Shown piece after piece: positions 1-45,828 of a stretch of 45,828 nucleotides of DNA. Each line of letters opens with the position of its first letter. The first letter of the stretch is position 1. The notes under the pieces are model-generated. The model saw nothing but the letters and a program-made list of their open reading frames with translations, did not search any database and was not told where the DNA came from. The position numbers and the translations under genes were made by a program. Origin of the DNA: Spirochaetales bacterium (lineage in GTDB: Bacteria > Spirochaetota > Spirochaetia > Sphaerochaetales > Sphaerochaetaceae); the NCBI GenBank assembly GCA_017614375.1, contig JAGABZ010000014.1:1-45828 (forward strand), given 5' to 3'.

Positions 1-33
1 CTCCCGGAAGTCCGGCTCAGGCCGGCTCCGCTG

Positions 34-60
34 CAAAACCCTGCGCCGGCTCGGGTTTTG
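34..60. other. Hairpin-forming inverted repeat at the window edge
   Basis: CAAAACCC (34-41) and GGGTTTTG (53-60) form an 8-bp perfect inverted repeat around an 11-nt GC-rich loop. Neither strand has a convincing T-run after it, so it is at best a weak terminator for something outside the window. I see no coding region or other RNA gene in bases 1-104. Confidence 0.35.
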
Positions 61-104
61 ACTCACGCTCCGCTTCAAGTCCAGAATAATTGCGTGAAAC
101 AAAC

Positions 105-130
105 AAAAACCCGACCGCGTGGGTCGGGTT
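105..130 (-). terminator. Intrinsic terminator of tRNA-Leu
   Basis: Read on the minus strand, a 9-bp perfect stem (AACCCGACC with GGTCGGGTT, plus-strand arms 108-116 and 122-130) is followed by TTTTGTTT. It lies about 10 nt past the tRNA-Leu 3' end, so it ends that single-gene transcript. Confidence 0.85.
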
Positions 131-139
131 CTGTTTGTT

Positions 140-223
<84 letters not shown>

Positions 224-241
224 GAATCGGTTGCAAGGGGA

Positions 242-271
242 ACTATACTTTATCCGGCTTTGTTTAGTCAA
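242..271 (-). promoter_or_regulatory. Promoter of tRNA-Leu
   Basis: On the minus strand TTGACT and TATAGT are separated by 18 nt. They lie about 20 nt upstream of the tRNA 5' end. Confidence 0.75.
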
Positions 272-351
272 TATGAACGGCGGCGGCTCAGGCCGGAAGG
301 GGAGGCGGCGTTGTACTGTGTTGCGATTTGATTTTTGTTGCTTCGGAAGTG

Positions 352-380
352 TTGACCAGTACGGGCGAATTTGGTATGGT
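352..380 (+). promoter_or_regulatory. Promoter of the uraA leader transcript
   Basis: TTGACC (352-357) and TATGGT (375-380) are spaced 17 nt apart. Transcription would start near 387, about 20 nt before the leader peptide ATG and about 140 nt before uraA. Confidence 0.75.
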
Positions 381-407
381 CTGTTCAAGAACCCGAGGAG
401 GCACCCT

Positions 408-485
408 ATGGCCGTGAAGATCATCAATCTGCCACTGACCGAGGGGTTCTGTTTTCCTCCGGTTCACGGTTTTGGAATCAAGTAG
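408..485 (+). CDS. uraA leader peptide (25 codons), putative attenuator ORF
   Basis: This short reading frame starts with MAVKIINLPL and ends HGFGIK. It follows a strong Shine-Dalgarno (GAGGAGG, about 397-403) at good spacing. Its stop codon TAG (483-485) shares its last base with the 5' arm of an intrinsic terminator. The transcript contains U-rich runs inside the ORF (CUGUUUUCC and GGUUUUGG) where RNA polymerase could pause at low UTP. This is the layout of the E. coli pyrBI/pyrE attenuators: a ribosome close behind a paused polymerase covers the terminator arm and lets transcription enter uraA. When UTP is plentiful polymerase outruns the ribosome and terminates. The peptide has no runs of one amino acid, so amino-acid starvation is an unlikely signal. 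No PyrR-type anti-antiterminator is recognisable. Translation itself is inferred. Confidence 0.65.
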   Translation: MAVKIINLPLTEGFCFPPVHGFGIK

Positions 486-514
486 ACAATCACAGCAGTG
501 GTTGTCTTTTTTTT
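485..514 (+). terminator. Attenuator terminator in front of uraA
   Basis: GACAATCAC (485-493) pairs with GTGGTTGTC (498-506) in nine base pairs including one G-T pair. The loop is the tetranucleotide AGCA, and eight T residues follow (507-514). The uraA Shine-Dalgarno GGAGG follows directly at 515. A strong terminator inside the leader of its own gene implies conditional read-through. Confidence 0.85.
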
Positions 515-525
515 GGAGGTAAAGG

Positions 526-1896
526 ATGACCAAACAGGAAACTCAGGAACCGATCCGCGACGCCAGGACGCTGGGCACACCCAAAATGCTCGTTCTGGGA
601 CTGCAGCACTTCTTCGCCATGTTCGGCGCGACAGTACTGGTTCCGCTGCTCGTTAATGGCTACGGCCTGCCGCTCTCGATGCAGACCACTCTGCTTATGG
701 CAGGTCTCGGAACCCTGCTGTTCCACCTGCTGACCAAGCTCAAGGTTCCGGCCTTCCTCGGATCCTCGTTCGCCTTCCTCGGCGGTTATGCCGCCATAGC
801 CGAGCTCAGCGCCGGCAAGTTCGAAAACATGGCTGCCGCTGAAAAGCTCCAGTACGCCGGCGGCGGCATCGTGATTGCCGGTCTTCTCTACCTGGTCCTG
901 GCCCTGATCATCAAGTTCGTCGGAGTCAAGAAGGTAATGAGATTCCTCCCGCCGATCGTAACCGGACCGATCATCATCCTCATCGGTCTGACCCTGGCCC
1001 CGTCCGCCGTGTCCAACGCCGCCACCTGCTGGCCGCTTGCCCTGGTTGCCATCGCGATCATCGTTGTCTGCAACATCTGGGGCAAGGGCATGATCAAAAT
1101 CATCCCGATTCTCCTCGGAGTTGCCGGAAGCTATCTGGTGGCCCTGCTGGCAACCGCCTTCGGCGCTCAGCTGATTGACTTCACCGCCGTCAAGGAAGCC
1201 GCCTGGTTCGGACTGCCGTTCCTCAACACCCAGGCCAACAACGCCTTTATCCTTGCCAAGTTCGACATCACCGCCATCCTCGTCATGGCCCCGATTGCCA
1301 TCGCCGCGATGATGGAGCACGTCGGAGACGTCTCCGCGATCAGCGCCACCACCGGAAACAACTTCGTCGAGGACCCGGGTCTGAAGAGAACCCTGGCCGG
1401 TGACGGACTTGCCACCGCGTTCTCCGCCCTGTTCGGAGGCCCGGCGAACACCACCTACGGCGAGAACACCGGAGTTCTGGTCCTGTCAAAGGTCTACGAC
1501 CCGCGCGTAATCAGAATCGCCGCCGGATTCGCCATCATCCTCAGCTTCTGCCCGAAGTTCGCCGCCATCATCAGCTCGATGCCCAGCGCGATCGTCGGCG
1601 GAATCTCCTTTATCCTCTACGGAATGATCTCCGCCATCGGAGTCAGAAACGTCGTCGAGAACCACGTCGACCTGACCAAGTCCAGAAACCTGATCATCGG
1701 TGCTGTGATTCTCGTCTGCGGACTGGGCTTCAGCAGCGGAATCACCTTCAAGATCGGCGAAGCCTCCATCACCCTGACTGCCCTGGCAATCGCCGCTCTG
1801 GCCGGAATCATCCTCAACGCCGTCCTCCCCGGAAAGGACTACGAGTTCGGCGCCGAGGCCGACGGAAAGAACCCCGGAGACCTGGGAACCTACTGA
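526..1896 (+). CDS. uraA: Uracil permease (NCS2 family)
   Basis: This inner-membrane nucleobase:proton symporter imports uracil for pyrimidine salvage. The 456-residue protein is the usual length and has about 14 hydrophobic segments. Family hallmarks are FAMFGATVLVP (residues 30-40), LGSSFAF (78-84), EHVGD with Glu264, and NTTYGEN with Glu313. The two glutamates match the uracil and proton-binding residues Glu241 and Glu290 of E. coli UraA. The start is the ATG at 526 behind GGAGG with 6-nt spacing. It is a single-gene transcript preceded by the leader-peptide attenuator, so UTP-responsive control is likely. Codon use is strongly biased to C-ending codons, consistent with high expression. 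Xanthine transport is a remote alternative, since the motifs favour the uracil branch. Confidence 0.93.
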   Translation: MTKQETQEPIRDARTLGTPKMLVLGLQHFFAMFGATVLVPLLVNGYGLPLSMQTTLLMAGLGTLLFHLLTKLKVPAFLGSSFAFLGGYAAIAELSAGKFENMAAAEKLQYAGGGIVIAGLLYLVLALIIKFVGVKKVMRFLPPIVTGPIIILIGLTLAPSAVSNAATCWPLALVAIAIIVVCNIWGKGMIKIIPILLGVAGSYLVALLATAFGAQLIDFTAVKEAAWFGLPFLNTQANNAFILAKFDITAILVMAPIAIAAMMEHVGDVSAISATTGNNFVEDPGLKRTLAGDGLATAFSALFGGPANTTYGENTGVLVLSKVYDPRVIRIAAGFAIILSFCPKFAAIISSMPSAIVGGISFILYGMISAIGVRNVVENHVDLTKSRNLIIGAVILVCGLGFSSGITFKIGEASITLTALAIAALAGIILNAVLPGKDYEFGAEADGKNPGDLGTY

Positions 1897-1917
1897 TTCT
1901 GACAGTACAAAAAGATT

Positions 1918-1946
1918 CGGGGCTGCAACGGCAGCCCCGGTTTTTT
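1918..1946 (+). terminator. Terminator after uraA (possibly bidirectional)
   Basis: GGGGCTGC (1919-1926) pairs with GCAGCCCC (1931-1938) around a 4-nt loop, and six T residues follow. On the other strand the same stem is followed by CGAATCTTTTTG, so it may also end the convergent pepF transcript. Confidence 0.88.
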
Positions 1947-1960
1947 ATCAACTCAATAGG

Positions 1961-3748
1961 TCAGAGTTCCAGGAGTTTCTCCAGCTCATCGAGCAGGGAG
2001 GTGAACTTGCTGACTGCCGCCAGCACGGGCTCCGGCGTTGACATGTCCACACCGGCCATCCTCAGTTCCTCGATGGGATAGAGCGAGCCGCCGCTCTTGA
2101 GGAATCCGAGGTAGTCCTGAAGCTCCTGCTCACCGCCGTTGAGCACACGCTCGGAGAGGGCGATTGAGGCGCTGATTCCGGTGGCGTACTTGTAGACGTA
2201 GAAGGCGCGGTAGAAGTGCGGAATCCTCAGGCCTTCGAGATCCGCGCACTCGGGCAGTTCCACATCCGCTCCGAAATATGCCTCCAGGAGTTTGCGGTAA
2301 GTCGAGCGCAGAGCCTGAAGAGTGAGAGGCTCCCCGCTTTCCTCCATGCGGTGGCAGGCCAGCTCGAACTCGGCGAACATCGTCTGCCTGAAAAGGGTGC
2401 CGACGATATCGTCAAGCTGCTTGCAGATGATGTAGGCCCGCATTCTGGAGTCCTTCGTTTCGCTGAGCAGGTAGTGCGCCACCAGCTGCTCGTTGAACGT
2501 AGAGGCTACCTCGGCTGCGAAGATCGTGTAGTCGTAGCAGGGGAAGGGGTTGTTGTGCGAGCTGTAGTAGCTGTGCATCGAGTGTCCGCCCTCGTGGGCC
2601 ACCGTGAACACGTCGCGCAGGACGTCTTCCTTGTAATTGGTCAGCATGAAGGGGTTGCCGACAAATCCGCCGGCGGAGAAGGCGCCGCTTCTCTTGCCCT
2701 TGTTCTCGTAGCGGTCGCACCAGCGGTCCTGCCTGAGGCCTTTGACCAGAATTCCTACGTATTCCTCTCCCAGAGGGGCCAGGGCCTTTGCGATGATATC
2801 GATGGCCTGGTCAAAGGTCGTGTTGATTTCCAGGTCGGAGACGAGGGGGACGTAGACGTCGTAGTGGGCCAGCTTGTCAAGCTTCAGCGCCCGGCGCTTG
2901 AGCTCGTAGAAACGGTGCAGGGCGGGCAAGCCTTTGTGCACTGCCTCGATGAGGTTGGTGTACACCGAAACCGGAACGTCATCGTAGAAAAGCGGGGCGG
3001 AGAGGCTGTCGGGGAAGTTGCGCACCCGGGCCTCGAAGATGTCCTGCTTCACCGAGCCGCAATAGAGCCTGGCGATGGTGTTCTTGTGGGCCTCAAAGCC
3101 CTTGTAGAACTTTTCGTACGCTTCCTTTCTCACTGCGCGGTCGGGATTTACGAGGAAGCTGGAGAGGGTGGACTGGGTCAGGGGACGGCCATCGACTTGC
3201 CCGAAATCCATATCGATGTTGGTCAGGTCTCCGAAGGCCTCGGACGGTGTGCCGGCGAAGTCCGACATCATGGCCAGGATCTTTTCCTGAGCCGGGTCGA
3301 GGGTGTGCTCGCGGGTGCGCAGGATGTGGCTGACGGCGACTCTGTAGTCGTCAAAGCGCGGGTCGTCCTTCATGTACTGTTCGACTATGTCGCAGGAGAG
3401 CAGTTCCGGGCGGAAGAAGCTCAGGGCGGCGTCAAATGCGGTGCAGACCTGGTTGGCCCTGCCCATGCGGCGCTGGTTGACCGGGTCGCTTCCGTCGGTG
3501 GCCCAGTTCAGAAAGGCATAGCTGCCGACGCATTCCTCGGTCAGTCTGCCGTCGTAGTACCACTTGAGCACTTCAAGCAGCGAGTCGGCGCTTTTGCCCA
3601 GGATTCCGTGGTAGGAGGGGGCCTTTGCCGTCAGTTCCTCCAGGCGCTTGACCGCGGCCTCGAAGTCGGCCTCGCCGGCAAACAGGCTTGAGAGGTCCCA
3701 GGTATCCTCCGTTCTGACTTCTTTTCTCGTCTTGATTTCACTGCTCAT
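1961..3748 (-). CDS. pepF: Oligoendopeptidase F (M3B)
   Basis: This cytoplasmic zinc metallopeptidase cleaves short peptides of roughly 7-17 residues and recycles imported or leftover peptides. The 595-residue length is normal for the family. The zinc site VAHEGGHSMHSYY lies near residue 383 with the HExxH core, and a downstream glutamate (FAAEVASTFNE) supplies the third ligand typical of M3 peptidases. The N-terminal helical PepF domain is recognisable. The ATG at 3748 is preceded by GGAG and lies 11 nt inside the end of rdgB, so the two genes are translationally coupled and share a promoter upstream of rdgB. Its 3' end faces uraA. Confidence 0.95.
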   Translation of the reverse strand: MSSEIKTRKEVRTEDTWDLSSLFAGEADFEAAVKRLEELTAKAPSYHGILGKSADSLLEVLKWYYDGRLTEECVGSYAFLNWATDGSDPVNQRRMGRANQVCTAFDAALSFFRPELLSCDIVEQYMKDDPRFDDYRVAVSHILRTREHTLDPAQEKILAMMSDFAGTPSEAFGDLTNIDMDFGQVDGRPLTQSTLSSFLVNPDRAVRKEAYEKFYKGFEAHKNTIARLYCGSVKQDIFEARVRNFPDSLSAPLFYDDVPVSVYTNLIEAVHKGLPALHRFYELKRRALKLDKLAHYDVYVPLVSDLEINTTFDQAIDIIAKALAPLGEEYVGILVKGLRQDRWCDRYENKGKRSGAFSAGGFVGNPFMLTNYKEDVLRDVFTVAHEGGHSMHSYYSSHNNPFPCYDYTIFAAEVASTFNEQLVAHYLLSETKDSRMRAYIICKQLDDIVGTLFRQTMFAEFELACHRMEESGEPLTLQALRSTYRKLLEAYFGADVELPECADLEGLRIPHFYRAFYVYKYATGISASIALSERVLNGGEQELQDYLGFLKSGGSLYPIEELRMAGVDMSTPEPVLAAVSKFTSLLDELEKLLEL

Positions 3749-4343
3749 ATTCTTCTCCTTCGATTTGTTTGATTATCAGGCTCATTCTGCGGGCGGCGCG
3801 CCCCCTGTGGCTGATGGCGCACTTGACCTGTTCGCCCAGTTCGGCGGTGGTGCGGTCCTGTCCGTTGATCATGAAAACCGGGTCGTAGCCGAAGCCGTGG
3901 ATGCCGGTTTCCTTCTCTACGATATGCCCCTCGACTGTTTCCTGGACGACCGCGGTCCTGCCGTTGCCCCAGATCAGGGCCAGGGCGCACACGAATCTGC
4001 CAGTCCGCTTCTCCCACGGGATGCCCGCAAGCTTTTTCAGGAGAAGGCAGTTTCGCTCCCCGGCGTCGAGCAGCCTTCCCGCCTCCTGTGAGCCGAAGCG
4101 AGCGGTACGGACCCCCAGCTCTCCGGGGAGGGCGTCGACTATCAGACCTGAGTCATCAGCGAGGATGACCTGATCCGGATACAGGGCGCGCAGGGCGTTG
4201 GCCTTTATCAGGGCGTTTTCGATGAACGTCTCCCCGGTTTCCTCGCAGTCGAATGAGGGGGCTAGGACCAGCTCATGCCCGGGGAAAATCATCCTGAACT
4301 CTTCAAGTTTGTGGTTATTGGCGCTTGCCAGCATTATCCGCAT
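3738..4343 (-). CDS. rdgB: RdgB/HAM1 non-canonical purine NTP pyrophosphatase
   Basis: The enzyme hydrolyses ITP, dITP and XTP to monophosphates, keeping deaminated purines out of nucleic acids. From the ATG at 4343 the protein is 201 residues. It starts MRIMLASANNHKLEEF, matching the family's nucleotide-binding N terminus. Further hallmarks are LADDSGLIVDAL, GYDPVF and ISHRGRA. An in-frame TTG at 4382 behind GGAG would add a hydrophobic 13-residue extension not expected in this cytosolic enzyme. I therefore prefer 4343, which lacks a Shine-Dalgarno but sits 6 nt after a TATCCT element. The gene overlaps pepF and is preceded by three phased dyad repeats that may be operators. Confidence 0.9.
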   Translation of the reverse strand: MRIMLASANNHKLEEFRMIFPGHELVLAPSFDCEETGETFIENALIKANALRALYPDQVILADDSGLIVDALPGELGVRTARFGSQEAGRLLDAGERNCLLLKKLAGIPWEKRTGRFVCALALIWGNGRTAVVQETVEGHIVEKETGIHGFGYDPVFMINGQDRTTAELGEQVKCAISHRGRAARRMSLIIKQIEGEEYEQ

Positions 4344-4460
4344 GCAGACAGGATAAAGAATCACACTGAAAAAGAAAAGCAAAAAAGATTCTCCAGGGAA
4401 AGTCCGGGGATAAGAGAATGAACTGAGAATTATGGGAAAAGGTCTCCGAGTGCCCGCTTC

Positions 4461-4613
4461 ACTGATGTTCCGGGGTGTCCGAAAACCGGCTAGATACAGA
4501 CTGTTTCGGATACCGGAGTGTCCGAAAAAAGCGCTTGTCTGACGGATTTCGGATATCGGAGTGTCCGAAAGACCTGAGAAGAGGCGGTTTTACGGATACT
4601 GCTCATCCTCAAA
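4461..4613. repeat. 43-bp tandem repeat array with internal dyads
   Basis: The core GTGTCCGAAA occurs at 4475-4484, 4518-4527 and 4561-4570, exactly 43 bp apart. In copies two and three it closes a 24-bp dyad TTTCGGA-N10-TCCGAAA (4504-4527 and 4547-4570). Copy one keeps only the right half well. A degenerate fourth unit (TTACGGATACTG, about 4589-4613) follows. Forty-three base pairs is about four helical turns, so the dyads face the same side of the DNA. The array lies upstream of rdgB-pepF and downstream of the tRNA-Val terminator. There is no ORF here. It could be an operator cluster or a string of RNA hairpins. Confidence 0.7.
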
Positions 4614-4637
4614 TCCCCGGACTTTCCGTAAAGAGCC

Positions 4638-4669
4638 AAAAAAAAAGAGGTCTTCTTCCGAAAACCTCT
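4638..4669 (-). terminator. Intrinsic terminator of tRNA-Val
   Basis: On the minus strand AGAGGT and ACCTCT (plus-strand arms 4646-4651 and 4664-4669) form a stem with a 12-nt loop, followed by a run of about nine T residues directly after the tRNA. Confidence 0.8.
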
Positions 4670-4670
4670 A

Positions 4671-4742
4671 TGGGCGATGCCAGGATTGAACTGGCGACTT
4701 CCACGATGTCAACGTGACACTCTCCCGCTGAGTTAACCGCCC
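4671..4742 (-). tRNA. tRNA-Val (GAC)
   Basis: The minus strand gives a 72-nt cloverleaf. The acceptor GGGCGGT pairs with ATCGCCC (one G-T pair) and the discriminator is A. The anticodon loop TTGACAT gives anticodon GAC, reading GUC/GUU. The T arm is GCCAG TTCAATC CTGGC. CCA is not encoded. Confidence 0.95.
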
Positions 4743-4753
4743 GTGCAGGAAAC

Positions 4754-4783
4754 AATCTACAACAATACGGGCGGTCGTGTCCA
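4754..4783 (-). promoter_or_regulatory. Promoter of tRNA-Val
   Basis: On the minus strand TGGACA and TAGATT are spaced 18 nt apart. They lie between the argF stop and the tRNA 5' end, so the tRNA need not depend on read-through from argF. Confidence 0.6.
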
Positions 4784-4791
4784 GTACTTTC

Positions 4792-5817
4792 TCAGGCTCC
4801 CAGCATGTGCGAAGCCAGGACGGCCTTTATCGTGTGCATCCTGTTCTCGGCCTCGTCGAAGACGACCGACTGCTCCGATTCAAAGACCTCGTTTGTGACC
4901 TCCATCTCCGGCAGGCCGAACTTTTCATGGATTTCCCGTGCGATCGAGGTGTTCAGGTCGTGGAACGAAGGCAGGCAGTGCATGAAGATGGCATCGCTCT
5001 TGGCATTGGCCATTGCGGTGCGGTTGACCTGGTAGGCCTTAAGCAGGGCAATCCTCTTTTCCCAGACCTCGTCAGGCTCGCCCATCGATACCCAGATGTC
5101 GGTGTAAAGCACGTCGGCACCGGAAGTTCCCTTCTTCACATCCTCGGTCAGGGTGATGGTGCAGCCGTTCTCGGCGGCGATGAGTCGGCACTGCCGAACC
5201 AGTTCCTCGGCAGGGAACAGGTCGCGCGGGGCGCAAGCGGTGAAGTTAAGACCCATCTTTGCACATCCGACCATCAGAGAGTTTCCCATGTTGTTGCGGG
5301 CGTCGCCCATGTAGGTGAAGTTGATGCCCTTCAGATGTCCCTTTTTCTCCTCGATGGTCATAAGGTCGGCAAGAATCTGCGTAGGATGGAACTGATCGGT
5401 CAGTCCGTTGAACACCGGCACTCCGGAGTACCGGGCCAGGTCGATTACGGTCTGCTGCTTGAAGCCACGGTACTCGATTCCGTCGAACATCCTGCCCAAG
5501 ACCCGGGCGGTGTCGGCCAGGCTTTCCTTTTTTCCCATCTGGCTCGAACCGGGGTCGAGAAAGGTCACGCCCATCCCCAGATCCATGCCGGCCACCTCAA
5601 AGGCGCAGCGGGTCCGGGTAGAGGTCTTTTCGAACAGCAGGACGAGGTTTTTGCCCTCCAGATAGCGGTGGGGGCGCCCGGCCTTCTTGTCCGCTTTAAG
5701 CTCGGCGGCCAGGTCGAGCAGACTGCGGATTTCAGCCGGCGTGTAGTCGAGCAGTTTGATCAGGCTCCTGCCTGAGAAATTCATCCGGTTGAGTACGGAG
5801 GTTTCGGGGACTTTCAT
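4792..5817 (-). CDS. arcB: Ornithine carbamoyltransferase
   Basis: This cytoplasmic enzyme interconverts citrulline plus phosphate with ornithine plus carbamoyl phosphate. The carbamoyl-phosphate site [13 protein letters not shown] and the ornithine/catalytic motif [10 protein letters not shown] are intact, and DQFHPTQ is present. From the ATG at 5817 the protein has 341 residues, normal for OTC. That ATG has AAGGAG 7 nt upstream, whereas an earlier in-frame start would overlap arcA and lacks such a site. Only 25 nt separate it from arginine deiminase on the same strand, so it most likely works catabolically in the arginine deiminase pathway. No carbamate kinase or arginine/ornithine antiporter is present in the window. 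The symbol argF would be equally defensible. Confidence 0.93.
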
Positions 5818-5842
5818 ATCTTGGCTCCTTGTAAATAATTGT

Positions 5843-7060
5843 CTAAAGCGAACCGCGCTCAAGCGGCATGCTCATGCACCTCGGGCCGCCGCGTCCGCGG
5901 GACAGCTCGGAACTGGGGATTTCGACTGTCTGCACGCCGTTTTCCCTGAGGATGGCGTTGGTTATCACGTTCCGGTCGTAGACGACGACCAGGCCCGGGC
6001 TGATGCAGAGGCAGTTCGAGCCGTCGTTCCACTGTTCGCGCTCGGCGGCTATGGCGTCGTCGCCTCCGGTGGTGATCAGGGTCGCCCGGGTGCCGAGTTC
6101 ACCGGAGAGCACGGTTTCCAGATCATCCTCCAGGTAGCGGGCCTTCAGGCTGTTTCTGGCCCCGCGCTCCAGGCGGTACATGGAGAAGTAGTCGAGTATT
6201 CCCGGATGCACGAGGAACTTCGCCCGGTCGACCTGGGTCAGGACGGTGTCCAGATGCATGTAGGCCCTCATGTCGGGAATGTCCACCGCGATGACGGTGT
6301 CGATTTCCGAATCCGGGTCGGCGAAGATTTTTCTGGAGAGGACCTCGACGGCCTCAGGCGAGGTGCGTTGAGACAGCCCGATAATCAGGGTCCGGGGCGA
6401 GAGGTTCATGACATCGCCGCCTTCGATAAAGAACGGGATATCGGGAGTGTAGTACTGCCTGACCGACTCGAACAGGGGATGATGATTGATGATGTAGCGG
6501 CCGTAAATCGTCTCACGGGCGCGGGTTGCACTGTACATCCTGTTTATCGAGACGCCCCGGCCGATGATGGCGAACGGGTCGCGGGTGAAATACAGGTTGG
6601 GAATCGGGTCGAGGATGAAGCGGACTTTGGGCTGGATCATGTCCGAAAGCGGGTTCTTTCCGGCCCGCTTGAGCTCGGTGTCCAAAGTGCCGGCCATCGA
6701 CTTGAGCACCAGCGCCGCGGGGTCCTCGATTGACTGCAGCAGTTCGGACAGCTCGTCCACGTTGTTGATGGCGGTCGGTCCGCCTTCGTAGATGAAGTCC
6801 TCGATGAACCGGTCTTTGAGCTCGGGTTCTGCCCTGAGCACCTCGGCCATCAGGTCTTCGAGATACAGCGTCTGCACGCCGTGCTCCCTGAGTGCGGCGG
6901 CAAAGGCGTCGTGCTCCCTGCGGGCAATCGGCAGAAACGGGATGTCATCGAATAAAAGCCGCTCCAGATAGGAGGGGGTGAGGTTCTCCAGTTCGGGACC
7001 CGGACGGTGGAGAAGAACCTTTTTCAGCGGTGCGATTTCGCTTGAGACGTTTACACTCAA
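5843..7060 (-). CDS. arcA: Arginine deiminase
   Basis: The enzyme converts arginine to citrulline and ammonia, the first step of ATP-yielding arginine fermentation and acid resistance. Catalytic motifs are [24 protein letters not shown] and the C-terminal [10 protein letters not shown] that holds the nucleophilic cysteine. I place the start at the TTG at 7060, giving 405 residues beginning [21 protein letters not shown] lies 6 nt upstream of this TTG and the peptide matches known ADI N termini. An ATG further upstream would add unrelated sequence. It is followed after 25 nt by the ornithine carbamoyltransferase gene. A promoter of its own lies in the gap after the ABC permease genes. Confidence 0.95.
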
Positions 7061-7085
7061 AGCTGGCCTCCGTGTGGTGGCTTTA

Positions 7086-7114
7086 ATCATAGCCAAAGGC
7101 GTGCGCGGATACAA
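7086..7114 (-). promoter_or_regulatory. Candidate arcA promoter
   Basis: On the minus strand TTGTAT and TATGAT are spaced 17 nt apart. They lie 26 nt upstream of the arcA TTG and after the last ABC permease gene, so the arc genes can be expressed independently of the importer operon. No terminator is obvious between them, so read-through is also possible. Confidence 0.5.
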
Positions 7115-7129
7115 GGTGCACCTGCGCCC

Positions 7130-7969
7130 TCAGGCCGATTTGAAGGACTTGCGGCGCCGTCCGACTGCCGAGAAGATCACAAGTACAGTCAGTGTCAGGA
7201 TATAGGGCAAGGCCAATATGTACTCGGCGGGGATGCTCCACAGTCCCTGCAGATGGTTTCCGAGGGCCTCTGCCAGGGCGAAAACCATCGCCGCGCCGGC
7301 CAGCCCCAGCGGTCTGTTCCCGCCGAGGAACACTATGACCAGGGCAATCCAGCCTTTGCCCGATGTGGCTCCGGGCACGTAGGAGCCCAGCTGGAGGGAA
7401 ACCGCGCTGCCTGCCAGCGCACACAGTGCGCCGCAGACTGACCATGAGCGGATTTCAAGCCGCTCCGGACTCAGGCCGGCGCAAAGAACGGCGTCGCGAT
7501 TCATCCCGCAGGCTCTCAGCCTCAATCCGAACGGGGTCATGAACAGAATCACTAGGGTAAGGGCGGTCATAACCGCGGTGAGAACCGAAAACAGTGCCGC
7601 AGAAGGGGCGGGAATGCCATTGAGGCTGAGCACTCCCTCTGTGCCGAACAGTCTGCCTGACAGAATCGGGCAGAGGCCGCCGAAAAGCAGGTTCAGTGCC
7701 AGGCCGGCTATGAACGGCTGGGCTTTCAGACGGAACACGATCAACGCCAACAGGGCTGCTGCGGCAGCTGTCAGGGCCGAGGAGCACAACAATCCGAGAA
7801 ACAGCGAACCTGTATACCAGCAAAAGAGATAACCGGTAAATGATCCCAGGAGCATCAAGCCCTCAAGGGCGATATTAAGCGTCCCTCCGATGTTGGAGAA
7901 CAGTCCGCCCATGGCGGCGAGCAACAGCGGGCAGATGGTCACAAGAACAGAGGAGAGGATGTAGGTCAT
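7130..7969 (-). CDS. ABC transporter permease, BMP/PnrA-type importer (second permease)
   Basis: This inner-membrane permease of 279 residues has about eight hydrophobic segments. It belongs to the BPD_transp_2 (LivH/RbsC-like) family paired with BMP binding proteins, similar to Bacillus YufQ/NupQ. Visible hallmarks are IGGTLNIALEGLMLLG near the N terminus and YVPGATSGKGWIALVIVFLGG in the second half. The start overlaps the previous permease by 4 nt (ATGA), so translation is coupled. It is the last gene of the importer operon, with arcA following after 69 nt. The substrate is probably a nucleoside or related sugar compound, by family. Confidence 0.85.
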   Translation of the reverse strand: MTYILSSVLVTICPLLLAAMGGLFSNIGGTLNIALEGLMLLGSFTGYLFCWYTGSLFLGLLCSSALTAAAAALLALIVFRLKAQPFIAGLALNLLFGGLCPILSGRLFGTEGVLSLNGIPAPSAALFSVLTAVMTALTLVILFMTPFGLRLRACGMNRDAVLCAGLSPERLEIRSWSVCGALCALAGSAVSLQLGSYVPGATSGKGWIALVIVFLGGNRPLGLAGAAMVFALAEALGNHLQGLWSIPAEYILALPYILTLTVLVIFSAVGRRRKSFKSA

Positions 7970-8994
7970 CTGGAGCCTCCCTCAATCCGGGCCGTTGCCC
8001 TGCGGTCGAATACGCTGCATGTAATCAACAGGAAAACCGCTGCCTGGATTACCGAGGCGATTCTCGCGGATACCGTGGTTGACTGCATGGCAATCCTCGC
8101 TCCGCTTTCAATCCACGCATAGAAGATTGCCGCCGGGATTGCCGCCACAGGGTCGGCTCCGGCGAGCAGGGCCACCGCCAGGCCGTTCCAGCCCATGTTG
8201 GAGTGGAAGCTCTTCAGACAGGAGTGATAGGTTCCGAAAACGGCCAGGGCTCCGCCTGTTCCGTAAAGAGCTCCAGAGAGGAACATGGGAAACCAGGTGT
8301 AAAAGCCGGTGCGGATTCCGCTGTACACGGCAAAGCGGTAGGATTGCCCGGTCAGCCTCAGTTTCAGCCCGAAACGGGTCCGGCAGAGGAGCAGTTTCAT
8401 CAGAATTGCGGCTGCCAGAGCGATGAAAATAGCTGATGAAAGCTGTGAGGGGAGCAGAATGTAGGAAAGCCACATGGACCGGCTGACCTTTGCCGTGGTC
8501 AGCAGGTTCGAACCGCGGTCCATGAAAGGTCCTGTTATCAGGCGGTCGACGATAAGTACGATAGTGCAGGAGAGAAGGAAAGAGGAAATCATTTCGTTTG
8601 TCTTCCACTTCATCTTCGCAAAGCCGCTGAGGGCTCCGGCCGATCCTGCAACAAGGGCCCCGGCACCGACGCAGAGGATTACTCCCGGGATTCCTGCATC
8701 ACCTAGGCTCAGTGCAAGGGCTGTGGCGACGAAACCTCCGGCGTAGACCTGGCCCTCCCCGCCGAGGTTGAGGTTTCCGCTTTTGATGGCGATTGAACTG
8801 GCAAGGGCTCCGAATAGCAAAGGTATTGCAGAGTTAAGCATCCCACCAAGGTTGTATATACTTTTTAAAGGCCCGAAGAAAAAGCCCTTCATCGCCTCAA
8901 GCGGAGCATCCGAAAGCAGCAGGCACAACAGGCAGGAAAGCAGGATTCCGGCCGGAACGGCAAAGAGCAGGGAGGTGCGGAGGCGGTTCTTCAT
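7966..8994 (-). CDS. ABC transporter permease, BMP/PnrA-type importer (first permease)
   Basis: This 342-residue inner-membrane permease is YufP/NupP-like. It has an N-terminal hydrophobic anchor, then PLLFGALASSIAIKSGNLNLGGEGQVYAGG, the glycine-rich stretch typical of the family, shown here across residues near 58-88. About nine membrane segments are visible. It overlaps the ATPase gene by 4 nt and the next permease by 4 nt. Together the two permeases form the heterodimeric channel served by one double-domain ATPase. The exact substrate cannot be read from the sequence. Confidence 0.85.
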   Translation of the reverse strand: MKNRLRTSLLFAVPAGILLSCLLCLLLSDAPLEAMKGFFFGPLKSIYNLGGMLNSAIPLLFGALASSIAIKSGNLNLGGEGQVYAGGFVATALALSLGDAGIPGVILCVGAGALVAGSAGALSGFAKMKWKTNEMISSFLLSCTIVLIVDRLITGPFMDRGSNLLTTAKVSRSMWLSYILLPSQLSSAIFIALAAAILMKLLLCRTRFGLKLRLTGQSYRFAVYSGIRTGFYTWFPMFLSGALYGTGGALAVFGTYHSCLKSFHSNMGWNGLAVALLAGADPVAAIPAAIFYAWIESGARIAMQSTTVSARIASVIQAAVFLLITCSVFDRRATARIEGGSR

Positions 8995-10517
8995 AGCCGG
9001 TCCTCCGTCTTTCCGAGCATGAGTCTTTCCAGATTCTGCCGTCCGACGCTTGTGTCGTTGGCGACTGTTTTCTGAATCCTTCCGGCGCTGATTACTGCAA
9101 TCGTGTCGCTCAGTTCAAGGACTTCGTCCAGGTCGTAGGAGATCAGTACTATCGCCCGTCCTTCGGCTCTGAGCGACAGCATTCTTTCATGTACCGTACG
9201 CCGTCCGGCTACGTCGAGCCCCCATGTCGGCTGCGCGAACACAACCAGGGGGCTGCTGCGCTCCAGTTCGCGGGCAAGAATCATCTTCTGGATGTTCCCC
9301 CCGCTGAGGTTTCCGGCCTTTTCATCCGGTTTCGCGTCTATTTTGTACTTTTCAATCAATGCTCCCGCGGCTTTTCTCATCTGCCGGAGGTCCAGCAGGG
9401 GGCCGGTTTGAGCCAACTCGGTTGAAAAGAGGTTCTCAGTTACGGTAGCCGACGGACAGGAGCCCATTGAAATCCTCTTTGCCGGTACATAGGCCATTCC
9501 CAGGGCACGAAGCTGTCCGGTGTCCAGACCGGTCACATCCCGGCCGTTGACCTTGTATGTTCCGCAAAAAGTCCCTATGAAACCTCCGAGCACACCCTCC
9601 AGAACGCCGAGTCCGTTTCCTGAAATACCGCATATGCCGAGAATCTCTCCCTGGCTGACTGTCAGGTCGATGTCCTCCAGAAGCGCCCGCGTCTGGTTGT
9701 TCTTGCGTACCGTGATTCCCCTCATCTCAAGAACGGGTTTCCCTTTACTGTTTATGCAACTGCAGGTGCTGGCTTGAGTTATCTTGCTGTCATCGGGAAA
9801 CATCAGGCGGGCTATATCATCTTCGGTTATATCGGCGGTGCTGAACGTTCCCATAAGTTTTCCTGAGCGCATCACGGCCACGGAATCCGAGCAGGCCTTT
9901 ATCTGTCCCAGTTTGTGGGTGATGAGAATGATTGTTTTTCCTGTCTGTTTCAGCCGCAGGAGGATGTCGATCAGTAAGCGGCTTTCATCGTCTGTGAGAA
10001 CCGCCGTCGGTTCGTCGAGGATCAGTATCCTGCAGTCACGCAAAAGGACTTTGAGAATCTCGACCTGCTGCATCTGGCCGACCGAGAGGGCAGAGGCCGG
10101 GCTGTCCGGGTCCAGATCGAAGCCGTAGCGCCTGATCTGCTCCGCCACGGTGGCCCTGTCGCGCTTTTTGTCGAGGAATACTCCCAGACTGCGGGCAGGC
10201 AGGCCGAGTGTGACGTTCTGGGTGACGCTGAGCCCGGGAGCCAGTGTGAAGTGCTGCTGGACCATGCCGATGCCGCATCTGAACGCGTCGGAAGCGGATC
10301 TGAACGAAACCGGATTGCCGTCCAGCAGGATCCGGCCTGCAGAGGGCTGCTCAAGTCCGAAGAGGATCTTCATCAGGGTGGTCTTTCCGGCCCCGTTTTC
10401 TCCGGCTATGCACAGAATCTCACCGGCGCGGATGTCCAGACTGACATCTGCTGCGGCTTGAACGCCGTTGGGATAGCGTTTGGAGATGTTTTCGAGGCGG
10501 ATGACCGGCTGTTTCAT
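8991..10517 (-). CDS. Double-domain ABC ATPase, BMP/PnrA-type importer
   Basis: This cytoplasmic ATPase of 508 residues carries two fused nucleotide-binding domains. The first has an intact Walker A (GENGAGKTT), signature (LSVGQMQQ) and Walker B (ILILDEPTAVL). The second is degenerate, as is usual for sugar/nucleoside ABC ATPases. Its Walker A reads GISGNGLGVL without the lysine, the signature is LSGGNIQK, and the Walker B ends FAQPTWGLD with Gln in place of the catalytic Glu. It starts 1 nt after the binding-protein stop codon and overlaps the permease by 4 nt. There is no Shine-Dalgarno of note, so it probably relies on coupling. Similar proteins are YufO/NupO and RbsA. Confidence 0.9.
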   Translation of the reverse strand: MKQPVIRLENISKRYPNGVQAAADVSLDIRAGEILCIAGENGAGKTTLMKILFGLEQPSAGRILLDGNPVSFRSASDAFRCGIGMVQQHFTLAPGLSVTQNVTLGLPARSLGVFLDKKRDRATVAEQIRRYGFDLDPDSPASALSVGQMQQVEILKVLLRDCRILILDEPTAVLTDDESRLLIDILLRLKQTGKTIILITHKLGQIKACSDSVAVMRSGKLMGTFSTADITEDDIARLMFPDDSKITQASTCSCINSKGKPVLEMRGITVRKNNQTRALLEDIDLTVSQGEILGICGISGNGLGVLEGVLGGFIGTFCGTYKVNGRDVTGLDTGQLRALGMAYVPAKRISMGSCPSATVTENLFSTELAQTGPLLDLRQMRKAAGALIEKYKIDAKPDEKAGNLSGGNIQKMILARELERSSPLVVFAQPTWGLDVAGRRTVHERMLSLRAEGRAIVLISYDLDEVLELSDTIAVISAGRIQKTVANDTSVGRQNLERLMLGKTEDRL

Positions 10518-10518
10518 G

Positions 10519-11544
10519 TCAAAGCGCAGGCAGCGTGTATGAAAGGCGGCCGTTTCTGATGTCGTCCAGGAAGGCTGAGAACTGCCTGAGGGCGGCTTCG
10601 GTCAGGCCTTGGCCGAAAAGGGCGGAGTCGTCGGCGAACCCCACATAGCCGTCGGAGAAACCGACGATCTGGGCCTGCCCGTAGACAGTCCGGCCGTTGT
10701 AGGCGTCATCCAGGGCGTCGCGGACGAGTTCGCGCTGGCCCATCAGACCGCAGCCGAGGACGATGCCGGGGGCGGATTCGTAGACGTCGGTGTTCATGTA
10801 AACGATGTAGGCTCCGTTTTCACGGGCCACCTGGAAAAGCCCGGTGTCGGCGCCGCCGGCAATCGCGGTGAATACGTCGACGCCGGAGGCCATCATGCTG
10901 CGGGCAAGTTCGGCGCATTTGGAGGCGTCGTACCAGTTTCCGATGACTCTGAAATCAAGCTCTACTTCCGGGTCGATCAGGCGGGCGCCGTCAAGGAAAC
11001 CGGGCACGATGTGGTTGTTCAGCAGAGGGTATTCCTGGGCGGCTATGAAGCCTATTTTCTTTTCAGGATTGGCGTCAGACAGGTCAGATACGGTAATCAG
11101 CCCCGCCAGGTAACCGAGGACCAGGGCCTGCTCGTACTGGTTGAACAGGTATGAGCGGATGCTGTCGTTGCCCTCAAGATAGGCGTCGGTGATGATGAAC
11201 TTCTGGGAGGGAAAGCGGACCGAAAGCTCGGAGCAGATGTCGGTCAGGGCGGGGTTGGAAGCGACGACGACGCTGTATGAGCCGTTGGCAATCAGATCCG
11301 CCAGCTGACTGAGCCATTCGGCCTGGTTGTACCCGGCCTCGTAGACCTTGATTGTCACATCTTCATGTTCGGCGGCGAAGTCCTGGGCGCCCAGGACCAT
11401 GAGCTCGTAGCTGGGACTGCCGGCGGTCACTCCGGTGACGTACACCAGAACCGAAAAACCGTCGGAATCTTCTTTTTTGCCGGAGGCCAGGGCCAGAGCG
11501 CAGACCAGGCAGAAAACGACGCAGGCAAGGAGTAATTTCTTCAT
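10519..11544 (-). CDS. BMP/PnrA-family substrate-binding protein
   Basis: This exported solute-binding protein belongs to the Bmp/TmpC (PnrA) family, which captures purine nucleosides in characterised spirochaete members. The start is the ATG at 11544 (MKKLLLAC), with AGAGGA 6 nt upstream. An ATG two codons earlier abuts the ribosome site and is unlikely. The signal peptide ends around ALALASGKKED. There is no cysteine at the usual lipobox position, so it may be processed by signal peptidase I or by a relaxed spirochaete lipobox. The mature protein has two Rossmann-like lobes, with VYVTGVTAGSPSYE early and GGADTGLFQVARENG in the middle. It heads the importer operon, with the ATPase 1 nt downstream. 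Confidence 0.87.
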   Translation of the reverse strand: MKKLLLACVVFCLVCALALASGKKEDSDGFSVLVYVTGVTAGSPSYELMVLGAQDFAAEHEDVTIKVYEAGYNQAEWLSQLADLIANGSYSVVVASNPALTDICSELSVRFPSQKFIITDAYLEGNDSIRSYLFNQYEQALVLGYLAGLITVSDLSDANPEKKIGFIAAQEYPLLNNHIVPGFLDGARLIDPEVELDFRVIGNWYDASKCAELARSMMASGVDVFTAIAGGADTGLFQVARENGAYIVYMNTDVYESAPGIVLGCGLMGQRELVRDALDDAYNGRTVYGQAQIVGFSDGYVGFADDSALFGQGLTEAALRQFSAFLDDIRNGRLSYTLPAL

Positions 11545-11563
11545 AAACATTCCTCTGAGGGAA

Positions 11564-11593
11564 AATGTAGCGCCAAAGGACGGTGCTGTTCCA
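11564..11593 (-). promoter_or_regulatory. Candidate promoter of the BMP importer operon
   Basis: On the minus strand TGGAAC and TACATT are spaced 18 nt apart, about 20 nt before the binding-protein ATG. I see no convincing terminator between the kinase stop (11683) and here, so the operon may also be read from the kinase promoter. Confidence 0.4.
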
Positions 11594-11682
11594 CGGATTG
11601 CGCTCTGAAACGGGCCGGAAAAGCGGTTTTAAAGGCGCGAAAAACCCATGGAAATGCTGATTGTTAACGTTGCAGGTAAACT

Positions 11683-13065
11683 TTACGCCCTGGTGGCAGA
11701 GGTTGCCCTGTACAGGGCCTTGTACCGCTGATAGAGTGCGTCGTAGGTCTGTCTCAGGTCCGGGTCCGGTTCGAAAACCCGGGCGGTGCGGACAAGGGCC
11801 GAGGTGCAGGCGCCAAGCGATTCATACTCACCAAGGGCGGTCAGGGCTATGCAGCCCAGGCCGAGCAGCTCCGGTTCGGGGCTGTCGATTGTCACGACCC
11901 TGATTCCGGTGACATCCGCCTTCAGCTGGTTGAGGAAATCAACCCCCGCCGGGGCTCCGGTGACGCGTATTTCCCTGACTTTGTCCATGCCGATGGTCCA
12001 GAGTACGTCACGGACGGCCAGGGCCACACCCTCGCAGACGCTTCTGGCCAGTTCGGCCCTGGAGGTAGTGCTGTTTATGCCGGTAAACGCTGCTTCGGCT
12101 CCAGAGTCCCAGATCGGGGCCCTTTCGCCGGAGAGGTACGGGTTGAACACTACCCCGCCGCTGCCCGGAGCGGCCTGTGCGCAGAGGTTGTAGAAGCCCT
12201 CGAAGTCATCCGCTTCGAATCCGAGAAGCTCCATGGCCTTGGCAATCGCGCTGCCGGAGGAGGAAATCATCCCGCTGAGGTTGTAGTCCTTTCCGTTGGG
12301 GTGTCTGAAGCACATCAGCCTGCTGTCTGCGGAGGGGGAGCCGGTACACAGGTTCAGCCCCTCGCTGGTGCCGGTGCGGTCGCAGAGGATTCCGCTTTCC
12401 ATCGTGCCCGAGCCGATGATCGAGGTGACGAAGTCGGGACAGCCGGCAATTACCGGGATTTCAGGGAGCAGACCCATGTTCGCGGCGGGGATGCAGCCCA
12501 GAGCGCCGATTTTCGTCCCCATCTTCACAAAGGGCGGGAACTTGGAAGCATCCAGATCCAGTTTCTCCAGGATTGTGTCGTTCCAGTACCACTTCTCAAG
12601 TCCATCAAGGGGCATGACGCTCACGGTTTCCATGGTCAGGGCGTAGTTTATGAAGTCCTGGGCTCCGAAGAAGCTGACGGTGTTATTGTACAACTCAGGC
12701 TCCCTGTCCCGGATGTAGAGGGCCTTCGGCAGGATGAACGAAGCGTCGATGAACTGCCCGGCCAGCTCCGAGACCCTCCGGCTCTCATCAACCGCGCGCC
12801 GGTCGGTCCACAACCTGGCTGTGAGACTCGGCCACGGGACGAGGGTAGGGCCGTTTGCATCGACGATTATGGCCTGCGCCATTTCCCCCGTTTGCTTTCT
12901 CAGGGTGACGGAGGCCCGGCACATAGCGTCGGTCCAGGTGCGGACATCGGCGAAGATTCCCCCCTTTGTTTCGAGAGGAACCCTTGTAAGCGCGGCAATC
13001 CTTCCGTCCCTGTCTATCAGGGCGGCTTTCAGCGCGGAGGTTCCGAAGTCAGCTGCCAGAATCAT
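11683..13065 (-). CDS. FGGY-family carbohydrate kinase
   Basis: This cytoplasmic ATP-dependent kinase of 460 residues belongs to the xylulokinase/glycerol kinase superfamily and phosphorylates a sugar or polyol. The N-terminal phosphate loop reads ADFGTSALKAALID. The C-terminal domain has VFNPYLSGERAPIWD and the adenosine motif VTGAPAGVDFLNQLKADV. This is close to xylulokinase, though the usual GGG of that motif is GAP here. The ATG at 13065 has no Shine-Dalgarno at useful distance but sits 6 nt after TATAAT, so the mRNA may be leaderless. The BMP importer follows on the same strand after 138 nt, suggesting that the kinase acts on the imported compound or on the sugar released from it. Substrate unknown. 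Confidence 0.85.
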   Translation of the reverse strand: MILAADFGTSALKAALIDRDGRIAALTRVPLETKGGIFADVRTWTDAMCRASVTLRKQTGEMAQAIIVDANGPTLVPWPSLTARLWTDRRAVDESRRVSELAGQFIDASFILPKALYIRDREPELYNNTVSFFGAQDFINYALTMETVSVMPLDGLEKWYWNDTILEKLDLDASKFPPFVKMGTKIGALGCIPAANMGLLPEIPVIAGCPDFVTSIIGSGTMESGILCDRTGTSEGLNLCTGSPSADSRLMCFRHPNGKDYNLSGMISSSGSAIAKAMELLGFEADDFEGFYNLCAQAAPGSGGVVFNPYLSGERAPIWDSGAEAAFTGINSTTSRAELARSVCEGVALAVRDVLWTIGMDKVREIRVTGAPAGVDFLNQLKADVTGIRVVTIDSPEPELLGLGCIALTALGEYESLGACTSALVRTARVFEPDPDLRQTYDALYQRYKALYRATSATRA

Positions 13066-13071
13066 GGCCCG

Positions 13072-13077
13072 ATTATA
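13072..13077 (-). promoter_or_regulatory. -10 box 6 nt before the kinase ATG
   Basis: A perfect TATAAT (minus strand) ends 6 nt before the ATG, predicting a transcript that begins at or near the start codon. The -35 region falls in the T-run of the preceding terminator (CTTTTT), a weak match. Confidence 0.5.
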
Positions 13078-13093
13078 CCCTCATAAAAGGACG

Positions 13094-13119
13094 AAAAAAA
13101 GCCCCGGAAACTCCGGGGC
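13094..13119 (-). terminator. Terminator of the small barrel protein gene
   Basis: On the minus strand GCCCCGG and CCGGGGC (plus-strand 13101-13107 and 13113-13119) form a 7-bp stem followed by seven T residues, 24 nt after the stop codon. Confidence 0.9.
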
Positions 13120-13142
13120 GTGGTCTTTCATAGGAATCACTC

Positions 13143-13811
13143 TCAGAATGTGTAGGTGAGGGTGGCCCTGGGCTGGATTGCGAAGGCGAAGTAGTCGTCG
13201 CGGGTATCGGTGGTTGTGCCGGTGATCGAGCCGACGTACTTGGTGTGGGAGATGAACCACAGGGACGCCTTCGCGCCGAGGACGAGGTCGACGTTGTCAC
13301 CGAGGTTCATGGCAATCCCGCCGGTAAGTCCGAGACCGACGTAGGTTTCGGTGAGTTTTGCGTTGGCGATGCTGCCGAGCTTGTACTCCGAAGTCTTGGT
13401 GGCGATTTCAACACCGGCTCCGAGCAGGAGGTTCAGGTCCTTTGACTTGGTCCTGTAGGCGGCGCCGAGGGTGATGTCGAAGAAGGTCGGATAGGTGCCG
13501 TCGTCATAGCCGAGGTCCTGCGGGTCGGACTGGCTGTCGTTGGTCTTGATCGTGGCGCTGAGGTTCATGTTCAGGCCGATTTCGGCGAACAGACCGATGG
13601 CGGATTTCTTGTCAAAGAACACGGTGTCGGTGATTGCCAGCGGCATCTGCAGGGTGCTGATGGTAATCTTGTTGTTGTCATCTTTGTAGGTGTTGTACTG
13701 ATATCCGAACCCGGCGATTAATCCGAGGCTGTTTTCGGCTTTGGACGAGGCCAGTACGGGGACTGAGGCCAGGACGGCGATGATCAGAATCGCGATGATT
13801 GTTCTCTTCAT
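13143..13811 (-). CDS. Small outer-membrane beta-barrel protein
   Basis: This exported protein of 222 residues has a clear signal peptide (MKRTIIAILIIAVLASVPVLASS). Alternating hydrophobic strands and Gly/Tyr-rich turns follow, and the last residues are TLTYTF. A terminal aromatic residue is the usual recognition signal for the BAM machinery, so an outer-membrane barrel of about eight strands is likely. AAGGAG lies 5 nt before the ATG. It stands alone between a terminator and a promoter that faces the MerR gene across 110 nt, so MerR control is plausible. No specific function is recognisable. A generic porin or OmpA-barrel-like protein is the best description. Confidence 0.8.
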   Translation of the reverse strand: MKRTIIAILIIAVLASVPVLASSKAENSLGLIAGFGYQYNTYKDDNNKITISTLQMPLAITDTVFFDKKSAIGLFAEIGLNMNLSATIKTNDSQSDPQDLGYDDGTYPTFFDITLGAAYRTKSKDLNLLLGAGVEIATKTSEYKLGSIANAKLTETYVGLGLTGGIAMNLGDNVDLVLGAKASLWFISHTKYVGSITGTTTDTRDDYFAFAIQPRATLTYTF

Positions 13812-13824
13812 GTTAACTCCTTGA

Positions 13825-13840
13825 GGGGTCGGGAGACCCC
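13825..13840 (-). other. 5'-UTR hairpin before the small barrel gene
   Basis: GGGGTC (13825-13830) and GACCCC (13835-13840) form a 6-bp GC-rich stem with a 4-nt loop in the transcript just upstream of the Shine-Dalgarno. It could stabilise the mRNA or modulate initiation. No T-run follows on either strand, so it is not a terminator. Confidence 0.5.
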
Positions 13841-13846
13841 TTGGAA

Positions 13847-13875
13847 AAAATAGCCCAACAACCGGAAACAGTCAA
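13847..13875 (-). promoter_or_regulatory. Promoter of the small barrel gene
   Basis: On the minus strand TTGACT and TATTTT are spaced 17 nt apart, back-to-back with the merR promoter. The sequence ACCGGAAA (13861-13868) is mirrored by TTTCCGGT (13914-13921), and this 8-bp perfect inverted repeat brackets the shared control region. Confidence 0.65.
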
Positions 13876-13885
13876 CCTGCGAAAA

Positions 13886-13915
13886 TTGCAAAACATGGGG
13901 GCGATGGTGTATATT
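13886..13915 (+). promoter_or_regulatory. merR promoter (predicted leaderless start)
   Basis: TTGCAA (13886-13891) and TATATT (13910-13915) are spaced 18 nt apart. The ATG follows after only 6 nt, so transcription should begin at the start codon. Confidence 0.6.
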
Positions 13916-13921
13916 TCCGGT

Positions 13922-14392
13922 ATGGAAAAGGAAAAGACCTACAGGATAGGGGAGATGGCCGCCCTGGCCGGGGTTACTCCCAGGACGGTGCGCTACTATG
14001 AGGATCTGGGCCTGCTCAAGACCCACGGCCGCTCCGCCGGCGGGCAGAGGGTCTATACCCGTCTGGATCTGGTCTATCTGCTGAGAATTCTGCAGCTTAA
14101 GAAGTACGGCCTTTCCCTGGACGAAATCAGCCGCATAGTCCGGCTCGGTTTCGAGGACAGCACCGGCGAGAAGCGCCGCCTGGAGCTGATGGCCCAGTAC
14201 CAGACCCTGATAAAGGCGGAGCAACAGACAATCCGCAACCACGAGGCGCTGCTTCGCCAGCTGCAGTGGAACTTCTCCCAGCTTCAGAATTCCAAGGACG
14301 CCTTCAGAAACTGCCCCGGTCCGGCCTGCGCCGACTGCGAGATAAACGACACCTGCGTGCTGGCCAAGGTCTTTGACGATGACGGCCCCTGA
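13922..14392 (+). CDS. MerR-family regulator with C-terminal Cys4 cluster
   Basis: This DNA-binding transcription factor of 156 residues has the MerR winged helix at residues 6-75 (YRIGEMAALAGVTPRTVRYYEDLGLL) and a coiled-coil dimer helix at about 80-125. A C-terminal tail holds C131, C136, C139 and C145 in the pattern C-x4-C-x2-C-x5-C. Such a tail could bind a metal or a redox cofactor. The start is the ATG at 13922, where the winged-helix domain begins. There is no Shine-Dalgarno, but a -10 box ends 6 nt upstream. It overlaps lplA by 14 nt and faces the small barrel gene, so those are its likely targets along with itself. The effector is unknown. Confidence 0.85.
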   Translation: MEKEKTYRIGEMAALAGVTPRTVRYYEDLGLLKTHGRSAGGQRVYTRLDLVYLLRILQLKKYGLSLDEISRIVRLGFEDSTGEKRRLELMAQYQTLIKAEQQTIRNHEALLRQLQWNFSQLQNSKDAFRNCPGPACADCEINDTCVLAKVFDDDGP

Positions 14393-15362
14393 TTTCCTTG
14401 TTTTCCGGTCCGAAAGCCGGGACATCCGCTACAACCTGGCCCTGGAGGAGTACATCCTCAACCGCTACGCCACAAAAAACAGAATCCTTTTTCTCTGGCG
14501 CAACGACAGTTGCGTCGTCATCGGGCGGTACCAGAACCCGTGGGCAGAGTGCGACCTGACGGCGATGGAGCGCGACGGCGTGGTCCTGGCCCGGCGCAGC
14601 AGCGGGGGCGGGGCTGTGTACCACGACCGCGGAAACTGCTGCTTTACCCTGGCCGGCCCCAAAGGTACGGCGGACAAGTCCGAAAACTTCGAACTGCTTT
14701 TGCGGGCTCTGCGCTGCCTGGGGCTTGAGCCTGAACTCAGCGGCCGTAACGACATCATCATCGGCGGCCGAAAGGTCTCGGGAAGCGCTTTCCGCAACAC
14801 CGCAGGCTACGAGAGCCACCACGGGACCATGCTCATCAAAACCGACCTTCAGGCCGCGGGGAGATACCTGACTCCGGGGGCGGACAAGCTTCAGTCAAAA
14901 GGCGTTAAATCCGTTGAGTCCAGGATAGCGAACCTCACCGACTTCGCTCCGGGGCTGGAACCTGAGGATTTCGAGACGGCCCTTTTCCGGGAGGCAGAAA
15001 AGCAGTTCGGCGGGGACGGTCAGAGCTTGCCCGAAATCCGGGAGGATGCCGGGCTTGAAGAACTTGAGCTCAGGTACGCTTCGAGGGAGTGGGTGTTCGG
15101 CAGGACGCCGCGGTTCTCAAACCGGATTTCCGGGCGTCTGGAGTGGGGCGGCATCGAGGTGCTGCTCGACGTATCAGGGGGGCGGATCGACCGGGCATGC
15201 GTGTACTCCGACTGTCTGGAAGCAGGGCCGGTGGAGGAACTGCAAAGGCTGCTTCCCGGGCTGGAATACGCCCCTGCCGCAATCAGGGCCCTCGGAGCCG
15301 GACACGGTTCACAGGTCGGCCAGGCTCTGGAACTGATTGCTTCCGCGATGGAGGAAAAATGA
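14379..15362 (+). CDS. lplA: Lipoate-protein ligase A
   Basis: This cytoplasmic enzyme activates free lipoate with ATP and attaches it to E2 or GcvH lysines, serving lipoate salvage. The 327 residues include the catalytic domain and the C-terminal accessory domain, as in E. coli LplA. Motifs are RRSSGGGAVYHDRGN (residues near 70-84), GRNDIIIGGRKVSGSA with the key lysine, and HHGTMLI. The ATG at 14379 lies inside the end of merR, so expression depends on merR. The gene ends in an ATGA overlap with the next gene. A lipoate-dependent enzyme is not present in the window. Confidence 0.93.
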   Translation: MTAPDFLVFRSESRDIRYNLALEEYILNRYATKNRILFLWRNDSCVVIGRYQNPWAECDLTAMERDGVVLARRSSGGGAVYHDRGNCCFTLAGPKGTADKSENFELLLRALRCLGLEPELSGRNDIIIGGRKVSGSAFRNTAGYESHHGTMLIKTDLQAAGRYLTPGADKLQSKGVKSVESRIANLTDFAPGLEPEDFETALFREAEKQFGGDGQSLPEIREDAGLEELELRYASREWVFGRTPRFSNRISGRLEWGGIEVLLDVSGGRIDRACVYSDCLEAGPVEELQRLLPGLEYAPAAIRALGAGHGSQVGQALELIASAMEEK

Positions 15363-17989
15363 GAAAGACCCCCACAATCGTGCTGCTGTTTGTCATGGCG
15401 GCCATCGTCTGCCTGCCTTTGGGAGCGAACGTCTTTTGCAACTCCGCCGGGGCGCTGGTCTACGGCACGCCTCACTTTGACTTCATCTATCAGGAGTCCT
15501 CGGCCCTGACGGCGATGAGTCTGGCTTCCTACGCCGAGCAGGCCTACGCCGAAATCACGACTAACCTGGGAGCCGACCCGCAGCTGCACCTGCCGGTGGT
15601 GATCACCCCCGCCGCGGGGAGCCTGAACGCGTACTACACCGGCTATCCGTACCCGCGGATTGTGATGCTGGACACAATCAAGGACAGCGGAGCCCTGGCC
15701 GACCTGGAAGGGGGACTGAAAAAGGTCTTTTACCACGAGCTGTCACATGCCCTTTCGCTGAACATCCGCTCGCAGCTGTTTGAGGAACTGGCCGACTTCT
15801 TCGGCTCCTGGGTCAACGTCTCGCTGCTTTTATACCTGAACCAGTCGTTCGTCGAGGGTCTGGCAGTGGCGTTCGAGAGTCTGGACGGCGGGGGCAGGAT
15901 GAACGACCCGTACTGTACGCAGTTTCTTATGCAGGCACGAATTGAAGGGGCAGACTTCTCCTGGCTGGACATCAGCGGCCAGCGTGACATCAAGCCGGTG
16001 GGCAACCTCCCGTACCTCTTAGGCGGCGCGTTCAGCTACCACCTGATCGGCAAATACGGCATGGAGAGGTACTCGCAGTTCATCCGAAGCACCGGCGGCC
16101 TGTCGTTCAACCTCGTCGGCGGGCTTTTCAAAAAAGCCTTCGGTGTTAGCATTAACCGTGAATTCTCGGAGTTCTACAACTCCATCGCATACCCTCAGGA
16201 CCTGAGAAGTATCGGGGAGGAGGTCTTCGGCGCCGTCTACATAGACAGGCTGGCCGGCGGCGACGGAATCATAGCCGTCTCCGACTCAAACAGCCCCGGT
16301 TTCGCATTCATCGGGTCCGACGGCGGGATCCTGTCAACCAAGTCCTTCTACTCCGACGAGTTGCGCTACAGCATCAGCCCCGACGGAGCAGTACGGGCCA
16401 TGTCGCTTGTCGGGGACACCAGCCAGACTGTCATAGTCGAAGGGGCGATCCGGGCAAGATTTGACCGTCTCCTGCGTCCGTGCCTGATCCAAAGCGGCGA
16501 CGGGTATCTGGTCGGAGGAATAACCAAGTCGGGGACTGCCCAGACAGTTTGCGTAATCGACCTTCAGAGCATGCAGCCCGTAGCCGAAGTGCCTGTCCCG
16601 ATTGATACGACGGTGTACGAAACCGCGGCGCTTGAAGGCAAACTTGCCATGCTGGTCTCGGACGGAAGCTCATCCTGGCAGCTTCTGATCCTCAACCCTG
16701 CCGACGGCAGCCTGAGCAGGGTTGAAATCCCGCAGAATGTGCAGATGCGCACAATCTCCGCAGACGGACAGGCTTTGGTGTTCTCGTACTACGACCTCTC
16801 GGAGCCGGTATCGATGGCCCGTTACGGGCGGCTTGACCCGGACGGCGACGGCTATGCCCTGCGCCTGTCGCGGACCGACATCAGCGGAGGAGTGGACTAT
16901 CCCGTCGTCTGCGGCACAAAGGTCTTTTTCATCTCGCGCTACCTCGAGTACGAGAGTGTGAGAATGGCCTTTGAGGACGAGTTCAGCCTCGGGGAAGGTG
17001 TTCATGTAAATGTGAGCACAGCAGACTGGAGTGACCCGTACACTGAAGAGCTTGAGAAGGATCTGGAGGCCTTTATCGGCGCTTCAGGGGCCTACAGGCC
17101 GGCTTCGTACTTCACCGACGGCTACATCCTGCCGTTTGTCGGCGCGCAGGACATGATCGGAGCCTATTATCTGACGGAGGACCCGGCCGAGAGGATCTTT
17201 GTCTACGCCGGACTGGGCGGCTCAATCGAAAACAGACTGCTCGGGATGATAGCCGGAGTGGAGGATTCCAGTACGAGACTCACCTTTGGCCTGCCGTTGG
17301 TGCTTTCCGCCGATGTCTTCTTCGGTTTCAGCGCCGGAAAACCGATCGGGCAGCTGTCGTTTGACGCCTCCAGCGCGTTCTACATCGGCAGAGGAAGCGG
17401 TGAGACTCTCAATCTGGACGCCGGGGCATGGTACAGCCTGGAGCAGGGGCAGGGTTATCTGACTCTGAACGCCTCGGCCGGGTTGTCACGCGTGCGCAAA
17501 TGGAAACTCAACACGATGGAGCGTCTGGGGCATAGCCTGTCGCTGGATTGGTCGTGGCAGAATCCCGGAAACACCGTTTCGGTCAACGCCGACCTGAAAC
17601 TCTACTTCCCCGGCATCCTCCCGCTGAAAAACCCCGTGAGGTTCTGCTACAACTGGCCTGTGACAGCCGGACTGAAGTACAGCGTCATGACGGGACTTCT
17701 CAGCGGTTCGCTGGGAACTGTCGTCTTCGGATGGGAAATCCAGAAATCGGTCTACTTCCTGGCGATGTACATCAACAGAGTCTACGTGAGCATCGCAGCC
17801 GAGAGCGATATGGACCTCTCCGACATTACCTCGCTGTCATGGTCGGTATCCGCCCTCGCGAACGTCGAGATCTCTTTCGTCCTGGGCCAGAACACCCAGA
17901 GTTCGGACATGAGGCTGTACTGCGGAGCGCGTTTCTGCCCGGAAGGCGGGTGGGGGCTGTCCTTCGGTCTCGGTCAGGCCCTGTATTGA
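15359..17989 (+). CDS. Exported HExxH metallopeptidase with propeller-like middle and predicted C-terminal beta-barrel
   Basis: This protein of 877 residues has a signal peptide (MRKTPTIVLLFVMAAIVCLPLGA). The N-terminal third is peptidase-MA-like. FYHELSHAL places zinc ligands H126 and H130 with catalytic E127, and QSFVEGLAVAFE (E166) is a candidate third ligand, as in gluzincins. Residues about 270-600 contain repeated short beta blades such as SPDGAVRAMSL and SADGQALVFSYYDLS, resembling TolB/PD40 propeller repeats. Residues about 620-877 have alternating amphipathic strands and end in GQALY, like an outer-membrane barrel. A surface-anchored or periplasm-facing protease is inferred. It overlaps lplA by ATGA, so it is coupled to the merR-lplA operon. 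Similar three-part proteins occur in other diderm phyla, but the substrate is unknown. Confidence 0.75.
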   Translation: MRKTPTIVLLFVMAAIVCLPLGANVFCNSAGALVYGTPHFDFIYQESSALTAMSLASYAEQAYAEITTNLGADPQLHLPVVITPAAGSLNAYYTGYPYPRIVMLDTIKDSGALADLEGGLKKVFYHELSHALSLNIRSQLFEELADFFGSWVNVSLLLYLNQSFVEGLAVAFESLDGGGRMNDPYCTQFLMQARIEGADFSWLDISGQRDIKPVGNLPYLLGGAFSYHLIGKYGMERYSQFIRSTGGLSFNLVGGLFKKAFGVSINREFSEFYNSIAYPQDLRSIGEEVFGAVYIDRLAGGDGIIAVSDSNSPGFAFIGSDGGILSTKSFYSDELRYSISPDGAVRAMSLVGDTSQTVIVEGAIRARFDRLLRPCLIQSGDGYLVGGITKSGTAQTVCVIDLQSMQPVAEVPVPIDTTVYETAALEGKLAMLVSDGSSSWQLLILNPADGSLSRVEIPQNVQMRTISADGQALVFSYYDLSEPVSMARYGRLDPDGDGYALRLSRTDISGGVDYPVVCGTKVFFISRYLEYESVRMAFEDEFSLGEGVHVNVSTADWSDPYTEELEKDLEAFIGASGAYRPASYFTDGYILPFVGAQDMIGAYYLTEDPAERIFVYAGLGGSIENRLLGMIAGVEDSSTRLTFGLPLVLSADVFFGFSAGKPIGQLSFDASSAFYIGRGSGETLNLDAGAWYSLEQGQGYLTLNASAGLSRVRKWKLNTMERLGHSLSLDWSWQNPGNTVSVNADLKLYFPGILPLKNPVRFCYNWPVTAGLKYSVMTGLLSGSLGTVVFGWEIQKSVYFLAMYINRVYVSIAAESDMDLSDITSLSWSVSALANVEISFVLGQNTQSSDMRLYCGARFCPEGGWGLSFGLGQALY

Positions 17990-18014
17990 CGCCGTTTTGT
18001 CCAAAGGGTAGATT
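17986..18014 (+). promoter_or_regulatory. Promoter of the DUF4105 gene
   Basis: TTGACG (17986-17991) overlaps the stop codon of the preceding gene. TAGATT (18009-18014) follows with 17-nt spacing, 9 nt before the ATG, giving a leader of at most 2-3 nt. Confidence 0.5.
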
Positions 18015-18023
18015 TAGTAGCGT

Positions 18024-19307
18024 ATGAAGCGCCTGTCCGTCGTTCTGCTGATGCTCTGTGCCGCTGTTTGCGGTGTTTTCTGCGCCAGTCTCGCGCCGGA
18101 GAGGGAACCGCAGAGTTTCGACTCGACGGTGATGCTGGACAACTGGGACTTTGATGTAATCCTCGATAATCCGTCGGTTATGGACGGCTACGAGATTGCC
18201 CTGGTAACGACGACAAAAGGTGATCCGGTCTATACCTGGTTCGGCCACTCCGGGCTGGAGGTGACCTATCCCGACGGAGAGTCGTACTTCTTCGACTACG
18301 GCCTGTTTACTTACAACAGTTCGTTCTACCGCAACTTCGCCATGGGCAGGCTCTGGTACAGCATGAGCGCCAGCCGTCTGAAGACCAACGTCATCCACTA
18401 CGACGAGGAGAACCGTACGATGAGGAAAACCGTCCTGGACCTCAGCCCGGAGGCGAAGTACGCGTTGATCAATTTCCTCGTCTATAACGCCAGGCCGGAG
18501 AACCGCGAGTATCTGTACCACTACTACAAGGACAACTGCGCCACCAGAATCCGCGACATCATAGACTACGCCACCGACGGCAGGCTCAGCGCCTGGGCAA
18601 AGCAGTCCGACTTCTCCTCTTCCTACCGGAGGGAAGCGGGCAGGGCCCTGGAAGCCGATCCGCTGTGGGACTGGCTGCTGAACTTCCTCCAGGGCGGCAG
18701 AATCGATGTCCCGGCAGACCTCTGGGACGCCATGTTCCTGCCGGACGTGCTTGAACAGGCCGTCATCGAATCCGGTATAGGCACACCCGCCGGGACACTT
18801 GTGGACAACACATCGACCGACCCGCGGCCCGCCACCCGCGAAACCTACAGCCTGCTTAGCGAGCTTCTGGTGCCCTGCCTGGTCTGCCTGCTGCTTTGCG
18901 CCGTCTTTGCCGTGCTTGCCCGGCTCGGGCTTCGGCGGGCGTACGGAATCTTCGGCTTTGTCGTCTATCTGATTCTGGGAATCCTGGGGCTGGTGCTGTT
19001 CTTCATCAGTCTGTTTACGGACCACGATGTGGCCTGGTTCAACGAGAACCTCGCCCTGTGCAACCCGGTTCTGCTTCTGTTCGCCGTTTCGAACCTCCGC
19101 TTCGCCCTGAGGCCGACGGAGCTGTTTGAACGCCTCCGGCGACAGGACACTCTGATGGTGATTCTCGGAGGGGTTCTGATTCTGCTCAAGATTGCCCTTC
19201 CTGAGACCTTCGGCCAGCACAACCTCCAGCAGATTCTTTCCCTGTTGCCCCTGTACTGCACCCGCGGCTTTGTCAGCTTCGGACGGAAATCTCGGGAGCG
19301 GGCCTGA
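18024..19307 (+). CDS. DUF4105 membrane protein (candidate lipoprotein N-acyltransferase, Lnb-like)
   Basis: This 427-residue protein has a signal sequence or first membrane segment (residues 1-22) and an extracytoplasmic DUF4105 domain at about 45-260. Four hydrophobic segments follow between about 275 and 410. The DUF4105 hallmarks are YTWFGHSGLEV with H75 and YHYYKDNCATRIRD with C172, a His/Cys pair like that of papain-fold (NlpC/P60-type) enzymes. From memory, a Bacteroides DUF4105 protein has been reported as a lipoprotein N-acyltransferase (Lnb), and the membrane topology here fits work on lipoproteins at the periplasmic face. That function is inferred for this protein. It follows the metallopeptidase gene by 34 nt but has its own promoter and no Shine-Dalgarno. 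Confidence 0.75.
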   Translation: MKRLSVVLLMLCAAVCGVFCASLAPEREPQSFDSTVMLDNWDFDVILDNPSVMDGYEIALVTTTKGDPVYTWFGHSGLEVTYPDGESYFFDYGLFTYNSSFYRNFAMGRLWYSMSASRLKTNVIHYDEENRTMRKTVLDLSPEAKYALINFLVYNARPENREYLYHYYKDNCATRIRDIIDYATDGRLSAWAKQSDFSSSYRREAGRALEADPLWDWLLNFLQGGRIDVPADLWDAMFLPDVLEQAVIESGIGTPAGTLVDNTSTDPRPATRETYSLLSELLVPCLVCLLLCAVFAVLARLGLRRAYGIFGFVVYLILGILGLVLFFISLFTDHDVAWFNENLALCNPVLLLFAVSNLRFALRPTELFERLRRQDTLMVILGGVLILLKIALPETFGQHNLQQILSLLPLYCTRGFVSFGRKSRERA

Positions 19308-19449
19308 GTCAATCCTATTTACGTCCTCGCTCTGTCAAAAATGCGCGAAGGTAGTCCGTTTTTGGCCTCGATTGGTGTAAAATTTACGGAGCGAGGACGA
19401 AAATGGCCTCGCTTTTGCTTTTTTTGCTGTGTCGAGGCCGGAAAGAGCG
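19308..19449. other. Structured convergent intergenic region
   Basis: This gap between the DUF4105 gene and recJ contains an 11-bp perfect inverted repeat, CGTCCTCGCTC (19322-19332) and GAGCGAGGACG (19389-19399), 56 nt apart. It also holds a direct repeat GGCCTCG (19364-19370 and 19405-19411), the second copy of which can pair with CGAGGCC (19433-19439). On the minus strand that last stem is followed by ATTTTCG, so it may be a weak recJ terminator. No ORF or conventional RNA gene is recognisable. Confidence 0.55.
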
Positions 19450-21573
19450 TCAGACGGAGCGCTCGACGCCCTTGACCGAGAGCTGCAGGGTTTCCTGGTT
19501 TCTGAATGAGTTCCGGCCCAGGTTAAAGGCCACGTCCACCAGATCGCCTTCGTTGAAATCCTTTGCCAACGTGGAGGAAGACCACCAGATGGCCGGCCAA
19601 CGGTAGTCTCCGTGGCTGATTGTGAACTTCAGATGGTTGTCCTGCCCCTTCTGGGAGCGGACGATTTCAATCTGCTCGATTCTGGCCCTGCGGGCGAGGA
19701 ACAGCAACGGCGGGTTTCCTTCTCCGTAGGGTTCGAAAAGCTCGACGATCTTAATCAGTTCCGGCTTGAGCTCGCCGGGGGAGAGAACCGCGTCGACGAC
19801 CAGGGTCTGGTCCTCTTCCTCGGGGCAGTCGAGGAATTCCACATCCTCGGAGATTCTGGCCATCAGTTCGTCGGTGTTTCCGGACTTGATTGAGAAGCCG
19901 CCGGCGTACTTGTGGCCGCCGAAATCATCGAAGAGCTCGGAATAGCGCATCAGGAAGTCGCGGGTGTTCATCTCGCCGAAGCTGCGCATGGAGCCGGAGC
20001 ACATCCCGGCCTCTGTGGCGGTTATGACGATCGCCGGGGCGTGGAACTGCTTCATCAGCCTGTTCGCCATCACGCCGGCGATTCCACGGGGTACCGAGTC
20101 GTCGCGGATCAGGACCATCTTTGTTCCGAATGACTCGAAGCTCCGCCTGGCCTGAGGCAGGAGTTTTTCCCAGACGTTTTCAGAAATCCGCTTGCGCTCG
20201 TTGTTCAGCGAGATAAGCTTTGCCGCTCCGGCGTCGGCATCCTGCTGGCTGGTGGCCAGAAGCATTTCCGCGGCGATGGCGGGGCTGCCCAGACGGCCGG
20301 CGGCGTTGATGCACGGAGCCAGCTTCCACCCGATGTCGGTGGAGCAGAGGTGTTTGCCTGCCAGTCCCTGGCGGATTATGAACGGCACAAGAGAGGGCCT
20401 GTTTCCTTTTTCAATGCTCTGTAATCCCAGGCGCACCAGGACGCGGTTCTCGTCCTCCAGCGGCATCAGGTCGCTGATTGTTCCCATCGCCACCAGATCG
20501 AGGATGCTCTCGAAATCGCTTCCCAATTCCGGATGCTTGATTCTCCAATAGGCACCGAACATCGCAATCAGGGTGTCAAGTTCGCTGCTGTCGTCGCAGT
20601 AGCGCGAGGTCTTGCTCCGCTGGGAAAGGGAAAAGAGGGTGGAGTTGCGCACCACCGGCATGGCCTGTTCGAAGCGTTCCCTCAGGTCGATCAGGTTGAT
20701 CTCCAGATTCTTTCCAAAGGCCTCGCGCAGCAGGTCTTTCTCGTAGTCCCCGTCGAGGACCATCACCGGGTCGCTCGAGCCGATGAAGTTCAGAACCCTG
20801 CTGGATTCAGCGGGAGTCAGACCGGGGAGGACCTCCTCCGTCACGCGGTTGACAACGACGAGGTTCTCAAGCTTGGCCGCGTCGACGACGATGACGTTGT
20901 CCCTGCGTACCAGGTGCAGAAGGACGAAGGTCTGGCAGTACAGGGGAGTTTGGGCAAGCCTGAGGGCCCAGATGCACTTGGCCACCACTCCGCAGGCTGC
21001 CAGGTGGGCAAACGGGTAACCGCAGCCCTCAACCTTAGGATTTATGATGCACAGCGCCTGAGGCAGGCTGTCGCCGGAGAGGTGGTGGTCCAGGACCATC
21101 GTATCCAGCCCGAGCGTGCCGGCGTAGGCAATCTCGTCCAGGCAGGAAATCCCGCAGTCCACGGTAATCAGCAGCCCGGCCCCCCAGGCGGCGGCTCGGT
21201 CGATGCCCTCTCTGGAAACACCGTAGGGTGCGTCGCTCTCAGGCAGGGAATAGGCGCACTCCAGTCCCAGACTCTCAAGTTCGGTTTTCAGCAGGACGGT
21301 AGAGGTGATGCCGTCGACGTCGCGGTCGCCGAAGATAAAGACCTTTTCATGGTTCTCGACGGCATGGGCAATCCGGTCGCAGAAGACCTCCATGTCGTTG
21401 AACAGAAAGGGGTTGTGAAGGCTGGACAGTTCGGGTGAGAGGTAGAAGCGCAACTGCTCAGGTCCGGTCACTCCGCGTCTGGCGAGGATCGTTCCGAGAA
21501 GGGGGCTGATTCTGTATCTCTGTGCCAGACCCGCGGCGAGCGTGCCGTCGGTCTGCTCCTGTGTCCATTTCAT
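19450..21573 (-). CDS. recJ: Single-stranded-DNA exonuclease RecJ
   Basis: This 5'-3' ssDNA exonuclease acts in RecF-pathway recombination and mismatch repair. It has 707 residues, longer than the usual 560-580. DHH motifs are FGDRDVDGITST (near residue 84), VDCGIS, VLDHHLSGD and TISDLMPLEDENR. The DHHA1 part has the FGGHKYAGGFS motif, and a C-terminal OB fold follows. The extra length lies between motifs III and IV (about residues 205-330), an insertion whose role I cannot assign. The start ATG at 21573 has ACAGGA about 8 nt upstream. recO ends 56 nt upstream on the same strand, so the repair genes may be co-expressed. Confidence 0.93.
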   Translation of the reverse strand: MKWTQEQTDGTLAAGLAQRYRISPLLGTILARRGVTGPEQLRFYLSPELSSLHNPFLFNDMEVFCDRIAHAVENHEKVFIFGDRDVDGITSTVLLKTELESLGLECAYSLPESDAPYGVSREGIDRAAAWGAGLLITVDCGISCLDEIAYAGTLGLDTMVLDHHLSGDSLPQALCIINPKVEGCGYPFAHLAACGVVAKCIWALRLAQTPLYCQTFVLLHLVRRDNVIVVDAAKLENLVVVNRVTEEVLPGLTPAESSRVLNFIGSSDPVMVLDGDYEKDLLREAFGKNLEINLIDLRERFEQAMPVVRNSTLFSLSQRSKTSRYCDDSSELDTLIAMFGAYWRIKHPELGSDFESILDLVAMGTISDLMPLEDENRVLVRLGLQSIEKGNRPSLVPFIIRQGLAGKHLCSTDIGWKLAPCINAAGRLGSPAIAAEMLLATSQQDADAGAAKLISLNNERKRISENVWEKLLPQARRSFESFGTKMVLIRDDSVPRGIAGVMANRLMKQFHAPAIVITATEAGMCSGSMRSFGEMNTRDFLMRYSELFDDFGGHKYAGGFSIKSGNTDELMARISEDVEFLDCPEEEDQTLVVDAVLSPGELKPELIKIVELFEPYGEGNPPLLFLARRARIEQIEIVRSQKGQDNHLKFTISHGDYRWPAIWWSSSTLAKDFNEGDLVDVAFNLGRNSFRNQETLQLSVKGVERSV

Positions 21574-21629
21574 GGGATTTATCCTGTCCCGACTAGTCTA
21601 GCATAAAACGCTGATTCAAAAAAGCACGC

Positions 21630-22370
21630 TCAGGAGTCGAGCATGCCGCTGCGGACGGTTTTCAGCCGGCCGGCAGTCAGGTGCACGGAGATGCGGACCA
21701 TCACCGTCCTCAGGCGGCGGGCGGTGGCGTCGTTGAGCGGCACCGTCAGGGCGGTATCGAAGTCCATGGATGAGGTAATCAGGAAGTACTTGCGTGCCCC
21801 GGGACCGATGAAGATGCCCTTGTCCTCGGCACAGTTTTCACAGCAGAAACTGTTGAGGTTCGTAGAGAAGAACAGCAGTTCGTCCGCCGTGTAGGTCCTT
21901 GAGCAGACCGGACAGCAATCAAGCGGGCTGACGAAACCGGCGTTTTTCATCAGCTGCCATACGAACTGGATCATCACCCGGTCGCAATTGTTCGCCGAAT
22001 CATCACCGGCCAGGGCCAGAAGGGCGGAGGAGAGCAGGACGAAGCAGCCCCTACTGTCGCTCTCACCGGTCAGGTTGGCCAGTTCGGTTATAAAGGACGC
22101 GGCGGCAATCTGCCCCAGCGTAAACTCAAACGGACAGGCCTCTACAAGCCTGGCGTCGGTCAGCGTGTAGTGTCCCGATGCGGTTTTCTGGAGGAAAAAC
22201 TCACCGATTGAGAAAAGCGGAGGGCGGATTGCCTTTGACGAGGAGCGCCCCGCATAGACAGTGGCCCTCAGGACGCCGGAATCCGGGGAGAACAGGGTGA
22301 TTTCCGCGTTCGATTCCCCGGTTTTCCTCGTCCCGGTGACCACAGCCGGGGTGCGGAATTCCCGTCCCAT
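21630..22370 (-). CDS. recO: DNA repair protein RecO
   Basis: RecO works with RecF and RecR to load RecA onto SSB-coated single-stranded DNA. The protein has 246 residues with an N-terminal OB fold (TPAVVTGTRKTGESNAEI), a helical middle and a zinc finger of two Cys pairs (CPVC at the PLDCCPVCSRTY stretch and CENC). The length is normal. The ATG at 22370 lies 8 nt after the serC stop and has no clear Shine-Dalgarno, so translation probably depends on the upstream gene. recJ follows on the same strand. Confidence 0.88.
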   Translation of the reverse strand: MGREFRTPAVVTGTRKTGESNAEITLFSPDSGVLRATVYAGRSSSKAIRPPLFSIGEFFLQKTASGHYTLTDARLVEACPFEFTLGQIAAASFITELANLTGESDSRGCFVLLSSALLALAGDDSANNCDRVMIQFVWQLMKNAGFVSPLDCCPVCSRTYTADELLFFSTNLNSFCCENCAEDKGIFIGPGARKYFLITSSMDFDTALTVPLNDATARRLRTVMVRISVHLTAGRLKTVRSGMLDS

Positions 22371-22378
22371 CAGATATT

Positions 22379-23464
22379 TCAGCCGTTTCTGCGGGCGAAA
22401 TCGGTCATGAAGGAGGCCAGAGTCTGAACTCCCTCGACCGGAAGGGCGTTGTAGATCGAGGCCCTCAGCCCGCCGACCGAGCGGTGGCCCTTGAGTCCGA
22501 GCATGCCCGCCGCCTTTGACTCCTCGACGAACTTCGCCTCAAGCTCTTCGCTGGGAAGGCGGAATACGACGTTCATCCTGGAGCGGTAGCGTCTGTCGAC
22601 CGGGCTCCGGAAGAAATCCGGGTTGGAGTCGATTACGTCATAGAGAATCGAGGACTTCTTCTGCGCGCGCTCAAGCATCCCCTGGGCCCCGCCGTTGGCG
22701 ATGATCCATTTCAGCACCAGGCCGGTCACCCAGATGGAGAACACCGGCGGGGTGTTGTACAGGCCCTTTTCCTTGGCGTGGAGGGCGTAGTCGAGGTAAG
22801 CCGTAAGATTGGCGTTTCTGCGGTCCAGCATGTCGTGGCGCAGGATTATCAGGGTCGCTCCGGCCGGGCCGAGGTTCTTCTGGATTCCGCCGTAGATCAT
22901 GGCGAACTTGGAAACATCCACCGGTCTGGAGAGCAGGTCCGAGGACATATCGGCAATCAGCGGGACATCGCCCGTGTCGGGGAAGTCCTGCCACTCGATG
23001 CCCCCGATCGTCTCGTTGGAGCAGAGGTACACGTATGCCGAGTCCGGCGAAGGCTTGACCGTCTCCGGCGCGGGCAGGGTGGTGAAGGAGGATTCGGTCC
23101 CGTCGAAGTAGACGTTGACATTTCCCAGCTTCTTGGCATCTGAGCAGGCCTTGTTCGACCAGGTGCCGGTGCGGCAGTAGTCTGCGACCTTGCCCGGCAG
23201 GAGGAAGTTGGCCGGAATCATCGTGAACTGAAGGGTGGCCCCGCCTCCGAGGAAGAATACATCGTAGTTGTCAGGGATGCCCATGATCTGCCTGAGGTCG
23301 GAAAGGCACTCGTCGTACATCTTTTCGAACATGCCGCCGCGGTGGCTGGCCTCGATCATCGACAGTCCCTCTCCGTGGAAATCGACGATCTGCTTCTGGA
23401 CTTCCTGAAGGACTTCAAGCGGAAGGGTGGAAGGTCCGGCGAAGAAATTGAGTTTGCGTGACAT
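22379..23464 (-). CDS. serC: Phosphoserine aminotransferase
   Basis: This PLP enzyme converts 3-phosphohydroxypyruvate and glutamate to phosphoserine in serine synthesis. The ATG at 23464 gives 361 residues starting MSRKLNFFAGPSTLPLEVL, the canonical N terminus. The PLP lysine is in GGIQKNLGPAGAT, and the substrate-binding end GLKGHRSVGGLRASIYN is intact. AAGGAGG lies upstream and the start codon shares one base with the serA stop (TGATG), showing tight coupling. An earlier in-frame start would add an N-terminal tail inside serA and is unlikely. Length and motifs indicate a functional enzyme. Confidence 0.95.
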   Translation of the reverse strand: MSRKLNFFAGPSTLPLEVLQEVQKQIVDFHGEGLSMIEASHRGGMFEKMYDECLSDLRQIMGIPDNYDVFFLGGGATLQFTMIPANFLLPGKVADYCRTGTWSNKACSDAKKLGNVNVYFDGTESSFTTLPAPETVKPSPDSAYVYLCSNETIGGIEWQDFPDTGDVPLIADMSSDLLSRPVDVSKFAMIYGGIQKNLGPAGATLIILRHDMLDRRNANLTAYLDYALHAKEKGLYNTPPVFSIWVTGLVLKWIIANGGAQGMLERAQKKSSILYDVIDSNPDFFRSPVDRRYRSRMNVVFRLPSEELEAKFVEESKAAGMLGLKGHRSVGGLRASIYNALPVEGVQTLASFMTDFARRNG

Positions 23465-24351
23465 CAGAGTTTGCCCTCCTTGAGCAGTGTTGAAATCAGG
23501 TCGCACACCTCGTCCCCGATGCGCAGGAGGTTCTCGGTGCTGTTGGCGCCGACGTGGGGGGTGAGGGTGACTTTGTCTGATTTGAGAATCGGATAGTTGT
23601 CCCAGTCGACCGGGTCGCTGGGGTACACGTCGGTGGCGTACCAGGACAGGTTGCCCTCATCCAGAGCGGCCTTTACCGCGTCGGCGTCGACAACCAAAGC
23701 CCGGCAGGTGTTGATAAGCACCGGCTTTCTTGTCATCCTGGCAATCAGGTCGGCGTTGACCATGTTGCGCGTCTCGTCGGTCAGGGGGAGGTGGACCGAA
23801 ACATAGTCGGCGTCCTTAACCGCGTCCTCGACGGTGGGAACCATCGTGGCAACGGGAGAGGTTTTGACGTACTTGTCATAGGCCACGACCTCCATTCCGA
23901 AGGCCTTTGCCCTCTCGGCCACCTTTGTGGCGATGTTGCCGATGCCCAGCAGGCCGAGCTTCTTTCCGTACAGTTCGCTGCGCTTGATGCTCTTCTTCCA
24001 CTGGGCTTCCTTCATCCCGCAGTGGTACTCCACCAGATGGCACGGAGCGCTGAGCATCAGGGCCATGGTCAGTTCGGCCACGGCAATCGACGAGGCTTTC
24101 GGGGTGTTGCGGACCATGATGCCCTTTGATTCGGCATAGGCCTTGTCGATGTTGTCGATGCCGACCCCTCCGCGGATGATGAGTTTGAGGTTCTTTGCCC
24201 TGTCGATATATTCCTTTGTGCACAGGGTTTTGGCTCTGACAAGAACGACGTCGGCCTCTTCGAGCCGGCCCTTGTCCTCGGTGACTTCGCCGAAGGCGGA
24301 AAGCTTGGCGTTCAGCGATTTGTCGAACGCGTCGGAAATAAGAATGAGCAT
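23464..24351 (-). CDS. serA: D-3-phosphoglycerate dehydrogenase, short form without ACT domain
   Basis: This NAD-dependent 2-hydroxyacid dehydrogenase of 295 residues starts serine synthesis from 3-phosphoglycerate. The NAD site is LGLLGIGNIATKVAERAKAFG. The catalytic Arg is in LINTCRALVVDADAV (near residue 216) and the His in TPHVGANS (near 265). At the expected position of the catalytic Glu (normally in a DVxxxEP motif) the sequence is DVYPSDP, with Asp instead. There is no C-terminal ACT regulatory domain, so no serine feedback through that module is expected. The ATG follows AAGGAG. It heads the serA-serC-recO unit. Another 2-hydroxyacid dehydrogenase specificity is possible, but coupling to serC makes PGDH the best call. 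Confidence 0.9.
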   Translation of the reverse strand: MLILISDAFDKSLNAKLSAFGEVTEDKGRLEEADVVLVRAKTLCTKEYIDRAKNLKLIIRGGVGIDNIDKAYAESKGIMVRNTPKASSIAVAELTMALMLSAPCHLVEYHCGMKEAQWKKSIKRSELYGKKLGLLGIGNIATKVAERAKAFGMEVVAYDKYVKTSPVATMVPTVEDAVKDADYVSVHLPLTDETRNMVNADLIARMTRKPVLINTCRALVVDADAVKAALDEGNLSWYATDVYPSDPVDWDNYPILKSDKVTLTPHVGANSTENLLRIGDEVCDLISTLLKEGKL

Positions 24352-24371
24352 TGCGTTTCTCCTTCCTTACC

Positions 24372-24401
24372 ATTTTATCCGTCGGCGGGCTGAGAAGTCA
24401 A
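24372..24401 (-). promoter_or_regulatory. serA promoter
   Basis: On the minus strand TTGACT and TAAAAT are spaced 18 nt apart, about 20 nt before the serA ATG. Just upstream, GTCCGG (24413-24418) and CCGGAC (24423-24428) form a perfect 6-bp dyad between this promoter and the divergent ppx promoter. Confidence 0.7.
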
Positions 24402-24442
24402 TTTTATTCGGGGTCCGGCTGACCGGACGGGACGGTAAGGCC

Positions 24443-24471
24443 TTGGCCGGATGAGCCATGTGAGGTACTAT
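24443..24471 (+). promoter_or_regulatory. ppx promoter (predicted leaderless start)
   Basis: TTGGCC (24443-24448) and TACTAT (24466-24471) are spaced 17 nt apart, with the ATG after 7 nt. No Shine-Dalgarno can exist in such a transcript. Confidence 0.5.
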
Positions 24472-24478
24472 GTAGGAC

Positions 24479-25396
24479 ATGGACAGGGTCGCGGTAATCG
24501 ATGTCGGTTCGAACGGAATAAAGATCTTCGTCGGCGAGTCGGCGAATGACGGGACGGTGCGGACCGTTCTGGACACCAACAACATCACCAGACTGGGCGA
24601 GGGGCTTGATGCCACCGGACTGATAAGCGCCGATGTGATGCAGAGGAACGTGGACGCGGTGACAGAGTTCGCCGCGCAGGCCCGCTCTCTGGGTGCCGGC
24701 AGAATAGTCTGCGTCGGAACGATGGCCCTGCGAAAGGCCGGAAACTCCGCCGAATTCGCCGACAGGGTCAGACGCTCCTGCGGCATAAATGTAAGGATCA
24801 TCTCCGGAGAGGAGGAGGCCAGGCTCAGTTATCTGGCGGTGCTCAGCGGTCTTCGGATTGACAACGATGAGGAGCTCGTCGTCTTCGACACCGGTGGGGG
24901 AAGCACCGAATTCATCTACGGCAGGGGGCCTGAGATGGTCAGGCGCTTTTCGGTAAATACCGGTGCTGTGAGAATTACCGAGAACTATCTCAAGTCCGAC
25001 CCGGTGACGGCCGAAGAGGTCGCTGCTGCCATCGACAGAATCGACGGGGATTTTGCCGGGGCCGGGGTGGACGGTCATCCTCAGCGCCTGGTCGGACTCG
25101 GCGGTGCGGTCACCACCATGGGAGCGGTGAAACTGGGGATGCCCAGCTACGACCCCCGGAAAATCCAGGGCTCATGGCTCTCAAAAGCCGATGTTGAGGC
25201 CCAGATTGCCGAGTATAGTGCACGCACGATAGCCCGGCGCAGGCAGCTGCCCGGGCTGCAGCCCGGGAGGGCTGACGTGATTCTGGCCGGCGCCTGCATC
25301 GTAAAGGTCATAACCGACAGGCTGGGGACGGACGGACTTACCATCTCCCACAGGGGGCTCAGGCACGGCCTGGCGTATGAACTTCTGCGGGGCTGA
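24479..25396 (+). CDS. Ppx/GppA-family exopolyphosphatase / pppGpp phosphohydrolase
   Basis: This cytoplasmic phosphatase of the actin/ASKHA fold removes terminal phosphates from polyphosphate or converts pppGpp to ppGpp. At 305 residues it is the short form with only the catalytic domain. Motifs are VIDVGSNGIK (residues 6-15), SGEEEARLSY, VFDTGGGSTEFIYG, VGLGGAVTTMG and the final SHRGLRHGLAYELL. The start ATG at 24479 begins directly at the first motif. Which substrate dominates cannot be decided from sequence. The gene stands alone on the plus strand, divergent from serA, and may be read into the next gene since no strong terminator follows. Confidence 0.9.
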   Translation: MDRVAVIDVGSNGIKIFVGESANDGTVRTVLDTNNITRLGEGLDATGLISADVMQRNVDAVTEFAAQARSLGAGRIVCVGTMALRKAGNSAEFADRVRRSCGINVRIISGEEEARLSYLAVLSGLRIDNDEELVVFDTGGGSTEFIYGRGPEMVRRFSVNTGAVRITENYLKSDPVTAEEVAAAIDRIDGDFAGAGVDGHPQRLVGLGGAVTTMGAVKLGMPSYDPRKIQGSWLSKADVEAQIAEYSARTIARRRQLPGLQPGRADVILAGACIVKVITDRLGTDGLTISHRGLRHGLAYELLRG

Positions 25397-25444
25397 TCCG
25401 GATGCGGTGAAGCAGCGGGTCCGGGGAACCTGTTTTTTTTCGCC

Positions 25445-25490
25445 GGGGCGTGATATGATGAGTCAGATTTGATTATTCGGAGGACGCCCC
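25445..25490 (+). promoter_or_regulatory. Leader of the DHOD-like gene with bracketing inverted repeat
   Basis: GGGGCGT (25445-25451) and ACGCCCC (25484-25490) form a perfect 7-bp inverted repeat. The right arm sits between the Shine-Dalgarno GGAGG (25479-25483) and the ATG (25491). A TATGAT (25454-25459) inside the loop could be a -10 box but has no good -35. If transcription starts upstream, the stem would hold the ribosome site in its loop. If it starts from TATGAT, the repeat is a DNA-level site. Confidence 0.4.
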
Positions 25491-26471
25491 ATGGCCGACC
25501 TTAAGACCAGATATCTCAACCTTGAGCTCAAGAGCCCAGTAATCCTGGGCAGTTCACCGATGACCGGGAGCCTGGACAACCTCAAGCGGGCCGAGGACAA
25601 CGGAGCCGGCGCTGTGGTCCTGCGCTCGCTGTTCGAGGAGCTCATCACCGATGAGGCCCGTATCACCGTCGATTCGGCTTCGGGCTTCATGCCCTTTTCG
25701 GACGCTGCGAACTTTCTGGAGGGAGCCAGCAGGGACTATTTCCTGAACCAGTACCTCAAGCTCGTCCAGGACGCCAAAAAGTCCCTGTCCATCCCGGTAA
25801 TCCCGAGCATCTGCTGTAACACCCACGGTGCCTGGGTCGAGTACGCCAAGCGTTTCGAGGCCTGCGGGGCGGACGCGATTGAACTGAACTACTACATCCT
25901 CGCCTCCGATTCCAGAATCACCGGACAGCAGGTGGAAAAGATGTACCAGAACCTGATAAAGGCGGCCCGCAAGGCTGTCAGCATCCCGCTGGCGATAAAA
26001 ATCGGGCGGCAGTTCTCGTCGCTTTCCAACATGATCCACGTATTTGAAAGGCTCGGAGTGGACGGCATAGTCCTGTTCAACCGTTTCGTCCGCGCCGACA
26101 TCGACCTGGAGAGTCTGAAAATCAGTCCGGGCATGGTCCTGGGAAGCAAGGCGGACTATTCCGAAACCCTGCGCTGGATAGCCCTGATGGCGGCCGAGAC
26201 CAAGGTCGACTTCGCCGCCAGCACGGGAATCCACGACAGCGATACCGTCATCAAGATGCTCATAGCCGGGGCCAAGTGCGCCCAGCTGACATCGGCGGTG
26301 TACAACGAGGGATTTGAAGTCATCGGAAGATACAACAACGCCATTGAGCAGTTCATGGACAAGCACCACTTCAGTTCGCTGAACGATTTCATCGGCATCC
26401 TCGCCCAGGAGCGGATCAGCCAGCCGGAGGAGTGGGAGCGGGCCCAGTACATGAGGGTCCAGAGCAAATAA
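25491..26471 (+). CDS. Dihydroorotate-dehydrogenase-like flavoprotein
   Basis: This predicted cytoplasmic FMN-binding TIM-barrel protein has 326 residues. It resembles class 1 dihydroorotate dehydrogenases in fold (LKSPVILGSSPMTG at the start, IPLAIKIG in the middle, AASTGIHDSDTVIKMLIAGA before the end). However, the catalytic loop that normally reads ELNxSCPN is ELNYYILASD here. A true PyrD role is therefore doubtful, and this belongs to the DHOD-like group of unknown reaction. GGAGG precedes the ATG. It is followed after 12 nt by an acyltransferase gene and then a lipoprotein gene, so an operon is likely. No pyrimidine synthesis gene is nearby. Confidence 0.8.
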   Translation: MADLKTRYLNLELKSPVILGSSPMTGSLDNLKRAEDNGAGAVVLRSLFEELITDEARITVDSASGFMPFSDAANFLEGASRDYFLNQYLKLVQDAKKSLSIPVIPSICCNTHGAWVEYAKRFEACGADAIELNYYILASDSRITGQQVEKMYQNLIKAARKAVSIPLAIKIGRQFSSLSNMIHVFERLGVDGIVLFNRFVRADIDLESLKISPGMVLGSKADYSETLRWIALMAAETKVDFAASTGIHDSDTVIKMLIAGAKCAQLTSAVYNEGFEVIGRYNNAIEQFMDKHHFSSLNDFIGILAQERISQPEEWERAQYMRVQSK

Positions 26472-26483
26472 CGGAGGTCGGCA

Positions 26484-27632
26484 GTGCCGGAATTCGATTT
26501 CCAGTCAATCGCCCCTTACGACCCTGAGCAGGTTTCGCAGGCGGTTCAGAGGATTCTTGACTATCCGCAGTTTCTCAACAATCTGGCCTACTGTATCTAC
26601 AAGGGCAGCAAGCATTCCACCGCCAGGCTTTCGCGCACCCTCAAGGAAAGCCTGCCCGTGGCACTGAAGCAGGTCAGGACATGGAGCGACTTCCAGAAGC
26701 AGATTACCTGCCGCTACCTGATTCCGATCATTGAGAACAACTCCATAGATCTGTTCACCTTCGACGGGGTGGACAAGCTCGACAGGAGCAAGACCTACAC
26801 CTTTATCTCCAACCACCGCGACATCGTGCTGGACTGTACGCTGCTCGACTACGCCCTGTTCTACGGCGGGTTCGACAAACTCTGCGAGATGTGCCTCGGG
26901 GACAACCTGATGAAGAACAGTTTCTCCACCGACATGTTCAAACTCAACGGGGGAGTGACCGTGATGCGCAGCCTGCCGTCAAAAGAGGCCCTCAGCGCCG
27001 CCAGAAACCTTTCGGCCTATCTCAACCATGCCCTCCACGAGAATCGGAGCAATATCTGGATAGCACAGAAGAGCGGCCGCTCAAAGGACGGAATCGACAA
27101 TACCTCCACGGCGGTGCTGAAGATGCTCTACCTCGACTACCGCAACCGCGGCCTGAGCTTTGCCGAGGCGGTCAGGGAGATGAACATCGTCCCGGTGGTG
27201 ATCAGTTACCAGTACGACCCGTGCGATGTCCACAAGGGCAGGGAGCAGATCAAACGCCTGAAGAACGAAGGGGTCTACAAAAAGAGCAAGTACGAGGATG
27301 TGCTCAATCTGCTCCACGGCCTGCGCCGCTGGAAGGGCAACGTCCACCTCAGCGTCGGCACGCCGCTTACGGGGGAGTATGAAACCGCCACCGAGTGCGC
27401 CGCCGAGATTGACCGGCAGATTCATCTCAAGTACAGGCTCTGGGACACGAACTGGTTCTGCTACGACTACATAAACGGAACGAAGGAAAACGCGGACAAG
27501 TACCCGGAATTCCACCGCAGATCCTTCCTCCATCGCTTCAGATGGATTGATTCCGATGTAAAGCGCACGGCCATAACAGGTTATGCCAATCCTGTCATTT
27601 CATATCTCAACGCCCTGAAGGACGAGCAATGA
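26484..27632 (+). CDS. PlsB-like glycerolipid acyltransferase
   Basis: This membrane-associated acyltransferase has 382 residues and is probably involved in phospholipid synthesis or remodelling. The catalytic block FISNHRDIVLD (near residue 110) is the NHRDIVLD variant of the HxxxxD motif seen in PlsB-like proteins of anaerobic diderms. The substrate block WIAQKSGRSKDGID (near 190) corresponds to the EGR motif, with Ser replacing the usual Glu. VMRSLPSKEALSA lies between them. The start is GTG at 26484 with GGAGG 6 nt upstream. It overlaps the lipoprotein gene by 4 nt. Acyl-acceptor identity (glycerol-3-phosphate or lysophosphatidate) is not decidable. Confidence 0.82.
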   Translation: MPEFDFQSIAPYDPEQVSQAVQRILDYPQFLNNLAYCIYKGSKHSTARLSRTLKESLPVALKQVRTWSDFQKQITCRYLIPIIENNSIDLFTFDGVDKLDRSKTYTFISNHRDIVLDCTLLDYALFYGGFDKLCEMCLGDNLMKNSFSTDMFKLNGGVTVMRSLPSKEALSAARNLSAYLNHALHENRSNIWIAQKSGRSKDGIDNTSTAVLKMLYLDYRNRGLSFAEAVREMNIVPVVISYQYDPCDVHKGREQIKRLKNEGVYKKSKYEDVLNLLHGLRRWKGNVHLSVGTPLTGEYETATECAAEIDRQIHLKYRLWDTNWFCYDYINGTKENADKYPEFHRRSFLHRFRWIDSDVKRTAITGYANPVISYLNALKDEQ

Positions 27633-28105
27633 AGCGTTTTCTCCTCCTGGTGCTGATTCTGGGCTTGCTATGCGGCTGTTCGAACCAGTCCTTTGCCGTG
27701 AATGAAATCATCGCCGTGCCGTACTCGCTGGACAGCAGTAGCGGCCGGATGGGGCTGGCTTTGTATCTGGACACCACGCTGGACGAAACCCAAGACCCGC
27801 TTCAGCTGACGCTGAGTTCACCCGACGGGGTCTATGTCTGGTCATTCACCGCCTCGACCGCAGTCATTGAAAACACAGTCTGGGCGGGTTCCTCGGATAT
27901 TTGCATGCCGGACGGAATCGACCTTCCCCAGGGGGAATGGGAGCTTAAGATCGCCGTACCCGACGGAAGGGTTTTCGTCCGGGGCCTGAGCGTCCGCTAT
28001 GATACGCGCTTGGACTCCGATCCGGAGGAGTTCACCGGAAACGGCTACAAAGTATATTACTACAGACCTGAGAATTACGCGATTATCAGGGAGAGCGGGG
28101 ACTAA
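27629..28105 (+). CDS. Small lipoprotein of unknown function
   Basis: This 158-residue protein has a signal peptide ending in the lipobox LLCGC (Cys17), so it is lipid-anchored. The rest looks like one beta-sandwich domain, with strands such as MGLALYLDTTLD, LQLTLSSPDGVYVWSF and WELKIAVPDGRVFVRGLSVRYD. I do not recognise the family. Its ATG overlaps the acyltransferase stop (ATGA). Its TAA overlaps the convergent mutL stop by 2 nt, leaving no room for a terminator. Confidence 0.75.
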   Translation: MKRFLLLVLILGLLCGCSNQSFAVNEIIAVPYSLDSSSGRMGLALYLDTTLDETQDPLQLTLSSPDGVYVWSFTASTAVIENTVWAGSSDICMPDGIDLPQGEWELKIAVPDGRVFVRGLSVRYDTRLDSDPEEFTGNGYKVYYYRPENYAIIRESGD

Positions 28106-29874
28106 TCTAGCCTGCCGACGGATTGACGCAGCGTCTTTTCGGTGATTTCGGTGACAAAGACCCGGCCGTGGGGACAGCAGGGCTTTTCCATTTTGAATAC
28201 TTCATCCAGGATGGCGCAGGCTGTCAGACTGTCCACCTCGTCGCCGGCCTTTATCGCGCTGCGGCAGGCCATGGTGGAAAACAGCTTCTTTTCGATCTCC
28301 TCAAGGTCCCCGGTGTTTTCGCAAATGAAGCGGGCCACGGGCTCCTCGGCGTCCCTGGCCACCAGAGGCAGGGCGTCAATCTCCCAGACCATCTCCTCCG
28401 GGCGGGTCAGCTCAATCCCCCAGTCGGAGTATATGTACGATGATTCGAGGAGGAACCTGTCAGTATCCGGCTCCACTTCAAAGCGGTAGGGAATCAACAG
28501 GCGCTGAATCTGGCGGTCAGCCTTGAATCTGTCATACAGGATTCTCTCATGGGCGGCGTGCTGGTCAACAAAGAGAAGCTTGTCATCCTTTTCGACGATG
28601 AGAAACAGCCTGAACGCCTGTCCCAGATAGATATACGGACGCTCCGGCGCGTTTTTTACCGGTTTGGTGACCGTGTCGGGCCTGGTTTTGTCCAGAACGG
28701 TGCGGGCCTTTTCGAACCAGAGCGGGTCGAACGAGCGCGGATCCTCCCTGAAGTCCGAAACGGCAAAGCCCCGGTTTCTCTGCGGCCGGGGAGGTGCCTC
28801 TGTGAAAGCGGGCTTGAGGGGGCCGGCCGGTTCTGCCGGGGTCAGGTCGGGCTGGACCGGTTCGGGGACAGCGACGGCCTGAGGGCTCACCGGGCGGATT
28901 GTGCGGTTTATCTGTGTCCGGATCATCGTGGTGACCCAGCTCTGGACCTGGGACTTGATCCGGATTCTGCACTCCTTCTTGGCAGGATGGATGTTGAAGT
29001 CCACCAGCTCCGGTTTGATGGTGACAAACAGGCAGAAGAAGGGGAAGCGTCCTCCGGGGAACTGCTCCGAATAGCCGTTGGTGACCGCGGTGACCAGGGA
29101 GAAATCCTCGATGCAGTGGCAGTTTACAAAGATTCTTATCCTGCTGCGGTCGGAGCGGTAGGACTCGGAAACTGTTCCAACTCCGAACAGGGAGAAGTTC
29201 TCGTCGGTCTCGGCAAAGGTCCGGCAGTCTGTTTCAATAAAGCCGTTTTCCCCGCGGTGGCAGTCGATGAAGCGCTGCGTGGCATCGGCGGCAGGCAGGT
29301 GAAGCTTGAGCTGACCGTCGATGAAAAAACGGAATTCGACGGCGGGGAAGGCCAGGGCCTTTTGAATCAGCACAGTGCGGCACATGGCACTTTCCGAGGC
29401 GGGGCGTTTGAGGAACATCCTCCGCGCCGGGATCCGTTCAAAGAGGTTCTTTACGCTGACGGTGGTACCTGCGGCCGGGACGGCTGACTGCTCAAGCGGC
29501 TGTACGACCGTGTTGTCCACGGTCTTTGACCAGCCGCCGCTGGAGATGGTCAGGCGGCTGCACGAGGCTATGCTGTACAGCGCCTCGCCCCTGAAGCCCA
29601 TCGTCCGCACGCAGAAAAGGTCATCGAGGGTCTTTATCTTGCTCGTCGCATGGGGATTGCAGGTCAGCTCGAGATCCTCGCGGCTGATTCCCCGGCCGTC
29701 GTCGGAGACGATTATCGAGTCAAGCCCGCCGTTCTCGACTGATACGGAGATAGAAGAGGCGCCGGCGTCGACGCTGTTGTCCACAAGTTCCCGTACTACC
29801 GAAGCGGGACGGTCTATGACCTCGCCGGCGGCAATCCGCTGCACGAGGGCGGGGTCAAGGACTGATATGCTCAT
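28102..29874 (-). CDS. mutL: DNA mismatch repair protein MutL, endonuclease-type
   Basis: MutL links MutS to strand incision in mismatch repair. The 590-residue protein has the GHKL ATPase domain (RIAAGEVIDRP, VRELVDNSVDAG, DDGRGI, ATSKIKTLDDL, GFRGEAL). A proline-rich linker (about 325-395) precedes a C-terminal dimerisation/nuclease domain. That domain has LFVDQHAAHERILYD, the endonuclease motif with Asp in place of the final Glu, plus ACRSAIKAGD and CCPHGR. It should therefore nick DNA itself, as in bacteria lacking MutH. The ATG at 29874 overlaps the upstream outer-membrane gene by ATGA, so translation is coupled to it. Its stop overlaps the convergent lipoprotein gene. Confidence 0.95.
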   Translation of the reverse strand: MSISVLDPALVQRIAAGEVIDRPASVVRELVDNSVDAGASSISVSVENGGLDSIIVSDDGRGISREDLELTCNPHATSKIKTLDDLFCVRTMGFRGEALYSIASCSRLTISSGGWSKTVDNTVVQPLEQSAVPAAGTTVSVKNLFERIPARRMFLKRPASESAMCRTVLIQKALAFPAVEFRFFIDGQLKLHLPAADATQRFIDCHRGENGFIETDCRTFAETDENFSLFGVGTVSESYRSDRSRIRIFVNCHCIEDFSLVTAVTNGYSEQFPGGRFPFFCLFVTIKPELVDFNIHPAKKECRIRIKSQVQSWVTTMIRTQINRTIRPVSPQAVAVPEPVQPDLTPAEPAGPLKPAFTEAPPRPQRNRGFAVSDFREDPRSFDPLWFEKARTVLDKTRPDTVTKPVKNAPERPYIYLGQAFRLFLIVEKDDKLLFVDQHAAHERILYDRFKADRQIQRLLIPYRFEVEPDTDRFLLESSYIYSDWGIELTRPEEMVWEIDALPLVARDAEEPVARFICENTGDLEEIEKKLFSTMACRSAIKAGDEVDSLTACAILDEVFKMEKPCCPHGRVFVTEITEKTLRQSVGRLD

Positions 29875-32246
29875 TTGCTCAGGCTCTGCTTGCTCAGGTC
29901 GACGTTGACCAGCAGGGAAATCGCCGGGTTGAGCTTGTCACCTGCATAGAGGGTTCCGGCTCTCAGCTGGGCGCTGATGACCTTTGTGAAGCGGAGCTCG
30001 ACACCGATCCAGGTGTCGGAGTATCTGCTGTCCACAAAGTTCTTTATAGCCTGAAGCTTGGAGTACTCACCCTTGAGGGCGTGGTACAGGTCGACCATTC
30101 TGGTGGACATGCCGAGCTGGCTGTAGTTGAGCACCACGCTGAAGGCGTCGAAGTCGAGGCTGAGCTTGAGAGCAGCCACATCGGCGTTGACTCCGGCGTA
30201 GTTGCTGTCCGAAATCGTCTTTGACGAGTACTCGTACGGAACGTCGAGGTAGGAGTACAGGCTGACGTGTTCCCCGATCTTCAGCCGGGTTCTGGCGATG
30301 ATGTCGATGGACGAGCGCTCGATGGCGTTGGCGTCCTCGAAGTATCCGTAGAAATCCTGGCTCTTCGTGTCGTTGATAAGGCTGGAGAACCTTCTGCCGC
30401 GGTTCCATGCGCCGGCCAGATCGAGCTGGAAGTTGCCCGAAGTGGCTGTCATGCTTACCCGACCCTCAAGCATGAAGCGCTTGAAGAGGTTCTCGCGGGT
30501 GATCGACAGGGCGTCGTCGTAGACGAACGAGGCGCCGACCGAGATGTTGAAGGTTCTGGTGCTTGAGACCCTCATGCCGGCGTCGAGCATCGGATAGAGC
30601 TCCACGGAAAGCGGCGAGAGTGTGTTGAGTCTGCCGTAGGCACCGGCTCCGAAGGTCAGCTTGTTGACCGAATAGGCCAGGCGTCCGCCGCCCCAGAGCT
30701 TTCCTTCGCGGTTCTTTGCCACATCGTCGGCAAAGACGGTCAGGTCGATCTTGTCTGTATTGATCGAGGAGAAGAAGGTCATCCTTCTTTCCGGATAGAA
30801 CGTGTCAAAGTCATGATCGATTGAGGCGATGAAGAAGTTCGGCGCGAAGTCGAAGTTCTCCTTTGTGCCCAGATAGAGGTGGAACCTGCTTTGGAGGGTG
30901 CCCAGGCGCAGCTCGTCGACGAACTGCAGGGCGTACCTGACATAGGAGAAGATTCCGCCGGTCGTCGGAGGCAGGTACCAGGCTTTAATCGCGTCGAGGT
31001 CGAACGGATACAGGGCGCTGTCAAAGAGGTTCAGGCTCAGATGCAGGGTGTTGTAGTCCGCATAGCCGGTGACCTTGGCTCCTGCGCTGAAAGATCCGGC
31101 GTATTTCGCCCAGACACCGATGTTCAGTCCGATGTCGGATGAGGCCTCGGACTTGATCACCGTCAGGGTCTCGGGAAGCTGGCGGGCCTGTTCCTCGGCT
31201 GCAGGCTCCTCTGCGGCGGGTTCTTCGGCGGCGGGTTCAGGCTCGGCTGTCGGCTCGACGGTGCTGATGCTCAGAGCCGGCGCGGGAGCTGCGCTGAGCG
31301 AGGAAACGGCCTGGGCCATCGGCAGGTTGATTACGACAGGCTGAGCCGGCTCGGGTTCCGGGGCAGGGACGGTCTCTTCGACTGCAGGCTCTTCGGCGAC
31401 GGGCTCCTCGGTGACGGGCTCGGGCTCGGTTACAGGCTCAATTTCCGCGGCCGGCTCCTCTGCTGCAGGCTCCGGTTCGGAGGCAGGTTCCTCGGCTACA
31501 GGCTCCGGTTCAGCGACAGGCTCCTCGGCTACGGGTTCGGGTTCAGGCTGGGGAGCGGGCTCGGCTACCGGCTGAGGCTCGACAGCCGGTACCTCCGCGG
31601 GCTGCGGCTCCTCAGCGGCCTTTGCAGCTGCTTCCTGAGCGGCCTGCTGGCTCTTGAAGACCTCGTTTCCGAAGATCATCGAGCGGTAAGCATCAAGCTC
31701 CCAGGCCTCGGAAGGGGCCTTTGTGGAGGCGAAATCGCGGCAGGTGCCGTCGGAAATCGAGAAGCGCTGGTGGGTTATCTTGTTGTAGGCAATGGCGGAA
31801 CCGCCGCTGACATAGGCCTGCTCGGCTCCGGTGGTGGATACGATGATGATTGTGCTGTCGGAGAAGAAGTAGTAGGTCATCACCGGGGTGCTCACCGACA
31901 TCGGGGTGGACAGACCGCCGATGGCGAACTCGGCGCTTCCGGTGGCGAGGGTCAGGGACGGGTTGACGTCGGAGAGGCTGCCGATCTGGAGGATGGAATT
32001 CGCTCCGAGTTTCACCTCGAGCGTTCCGGCGGAAATCTCGACCGGTCTGACCGCGGTGGCGAAGATATACCCGTTCTCAAGCGGGGCCGTACCGGCTTCG
32101 CGATTAACCGCGGCGCCCTCGGCGTCGTAGACTTTCAGTCCGGACTCACCGCTTCCCGAAACGGGAACGGTCACGGCTCCGACGGTAAAAACGGCAAGAA
32201 ACGCGACGGCGAACAGGGTCGTGAGAATCTTCTTCATTGTCTTCAT
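29871..32246 (-). CDS. FecR-like domain / Pro-Glu linker / outer-membrane barrel protein
   Basis: This exported protein of 791 residues has three parts. A signal peptide (MKTMKKILTTLFAVAFLAVFTVGA) leads into a FecR-like beta domain (about residues 35-175) with GTLEVKLGANSILQIGSLSD and MSVSTPVMTYYF. Residues about 205-365 are a low-complexity linker of EPEPVAEE-type repeats, like the rod of TonB. Residues about 375-791 alternate amphipathic strands (FHLYLGTKENFDFAP, LTFGAGAYGRL, FNISVGASFVYDD) like an outer-membrane barrel. The linker could span the periplasm or bind peptidoglycan. AAGGAG lies 8 nt before the first ATG. mutL overlaps its end by 4 nt, an odd partnership. The function is unknown. 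Confidence 0.8.
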   Translation of the reverse strand: MKTMKKILTTLFAVAFLAVFTVGAVTVPVSGSGESGLKVYDAEGAAVNREAGTAPLENGYIFATAVRPVEISAGTLEVKLGANSILQIGSLSDVNPSLTLATGSAEFAIGGLSTPMSVSTPVMTYYFFSDSTIIIVSTTGAEQAYVSGGSAIAYNKITHQRFSISDGTCRDFASTKAPSEAWELDAYRSMIFGNEVFKSQQAAQEAAAKAAEEPQPAEVPAVEPQPVAEPAPQPEPEPVAEEPVAEPEPVAEEPASEPEPAAEEPAAEIEPVTEPEPVTEEPVAEEPAVEETVPAPEPEPAQPVVINLPMAQAVSSLSAAPAPALSISTVEPTAEPEPAAEEPAAEEPAAEEQARQLPETLTVIKSEASSDIGLNIGVWAKYAGSFSAGAKVTGYADYNTLHLSLNLFDSALYPFDLDAIKAWYLPPTTGGIFSYVRYALQFVDELRLGTLQSRFHLYLGTKENFDFAPNFFIASIDHDFDTFYPERRMTFFSSINTDKIDLTVFADDVAKNREGKLWGGGRLAYSVNKLTFGAGAYGRLNTLSPLSVELYPMLDAGMRVSSTRTFNISVGASFVYDDALSITRENLFKRFMLEGRVSMTATSGNFQLDLAGAWNRGRRFSSLINDTKSQDFYGYFEDANAIERSSIDIIARTRLKIGEHVSLYSYLDVPYEYSSKTISDSNYAGVNADVAALKLSLDFDAFSVVLNYSQLGMSTRMVDLYHALKGEYSKLQAIKNFVDSRYSDTWIGVELRFTKVISAQLRAGTLYAGDKLNPAISLLVNVDLSKQSLSK
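31195..31625 (-). repeat. Degenerate tandem repeats coding the Pro/Glu/Ala linker
   Basis: Imperfect repeats of codons for EPEPVAEEPVA and PAAEEPAAEE occupy this part of the FecR-like/barrel gene, in a main block (about 31370-31625) and a shorter block (about 31195-31250). Copy-number change by recombination or slippage is plausible and would alter the linker length in frame in 3-nt multiples. Confidence 0.75.
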
Positions 32247-32284
32247 TCACAGCACTCCTTGCGTGAGCGTACACGCATGCGAAT

Positions 32285-32313
32285 ATTATAATGCAACTAC
32301 GATTATCTTTCCA
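32285..32313 (-). promoter_or_regulatory. Promoter of the FecR-barrel/mutL operon
   Basis: On the minus strand TGGAAA and TATAAT are spaced 17 nt apart, about 39 nt before the ATG. The -35 lies in the end of the ttcA gene. Downstream a small hairpin (GCGTG-N6-CACGC, about 32262-32277) sits just before the Shine-Dalgarno. Confidence 0.65.
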
Positions 32314-33061
32314 GTCCGTGAGCCTTGAATACATGCTCACGGGCGTAGCGGTCCATCCGGGCCAATTGGGCGACGATGGGCTTGAGCTGTGAGCGGATAT
32401 TGGTCTGGTCATAGGGACAGACCGGCTTGATTACCGGCAGGCTGTAGGCTGAGGCCAGCCTGGACAGGGCGTTCTCATGAACCTGAATCAGCGGCCTGAT
32501 TATCTTCAGTTTGCCGTCGAAAAAGTCCTGAACGGGGTTCATCGTCTCGAAGTGGCCCCTGAAATAGAGGTTGATCATCGAGGTTTCGACCAGATCGTCC
32601 AGATGGTGTCCCAGGGCGATCTTCGAGTATCCCTCTTCATCGGCGATGGTAAAGAGAATCCGGCGGCGGTTCCGGCTGCAGAGGTAGCAGTTGAAGTCCC
32701 CGTTGAAACTCTCCGGGTGCATGTATTCCTCGATTACACGGAAACGGATCTGCAGCGCCTCGAAGTACTCCCTCAGCAGCCCGATGTTGTGCTCCGGCAC
32801 CGGGTGCTCCTTCCAGTTGATCAGCACGGCATCCAGGGTGTAGTCAATCGGGAGCCATTTCCTGCGGACGGAAAGAGCCAGAGCCAAAGCCAGCGAGTCC
32901 TTACCGCCCGAAACACCGAGCAGGATGCGCTCGTCGGCTCCGATCATCGAGAAACGGTTGATCGAGGCCCCGGCGTTCTTGACGATGCGCATTACCCACG
33001 GCGGCATGTGGCCGTCCAGCAGTTCTCTGTAGCTGTGGATTTCGGGGACTGCTTCAGTCAT
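32303..33061 (-). CDS. ttcA: TtcA-family tRNA 2-thiocytidine synthetase
   Basis: This cytoplasmic tRNA sulfurtransferase probably makes 2-thiocytidine at tRNA position 32 using ATP and a bound Fe-S cluster. The 252-residue protein has the PP-loop GVSGGKDSLAL (residues near 49-59). A cysteine pair in FNCYLCSRNRRR and a third cysteine in PVCPYDQTN match the cluster ligands of E. coli TtcA. LGHHLDDLVET is also conserved. The ATG overlaps the stop of the HD-domain gene by 4 nt, so they form a two-gene unit. Confidence 0.88.
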   Translation of the reverse strand: MTEAVPEIHSYRELLDGHMPPWVMRIVKNAGASINRFSMIGADERILLGVSGGKDSLALALALSVRRKWLPIDYTLDAVLINWKEHPVPEHNIGLLREYFEALQIRFRVIEEYMHPESFNGDFNCYLCSRNRRRILFTIADEEGYSKIALGHHLDDLVETSMINLYFRGHFETMNPVQDFFDGKLKIIRPLIQVHENALSRLASAYSLPVIKPVCPYDQTNIRSQLKPIVAQLARMDRYAREHVFKAHGLER

Positions 33062-34206
33062 TCGGCAAAGACGCGGACCTTGCGCAGGGAAGTGGAGAAA
33101 CCCTTGATCGACGAGCGGTTGAAAACCGGGTCGCAGTCGATGAACGGTGCCCGGAGGTCGACGATTCTCAGGTCCGACTCGAACGAAATCGGCTCGGGTA
33201 CGTCGACTATGACCATCCGCCCGAGCTTTTGTCCGAGTTCCCGCTCCAAGGAGGAGCTGTCGAACCCGGGCTCCCAGGAAAATTCGTCAATCTGTTCCAG
33301 CAGGCTGTTGTCCCTGACTCTGCGGACCAGTCTGAGCAGCGGAATCTGCCGGCTGCGGCAGAGTTCGATGAACTGGCTGTCATCCAGGTCGAAAAGGTCT
33401 GTCTGCCGGATGTATCCGCCCTCCAGGGCATCGCATACGGCGCGTTTGATCATCGCCGTGGCGCAGCGTACACGCTTGTTCCAGTAGACGTTCTTGTACA
33501 TAAGGTATTTGGAGAAAAGGACATGCTCTACCGACGACATATTGATCTGATTCAGTCCCAGACCGGTATCGGTCAGCTGGATCTGCCCGATGAGGTAGGA
33601 AACGTCCTGCACACCGTAGGGCACTCCGCAGTAAAAGGCGTCGCGGCAGAGGTAGTCAAGTTTATCGGGGTCCAGGGTGCCGGAGAGCATGTTGCGGTAC
33701 ATGCGGACCTCGTCATTGCCGGCCTTCAGGCTCTTGTCGATGATGGCCATGACCCAATCCGGGTCAGCCCCGATTTCGTCCAGGGCTCGGAGGATTTCCT
33801 CCGAGGAACCGATGATCCGGGCTCCCAGGGCCTCGTGGTCCTCGGTTATGACCTCTTTAAGCGAATGGGCGTAGGGGAAGTGCCCCAGATCGTGCATCAT
33901 CGCGGCGGCGAGGAAGCTGTAGACTCCCTTCAGGGAAAACGGCCCGTAGCCGTTGGACAGCAGGCTGAGTACGATCCACTTGGCCACGTGGTACACCCCC
34001 AGGCTGTGCCCCAGCCGGGTGTGGACGGCGCCAGGATAGACCAGGGCGGTAGGCCCGAGCTGTCTGAGCCGGTCGAGTTTCTGCATCTGCGGGGTCAGAA
34101 AGAGTTTCCAGAACCCCGCCGAGACATGGATGTCCTTCCACAGGGGGTCCTTTATCGTCTTGTTGAAATCGCACGTAAGGCGGCTGATTATCAGGTCGTT
34201 TTCCAT
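33058..34206 (-). CDS. HD-domain phosphohydrolase, SAMHD1/dNTPase-like
   Basis: This 382-residue cytoplasmic protein has an H...HD...D metal site. H62 lies in VHTRLGHSLGVYHVA, H105-D106 in AMMHDLGHFPYAH, and the last Asp in GTLDPDKLDYLCRD. This arrangement and the LDYLCRD motif match SAMHD1-like deoxynucleoside triphosphate triphosphohydrolases, so a role in dNTP pools or nucleotide signalling is inferred. I take the start at the ATG at 34206 (MENDLIISRL). No Shine-Dalgarno is present, but TACACT ends 6 nt upstream. An earlier in-frame start would lie across the promoter. It is coupled to ttcA and divergent from the NusG paralogue. Confidence 0.85.
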   Translation of the reverse strand: MENDLIISRLTCDFNKTIKDPLWKDIHVSAGFWKLFLTPQMQKLDRLRQLGPTALVYPGAVHTRLGHSLGVYHVAKWIVLSLLSNGYGPFSLKGVYSFLAAAMMHDLGHFPYAHSLKEVITEDHEALGARIIGSSEEILRALDEIGADPDWVMAIIDKSLKAGNDEVRMYRNMLSGTLDPDKLDYLCRDAFYCGVPYGVQDVSYLIGQIQLTDTGLGLNQINMSSVEHVLFSKYLMYKNVYWNKRVRCATAMIKRAVCDALEGGYIRQTDLFDLDDSQFIELCRSRQIPLLRLVRRVRDNSLLEQIDEFSWEPGFDSSSLERELGQKLGRMVIVDVPEPISFESDLRIVDLRAPFIDCDPVFNRSSIKGFSTSLRKVRVFAE

Positions 34207-34212
34207 GCCTGA

Positions 34213-34242
34213 AGTGTAAACCACCACAGAGGTTTTGAACAA
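34213..34242 (-). promoter_or_regulatory. Promoter of the HD/ttcA unit (predicted leaderless)
   Basis: On the minus strand TTGTTC and TACACT are spaced 18 nt apart, with the ATG after 6 nt. The -35 lies only 3 bp from the -35 of the divergent NusG-paralogue promoter. Confidence 0.55.
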
Positions 34243-34245
34243 GGC

Positions 34246-34274
34246 TTGATTACTCGCCCCAGGTGGCGGATACT
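34246..34274 (+). promoter_or_regulatory. Promoter of the NusG paralogue (predicted leaderless)
   Basis: TTGATT (34246-34251) and GATACT (34269-34274) are spaced 17 nt apart. The ATG at 34281 follows after 6 nt. Confidence 0.6.
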
Positions 34275-34280
34275 GTGTCC

Positions 34281-34820
34281 ATGTACGGCTGTCTTTTCTG
34301 TCTGAGCGGCAAGGAGCCCGGTGTCAAGAAAAAGCTTGAGAACCGCCTCAGGGAAGCCGGGTCGGTAGGCGCGATAGTCTGGTTCCCCAAAAAGGACGTC
34401 AGGGTACGGCGCAACGGCCGTGCCGAGCTTGAAAAGCGTCCGCTGTTTCCCGGTTATCTTTTTTTCTACATCGACGGAGGAGAGGACGAGCTCAGGCAGC
34501 TGAACCCGGGCAGGGCGGACGGGGCAATCCGGCTGTTGTCCTATGCCGACGGTACCCATGCCCTGCGCGGCGGGGATCTGAAGGTGGCCCGCTGGATTGA
34601 GGACTTCCACGGCGAAATCGGGATTTCCACCGTCGTTTTCAACCCCGGCGAGAGGGTGAGAATCGTCGACGGACCGATGATGGGTATGGAAGGCCTGGTG
34701 AAAAAGGTCGACAGACACCGGAAGAAAGTCTGGGTGGATTTCGACTTTGACGGTATGCTCAATAACGTGGTGCTCGACGTTGAAGTCGTCCACGGTGATA
34801 CAAAAGGAGAGAACAAATGA
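34281..34820 (+). CDS. NusG-family elongation/antitermination factor (NusG paralogue, LoaP/RfaH-like)
   Basis: This cytoplasmic RNA-polymerase-binding factor has 179 residues. The N-terminal NGN domain (about 1-105) has [20 protein letters not shown] and [12 protein letters not shown], the conserved signature of the NGN fold. The C-terminal KOW domain (about 118-150) reads [19 protein letters not shown]. It is not located beside secE/rplK, where housekeeping nusG normally sits, and looks more like specialised paralogues (LoaP, UpxY). These act on particular long operons. Whether this genome has another nusG cannot be seen. The start is the ATG at 34281. A GTG six codons earlier overlaps the -10 box. 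Its stop overlaps the rubredoxin ATG. Confidence 0.8.
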
Positions 34821-34972
34821 CCTACGAATGCAACCTCTGCGGCTATGTCTATGACGAAGACCTGGGCGATCCCGACAACGGTGTCCGTCCCGGAACCAGG
34901 TTCGCCGACCTTCCCGATGACTGGGTATGCCCGGTCTGCGGCGCGTCCAAGGACAGCTTCGAAAAGCAATAA
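34817..34972 (+). CDS. Rubredoxin
   Basis: This small cytoplasmic iron electron carrier has 51 residues. The iron site is formed by two CxxC pairs, [11 protein letters not shown] near the start and [11 protein letters not shown] near the end, with the typical aromatic residues and DPDNG between them. It normally donates electrons to rubrerythrin or oxygen-reducing flavoproteins, and a reverse rubrerythrin is encoded 2 kb away. The ATG overlaps the NusG-paralogue stop (ATGA) and has AAGGAG upstream, so expression depends on that gene's promoter. Confidence 0.96.
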
Positions 34973-34988
34973 CAGCCATATCCGGAAA

Positions 34989-35021
34989 ACAAAAAGAAAG
35001 GGTCACCTGTTTCGGTGACCC
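34989..35021 (-). terminator. Intrinsic terminator of tRNA-Gly
   Basis: On the minus strand GGGTCACC and GGTGACCC (plus arms 35000-35007 and 35014-35021) form an 8-bp stem followed by TTCTTTTTGTTTT. On the plus strand no T-run follows, so it is not an efficient terminator for rubredoxin. Confidence 0.85.
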
Positions 35022-35024
35022 CAA

Positions 35025-35096
35025 AGCGGGAAACGGGACTCGGACCCGCGACATCCACCTTGGCAAGGTGGAGCTCTACCACTGAGCTATTCCCGC
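35025..35096 (-). tRNA. tRNA-Gly (GCC)
   Basis: The minus strand gives a 72-nt cloverleaf. The acceptor GCGGGAA pairs with TTCCCGC, the discriminator is U (usual for tRNA-Gly), and anticodon loop TTGCCAA gives anticodon GCC. The T arm is GCGGG TCCGAGT CCCGT. CCA is not encoded. Confidence 0.96.
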
Positions 35097-35115
35097 ATTA
35101 ACAAACGCAGGACAA

Positions 35116-35144
35116 AGTCTACACGATTTGCCTGTTTGTGTCTA
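35116..35144 (-). promoter_or_regulatory. Promoter of tRNA-Gly
   Basis: On the minus strand TAGACA and TAGACT are spaced 17 nt apart, 20 nt before the tRNA 5' end. Confidence 0.65.
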
Positions 35145-35151
35145 GAGGTAG

Positions 35152-35183
35152 AAAAAGCCCCCGGCAGTGTGTCTTCCGGGGGC
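35152..35183 (-). terminator. Terminator of the 502-residue barrel gene
   Basis: On the minus strand GCCCCCGG and CCGGGGGC (plus arms 35157-35164 and 35176-35183) form an 8-bp stem followed by five T residues. It lies 20 nt after the stop and just ahead of the tRNA-Gly promoter. Confidence 0.9.
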
Positions 35184-35203
35184 TTTGCTGTGTCGGCGCG
35201 GAA

Positions 35204-36712
35204 TCAGAACAGGTGGCTCCAATCCACGTCCAGAACGGCAATCTGGGCTCCGACCTTGGCGGTGAAGGCTCCGGTTGAGTGGGTGAGGTCGGCAGTGTAT
35301 CCGAGCTGTGCCGTGGCCTTGAGCCCCTTCTGAAGCTGCCAGGTAAGCGAGCCTTCGACCTTGATGGCCTGTGTCAGCGGGCCGTAAAGCTTCATGGGCT
35401 TTATTCCCATGGCCGCGAGGGCCGGCTTGTCACCGTAGGTGCTGCCCAGACCGTACGAGCCGCGGGTGATCAGCTCGACCGACAGCCCGGCCTGGATCGG
35501 GGAGTCGGTGTACTCGGCGTAGAAGCGGTGGACCTTGGTTCCCGGGCCGTACTTGAAGCCGAGGTAAAAGGCGTCACCCTCGGAGACATAACCGCAGGCG
35601 AAGGAGAAGAACTGGAACGGGCTGGCGAACATACCGGCGGTGTCGTTGCGGTTGTACATGAAGTTGGTGCAGAGGAAGAACTCGTAGCCGAGATTCAGTC
35701 CGGCATCCTTCTTGAAGGTCTTTTCCCTGATCATGTAGTCGGACGGAGTGAATTCGAAGGACTCGAGCTTCTTGCCGTCAAGAAGGTTGATTTCGGCACC
35801 GGCGATGAAGCCCATGGCCTGCGGCTTGTCGCTGATGCCGTAGGTCGGGTCGATTTCCCTGCCCTGGTCGAAGTCGTCCATGGTGAAGCTTCCGAAAAGC
35901 CGCACCGGCCCGATCAGGCCCTCGACGCTGACGTTGAGCATGACGTTGGAGAACTCGTCCTGGTAGTTGTCATGCCAGACCCCGAGCGGGGTGAAGTCGA
36001 GCAGGGAAGGGTACTTGTTGTAGACCTGGTTGAGCTCGGCAAAGGTGATCCTGAAGTTGTCGTTCTCGAAGCCGAACTTGTGGGAGAAGGTCGACTGCGG
36101 GCCGAGCCAGTTCTCCTGTCCGTAGTTGAGGAAGTACTTATACCATATGCCGATGAAGTTGAACCAGAAGGACCAGCCGTTGTCCCCGAAGGGGAAGTCC
36201 TGGGTCAGGTAGAGGTTGTCCAGATACGGCTGGGAGTCGCCGATGGCCATGTCGTAGGTCGCCGGTCCCCACTTGATCTGTCTGCGTCCTACAGAGGCGA
36301 AGAAGTTCCCGTCGGAGGAGGTGTATTCCACAAACCCCACCGAGGGGAAGCTCAGGTCGATCGGGGCGCCCATGAACGGTACGTTGAGAAATATGTCCCC
36401 GCTGTCCTTCATCCGGGCCAGATGGTCCTGGCCGAGGTCGAACAGCATGACCAGCCGGAGGTTGTCGGTGGTCGCCTCGAGGCCCAGGTCCAGGAAGCTC
36501 GGAGTCTCGAAGCCCTTGAGCCAGTAGTCCTGGCGCCTGAAGAACCAGTCGTCATTCAGGTCCCAGACCAGCCCGGCATCGTCAGAATCGAAGCCGGAAG
36601 GTGTGTTGTCGTAGGTGAAATACGGCTTTATGTTGACAAGCGGTCTGACGGATGCCGCAAAGAGCGAGAATACGCAGAGCGCAACGCAGATCAGGGCTGT
36701 AAGTTTCTTCAT
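35204..36712 (-). CDS. Outer-membrane beta-barrel protein (Wzi-like motif)
   Basis: This exported 502-residue protein starts at the ATG at 36712, with AAGGAG 5 nt upstream. Its signal peptide is MKKLTALICVALCVFSLFAAS. Long alternating strands, many aromatic residues and the C terminus DWSHLF support an outer-membrane barrel. The segment VGRRQIKWGPATYDMAIGD (near residue 150) resembles the GRxxxxWGPG hallmark of capsule-assembly Wzi proteins, but the match is to a short motif only. It is transcribed alone or after rubrerythrin, with a terminator at each end. A spirochaete-specific porin is the main alternative. Confidence 0.75.
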   Translation of the reverse strand: MKKLTALICVALCVFSLFAASVRPLVNIKPYFTYDNTPSGFDSDDAGLVWDLNDDWFFRRQDYWLKGFETPSFLDLGLEATTDNLRLVMLFDLGQDHLARMKDSGDIFLNVPFMGAPIDLSFPSVGFVEYTSSDGNFFASVGRRQIKWGPATYDMAIGDSQPYLDNLYLTQDFPFGDNGWSFWFNFIGIWYKYFLNYGQENWLGPQSTFSHKFGFENDNFRITFAELNQVYNKYPSLLDFTPLGVWHDNYQDEFSNVMLNVSVEGLIGPVRLFGSFTMDDFDQGREIDPTYGISDKPQAMGFIAGAEINLLDGKKLESFEFTPSDYMIREKTFKKDAGLNLGYEFFLCTNFMYNRNDTAGMFASPFQFFSFACGYVSEGDAFYLGFKYGPGTKVHRFYAEYTDSPIQAGLSVELITRGSYGLGSTYGDKPALAAMGIKPMKLYGPLTQAIKVEGSLTWQLQKGLKATAQLGYTADLTHSTGAFTAKVGAQIAVLDVDWSHLF

Positions 36713-36740
36713 TCTTTCTCCTTTTTGCATAAGGATATGC

Positions 36741-36767
36741 AAAAGAGGCGGCTTTTGCTGCCGCCTC
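36741..36767 (-). terminator. Terminator of rubrerythrin
   Basis: On the minus strand GAGGCGGC and GCCGCCTC (plus arms 36745-36752 and 36760-36767) form an 8-bp stem followed by TTTTGCAT, 17 nt after the rubrerythrin stop. Confidence 0.8.
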
Positions 36768-36783
36768 CCGGGTCATGTCAGGA

Positions 36784-37350
36784 TTATTTGCCGAAGTAGC
36801 GCTTGAGCAGGCCGGCGAAAGCCTTTCCGTGGCGGGCTTCGTCGCGGGCCATCTCGTGCACGGTGTCGTGGATGGCGTCGAGGTTGTACTTCTTGGCCAG
36901 CTTGGCGAGGTTGGTCTTTCCGGCGGTGGCGCCGTTCTCGGCCTCTACTCTGACCTTGAGGTTCTTTTCGCTGCTGTCGTAGACGACCTCGCCGAGAAGT
37001 TCGGCGAACTTGGCTGCGTGCTCGGCCTCTTCATAGGCGGCCTTTTCCCAGTACTGGCCGATTTCGGGATAGCCCTCGCGGAAGGCGACCCTGGCCATGG
37101 CCAGGTACATGCCGACCTCGGAGCACTCGCCCTCGAAGTTGGATCTCAGGGCACTGATGATCTCATCCTGAACTTCCTTAGGGACATCGGCGCCGAACTG
37201 CTTGCCGACACCGACGACGTGCTCGGAAGCCCAGGTCATTTCCGAATCCTGTTTGGTGAACTTCGAACCGGGGCACTTGCAGACCGGACAGAACTCCGGA
37301 GCCTCGGGTCCTTCATGAACGTAACCGCAAATCGGGCATACCCACTTCAT
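36784..37350 (-). CDS. rbr: Reverse rubrerythrin (rubredoxin domain first)
   Basis: This cytoplasmic peroxide/oxygen-detoxifying non-heme diiron protein has 188 residues. Unlike classical rubrerythrin, the rubredoxin domain comes first (residues 1-40, with CPICGY and FCPVCKCPG). The four-helix diiron domain (about 45-188) carries FEGECSEVGMY, YEEAEHAAKF and DEARHGKAF, which supply the Glu/His ligands. The ATG has AGGAGG upstream. A promoter and a short dyad lie in its leader. With the nearby rubredoxin and flavodoxin it fits the oxygen defence of a strict anaerobe. Confidence 0.95.
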   Translation of the reverse strand: MKWVCPICGYVHEGPEAPEFCPVCKCPGSKFTKQDSEMTWASEHVVGVGKQFGADVPKEVQDEIISALRSNFEGECSEVGMYLAMARVAFREGYPEIGQYWEKAAYEEAEHAAKFAELLGEVVYDSSEKNLKVRVEAENGATAGKTNLAKLAKKYNLDAIHDTVHEMARDEARHGKAFAGLLKRYFGK

Positions 37351-37365
37351 AATGATTCCTCCTGG

Positions 37366-37416
37366 AGGCAGATGACTGCCTGAACTTCATTATACAGGTT
37401 TTCGGGGAATCTTAAA
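37366..37416 (-). promoter_or_regulatory. Rubrerythrin promoter and leader dyad
   Basis: On the minus strand TTTAAG and a perfect TATAAT are spaced 16 nt apart (plus 37411-37416 and 37389-37394). Downstream of the -10 box, AGGCAG-N4-CTGCCT (37366-37381) is a 6-bp dyad just before the Shine-Dalgarno. It could be an operator or an mRNA hairpin. Confidence 0.6.
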
Positions 37417-37442
37417 GGGCATAATGAACGAAAAAGGGCATG

Positions 37443-37465
37443 AAAAAAGGCGCTTTGAGCGCCTT
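37443..37465 (-). terminator. Terminator of the tRNA-Lys/tRNA-Glu transcript
   Basis: On the minus strand AAGGCGC and GCGCCTT (plus arms 37447-37453 and 37459-37465) form a 7-bp stem with a 5-nt loop, followed by six T residues (four after the stem). Confidence 0.88.
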
Positions 37466-37473
37466 TGTAAATA

Positions 37474-37545
37474 CATCTCCAAGCAGAATCGAACTGCTGT
37501 TGACGGGATGAAAACCCGTTGTCCTAACCGCTAGACGATGGAGAC
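37474..37545 (-). tRNA. tRNA-Glu (TTC)
   Basis: The minus strand gives a 72-nt cloverleaf. The acceptor GTCTCCA pairs with TGGAGAT (the first pair is G-U) and the discriminator is G, usual for tRNA-Glu. Anticodon loop TTTTCAT gives anticodon TTC. The T arm is AGCAG TTCGATT CTGCT. CCA is not encoded. It follows tRNA-Lys after 14 nt. Confidence 0.94.
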
Positions 37546-37559
37546 ATACTGTTGCCTAG

Positions 37560-37632
37560 TGAGCCGCACTGGATTCGAACCAGTGACCCACGCCTTAAAA
37601 GGGCGTTGCTCTACCTGCTGAGCTAGCGGCCC
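37560..37632 (-). tRNA. tRNA-Lys (TTT)
   Basis: The minus strand gives a 73-nt cloverleaf. The acceptor GGGCCGC pairs with GCGGCTC (one G-U) and the discriminator is A. Anticodon loop CTTTTAA gives anticodon TTT. The T arm is ACTGG TTCGAAT CCAGT. CCA is not encoded. It is first in a two-tRNA transcript. Confidence 0.95.
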
Positions 37633-37645
37633 TTGCAACAGAGCA

Positions 37646-37675
37646 AGCATAACAAAAAGGCCGTCCTGATGTCAA
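37646..37675 (-). promoter_or_regulatory. tRNA-Lys/Glu promoter nested in a terminator
   Basis: On the minus strand a perfect TTGACA and TATGCT are spaced 18 nt apart. The TTGACA lies in the loop of the alpha-galactosidase terminator, and the spacer contains that terminator's 3' arm and T-run. Confidence 0.7.
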
Positions 37676-37690
37676 CTCACCGGACGGCCC
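37654..37690 (-). terminator. Terminator of the alpha-galactosidase operon
   Basis: On the minus strand GGACGGCC follows GGCCGTCC (plus arms 37659-37666 and 37682-37689), an 8-bp stem with a 15-nt loop and then five T residues. It starts 20 nt after the GH36 stop codon and overlaps the next promoter. Confidence 0.85.
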
Positions 37691-37709
37691 GCGGCGCTGT
37701 CGCGGCGGA

Positions 37710-39311
37710 TCAGATGACCAGGCTCAGACTCTGCTGTTGTCCGTCTGTCACGTACGTGATTTCCAGCAGGTGCTTTTTACCGTTGATTTTGTTTGAACAG
37801 CTCAGGATACGGGCCTTGCCCAGGTCCAGAAGCTGCCCGAACCAGGCGCGCTTTTTCCCGTCATAGCTGCCGAAATCATCGGAACAGAACAGCACCGAGC
37901 CGAACAGGGCGTTGACCGCGGCAAGGGTGGTTTTCTGCTGCTTTGTCAGGCTGGTGTTGTCATCGCGGAGCAGGAACACGTCCGGGTCATTGAGAAAGGC
38001 CCGCCCGTTGAGCTGGCGGCGGTAGAATGTGTTGCGCTGGGTGTGCATCGTCGAGGGCCGCTCGTTGTGAAACGCCCTCATGAACAGTTTGTCGTCGTAG
38101 GAGAGGGACATGTCCGGTCCTATGCGGCAGTACTGCACCCGGCCGAAAGCGCTGGCCAGAGGCACTCCGCAGCCGAGAATCTCGGCGGGGGAGCAGACCT
38201 CCCGGAGGAATTCCATCGCTTCGGCCATGATTTCCCCGCGGGTCCTCTCCGGGCGCGGAAGCATGCAGGCCGCGTACAGAAAGTCCAGTTTGAACAGGGA
38301 AAAACCCATGTCGCGGTAGTGCCGGACGCAGTCGGTGATGTACTGACGGACTGCGGGATTGTAGAAGTCCAGTGCGTACGCGCCGCTCCAGTTGGAACCG
38401 GCAAAGACGGGTTTGCCGTCAGGTTTGCGCAGGATCCAGTCGGGATGTTCCGCGGCCAGAGCGGATTTCCTCTCGCATACAAAGGGCGCCAGCCAGATTC
38501 CGGCGGTCAGGCCCCTGTCCCTGATGGCCGAGGCTATCGGCTTCATGCCGTCGGGGAACTTGGCGGGGTTCACGTTTAGCCAGTCGCCGACATAGGTTTC
38601 GAATCCGTCGTCCACCTGGAAGATGTCCAGCTTCTGTCCGGAGGCTGCCATCCCGTCCAGATCTCGCAGGATCTGGGATTCGGAGATGTTCTGGTAGCAG
38701 TTGTACCAGCTGGTGTATCCGGTTTTTGGGGTGGCGGGCAGGGGCTTTATGCCCATGGCAGCGAACCAGGCGTCAAAGACTGCATCCGAGGTGCCTGAGA
38801 AAAACCCCAGTTCCAGGGCGCGGTATTCTCCCCGGATCCGGCGTCCGGCGCAGTCCTTTGTGACCCTGATGACATTCTCTGCGGTGTTGAAGGTGATGCG
38901 GGTAAAGCCCGTGTCCTCACAGAGAGATCCGATGAGGATGTACTGCTCACCGCGCCGGATGTAGGCGTAGGTGTAGCCGTAGTGGATGTGTTTCTCGTAC
39001 TTACGGGGGTTGAAGTGTCCGTCCCCGTACTGGGCCAGCCCCAGACCCAGCCGCAGAAGCGCCGGACAGTACTTCAGGGCGGTGTCCGTCTGTCCCGTCA
39101 GACGTTCCGGGGAGTATGTCCAGCTCTGGTAACCGTTTACAAAAATGACATCATCCGGTCTGAACTCGAAGCTGAACAGAGCGGTGACGTCCTCGGTCAG
39201 GACGGCATCCTCGGCTGAAAGCTTCAGGCCGTAGCGGTCGGGGGCGGTCAGGTCTTGTCCGGAAACGGGAGAGCCCTCAGAGCGGATGATGTGTCGGGTG
39301 AAATCAATCAC
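37710..39311 (-). CDS. GH36-family alpha-galactosidase
   Basis: This is probably a cytoplasmic enzyme, as there is no signal peptide. It releases galactose from alpha-galactosides such as melibiose or raffinose. At 533 residues it is a compact member. FQVDDGFE (near residue 232), SLFKLDFLYA with the nucleophile Asp (near 342), and CRIGPDMSLSYDD with a candidate acid/base Asp (near 400) match GH36. The N-terminal beta domain contains FVNGYQSW, typical of GH36. The start is GTG at 39311, overlapping the symporter stop (GTGA), with AAGGTGA upstream. It is the last gene of a three-gene operon. Related GH36 specificities cannot be excluded. Confidence 0.87.
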   Translation of the reverse strand: MIDFTRHIIRSEGSPVSGQDLTAPDRYGLKLSAEDAVLTEDVTALFSFEFRPDDVIFVNGYQSWTYSPERLTGQTDTALKYCPALLRLGLGLAQYGDGHFNPRKYEKHIHYGYTYAYIRRGEQYILIGSLCEDTGFTRITFNTAENVIRVTKDCAGRRIRGEYRALELGFFSGTSDAVFDAWFAAMGIKPLPATPKTGYTSWYNCYQNISESQILRDLDGMAASGQKLDIFQVDDGFETYVGDWLNVNPAKFPDGMKPIASAIRDRGLTAGIWLAPFVCERKSALAAEHPDWILRKPDGKPVFAGSNWSGAYALDFYNPAVRQYITDCVRHYRDMGFSLFKLDFLYAACMLPRPERTRGEIMAEAMEFLREVCSPAEILGCGVPLASAFGRVQYCRIGPDMSLSYDDKLFMRAFHNERPSTMHTQRNTFYRRQLNGRAFLNDPDVFLLRDDNTSLTKQQKTTLAAVNALFGSVLFCSDDFGSYDGKKRAWFGQLLDLGKARILSCSNKINGKKHLLEITYVTDGQQQSLSLVI

Positions 39312-40744
39312 TTCTCTTCACCTTTGAGGGCGCCGATTCTGCCCATGATTTCCTTTTCGTTGTAGAAGAGGAAGATGACGGCCCCGGCCAGACAGGCGGC
39401 GGTGGCCACGACGGCGGCGGTGCGGTACGGGCCCTGGATCTGCTGCTGGAGCTCGGCGCTGAGGCTTTCCTTGCCGCTGGCGTCGGTGTTGGCGTTGACG
39501 ATTGCCACCGCGGCGGCGGTGATCGAGGTGTAGATGACCATCGACAGGGCCTGGCCCATCTTCATGGCAAAGGTGCGGGCGGCGAAGAACATTCCGCTGC
39601 GGTCCTCGCCTGTCTCAAGGGTGTTGAGCTCCGAGACGTCGGCTACGCAGGCCTGGGGGAGGATTCCGAGGATGGCCATCGGGACTCCGGCGCAGACGGC
39701 GACCAGCAGGCCCCAGAACATGCCTGTTCCGCAGACCGAGGTGATCAGGAACACAAAGGCGTAGGCGAAAAAACCGACGACGATGATCCGCTTTTTGCCC
39801 AGTTTCGGGGCGAGTCTGTTGACCAGCGGGTAGAGGCAGAGCGAGACGACGGTCATCAGGACGGTCAGCAGAAAGGTCTTGTCCGAAGAGATGCCCATCA
39901 GCCGGGTCTCGAAGTCGGCCAGACCGGTCTGGAACAGAGTCACGGCAAAGAAGTAAATGACGTCGGCGTATACGAAGCGGCGGAACTGCTTGTTGCCGTA
40001 GGTCTTGAGCAGCGAAGAAAATACCGGCGACTTGACCGGTTTTCCCTCGATGTAGTCGCGCTCCTTGATCAGAAGGGCGGGGACCATCATCGCCAGGGCG
40101 GCGATGGCGCACATGATTCCGATGGCGATGCGGATGGCGTTCTCCTGGGAGCCTGCCATGCCCTCAAGCATGCCGGAGAGGCTGGGGACCAGGGTGGCCA
40201 GGGAGAATCCTGCGATATAAGTAAAGGAGATGTAGGTGGAAACGTTGATGCGGTGCTCCTGGGTGTCTCCGAGTTCGGCAATCAGGGCATTGTAGGGGGT
40301 GCAGTAGATTGTCATGAACAGATAGAAGAGCATCAGCAGGGCAAAGATGATGACGTTGTTCGTCGCTACGGAGGCGGTTGTCGGCAGGACGAAGACGGCA
40401 ACCGTGCAGATTGCGAACGGGATGGCTATGGCCCGCATGAACGGGATGCGCCGGCCGCCCTTGAAGGTGGCCCGGTCGGACCAGCTGGCCACCAGCGGGT
40501 CGGTAACCGCGTCAAAGATTCTTCCGACGGCCGTGATCAGTCCGAAGAGGGTGATCGAGGCGAAAATCGGGGTCTGGGTTATGAAGTTGCCGAATATGGC
40601 GTTGGTTGAGCCGGGGGTGTGTACGCCGGTGTACAGGTGCACCAGCCAGGTGGAGATGATTCCCGAAAGCAGGCTCCATCCGAACTGTCCGACGGCGAAG
40701 ATCCACAGCAGTCTGTTTGTGATCGGTTTTCTCTGATTGTCCAT
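39308..40744 (-). CDS. GPH-family sugar:cation symporter (MelB-like)
   Basis: This inner-membrane transporter has 478 residues and 12 predicted segments. It belongs to the glycoside-pentoside-hexuronide:cation symporter family. The N-terminal signature GRIFDAVTDPLVASWSDR (near residue 75) followed by GGRRIPFM is the MelB-type cation-binding block. It overlaps the alpha-galactosidase gene by 4 nt, so the likely cargo is an alpha-galactoside. GGGAGA precedes the ATG. The upstream gene is a glycosyltransferase-like protein separated by 22 nt. Confidence 0.87.
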   Translation of the reverse strand: MDNQRKPITNRLLWIFAVGQFGWSLLSGIISTWLVHLYTGVHTPGSTNAIFGNFITQTPIFASITLFGLITAVGRIFDAVTDPLVASWSDRATFKGGRRIPFMRAIAIPFAICTVAVFVLPTTASVATNNVIIFALLMLFYLFMTIYCTPYNALIAELGDTQEHRINVSTYISFTYIAGFSLATLVPSLSGMLEGMAGSQENAIRIAIGIMCAIAALAMMVPALLIKERDYIEGKPVKSPVFSSLLKTYGNKQFRRFVYADVIYFFAVTLFQTGLADFETRLMGISSDKTFLLTVLMTVVSLCLYPLVNRLAPKLGKKRIIVVGFFAYAFVFLITSVCGTGMFWGLLVAVCAGVPMAILGILPQACVADVSELNTLETGEDRSGMFFAARTFAMKMGQALSMVIYTSITAAAVAIVNANTDASGKESLSAELQQQIQGPYRTAAVVATAACLAGAVIFLFYNEKEIMGRIGALKGEEK

Positions 40745-40766
40745 TTATTTCTCCCTATGTAACAAA

Positions 40767-42254
40767 TTACTTCTCATCGGTCTCGGCCGGCTTGAGGGCC
40801 ATCGCGGCCTTTACGACGTTGTAGGCACCGTCGTAGATTCCGGCTTTCTTGTTCTGCACTATGCAGAGGCACATGCCCTCAAGCAGCGAGGCGTCCTCCA
40901 TAAAGAGGTCGAGCATCTGCAGAGTGTGGGGGATGTCGCGGCACTCGAGCGTTCCGTCCCCGATTTCGGCCGAATGGACGGCGCCCCACTGCTCGTGTCC
41001 TCCGATGCGGCGGATGAACAGCTTGGGCACCGGGTAAAAGGCCAGTTCGCTCGGCTTGGTCACCAGAACGTCGCAGCTGCGCATCAGGAGGTTGGTCGCG
41101 TAGACGGCCTCGAAGATATTTGAGTGCCAAAAGGCGTGGACGCCGCGCACCGGGCCGTTCAATGCTTCTTCTGCGCAAGTCTTTGTCGCTTCCCAATCGT
41201 CGAAGTGCTCCTTTGATAGTTCCCGCAGTCCGGGTATGTCGCGGACCAGTTCGTCCCAGACGTTGCGGTAGTCGCCTACGTTTACATAAAGCGCAGCCCT
41301 GCCGTCTTTTATCGGCTGAAGCAGATGCCCTATTATGGCGCTGAACGTCTCTCTCTGGGCCCCGGCTCCTCCGATTGTCAGCAAAAACCGCATCGGCTCA
41401 CCCTGGGCTTTCCGCTTCAGGCGTGCCCCGCAGTCGGCTTCGATGTTTGCCACCAGTTCATGGTCGATGTAGTGGCCGGTATAGAGCAGGCTGTCGGCGG
41501 GCATCGGCTTGAGGACCTTGTCCTTTGCCATGCCGTTGAGAATCCGGTAGCCCTGATAGGCGTAGTGGGTCTGCACGGTGTGCAGGCTGCCCTCGGCCAG
41601 GTGCAGGGCCATGGGCCAGTTGTCCGGGATGGCGTTCACCACATATTTCATCCCGGCATGAAGCGCCGCCTGGGCCGGCCAGACATGGGTTCCGACTACG
41701 GGGATGTCCTTAGGGATATCGGCAAATACGGGAGCCATCAGCTCGGCGTTTTTCTGGTCGGAGGAGTTGTAGGTCAGCTGCCTGAAGCCTTCGTAGTTCA
41801 TCGGCTCCCATACGAGGCGGTTGAACAGTTTTGATTTCTGGGAAAGCCTGGAGCCGAGGGAGTAGAGGTCGTTCTGCGCTCCGATCACCTTCGTGCATGT
41901 TGTTTCGGGGAAGGAATTGAGGTCCATCCAGTACGGTTTGTACCCCAGGGCGTTGGCCGCCGAGGCTATGGCCATCGAAATCCTGTAATGGCCGAAGCCC
42001 ATCCGGATGTTTCCTACAATCAGGCCACGATTTGTGTCGAACGGGATTTCGGAGGGACCTTCGCAGACGCGGATGTCCTGTACCCCGAGAATGTCCCCGA
42101 TATGGGGGTTGGGTTTCAGACAGGCCTCGTGCGCCCTCTCTGAGTCGTCGCCGAATCGCTTTGCGAACTTGGTTTTGGATTTCACCGACTTGCGGTAATC
42201 CTTGGGGGCAATTTCATTGCCGAAAATGACCTTTGAGCGGTCCTGAGTATCCAT
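40767..42254 (-). CDS. GT28/MGDG-synthase-like glycosyltransferase of unknown substrate
   Basis: This 495-residue protein has no signal peptide and a two-Rossmann layout. The N-terminal part has VGNIRMGFGHYRISMAIASA (near residue 87), like the GxGHxxxA loop of MGDG synthase and MurG. The C-terminal half has FLLTIGGAGAQRETF and CDVLVTKPSELAFYPVPKLF, matching the nucleotide-sugar side of GT-B enzymes. The start is the ATG at 42254 with GGAGAG 4 nt upstream. An upstream in-frame ATG lacks such a site. It heads the operon with the GPH symporter and the alpha-galactosidase, so a galactose- or lipid-related role is inferred. I do not recognise a characterised homologue. Confidence 0.65.
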   Translation of the reverse strand: MDTQDRSKVIFGNEIAPKDYRKSVKSKTKFAKRFGDDSERAHEACLKPNPHIGDILGVQDIRVCEGPSEIPFDTNRGLIVGNIRMGFGHYRISMAIASAANALGYKPYWMDLNSFPETTCTKVIGAQNDLYSLGSRLSQKSKLFNRLVWEPMNYEGFRQLTYNSSDQKNAELMAPVFADIPKDIPVVGTHVWPAQAALHAGMKYVVNAIPDNWPMALHLAEGSLHTVQTHYAYQGYRILNGMAKDKVLKPMPADSLLYTGHYIDHELVANIEADCGARLKRKAQGEPMRFLLTIGGAGAQRETFSAIIGHLLQPIKDGRAALYVNVGDYRNVWDELVRDIPGLRELSKEHFDDWEATKTCAEEALNGPVRGVHAFWHSNIFEAVYATNLLMRSCDVLVTKPSELAFYPVPKLFIRRIGGHEQWGAVHSAEIGDGTLECRDIPHTLQMLDLFMEDASLLEGMCLCIVQNKKAGIYDGAYNVVKAAMALKPAETDEK

Positions 42255-42288
42255 GTATCTCTCCCCGGCGCGTTGCACGCCAAAGGAA

Positions 42289-42318
42289 ATTCTCTTATGG
42301 ATTTGCCCGCCCGGTCAA
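42289..42318 (-). promoter_or_regulatory. Candidate promoter of the glycosyltransferase operon
   Basis: On the minus strand TTGACC and GAGAAT are spaced 18 nt apart, between the toxin stop and the glycosyltransferase start. The -10 match is weak. Confidence 0.35.
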
Positions 42319-42326
42319 GGACTTTC

Positions 42327-42602
42327 TTAAAGCGAAAGCCGGGAATGGCTTCCGATTCTATAAAGGACAAGTACCGCAACATCTTCGGCGTATTCGTAAA
42401 GAAGAATCCAATCAGGTTGGATGTGGCAGTCATGGACTCCGCCCGAGTTCCTGAGAATGTGGTCCCGGTATTTTCTGTCCAGTTGCTTTCCTTCCGCAAG
42501 TTGCTCCACTACTTCAAAAAGGGCATCGATATCCCGCCCCTGTCTCTGGGCAAGTTTCAGGTCCTTCTTGAACTGTGTGGTGAACTTGACTGCGTACTTC
42601 AT
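42327..42602 (-). CDS. YafQ-family type II toxin (mRNA interferase)
   Basis: This 91-residue RelE-superfamily ribosome-dependent mRNA nuclease matches E. coli YafQ in layout. The catalytic set is complete: H48 in RDHIL, H60 and D64 in DCHIQPDW, and H86 in IGSHSRL. These correspond to H50, H63, D67 and H87 of YafQ. The ATG overlaps the antitoxin stop by 4 nt, the normal antitoxin-first order. The glycosyltransferase operon starts about 70 nt downstream. An active toxin is expected because no key residue is missing. Confidence 0.92.
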   Translation of the reverse strand: MKYAVKFTTQFKKDLKLAQRQGRDIDALFEVVEQLAEGKQLDRKYRDHILRNSGGVHDCHIQPDWILLYEYAEDVAVLVLYRIGSHSRLSL

Positions 42603-42880
42603 ACATCAAGCGCTTTGCGGAGTTCCTCCATATCCTTATAACCTTTTGCAGTTTCGTCTCCCGCAATCCGACGCCCTTCAAGAATTGCTTTCAGAGTTTC
42701 AGGCCCGTACTGGTTGAGATCCGCTGTGAAGGGGAGTCTGCGGTCCCTTACGGTCTGACGGAGAAACATGTTTACTGCGGTTGTCATGTTGAGACCCATC
42801 TCACTGAAAATAATCTCAGCCGATTCCTTTGTCTTGCGGTCGATTCTGATGTTGAGGTTTGTCATGCTTGTGGTTTCCAT
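42599..42880 (-). CDS. RelB/DinJ-family antitoxin
   Basis: This 93-residue antitoxin neutralises the YafQ-like toxin and represses the shared promoter. The N-terminal ribbon-helix-helix domain reads MTNLNIRIDRKTKESAEIIF, followed by NMTTAVNMFLRQTV, which matches DinJ. The C-terminal helix wraps the toxin in homologues. The start is the ATG at 42880 with AGGAG 10 nt upstream. An ATG five codons later has no ribosome site. Confidence 0.9.
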   Translation of the reverse strand: METTSMTNLNIRIDRKTKESAEIIFSEMGLNMTTAVNMFLRQTVRDRRLPFTADLNQYGPETLKAILEGRRIAGDETAKGYKDMEELRKALDV

Positions 42881-42900
42881 TTTTGTGCACTCCTGAACAT

Positions 42901-42938
42901 AGTGTAATGACAAACTCAACATATTGTCAATCCAATAT
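42901..42938 (-). promoter_or_regulatory. Toxin-antitoxin promoter and operators
   Basis: On the minus strand TTGACA and TACACT are spaced 18 nt apart (plus 42925-42930 and 42901-42906). ATATTG-N6-CAATAT (42921-42938) is a perfect dyad over the -35 box. TGACAA-N10-TTGTCA (42908-42929) is a second one spanning the spacer. Both suit autorepression by a ribbon-helix-helix antitoxin. Confidence 0.75.
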
Positions 42939-42940
42939 CA

Positions 42941-44395
42941 TTATATCCCGGGGTCCCAGAAACAGTCGCCGTTGCCGAAGCGGCGGTATTCCAGGGCCCG
43001 GATGAAGTGCTCCTTTGAGGGGGCGGTTTCACCGTCGAACAGGGCGCAGCAGGTGGCCAGATCCCTCAGGGCCAGGACTTCACGCATCCCTCCTGTCCCG
43101 GCTTGAAGGCTGCCGAGAATTTCCAGGCATTCGCCTCCGGCCAGGAGCCGGGATTGGGGCAGCAATTGCCGGGCGCGTTTGAGTTGTCCCAGAATCTCGG
43201 CGTCGGGAATCCCGGTGTCTGAAAACGCCCGGGGCCCGACCGGCAGGCGGATGGGGAAACGGTCCAGCAGGGGTGTGCCTACCTTTGCCCAGTGGCGGCG
43301 GATACGGTCCTGGTTGCAGTTGCAGTTGTGGCTTTCGCTTCCGAGACGGCCGCAGGGGCATGGGTTCATCGTCGCGGCGACCATGCAGTCGGACGGATAG
43401 ACCGACCTGTCGGCAGAGCGGGCGCTGAGGCTGGATTTGCGGTCGAGCACTTCGCGTACGCCTTCGAGAAAGCCGGGTGAGTAGGAGGTGATTTCGTCGA
43501 GGATCATCAGGCCTTTGTGGGCCAGCGCTGCTTCGCCGGGGAGTTTGCGCTCTCCGCCGCCGGACAACTGGAGCAGTGTGCAGTCGTGGGGTACGTCGCG
43601 CACCGGCGGGCGGGTCGGGTCGGCACGCAACTGGCCGAGACAGGCGTAGATTCTTTCCACATCACGGATTGAGTTGTCATCCAATGGCGGCAGAAGAGCC
43701 CCGAGGCGGGAGATTGCCAATGTCTTGCCCACCCCGGGGGGGCCGAAGAGGAGGATGTTGAAGCGGCCGAGGGCTGCCAGACAGAGGGCGCGTTTGACGC
43801 TTGACATTCCGATGATGCCGTCGAAAGTCGCAGGGTCGGGCCAGGGCGGTTCGGTCCGGTCAGGCAGCCGGCTTTGGGGCACGGTGCGCTGCTGCAGGAG
43901 ATGTGTACGGGCGCAGACGAGGGCCTGGTCGAGGGTGGGTGCGCTGCAGACTTCCATGCCGCGGAGGGTATAGCCGGCGCTTTTGCCGGGAATCAGGCAG
44001 AGGGTGCAGCCGAGGGCGAGGGCGGTACGGATGGCGCCGGTTCCGGAGTCCTGGCTTTCGACGAGTCTGCCGGAGAGGGACAGTTCTCCGCTGGCGAGGA
44101 TGCGGGTTCCGTCGTAGAGTTTTTCCGAGGCGAGCAACACTCCCAGGGCTATTGCCAGATCGAGCGAAGAGCCGGCTTTGCGGATGCCCGCCGGGGCGAG
44201 GTTGACCAGGATCCGCTGGGCGGGAAACTTCAGCCCGCTGTTGCGGATGGCGCAGCGAACCCGTTCGCGGGCTTCCCTGATGGCGGGGTCCGGGAGTCCG
44301 ACGATGTCGAAACCGGGAAAGCCGTTGCGGATATCCGACTCGACCCGCACCGGGATTCCTTCGAAACCGAGGTTTATGAAACTTGATATGACCAT
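42941..44395 (-). CDS. comM: ComM/YifB-family Mg-chelatase-like AAA+ ATPase
   Basis: This 484-residue cytoplasmic ATPase has a homologue, ComM, that is a helicase aiding branch migration when transformed DNA is integrated. The N-terminal ChlI-like domain (MVISSFINLGFEGIPVRVE, IVGLPDPAIREARERVRCAI) is followed by the AAA+ core with Walker A LLFGPPGVGKT and Walker B GLMILDEI. The C-terminal Mg-chelatase domain contains NPCPCGRLGS and a Cys-rich stretch (HNCNCNQDRIRRHW). The ATG has GGAGG 6 nt upstream. The toxin-antitoxin promoter begins right at its 3' end. It is present in many bacteria without known competence. Confidence 0.93.
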   Translation of the reverse strand: MVISSFINLGFEGIPVRVESDIRNGFPGFDIVGLPDPAIREARERVRCAIRNSGLKFPAQRILVNLAPAGIRKAGSSLDLAIALGVLLASEKLYDGTRILASGELSLSGRLVESQDSGTGAIRTALALGCTLCLIPGKSAGYTLRGMEVCSAPTLDQALVCARTHLLQQRTVPQSRLPDRTEPPWPDPATFDGIIGMSSVKRALCLAALGRFNILLFGPPGVGKTLAISRLGALLPPLDDNSIRDVERIYACLGQLRADPTRPPVRDVPHDCTLLQLSGGGERKLPGEAALAHKGLMILDEITSYSPGFLEGVREVLDRKSSLSARSADRSVYPSDCMVAATMNPCPCGRLGSESHNCNCNQDRIRRHWAKVGTPLLDRFPIRLPVGPRAFSDTGIPDAEILGQLKRARQLLPQSRLLAGGECLEILGSLQAGTGGMREVLALRDLATCCALFDGETAPSKEHFIRALEYRRFGNGDCFWDPGI

Positions 44396-44475
44396 TGTTT
44401 GCCTCCGCCCCTATATCCGCCCAGAACGGCTTTTCGCTGAGAAGAATTCTGTAATTTGTAAAGAAAAAACAATTG

Positions 44476-44504
44476 TTGCATCTCGGGCCGTCATCCTCTA
44501 TTCT
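44476..44504 (+). promoter_or_regulatory. Flavodoxin promoter
   Basis: TTGCAT (44476-44481) and TATTCT (44499-44504) are spaced 17 nt apart, about 32 nt before the flavodoxin ATG and divergent from comM. Confidence 0.7.
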
Positions 44505-44536
44505 GTTTGAACCTGACTTTTCAAGGAGGATAGGGT

Positions 44537-45052
44537 ATGAGGGGACTGGTGGTTTATTATTCGCACGAAGGCCAGGGCACGATTGATTTCAACGTAAAGC
44601 AGTTTGCCAAGGGGCATACACGCATTGTTGCCGAGAAGATTGCCGATCTGACCGGGTCGGACATCCTGCGCATCGTGCCTAAGGAGCCGTACCCTGTGGA
44701 GTATGAGGCCTGCTGCGAGCGCGCAAAGGCGGAGTATGAAAGCGGAGCCCGTCCGGAGATAAACATGCCGCTGGAGTCGATCGATGCCTATGACACCGTT
44801 TTCCTCGGTTTCCCCATCTGGTACAGGAGTTACCCGCGGGTCATCGCGACCTTTGTGGAGAAGTTCGATTTCTCCGGCAAGAAGGTGATGCCTTTCTGCA
44901 CGAACGAGGAGGGCGGTTTCGGCATGGCGGACATGCAACTGGCCTCCGCGATTAAGGCCAAAGGCGGCACCGTGGCCGAGGGGCTGTCGATCCGCGGAAA
45001 GAGGGTCGACGGTTGCGACGGGGCCGTCCGAAGCTGGCTGGGGATGGAATAA
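44537..45052 (+). CDS. Flavodoxin-family protein
   Basis: This 171-residue cytoplasmic FMN protein serves electron transfer or as a small flavodoxin-type oxidoreductase. The N terminus MRGLVVYYSHEGQGT holds the phosphate-binding loop, although the order differs from classical flavodoxin because a longer segment (IDFNVKQFAKGHTRIVAEKIA) follows. PYPVEYEACCERAKAEYE is typical of the anaerobe flavodoxin group, and FLGFPIWYRSYPRV carries the Trp/Tyr that flank FMN. AAGGAGG lies 7 nt before the ATG. It is probably a single-gene transcript, since HU has its own promoter. The electron partner is unknown. Confidence 0.88.
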   Translation: MRGLVVYYSHEGQGTIDFNVKQFAKGHTRIVAEKIADLTGSDILRIVPKEPYPVEYEACCERAKAEYESGARPEINMPLESIDAYDTVFLGFPIWYRSYPRVIATFVEKFDFSGKKVMPFCTNEEGGFGMADMQLASAIKAKGGTVAEGLSIRGKRVDGCDGAVRSWLGME

Positions 45053-45075
45053 CTGTTGGGGGGACCGGTCAGGTC

Positions 45076-45104
45076 TTGCCCAGAAACAGTGATTTATGTA
45101 ATGT
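45076..45104 (+). promoter_or_regulatory. HU gene promoter
   Basis: TTGCCC (45076-45081) and TAATGT (45099-45104) are spaced 17 nt apart, 25 nt before the ATG. Confidence 0.5.
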
Positions 45105-45129
45105 ATCAGACAGAAATAAGGAGCGCGCC

Positions 45130-45456
45130 ATGAAGAACAAACTCACCAAGGCTGAAATCGTTAACAATATATATAGTGTAGTGTCCCAGGAAGCTTATCC
45201 GAAGTTCACCCGCACCGATGTCCAGGACGTGGTGGAGCTTTTCTTTGAAGAGATCAAGAAGGGTCTGTCCGAGGACAGAATCATAGAGCTCCGGGGATTC
45301 GGAACTTTTGAGACCAGGGTGCGCAAGGGCAAGGACTACGCCCGTAACCCGAAGACCGGCGAGAGCGTTTCGGTCGAGGAGCACTGCACCGCGGTGTTCA
45401 GACCGGGCCGGGAACTCAAGCAGAAGGTCTGGGACGTGAAGGGCCAGAACAAATAA
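45130..45456 (+). CDS. HU/IHF-family DNA-binding protein
   Basis: This nucleoid-associated DNA-bending protein has 108 residues, slightly longer than typical HU (90). The start is the ATG at 45130 (MKNKLTKAEIVNNIY), with AAGGAG 6 nt upstream. Earlier in-frame starts lack a ribosome site. The dimerisation helices are followed by IELRGFGTFETRVRKG and the DNA-arm motif YARNPKTGESV. The lysine/arginine-rich C terminus (RPGRELKQKVWDVKGQNK) extends beyond the normal end. It could be HU or IHF-like, because sequence alone does not settle this. Confidence 0.93.
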   Translation: MKNKLTKAEIVNNIYSVVSQEAYPKFTRTDVQDVVELFFEEIKKGLSEDRIIELRGFGTFETRVRKGKDYARNPKTGESVSVEEHCTAVFRPGRELKQKVWDVKGQNK

Positions 45457-45477
45457 GTCTCTCAGGATTCCGACACA

Positions 45478-45507
45478 GGCCGCCCGCATTGCCGGGCGGT
45501 TTTTTTG
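45478..45507 (+). terminator. Terminator after HU
   Basis: CCGCCCG (45480-45486) and CGGGCGG (45493-45499) form a 7-bp stem with a 6-nt loop, followed by seven T residues. Confidence 0.92.
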
Positions 45508-45591
45508 TTTTGAGATGTTTCCGTTTTTCTGTCGGATTTGCGACATGAATTACAGGGTGCACGCGCGCGGAAAAATTTTTGCGAAATCTTG

Positions 45592-45620
45592 TTGACATAA
45601 AATTGCCGATTTGATACCTT
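45592..45620 (+). promoter_or_regulatory. Strong promoter with AT-rich upstream element
   Basis: TTGACA (45592-45597) and TACCTT (45615-45620) are spaced 17 nt apart. An A/T-rich block GAAAAATTTTTGCGAAAT (about 45570-45588) lies in UP-element position. It directs a transcript off the right end of the window. Confidence 0.65.
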
Positions 45621-45627
45621 TGCAAAG

Positions 45628-45828
45628 CGCGTCCGGAAACGGATGCAAGTTTTTTGAAAGTACAGCGAAGGAAGAAGAACAGGAATTGGAAGCATGAGGG
45701 CTTCCGAAGTCAATTCCGAGACACAGAAGCAAGAAAGCTGATGTAGTTTCGAGTGAAGCGGGGCTTGTCTTAAGACAGGGCCCGTGACAGAGGAAAGAAC
45801 TGGAAAGATAACTGCGGAGCAATCCGCA
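45628..45828 (+). other. Structured untranslated leader running off the window, possibly rRNA leader
   Basis: About 200 nt without a coding frame contain several hairpins. GGAATTGGAAGC pairs with GCTTCC and AATTCC as two nested stems (about 45682-45718). GGGCTTGTCTTAAGACAGGGCCC (about 45761-45783) holds the 12-nt palindrome TGTCTTAAGACA. TGCGGA-GCAA-TCCGCA (45813-45828) carries a GNRA tetraloop. The strong promoter and the window ending here, as metagenomic contigs often do at rRNA operons, suggest an rRNA leader. No rRNA sequence is actually visible, and another structured RNA is possible. Confidence 0.35.

Follow-up and report, generated by a model that had tools for sequence, protein, structure and literature searches.

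A probable UTP-sensing attenuator of the pyrBI/pyrE type upstream of uraA in a spirochaete and its relatives

Introduction

Sensing of UTP via coupling of the ribosome and RNA polymerase is experimentally known from E. coli and its relatives. In the pyrBI operon of E. coli, the leader ORF pyrL has a Shine-Dalgarno (SD) sequence, encodes a peptide of no evident role and precedes pyrimidine genes; the U-rich sequence GTTTTTC, used here as a control, lies 30 nt before the stem of an intrinsic terminator. pyrL has 44 codons and continues for 46 nt beyond the base that opens the stem, so that the terminator is inside the ORF, and tight coupling is needed to prevent termination there (PMC5021804). 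At E. coli pyrE, the translated ORF ending just before the terminator of the pyrimidine gene is a whole gene, rph, rather than a leader peptide; in MG1655 rph is frameshifted, and its stop is 34 nt before the stem. When a stop codon is placed 5 bp before the terminator in E. coli, coupled translation lowers termination from approximately 90% to below 10% (PMC4824070).

Two other types of attenuators share some of these features. PyrR-dependent attenuation of pyr genes (Bacillus type) also places a terminator before a uracil permease gene and follows the pyrimidine supply, while amino-acid leader attenuators (trp, his, phe) combine a short leader ORF with a terminator. In a survey of attenuators published in 2010, leader-peptide systems were found only in Proteobacteria, Actinobacteria and, newly, at hisS of Firmicutes (PMC2965389).

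Here we describe the region upstream of a nucleobase permease gene in the window, i.e. the whole analysed stretch of 45,828 nt from a genome of the phylum Spirochaetota, and compare it with the systems above.

Results

Anatomy of the uraA leader

The features of the region are collected in Table 1. The first-pass annotation had proposed a promoter, an SD sequence, a 25-codon ORF whose stop shares one base with a terminator, and the SD of uraA; this layout proved correct to the base. In particular, the leader ORF starts 6 nt downstream of AGGAGG, and its stop codon TAG overlaps the terminator stem by exactly one base, G485. The terminator is formed by the arms GACAATCAC (485-493) and GTGGTTGTC (498-506), with the loop at 494-497. 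The U-rich stretches claimed within the ORF are also present (GTTCTGTTTTCC and GGTTTTGG), and virtually no 45-nt window of uraA reaches the U and UU content of the 45 nt before the stem. uraA forms a monocistronic transcription unit that ends at the terminator downstream of the gene. The best-scoring specific model for the uraA product is uracil permease, with a score under the strict cut-off of that model, and the product is likely a uracil permease.

Table 1. Features of the uraA leader region, in window coordinates
Feature	Coordinates	Strand	Details
Predicted sigma-70-like promoter	352..380	+	TTGACC 352-357, 17-nt spacer, TATGGT 375-380, TG before the -10; consensus scan
SD of leader ORF, AGGAGG	396..401	+	Read from sequence; GGAGG or AGGAGG in 12/12 near relatives
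Leader ORF, 25 codons, MAVKIINLPLTEGFCFPPVHGFGIK	408..485	+	ATG 408-410, TAG 483-485; relatives retain the frame but not the peptide
U-rich stretch, candidate UTP-sensitive pause region	449..475	+	Includes GTTTTC (451-456), 34 nt before the stem
Predicted hairpin across leader ORF	389..465	+	389-407 (SD side) pairs with 443-465
Intrinsic terminator	485..514	+	9-bp stem 485-506, loop AGCA, T8 507-514; compensatory changes in relatives
SD of uraA, GGAGG	515..519	+	Read from sequence
uraA, NCS2 nucleobase permease, uracil type, 456 aa	526..1896	+	ATG 526
Terminator 3' of uraA	1917..1946	+	

Compared with pyrL, the leader is shorter (25 codons), ends with the base that begins the stem, and its target is a permease gene. 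The geometry is closest to that of rph-pyrE.

Conservation of the leader among near relatives

The near set comprises 12 genomes, including that of the window, with uraA genes 74-100% identical and readable upstream DNA. The nearest homologue with a name (L031, 80% identical), from a MAG, carries the label Spirochaetales, in agreement with the first-pass description of the genome as spirochaete-like; the family is probably Sphaerochaetaceae. All 12 loci have an SD sequence, an ORF of 19-34 codons, a stop on or in the terminator and a U-rich 3' end. The gap between the stop and the stem is from -1 to +1 nt in nine of the loci, and in the remaining 3/12 the stop lies within the hairpin. The terminator hairpin covaries, with compensatory changes across the set. 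Moreover, the SD sequence, the start codon and the open frame are retained in each of the 12 loci, the bases between them varying freely, while the leader peptides are unrelated, with pN approximately equal to pS in the closest trio. The reading frame thus appears to be kept and the peptide sequence not, and the alignment of upstream regions that the first-pass annotation had proposed yields the expected conserved ORF and terminator with a variable peptide.

For the window alone, the chance of an in-register stop, estimated by shuffling the ORF body, is about 6%. The product of such chances over the 12 relatives is about 4e-10, a value that is overstated, because kinship makes the relatives non-independent.

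The layout persists behind differing upstream genes. An ordinary terminator of the upstream gene was rejected as an explanation, because that gene is separated from the hairpin by a promoter-like site and an ORF and the layout does not depend on which gene is upstream.

A more distant permease gene (L022, 49% identical to uraA) is found in a genome of the same genus as the window (G027). Its leader candidate is a 9-codon ORF, MTRFILMFE, the shortest of the set, with a strong terminator 1 nt beyond its end.

Distribution of the device

The same device is found upstream of pyrB. In most of the 36 pyrB loci from the family of the window genome, a leader ORF finishes at a terminator, and, by automatic criteria, 37 of a further 41 pyrB loci of the family have a terminator and 28 have a leader ORF. 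It also occurs at pyrB in the spirochaete families f24, f3, f4, f5 and f17, while in many other spirochaete families neither a terminator nor a leader was found upstream of pyrB.

With strict criteria, 26 devices were identified in 546 kb of spirochaete loci, 12 at uraA and 14 at pyrB, and none elsewhere, in a scan biased by the choice of loci, mostly made around pyrimidine genes. When the genome of the window was scanned in part, with a pattern whose minimum spacing misses the window's own site, no further gene with the device was detected. In the DNA searched, the device marks pyrimidine genes, namely uraA and pyrBI.

Several pyrB loci differ in detail. The leader ORFs of three loci from genus g8 (L118-L120) have no evident SD, start a few nucleotides downstream of a -10-like site, being possibly leaderless, and finish on the terminator TACCGG..CCGGTA. 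In two other loci (L121, L122) the form is pyrE-like: 8-9 nt, including TTTTTT, separate the stop of the upstream gene from the stem of the attenuator. The pyrB of the family, exemplified by L219 (1474-3075), is an ORF of 533 aa that has a cluster of cysteines at its C-terminal end and seems to be a pyrB-pyrI fusion.

U-rich element and predicted hairpin

The 45 nt preceding the stem are enriched in U relative to the downstream coding sequence, the mean percentile being 0.95 for U and 0.99 for UU. The mean number of U in these 45 nt is 17.2 in leaders, compared to 12.5 before ordinary terminators (p 1e-10), with several pyrB leaders only modestly U-rich (11-13 U in 45). A more specific motif, [AG]TTTTC or [AG]TTTCC located 20-40 nt before the stem, is present in 34 of the 77 non-redundant leaders and before 4 of the 159 ordinary terminators, while shuffled sequences predict 4.4 leaders with it; the p value of 2e-15 is optimistic, as the motif was derived from the same data on which it was tested. 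Among Clostridial leaders the motif occurs in 5/20, so the signal there rests on general U-richness. The motif is read in all three phases (11, 9 and 7 cases), and therefore it seems to be selected as nucleic acid and not as codons. The U-rich element thus appears to behave as expected of a polymerase pause site rather than a codon sensor.

Pairing of the leader SD with the 3' part of the ORF exceeds that in shuffled sequences, with significance reached only over the whole leader set. The predicted hairpin may hide the leader SD unless a ribosome loads early.

These observations bear on a reading in which the attenuator works by the same coupling, while the signal is CTP, or the general balance of transcription and translation, and not UTP specifically. 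C is frequently the last base of the motif, certain Clostridial leaders combine a high content of U with a high content of C, and the predicted hairpin would tie read-through to ribosome loading. However, the occurrence only before uraA and pyrBI and the enrichment in U favour UTP, making this reading rather improbable.

PyrR and pyrimidine metabolism

The first-pass guess that PyrR is absent was borne out. In the window's own genome (1.54 Mb, 98.4% complete), the best match to pyrR scores 20.7 bits, the cut-off being 138, and no pyrR above the cut-off was found in any of 14 genomes of the family (this one and 13 relatives). The same holds for 20 Clostridial genomes, 18 of which bear leaders. 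Five genomes of genus g16 from the same family (G102, G103, G104, G118 and G119) served as a positive control: they have pyrR, scoring 231-237 bits, divergent from uraA at a distance of about 250 nt (L111-L115). In place of a leader ORF, the uraA leaders of this genus contain PyrR-box-like sequences, GGTACAGAGAGACC / CTTTAAGCTGGTACAGAGAGACCGGTAAGGC, identified by eye. Hence, PyrR control and leader-ORF control appear to replace each other within one family.

According to a different explanation, the uraA leader is an attenuator of the PyrR type, or an RNA binding another protein or ligand, with the ORF being incidental. A long predicted hairpin indeed precedes the terminator, and genus g16 shows that PyrR and a PyrR-box-like uraA leader exist in this family. 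Still, PyrR-dependent attenuation requires both the protein and its RNA site, and no pyrR above the cut-off was found in this genome or its 13 relatives; moreover, the SD, start codon and frame are kept in all near relatives while the intervening bases change. The window leader has no match in Rfam, including the known riboswitch aptamer families, a collection that does not recognise the PyrR-box-like leaders of g16 either. On balance, this explanation is very unlikely.

Neither pyrB nor pyrE was found above threshold in the window genome at its 98.4% completeness, and therefore it probably depends on imported pyrimidines, being a probable pyrimidine auxotroph. Genera g9 and g19 likewise have no pyrB over the threshold. 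The best candidate for uracil phosphoribosyltransferase is a 394-aa ORF (L188 1381-2565; G000:C5 near 131512), whose match to the family is restricted to the C-terminal half and scores under the cut-off. Another region of the genome (L344; G000:C9 near 44340) contains the T-box-like sequence GAGTGGTACCGCGGGTGC, followed by a terminator and a gene of the helix-turn-helix type, with no Rfam match.

Codon content and position of the stop

Phe, Leu and Ile are abundant in the leader peptides (15% Phe), as could be expected if the leader were an amino-acid attenuator, e.g. for phenylalanine, where a ribosome stalled at scarce codons toggles between a terminator and an antiterminator. However, the U-rich motif in three phases has no common encoded amino acid, the target is a pyrimidine gene, and a conserved run of one regulatory codon was not found in the leaders. 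Further, in amino-acid attenuators more than 20 bp separate the leader stop from the terminator (PMC4824070), while here the stop touches the stem. Amino-acid control is hence hardly credible, and its phenylalanine type was rejected on the reading phase and the stop position (PMC4824070). The absence of any regulation, i.e. an ordinary terminator following a chance short ORF, has in its favour only the in-register stop by chance estimated above for a single leader and is contradicted by the comparative data (12/12 conservation, presence at pyrBI and in another phylum, covariation, the U-rich motif), its probability being negligible.

Relation to Oscillospiraceae

In the uraA tree, the spirochaete genes with leaders form the sister clade (100/98) of a clade of Oscillospiraceae (Oscillibacter, Pseudoflavonifractor), at a large distance from the majority of uraA genes in their own family. 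The sister uraA genes also have the device, with leader ends that are strongly U-rich, and the hairpin there, GACGATCAC..GTGGTCGTC, is very similar to GACAATCAC..GTGGTTGTC of the window. Because the sister genes carry the device too, uraA and the attenuator probably moved together. On a tree rooted at the midpoint only, Bacillota are the likelier donors and spirochaetes the recipients.

The first-pass annotation had suggested an independently arranged attenuator on the permease gene. Its assignment to the gene and its likeness to pyrBI and pyrE are supported by the conservation in 12/12 relatives, the absence of PyrR, the phase-free U-rich motif and the pyrimidine-gene targets, whereas the idea of an independent, isolated case was wrong, as the device is common to spirochaete pyrBI leaders and to the uraA leaders of the sister clade. 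A tentative and somewhat doubtful extension is that the protein-free UTP-sensing attenuator is a transferable cassette, which would have been exchanged together with uraA between Oscillospiraceae and gut spirochaetes, replacing lost PyrR and adding a hairpin that would conceal the leader SD if no ribosome loads in the course of transcription.

Discussion

As judged from sequence, of the classes tested only the pyrBI/pyrE class agrees with the anatomy of the uraA leader. It is quite probable that the leader is a transcription attenuator of this E. coli type sensing UTP; we infer that the promoter is used, the leader translated, the polymerase paused and UTP read as the signal. A ribosome would begin translating the leader ORF while the transcript is still being made. 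At low UTP, the polymerase would pause in the U-rich stretch, approximately 10-40 nt before the terminator, letting the ribosome catch up and arrive at the stop codon touching the stem. There it would cover the 5' arm, so that the hairpin could not fold and the polymerase would continue into uraA. With plentiful UTP, the polymerase would outrun the ribosome, the hairpin would form, and transcription would stop at the T8 tract. The leader peptide would be a by-product, and the outcome would be import of uracil when pyrimidine nucleotides are low.

A translatable ORF with a ribosome site between a promoter-like site and a terminator is present in the window and its near relatives (12/12), and the placement of the stop, within one nucleotide of the stem or inside the hairpin, suits masking by a ribosome finishing the ORF in all of them. 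A U-rich region shortly before the terminator is present, judged by sequence only. The identity of the peptide and codons seems irrelevant, given the pN and pS values and the three phases of the motif.

Tightness of coupling is disputed for Bacillus, and, to our knowledge, coupling tight enough for such attenuation has not been established in the phyla considered here. A literature search, with the subscription literature, including the main review of pyrimidine regulation, mostly outside its coverage, found no such attenuators described for spirochaetes or Clostridia. The best reading of our data is that pyrBI/pyrE-type attenuation is new here with respect to both the gene and the phyla.

Most likely, the leader lets uraA be read only at low UTP, and the same switch would operate in many relatives and in gut Clostridia lacking PyrR. 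On the comparative evidence, coupling attenuation would extend to the phyla Spirochaetota and Bacillota, where it would act on pyrBI and on the uracil importer. The genomes concerned lack PyrR, and some of them probably have to import pyrimidines. If this extension is true, coupling in these phyla, a disputed matter, would be tight enough to regulate genes.
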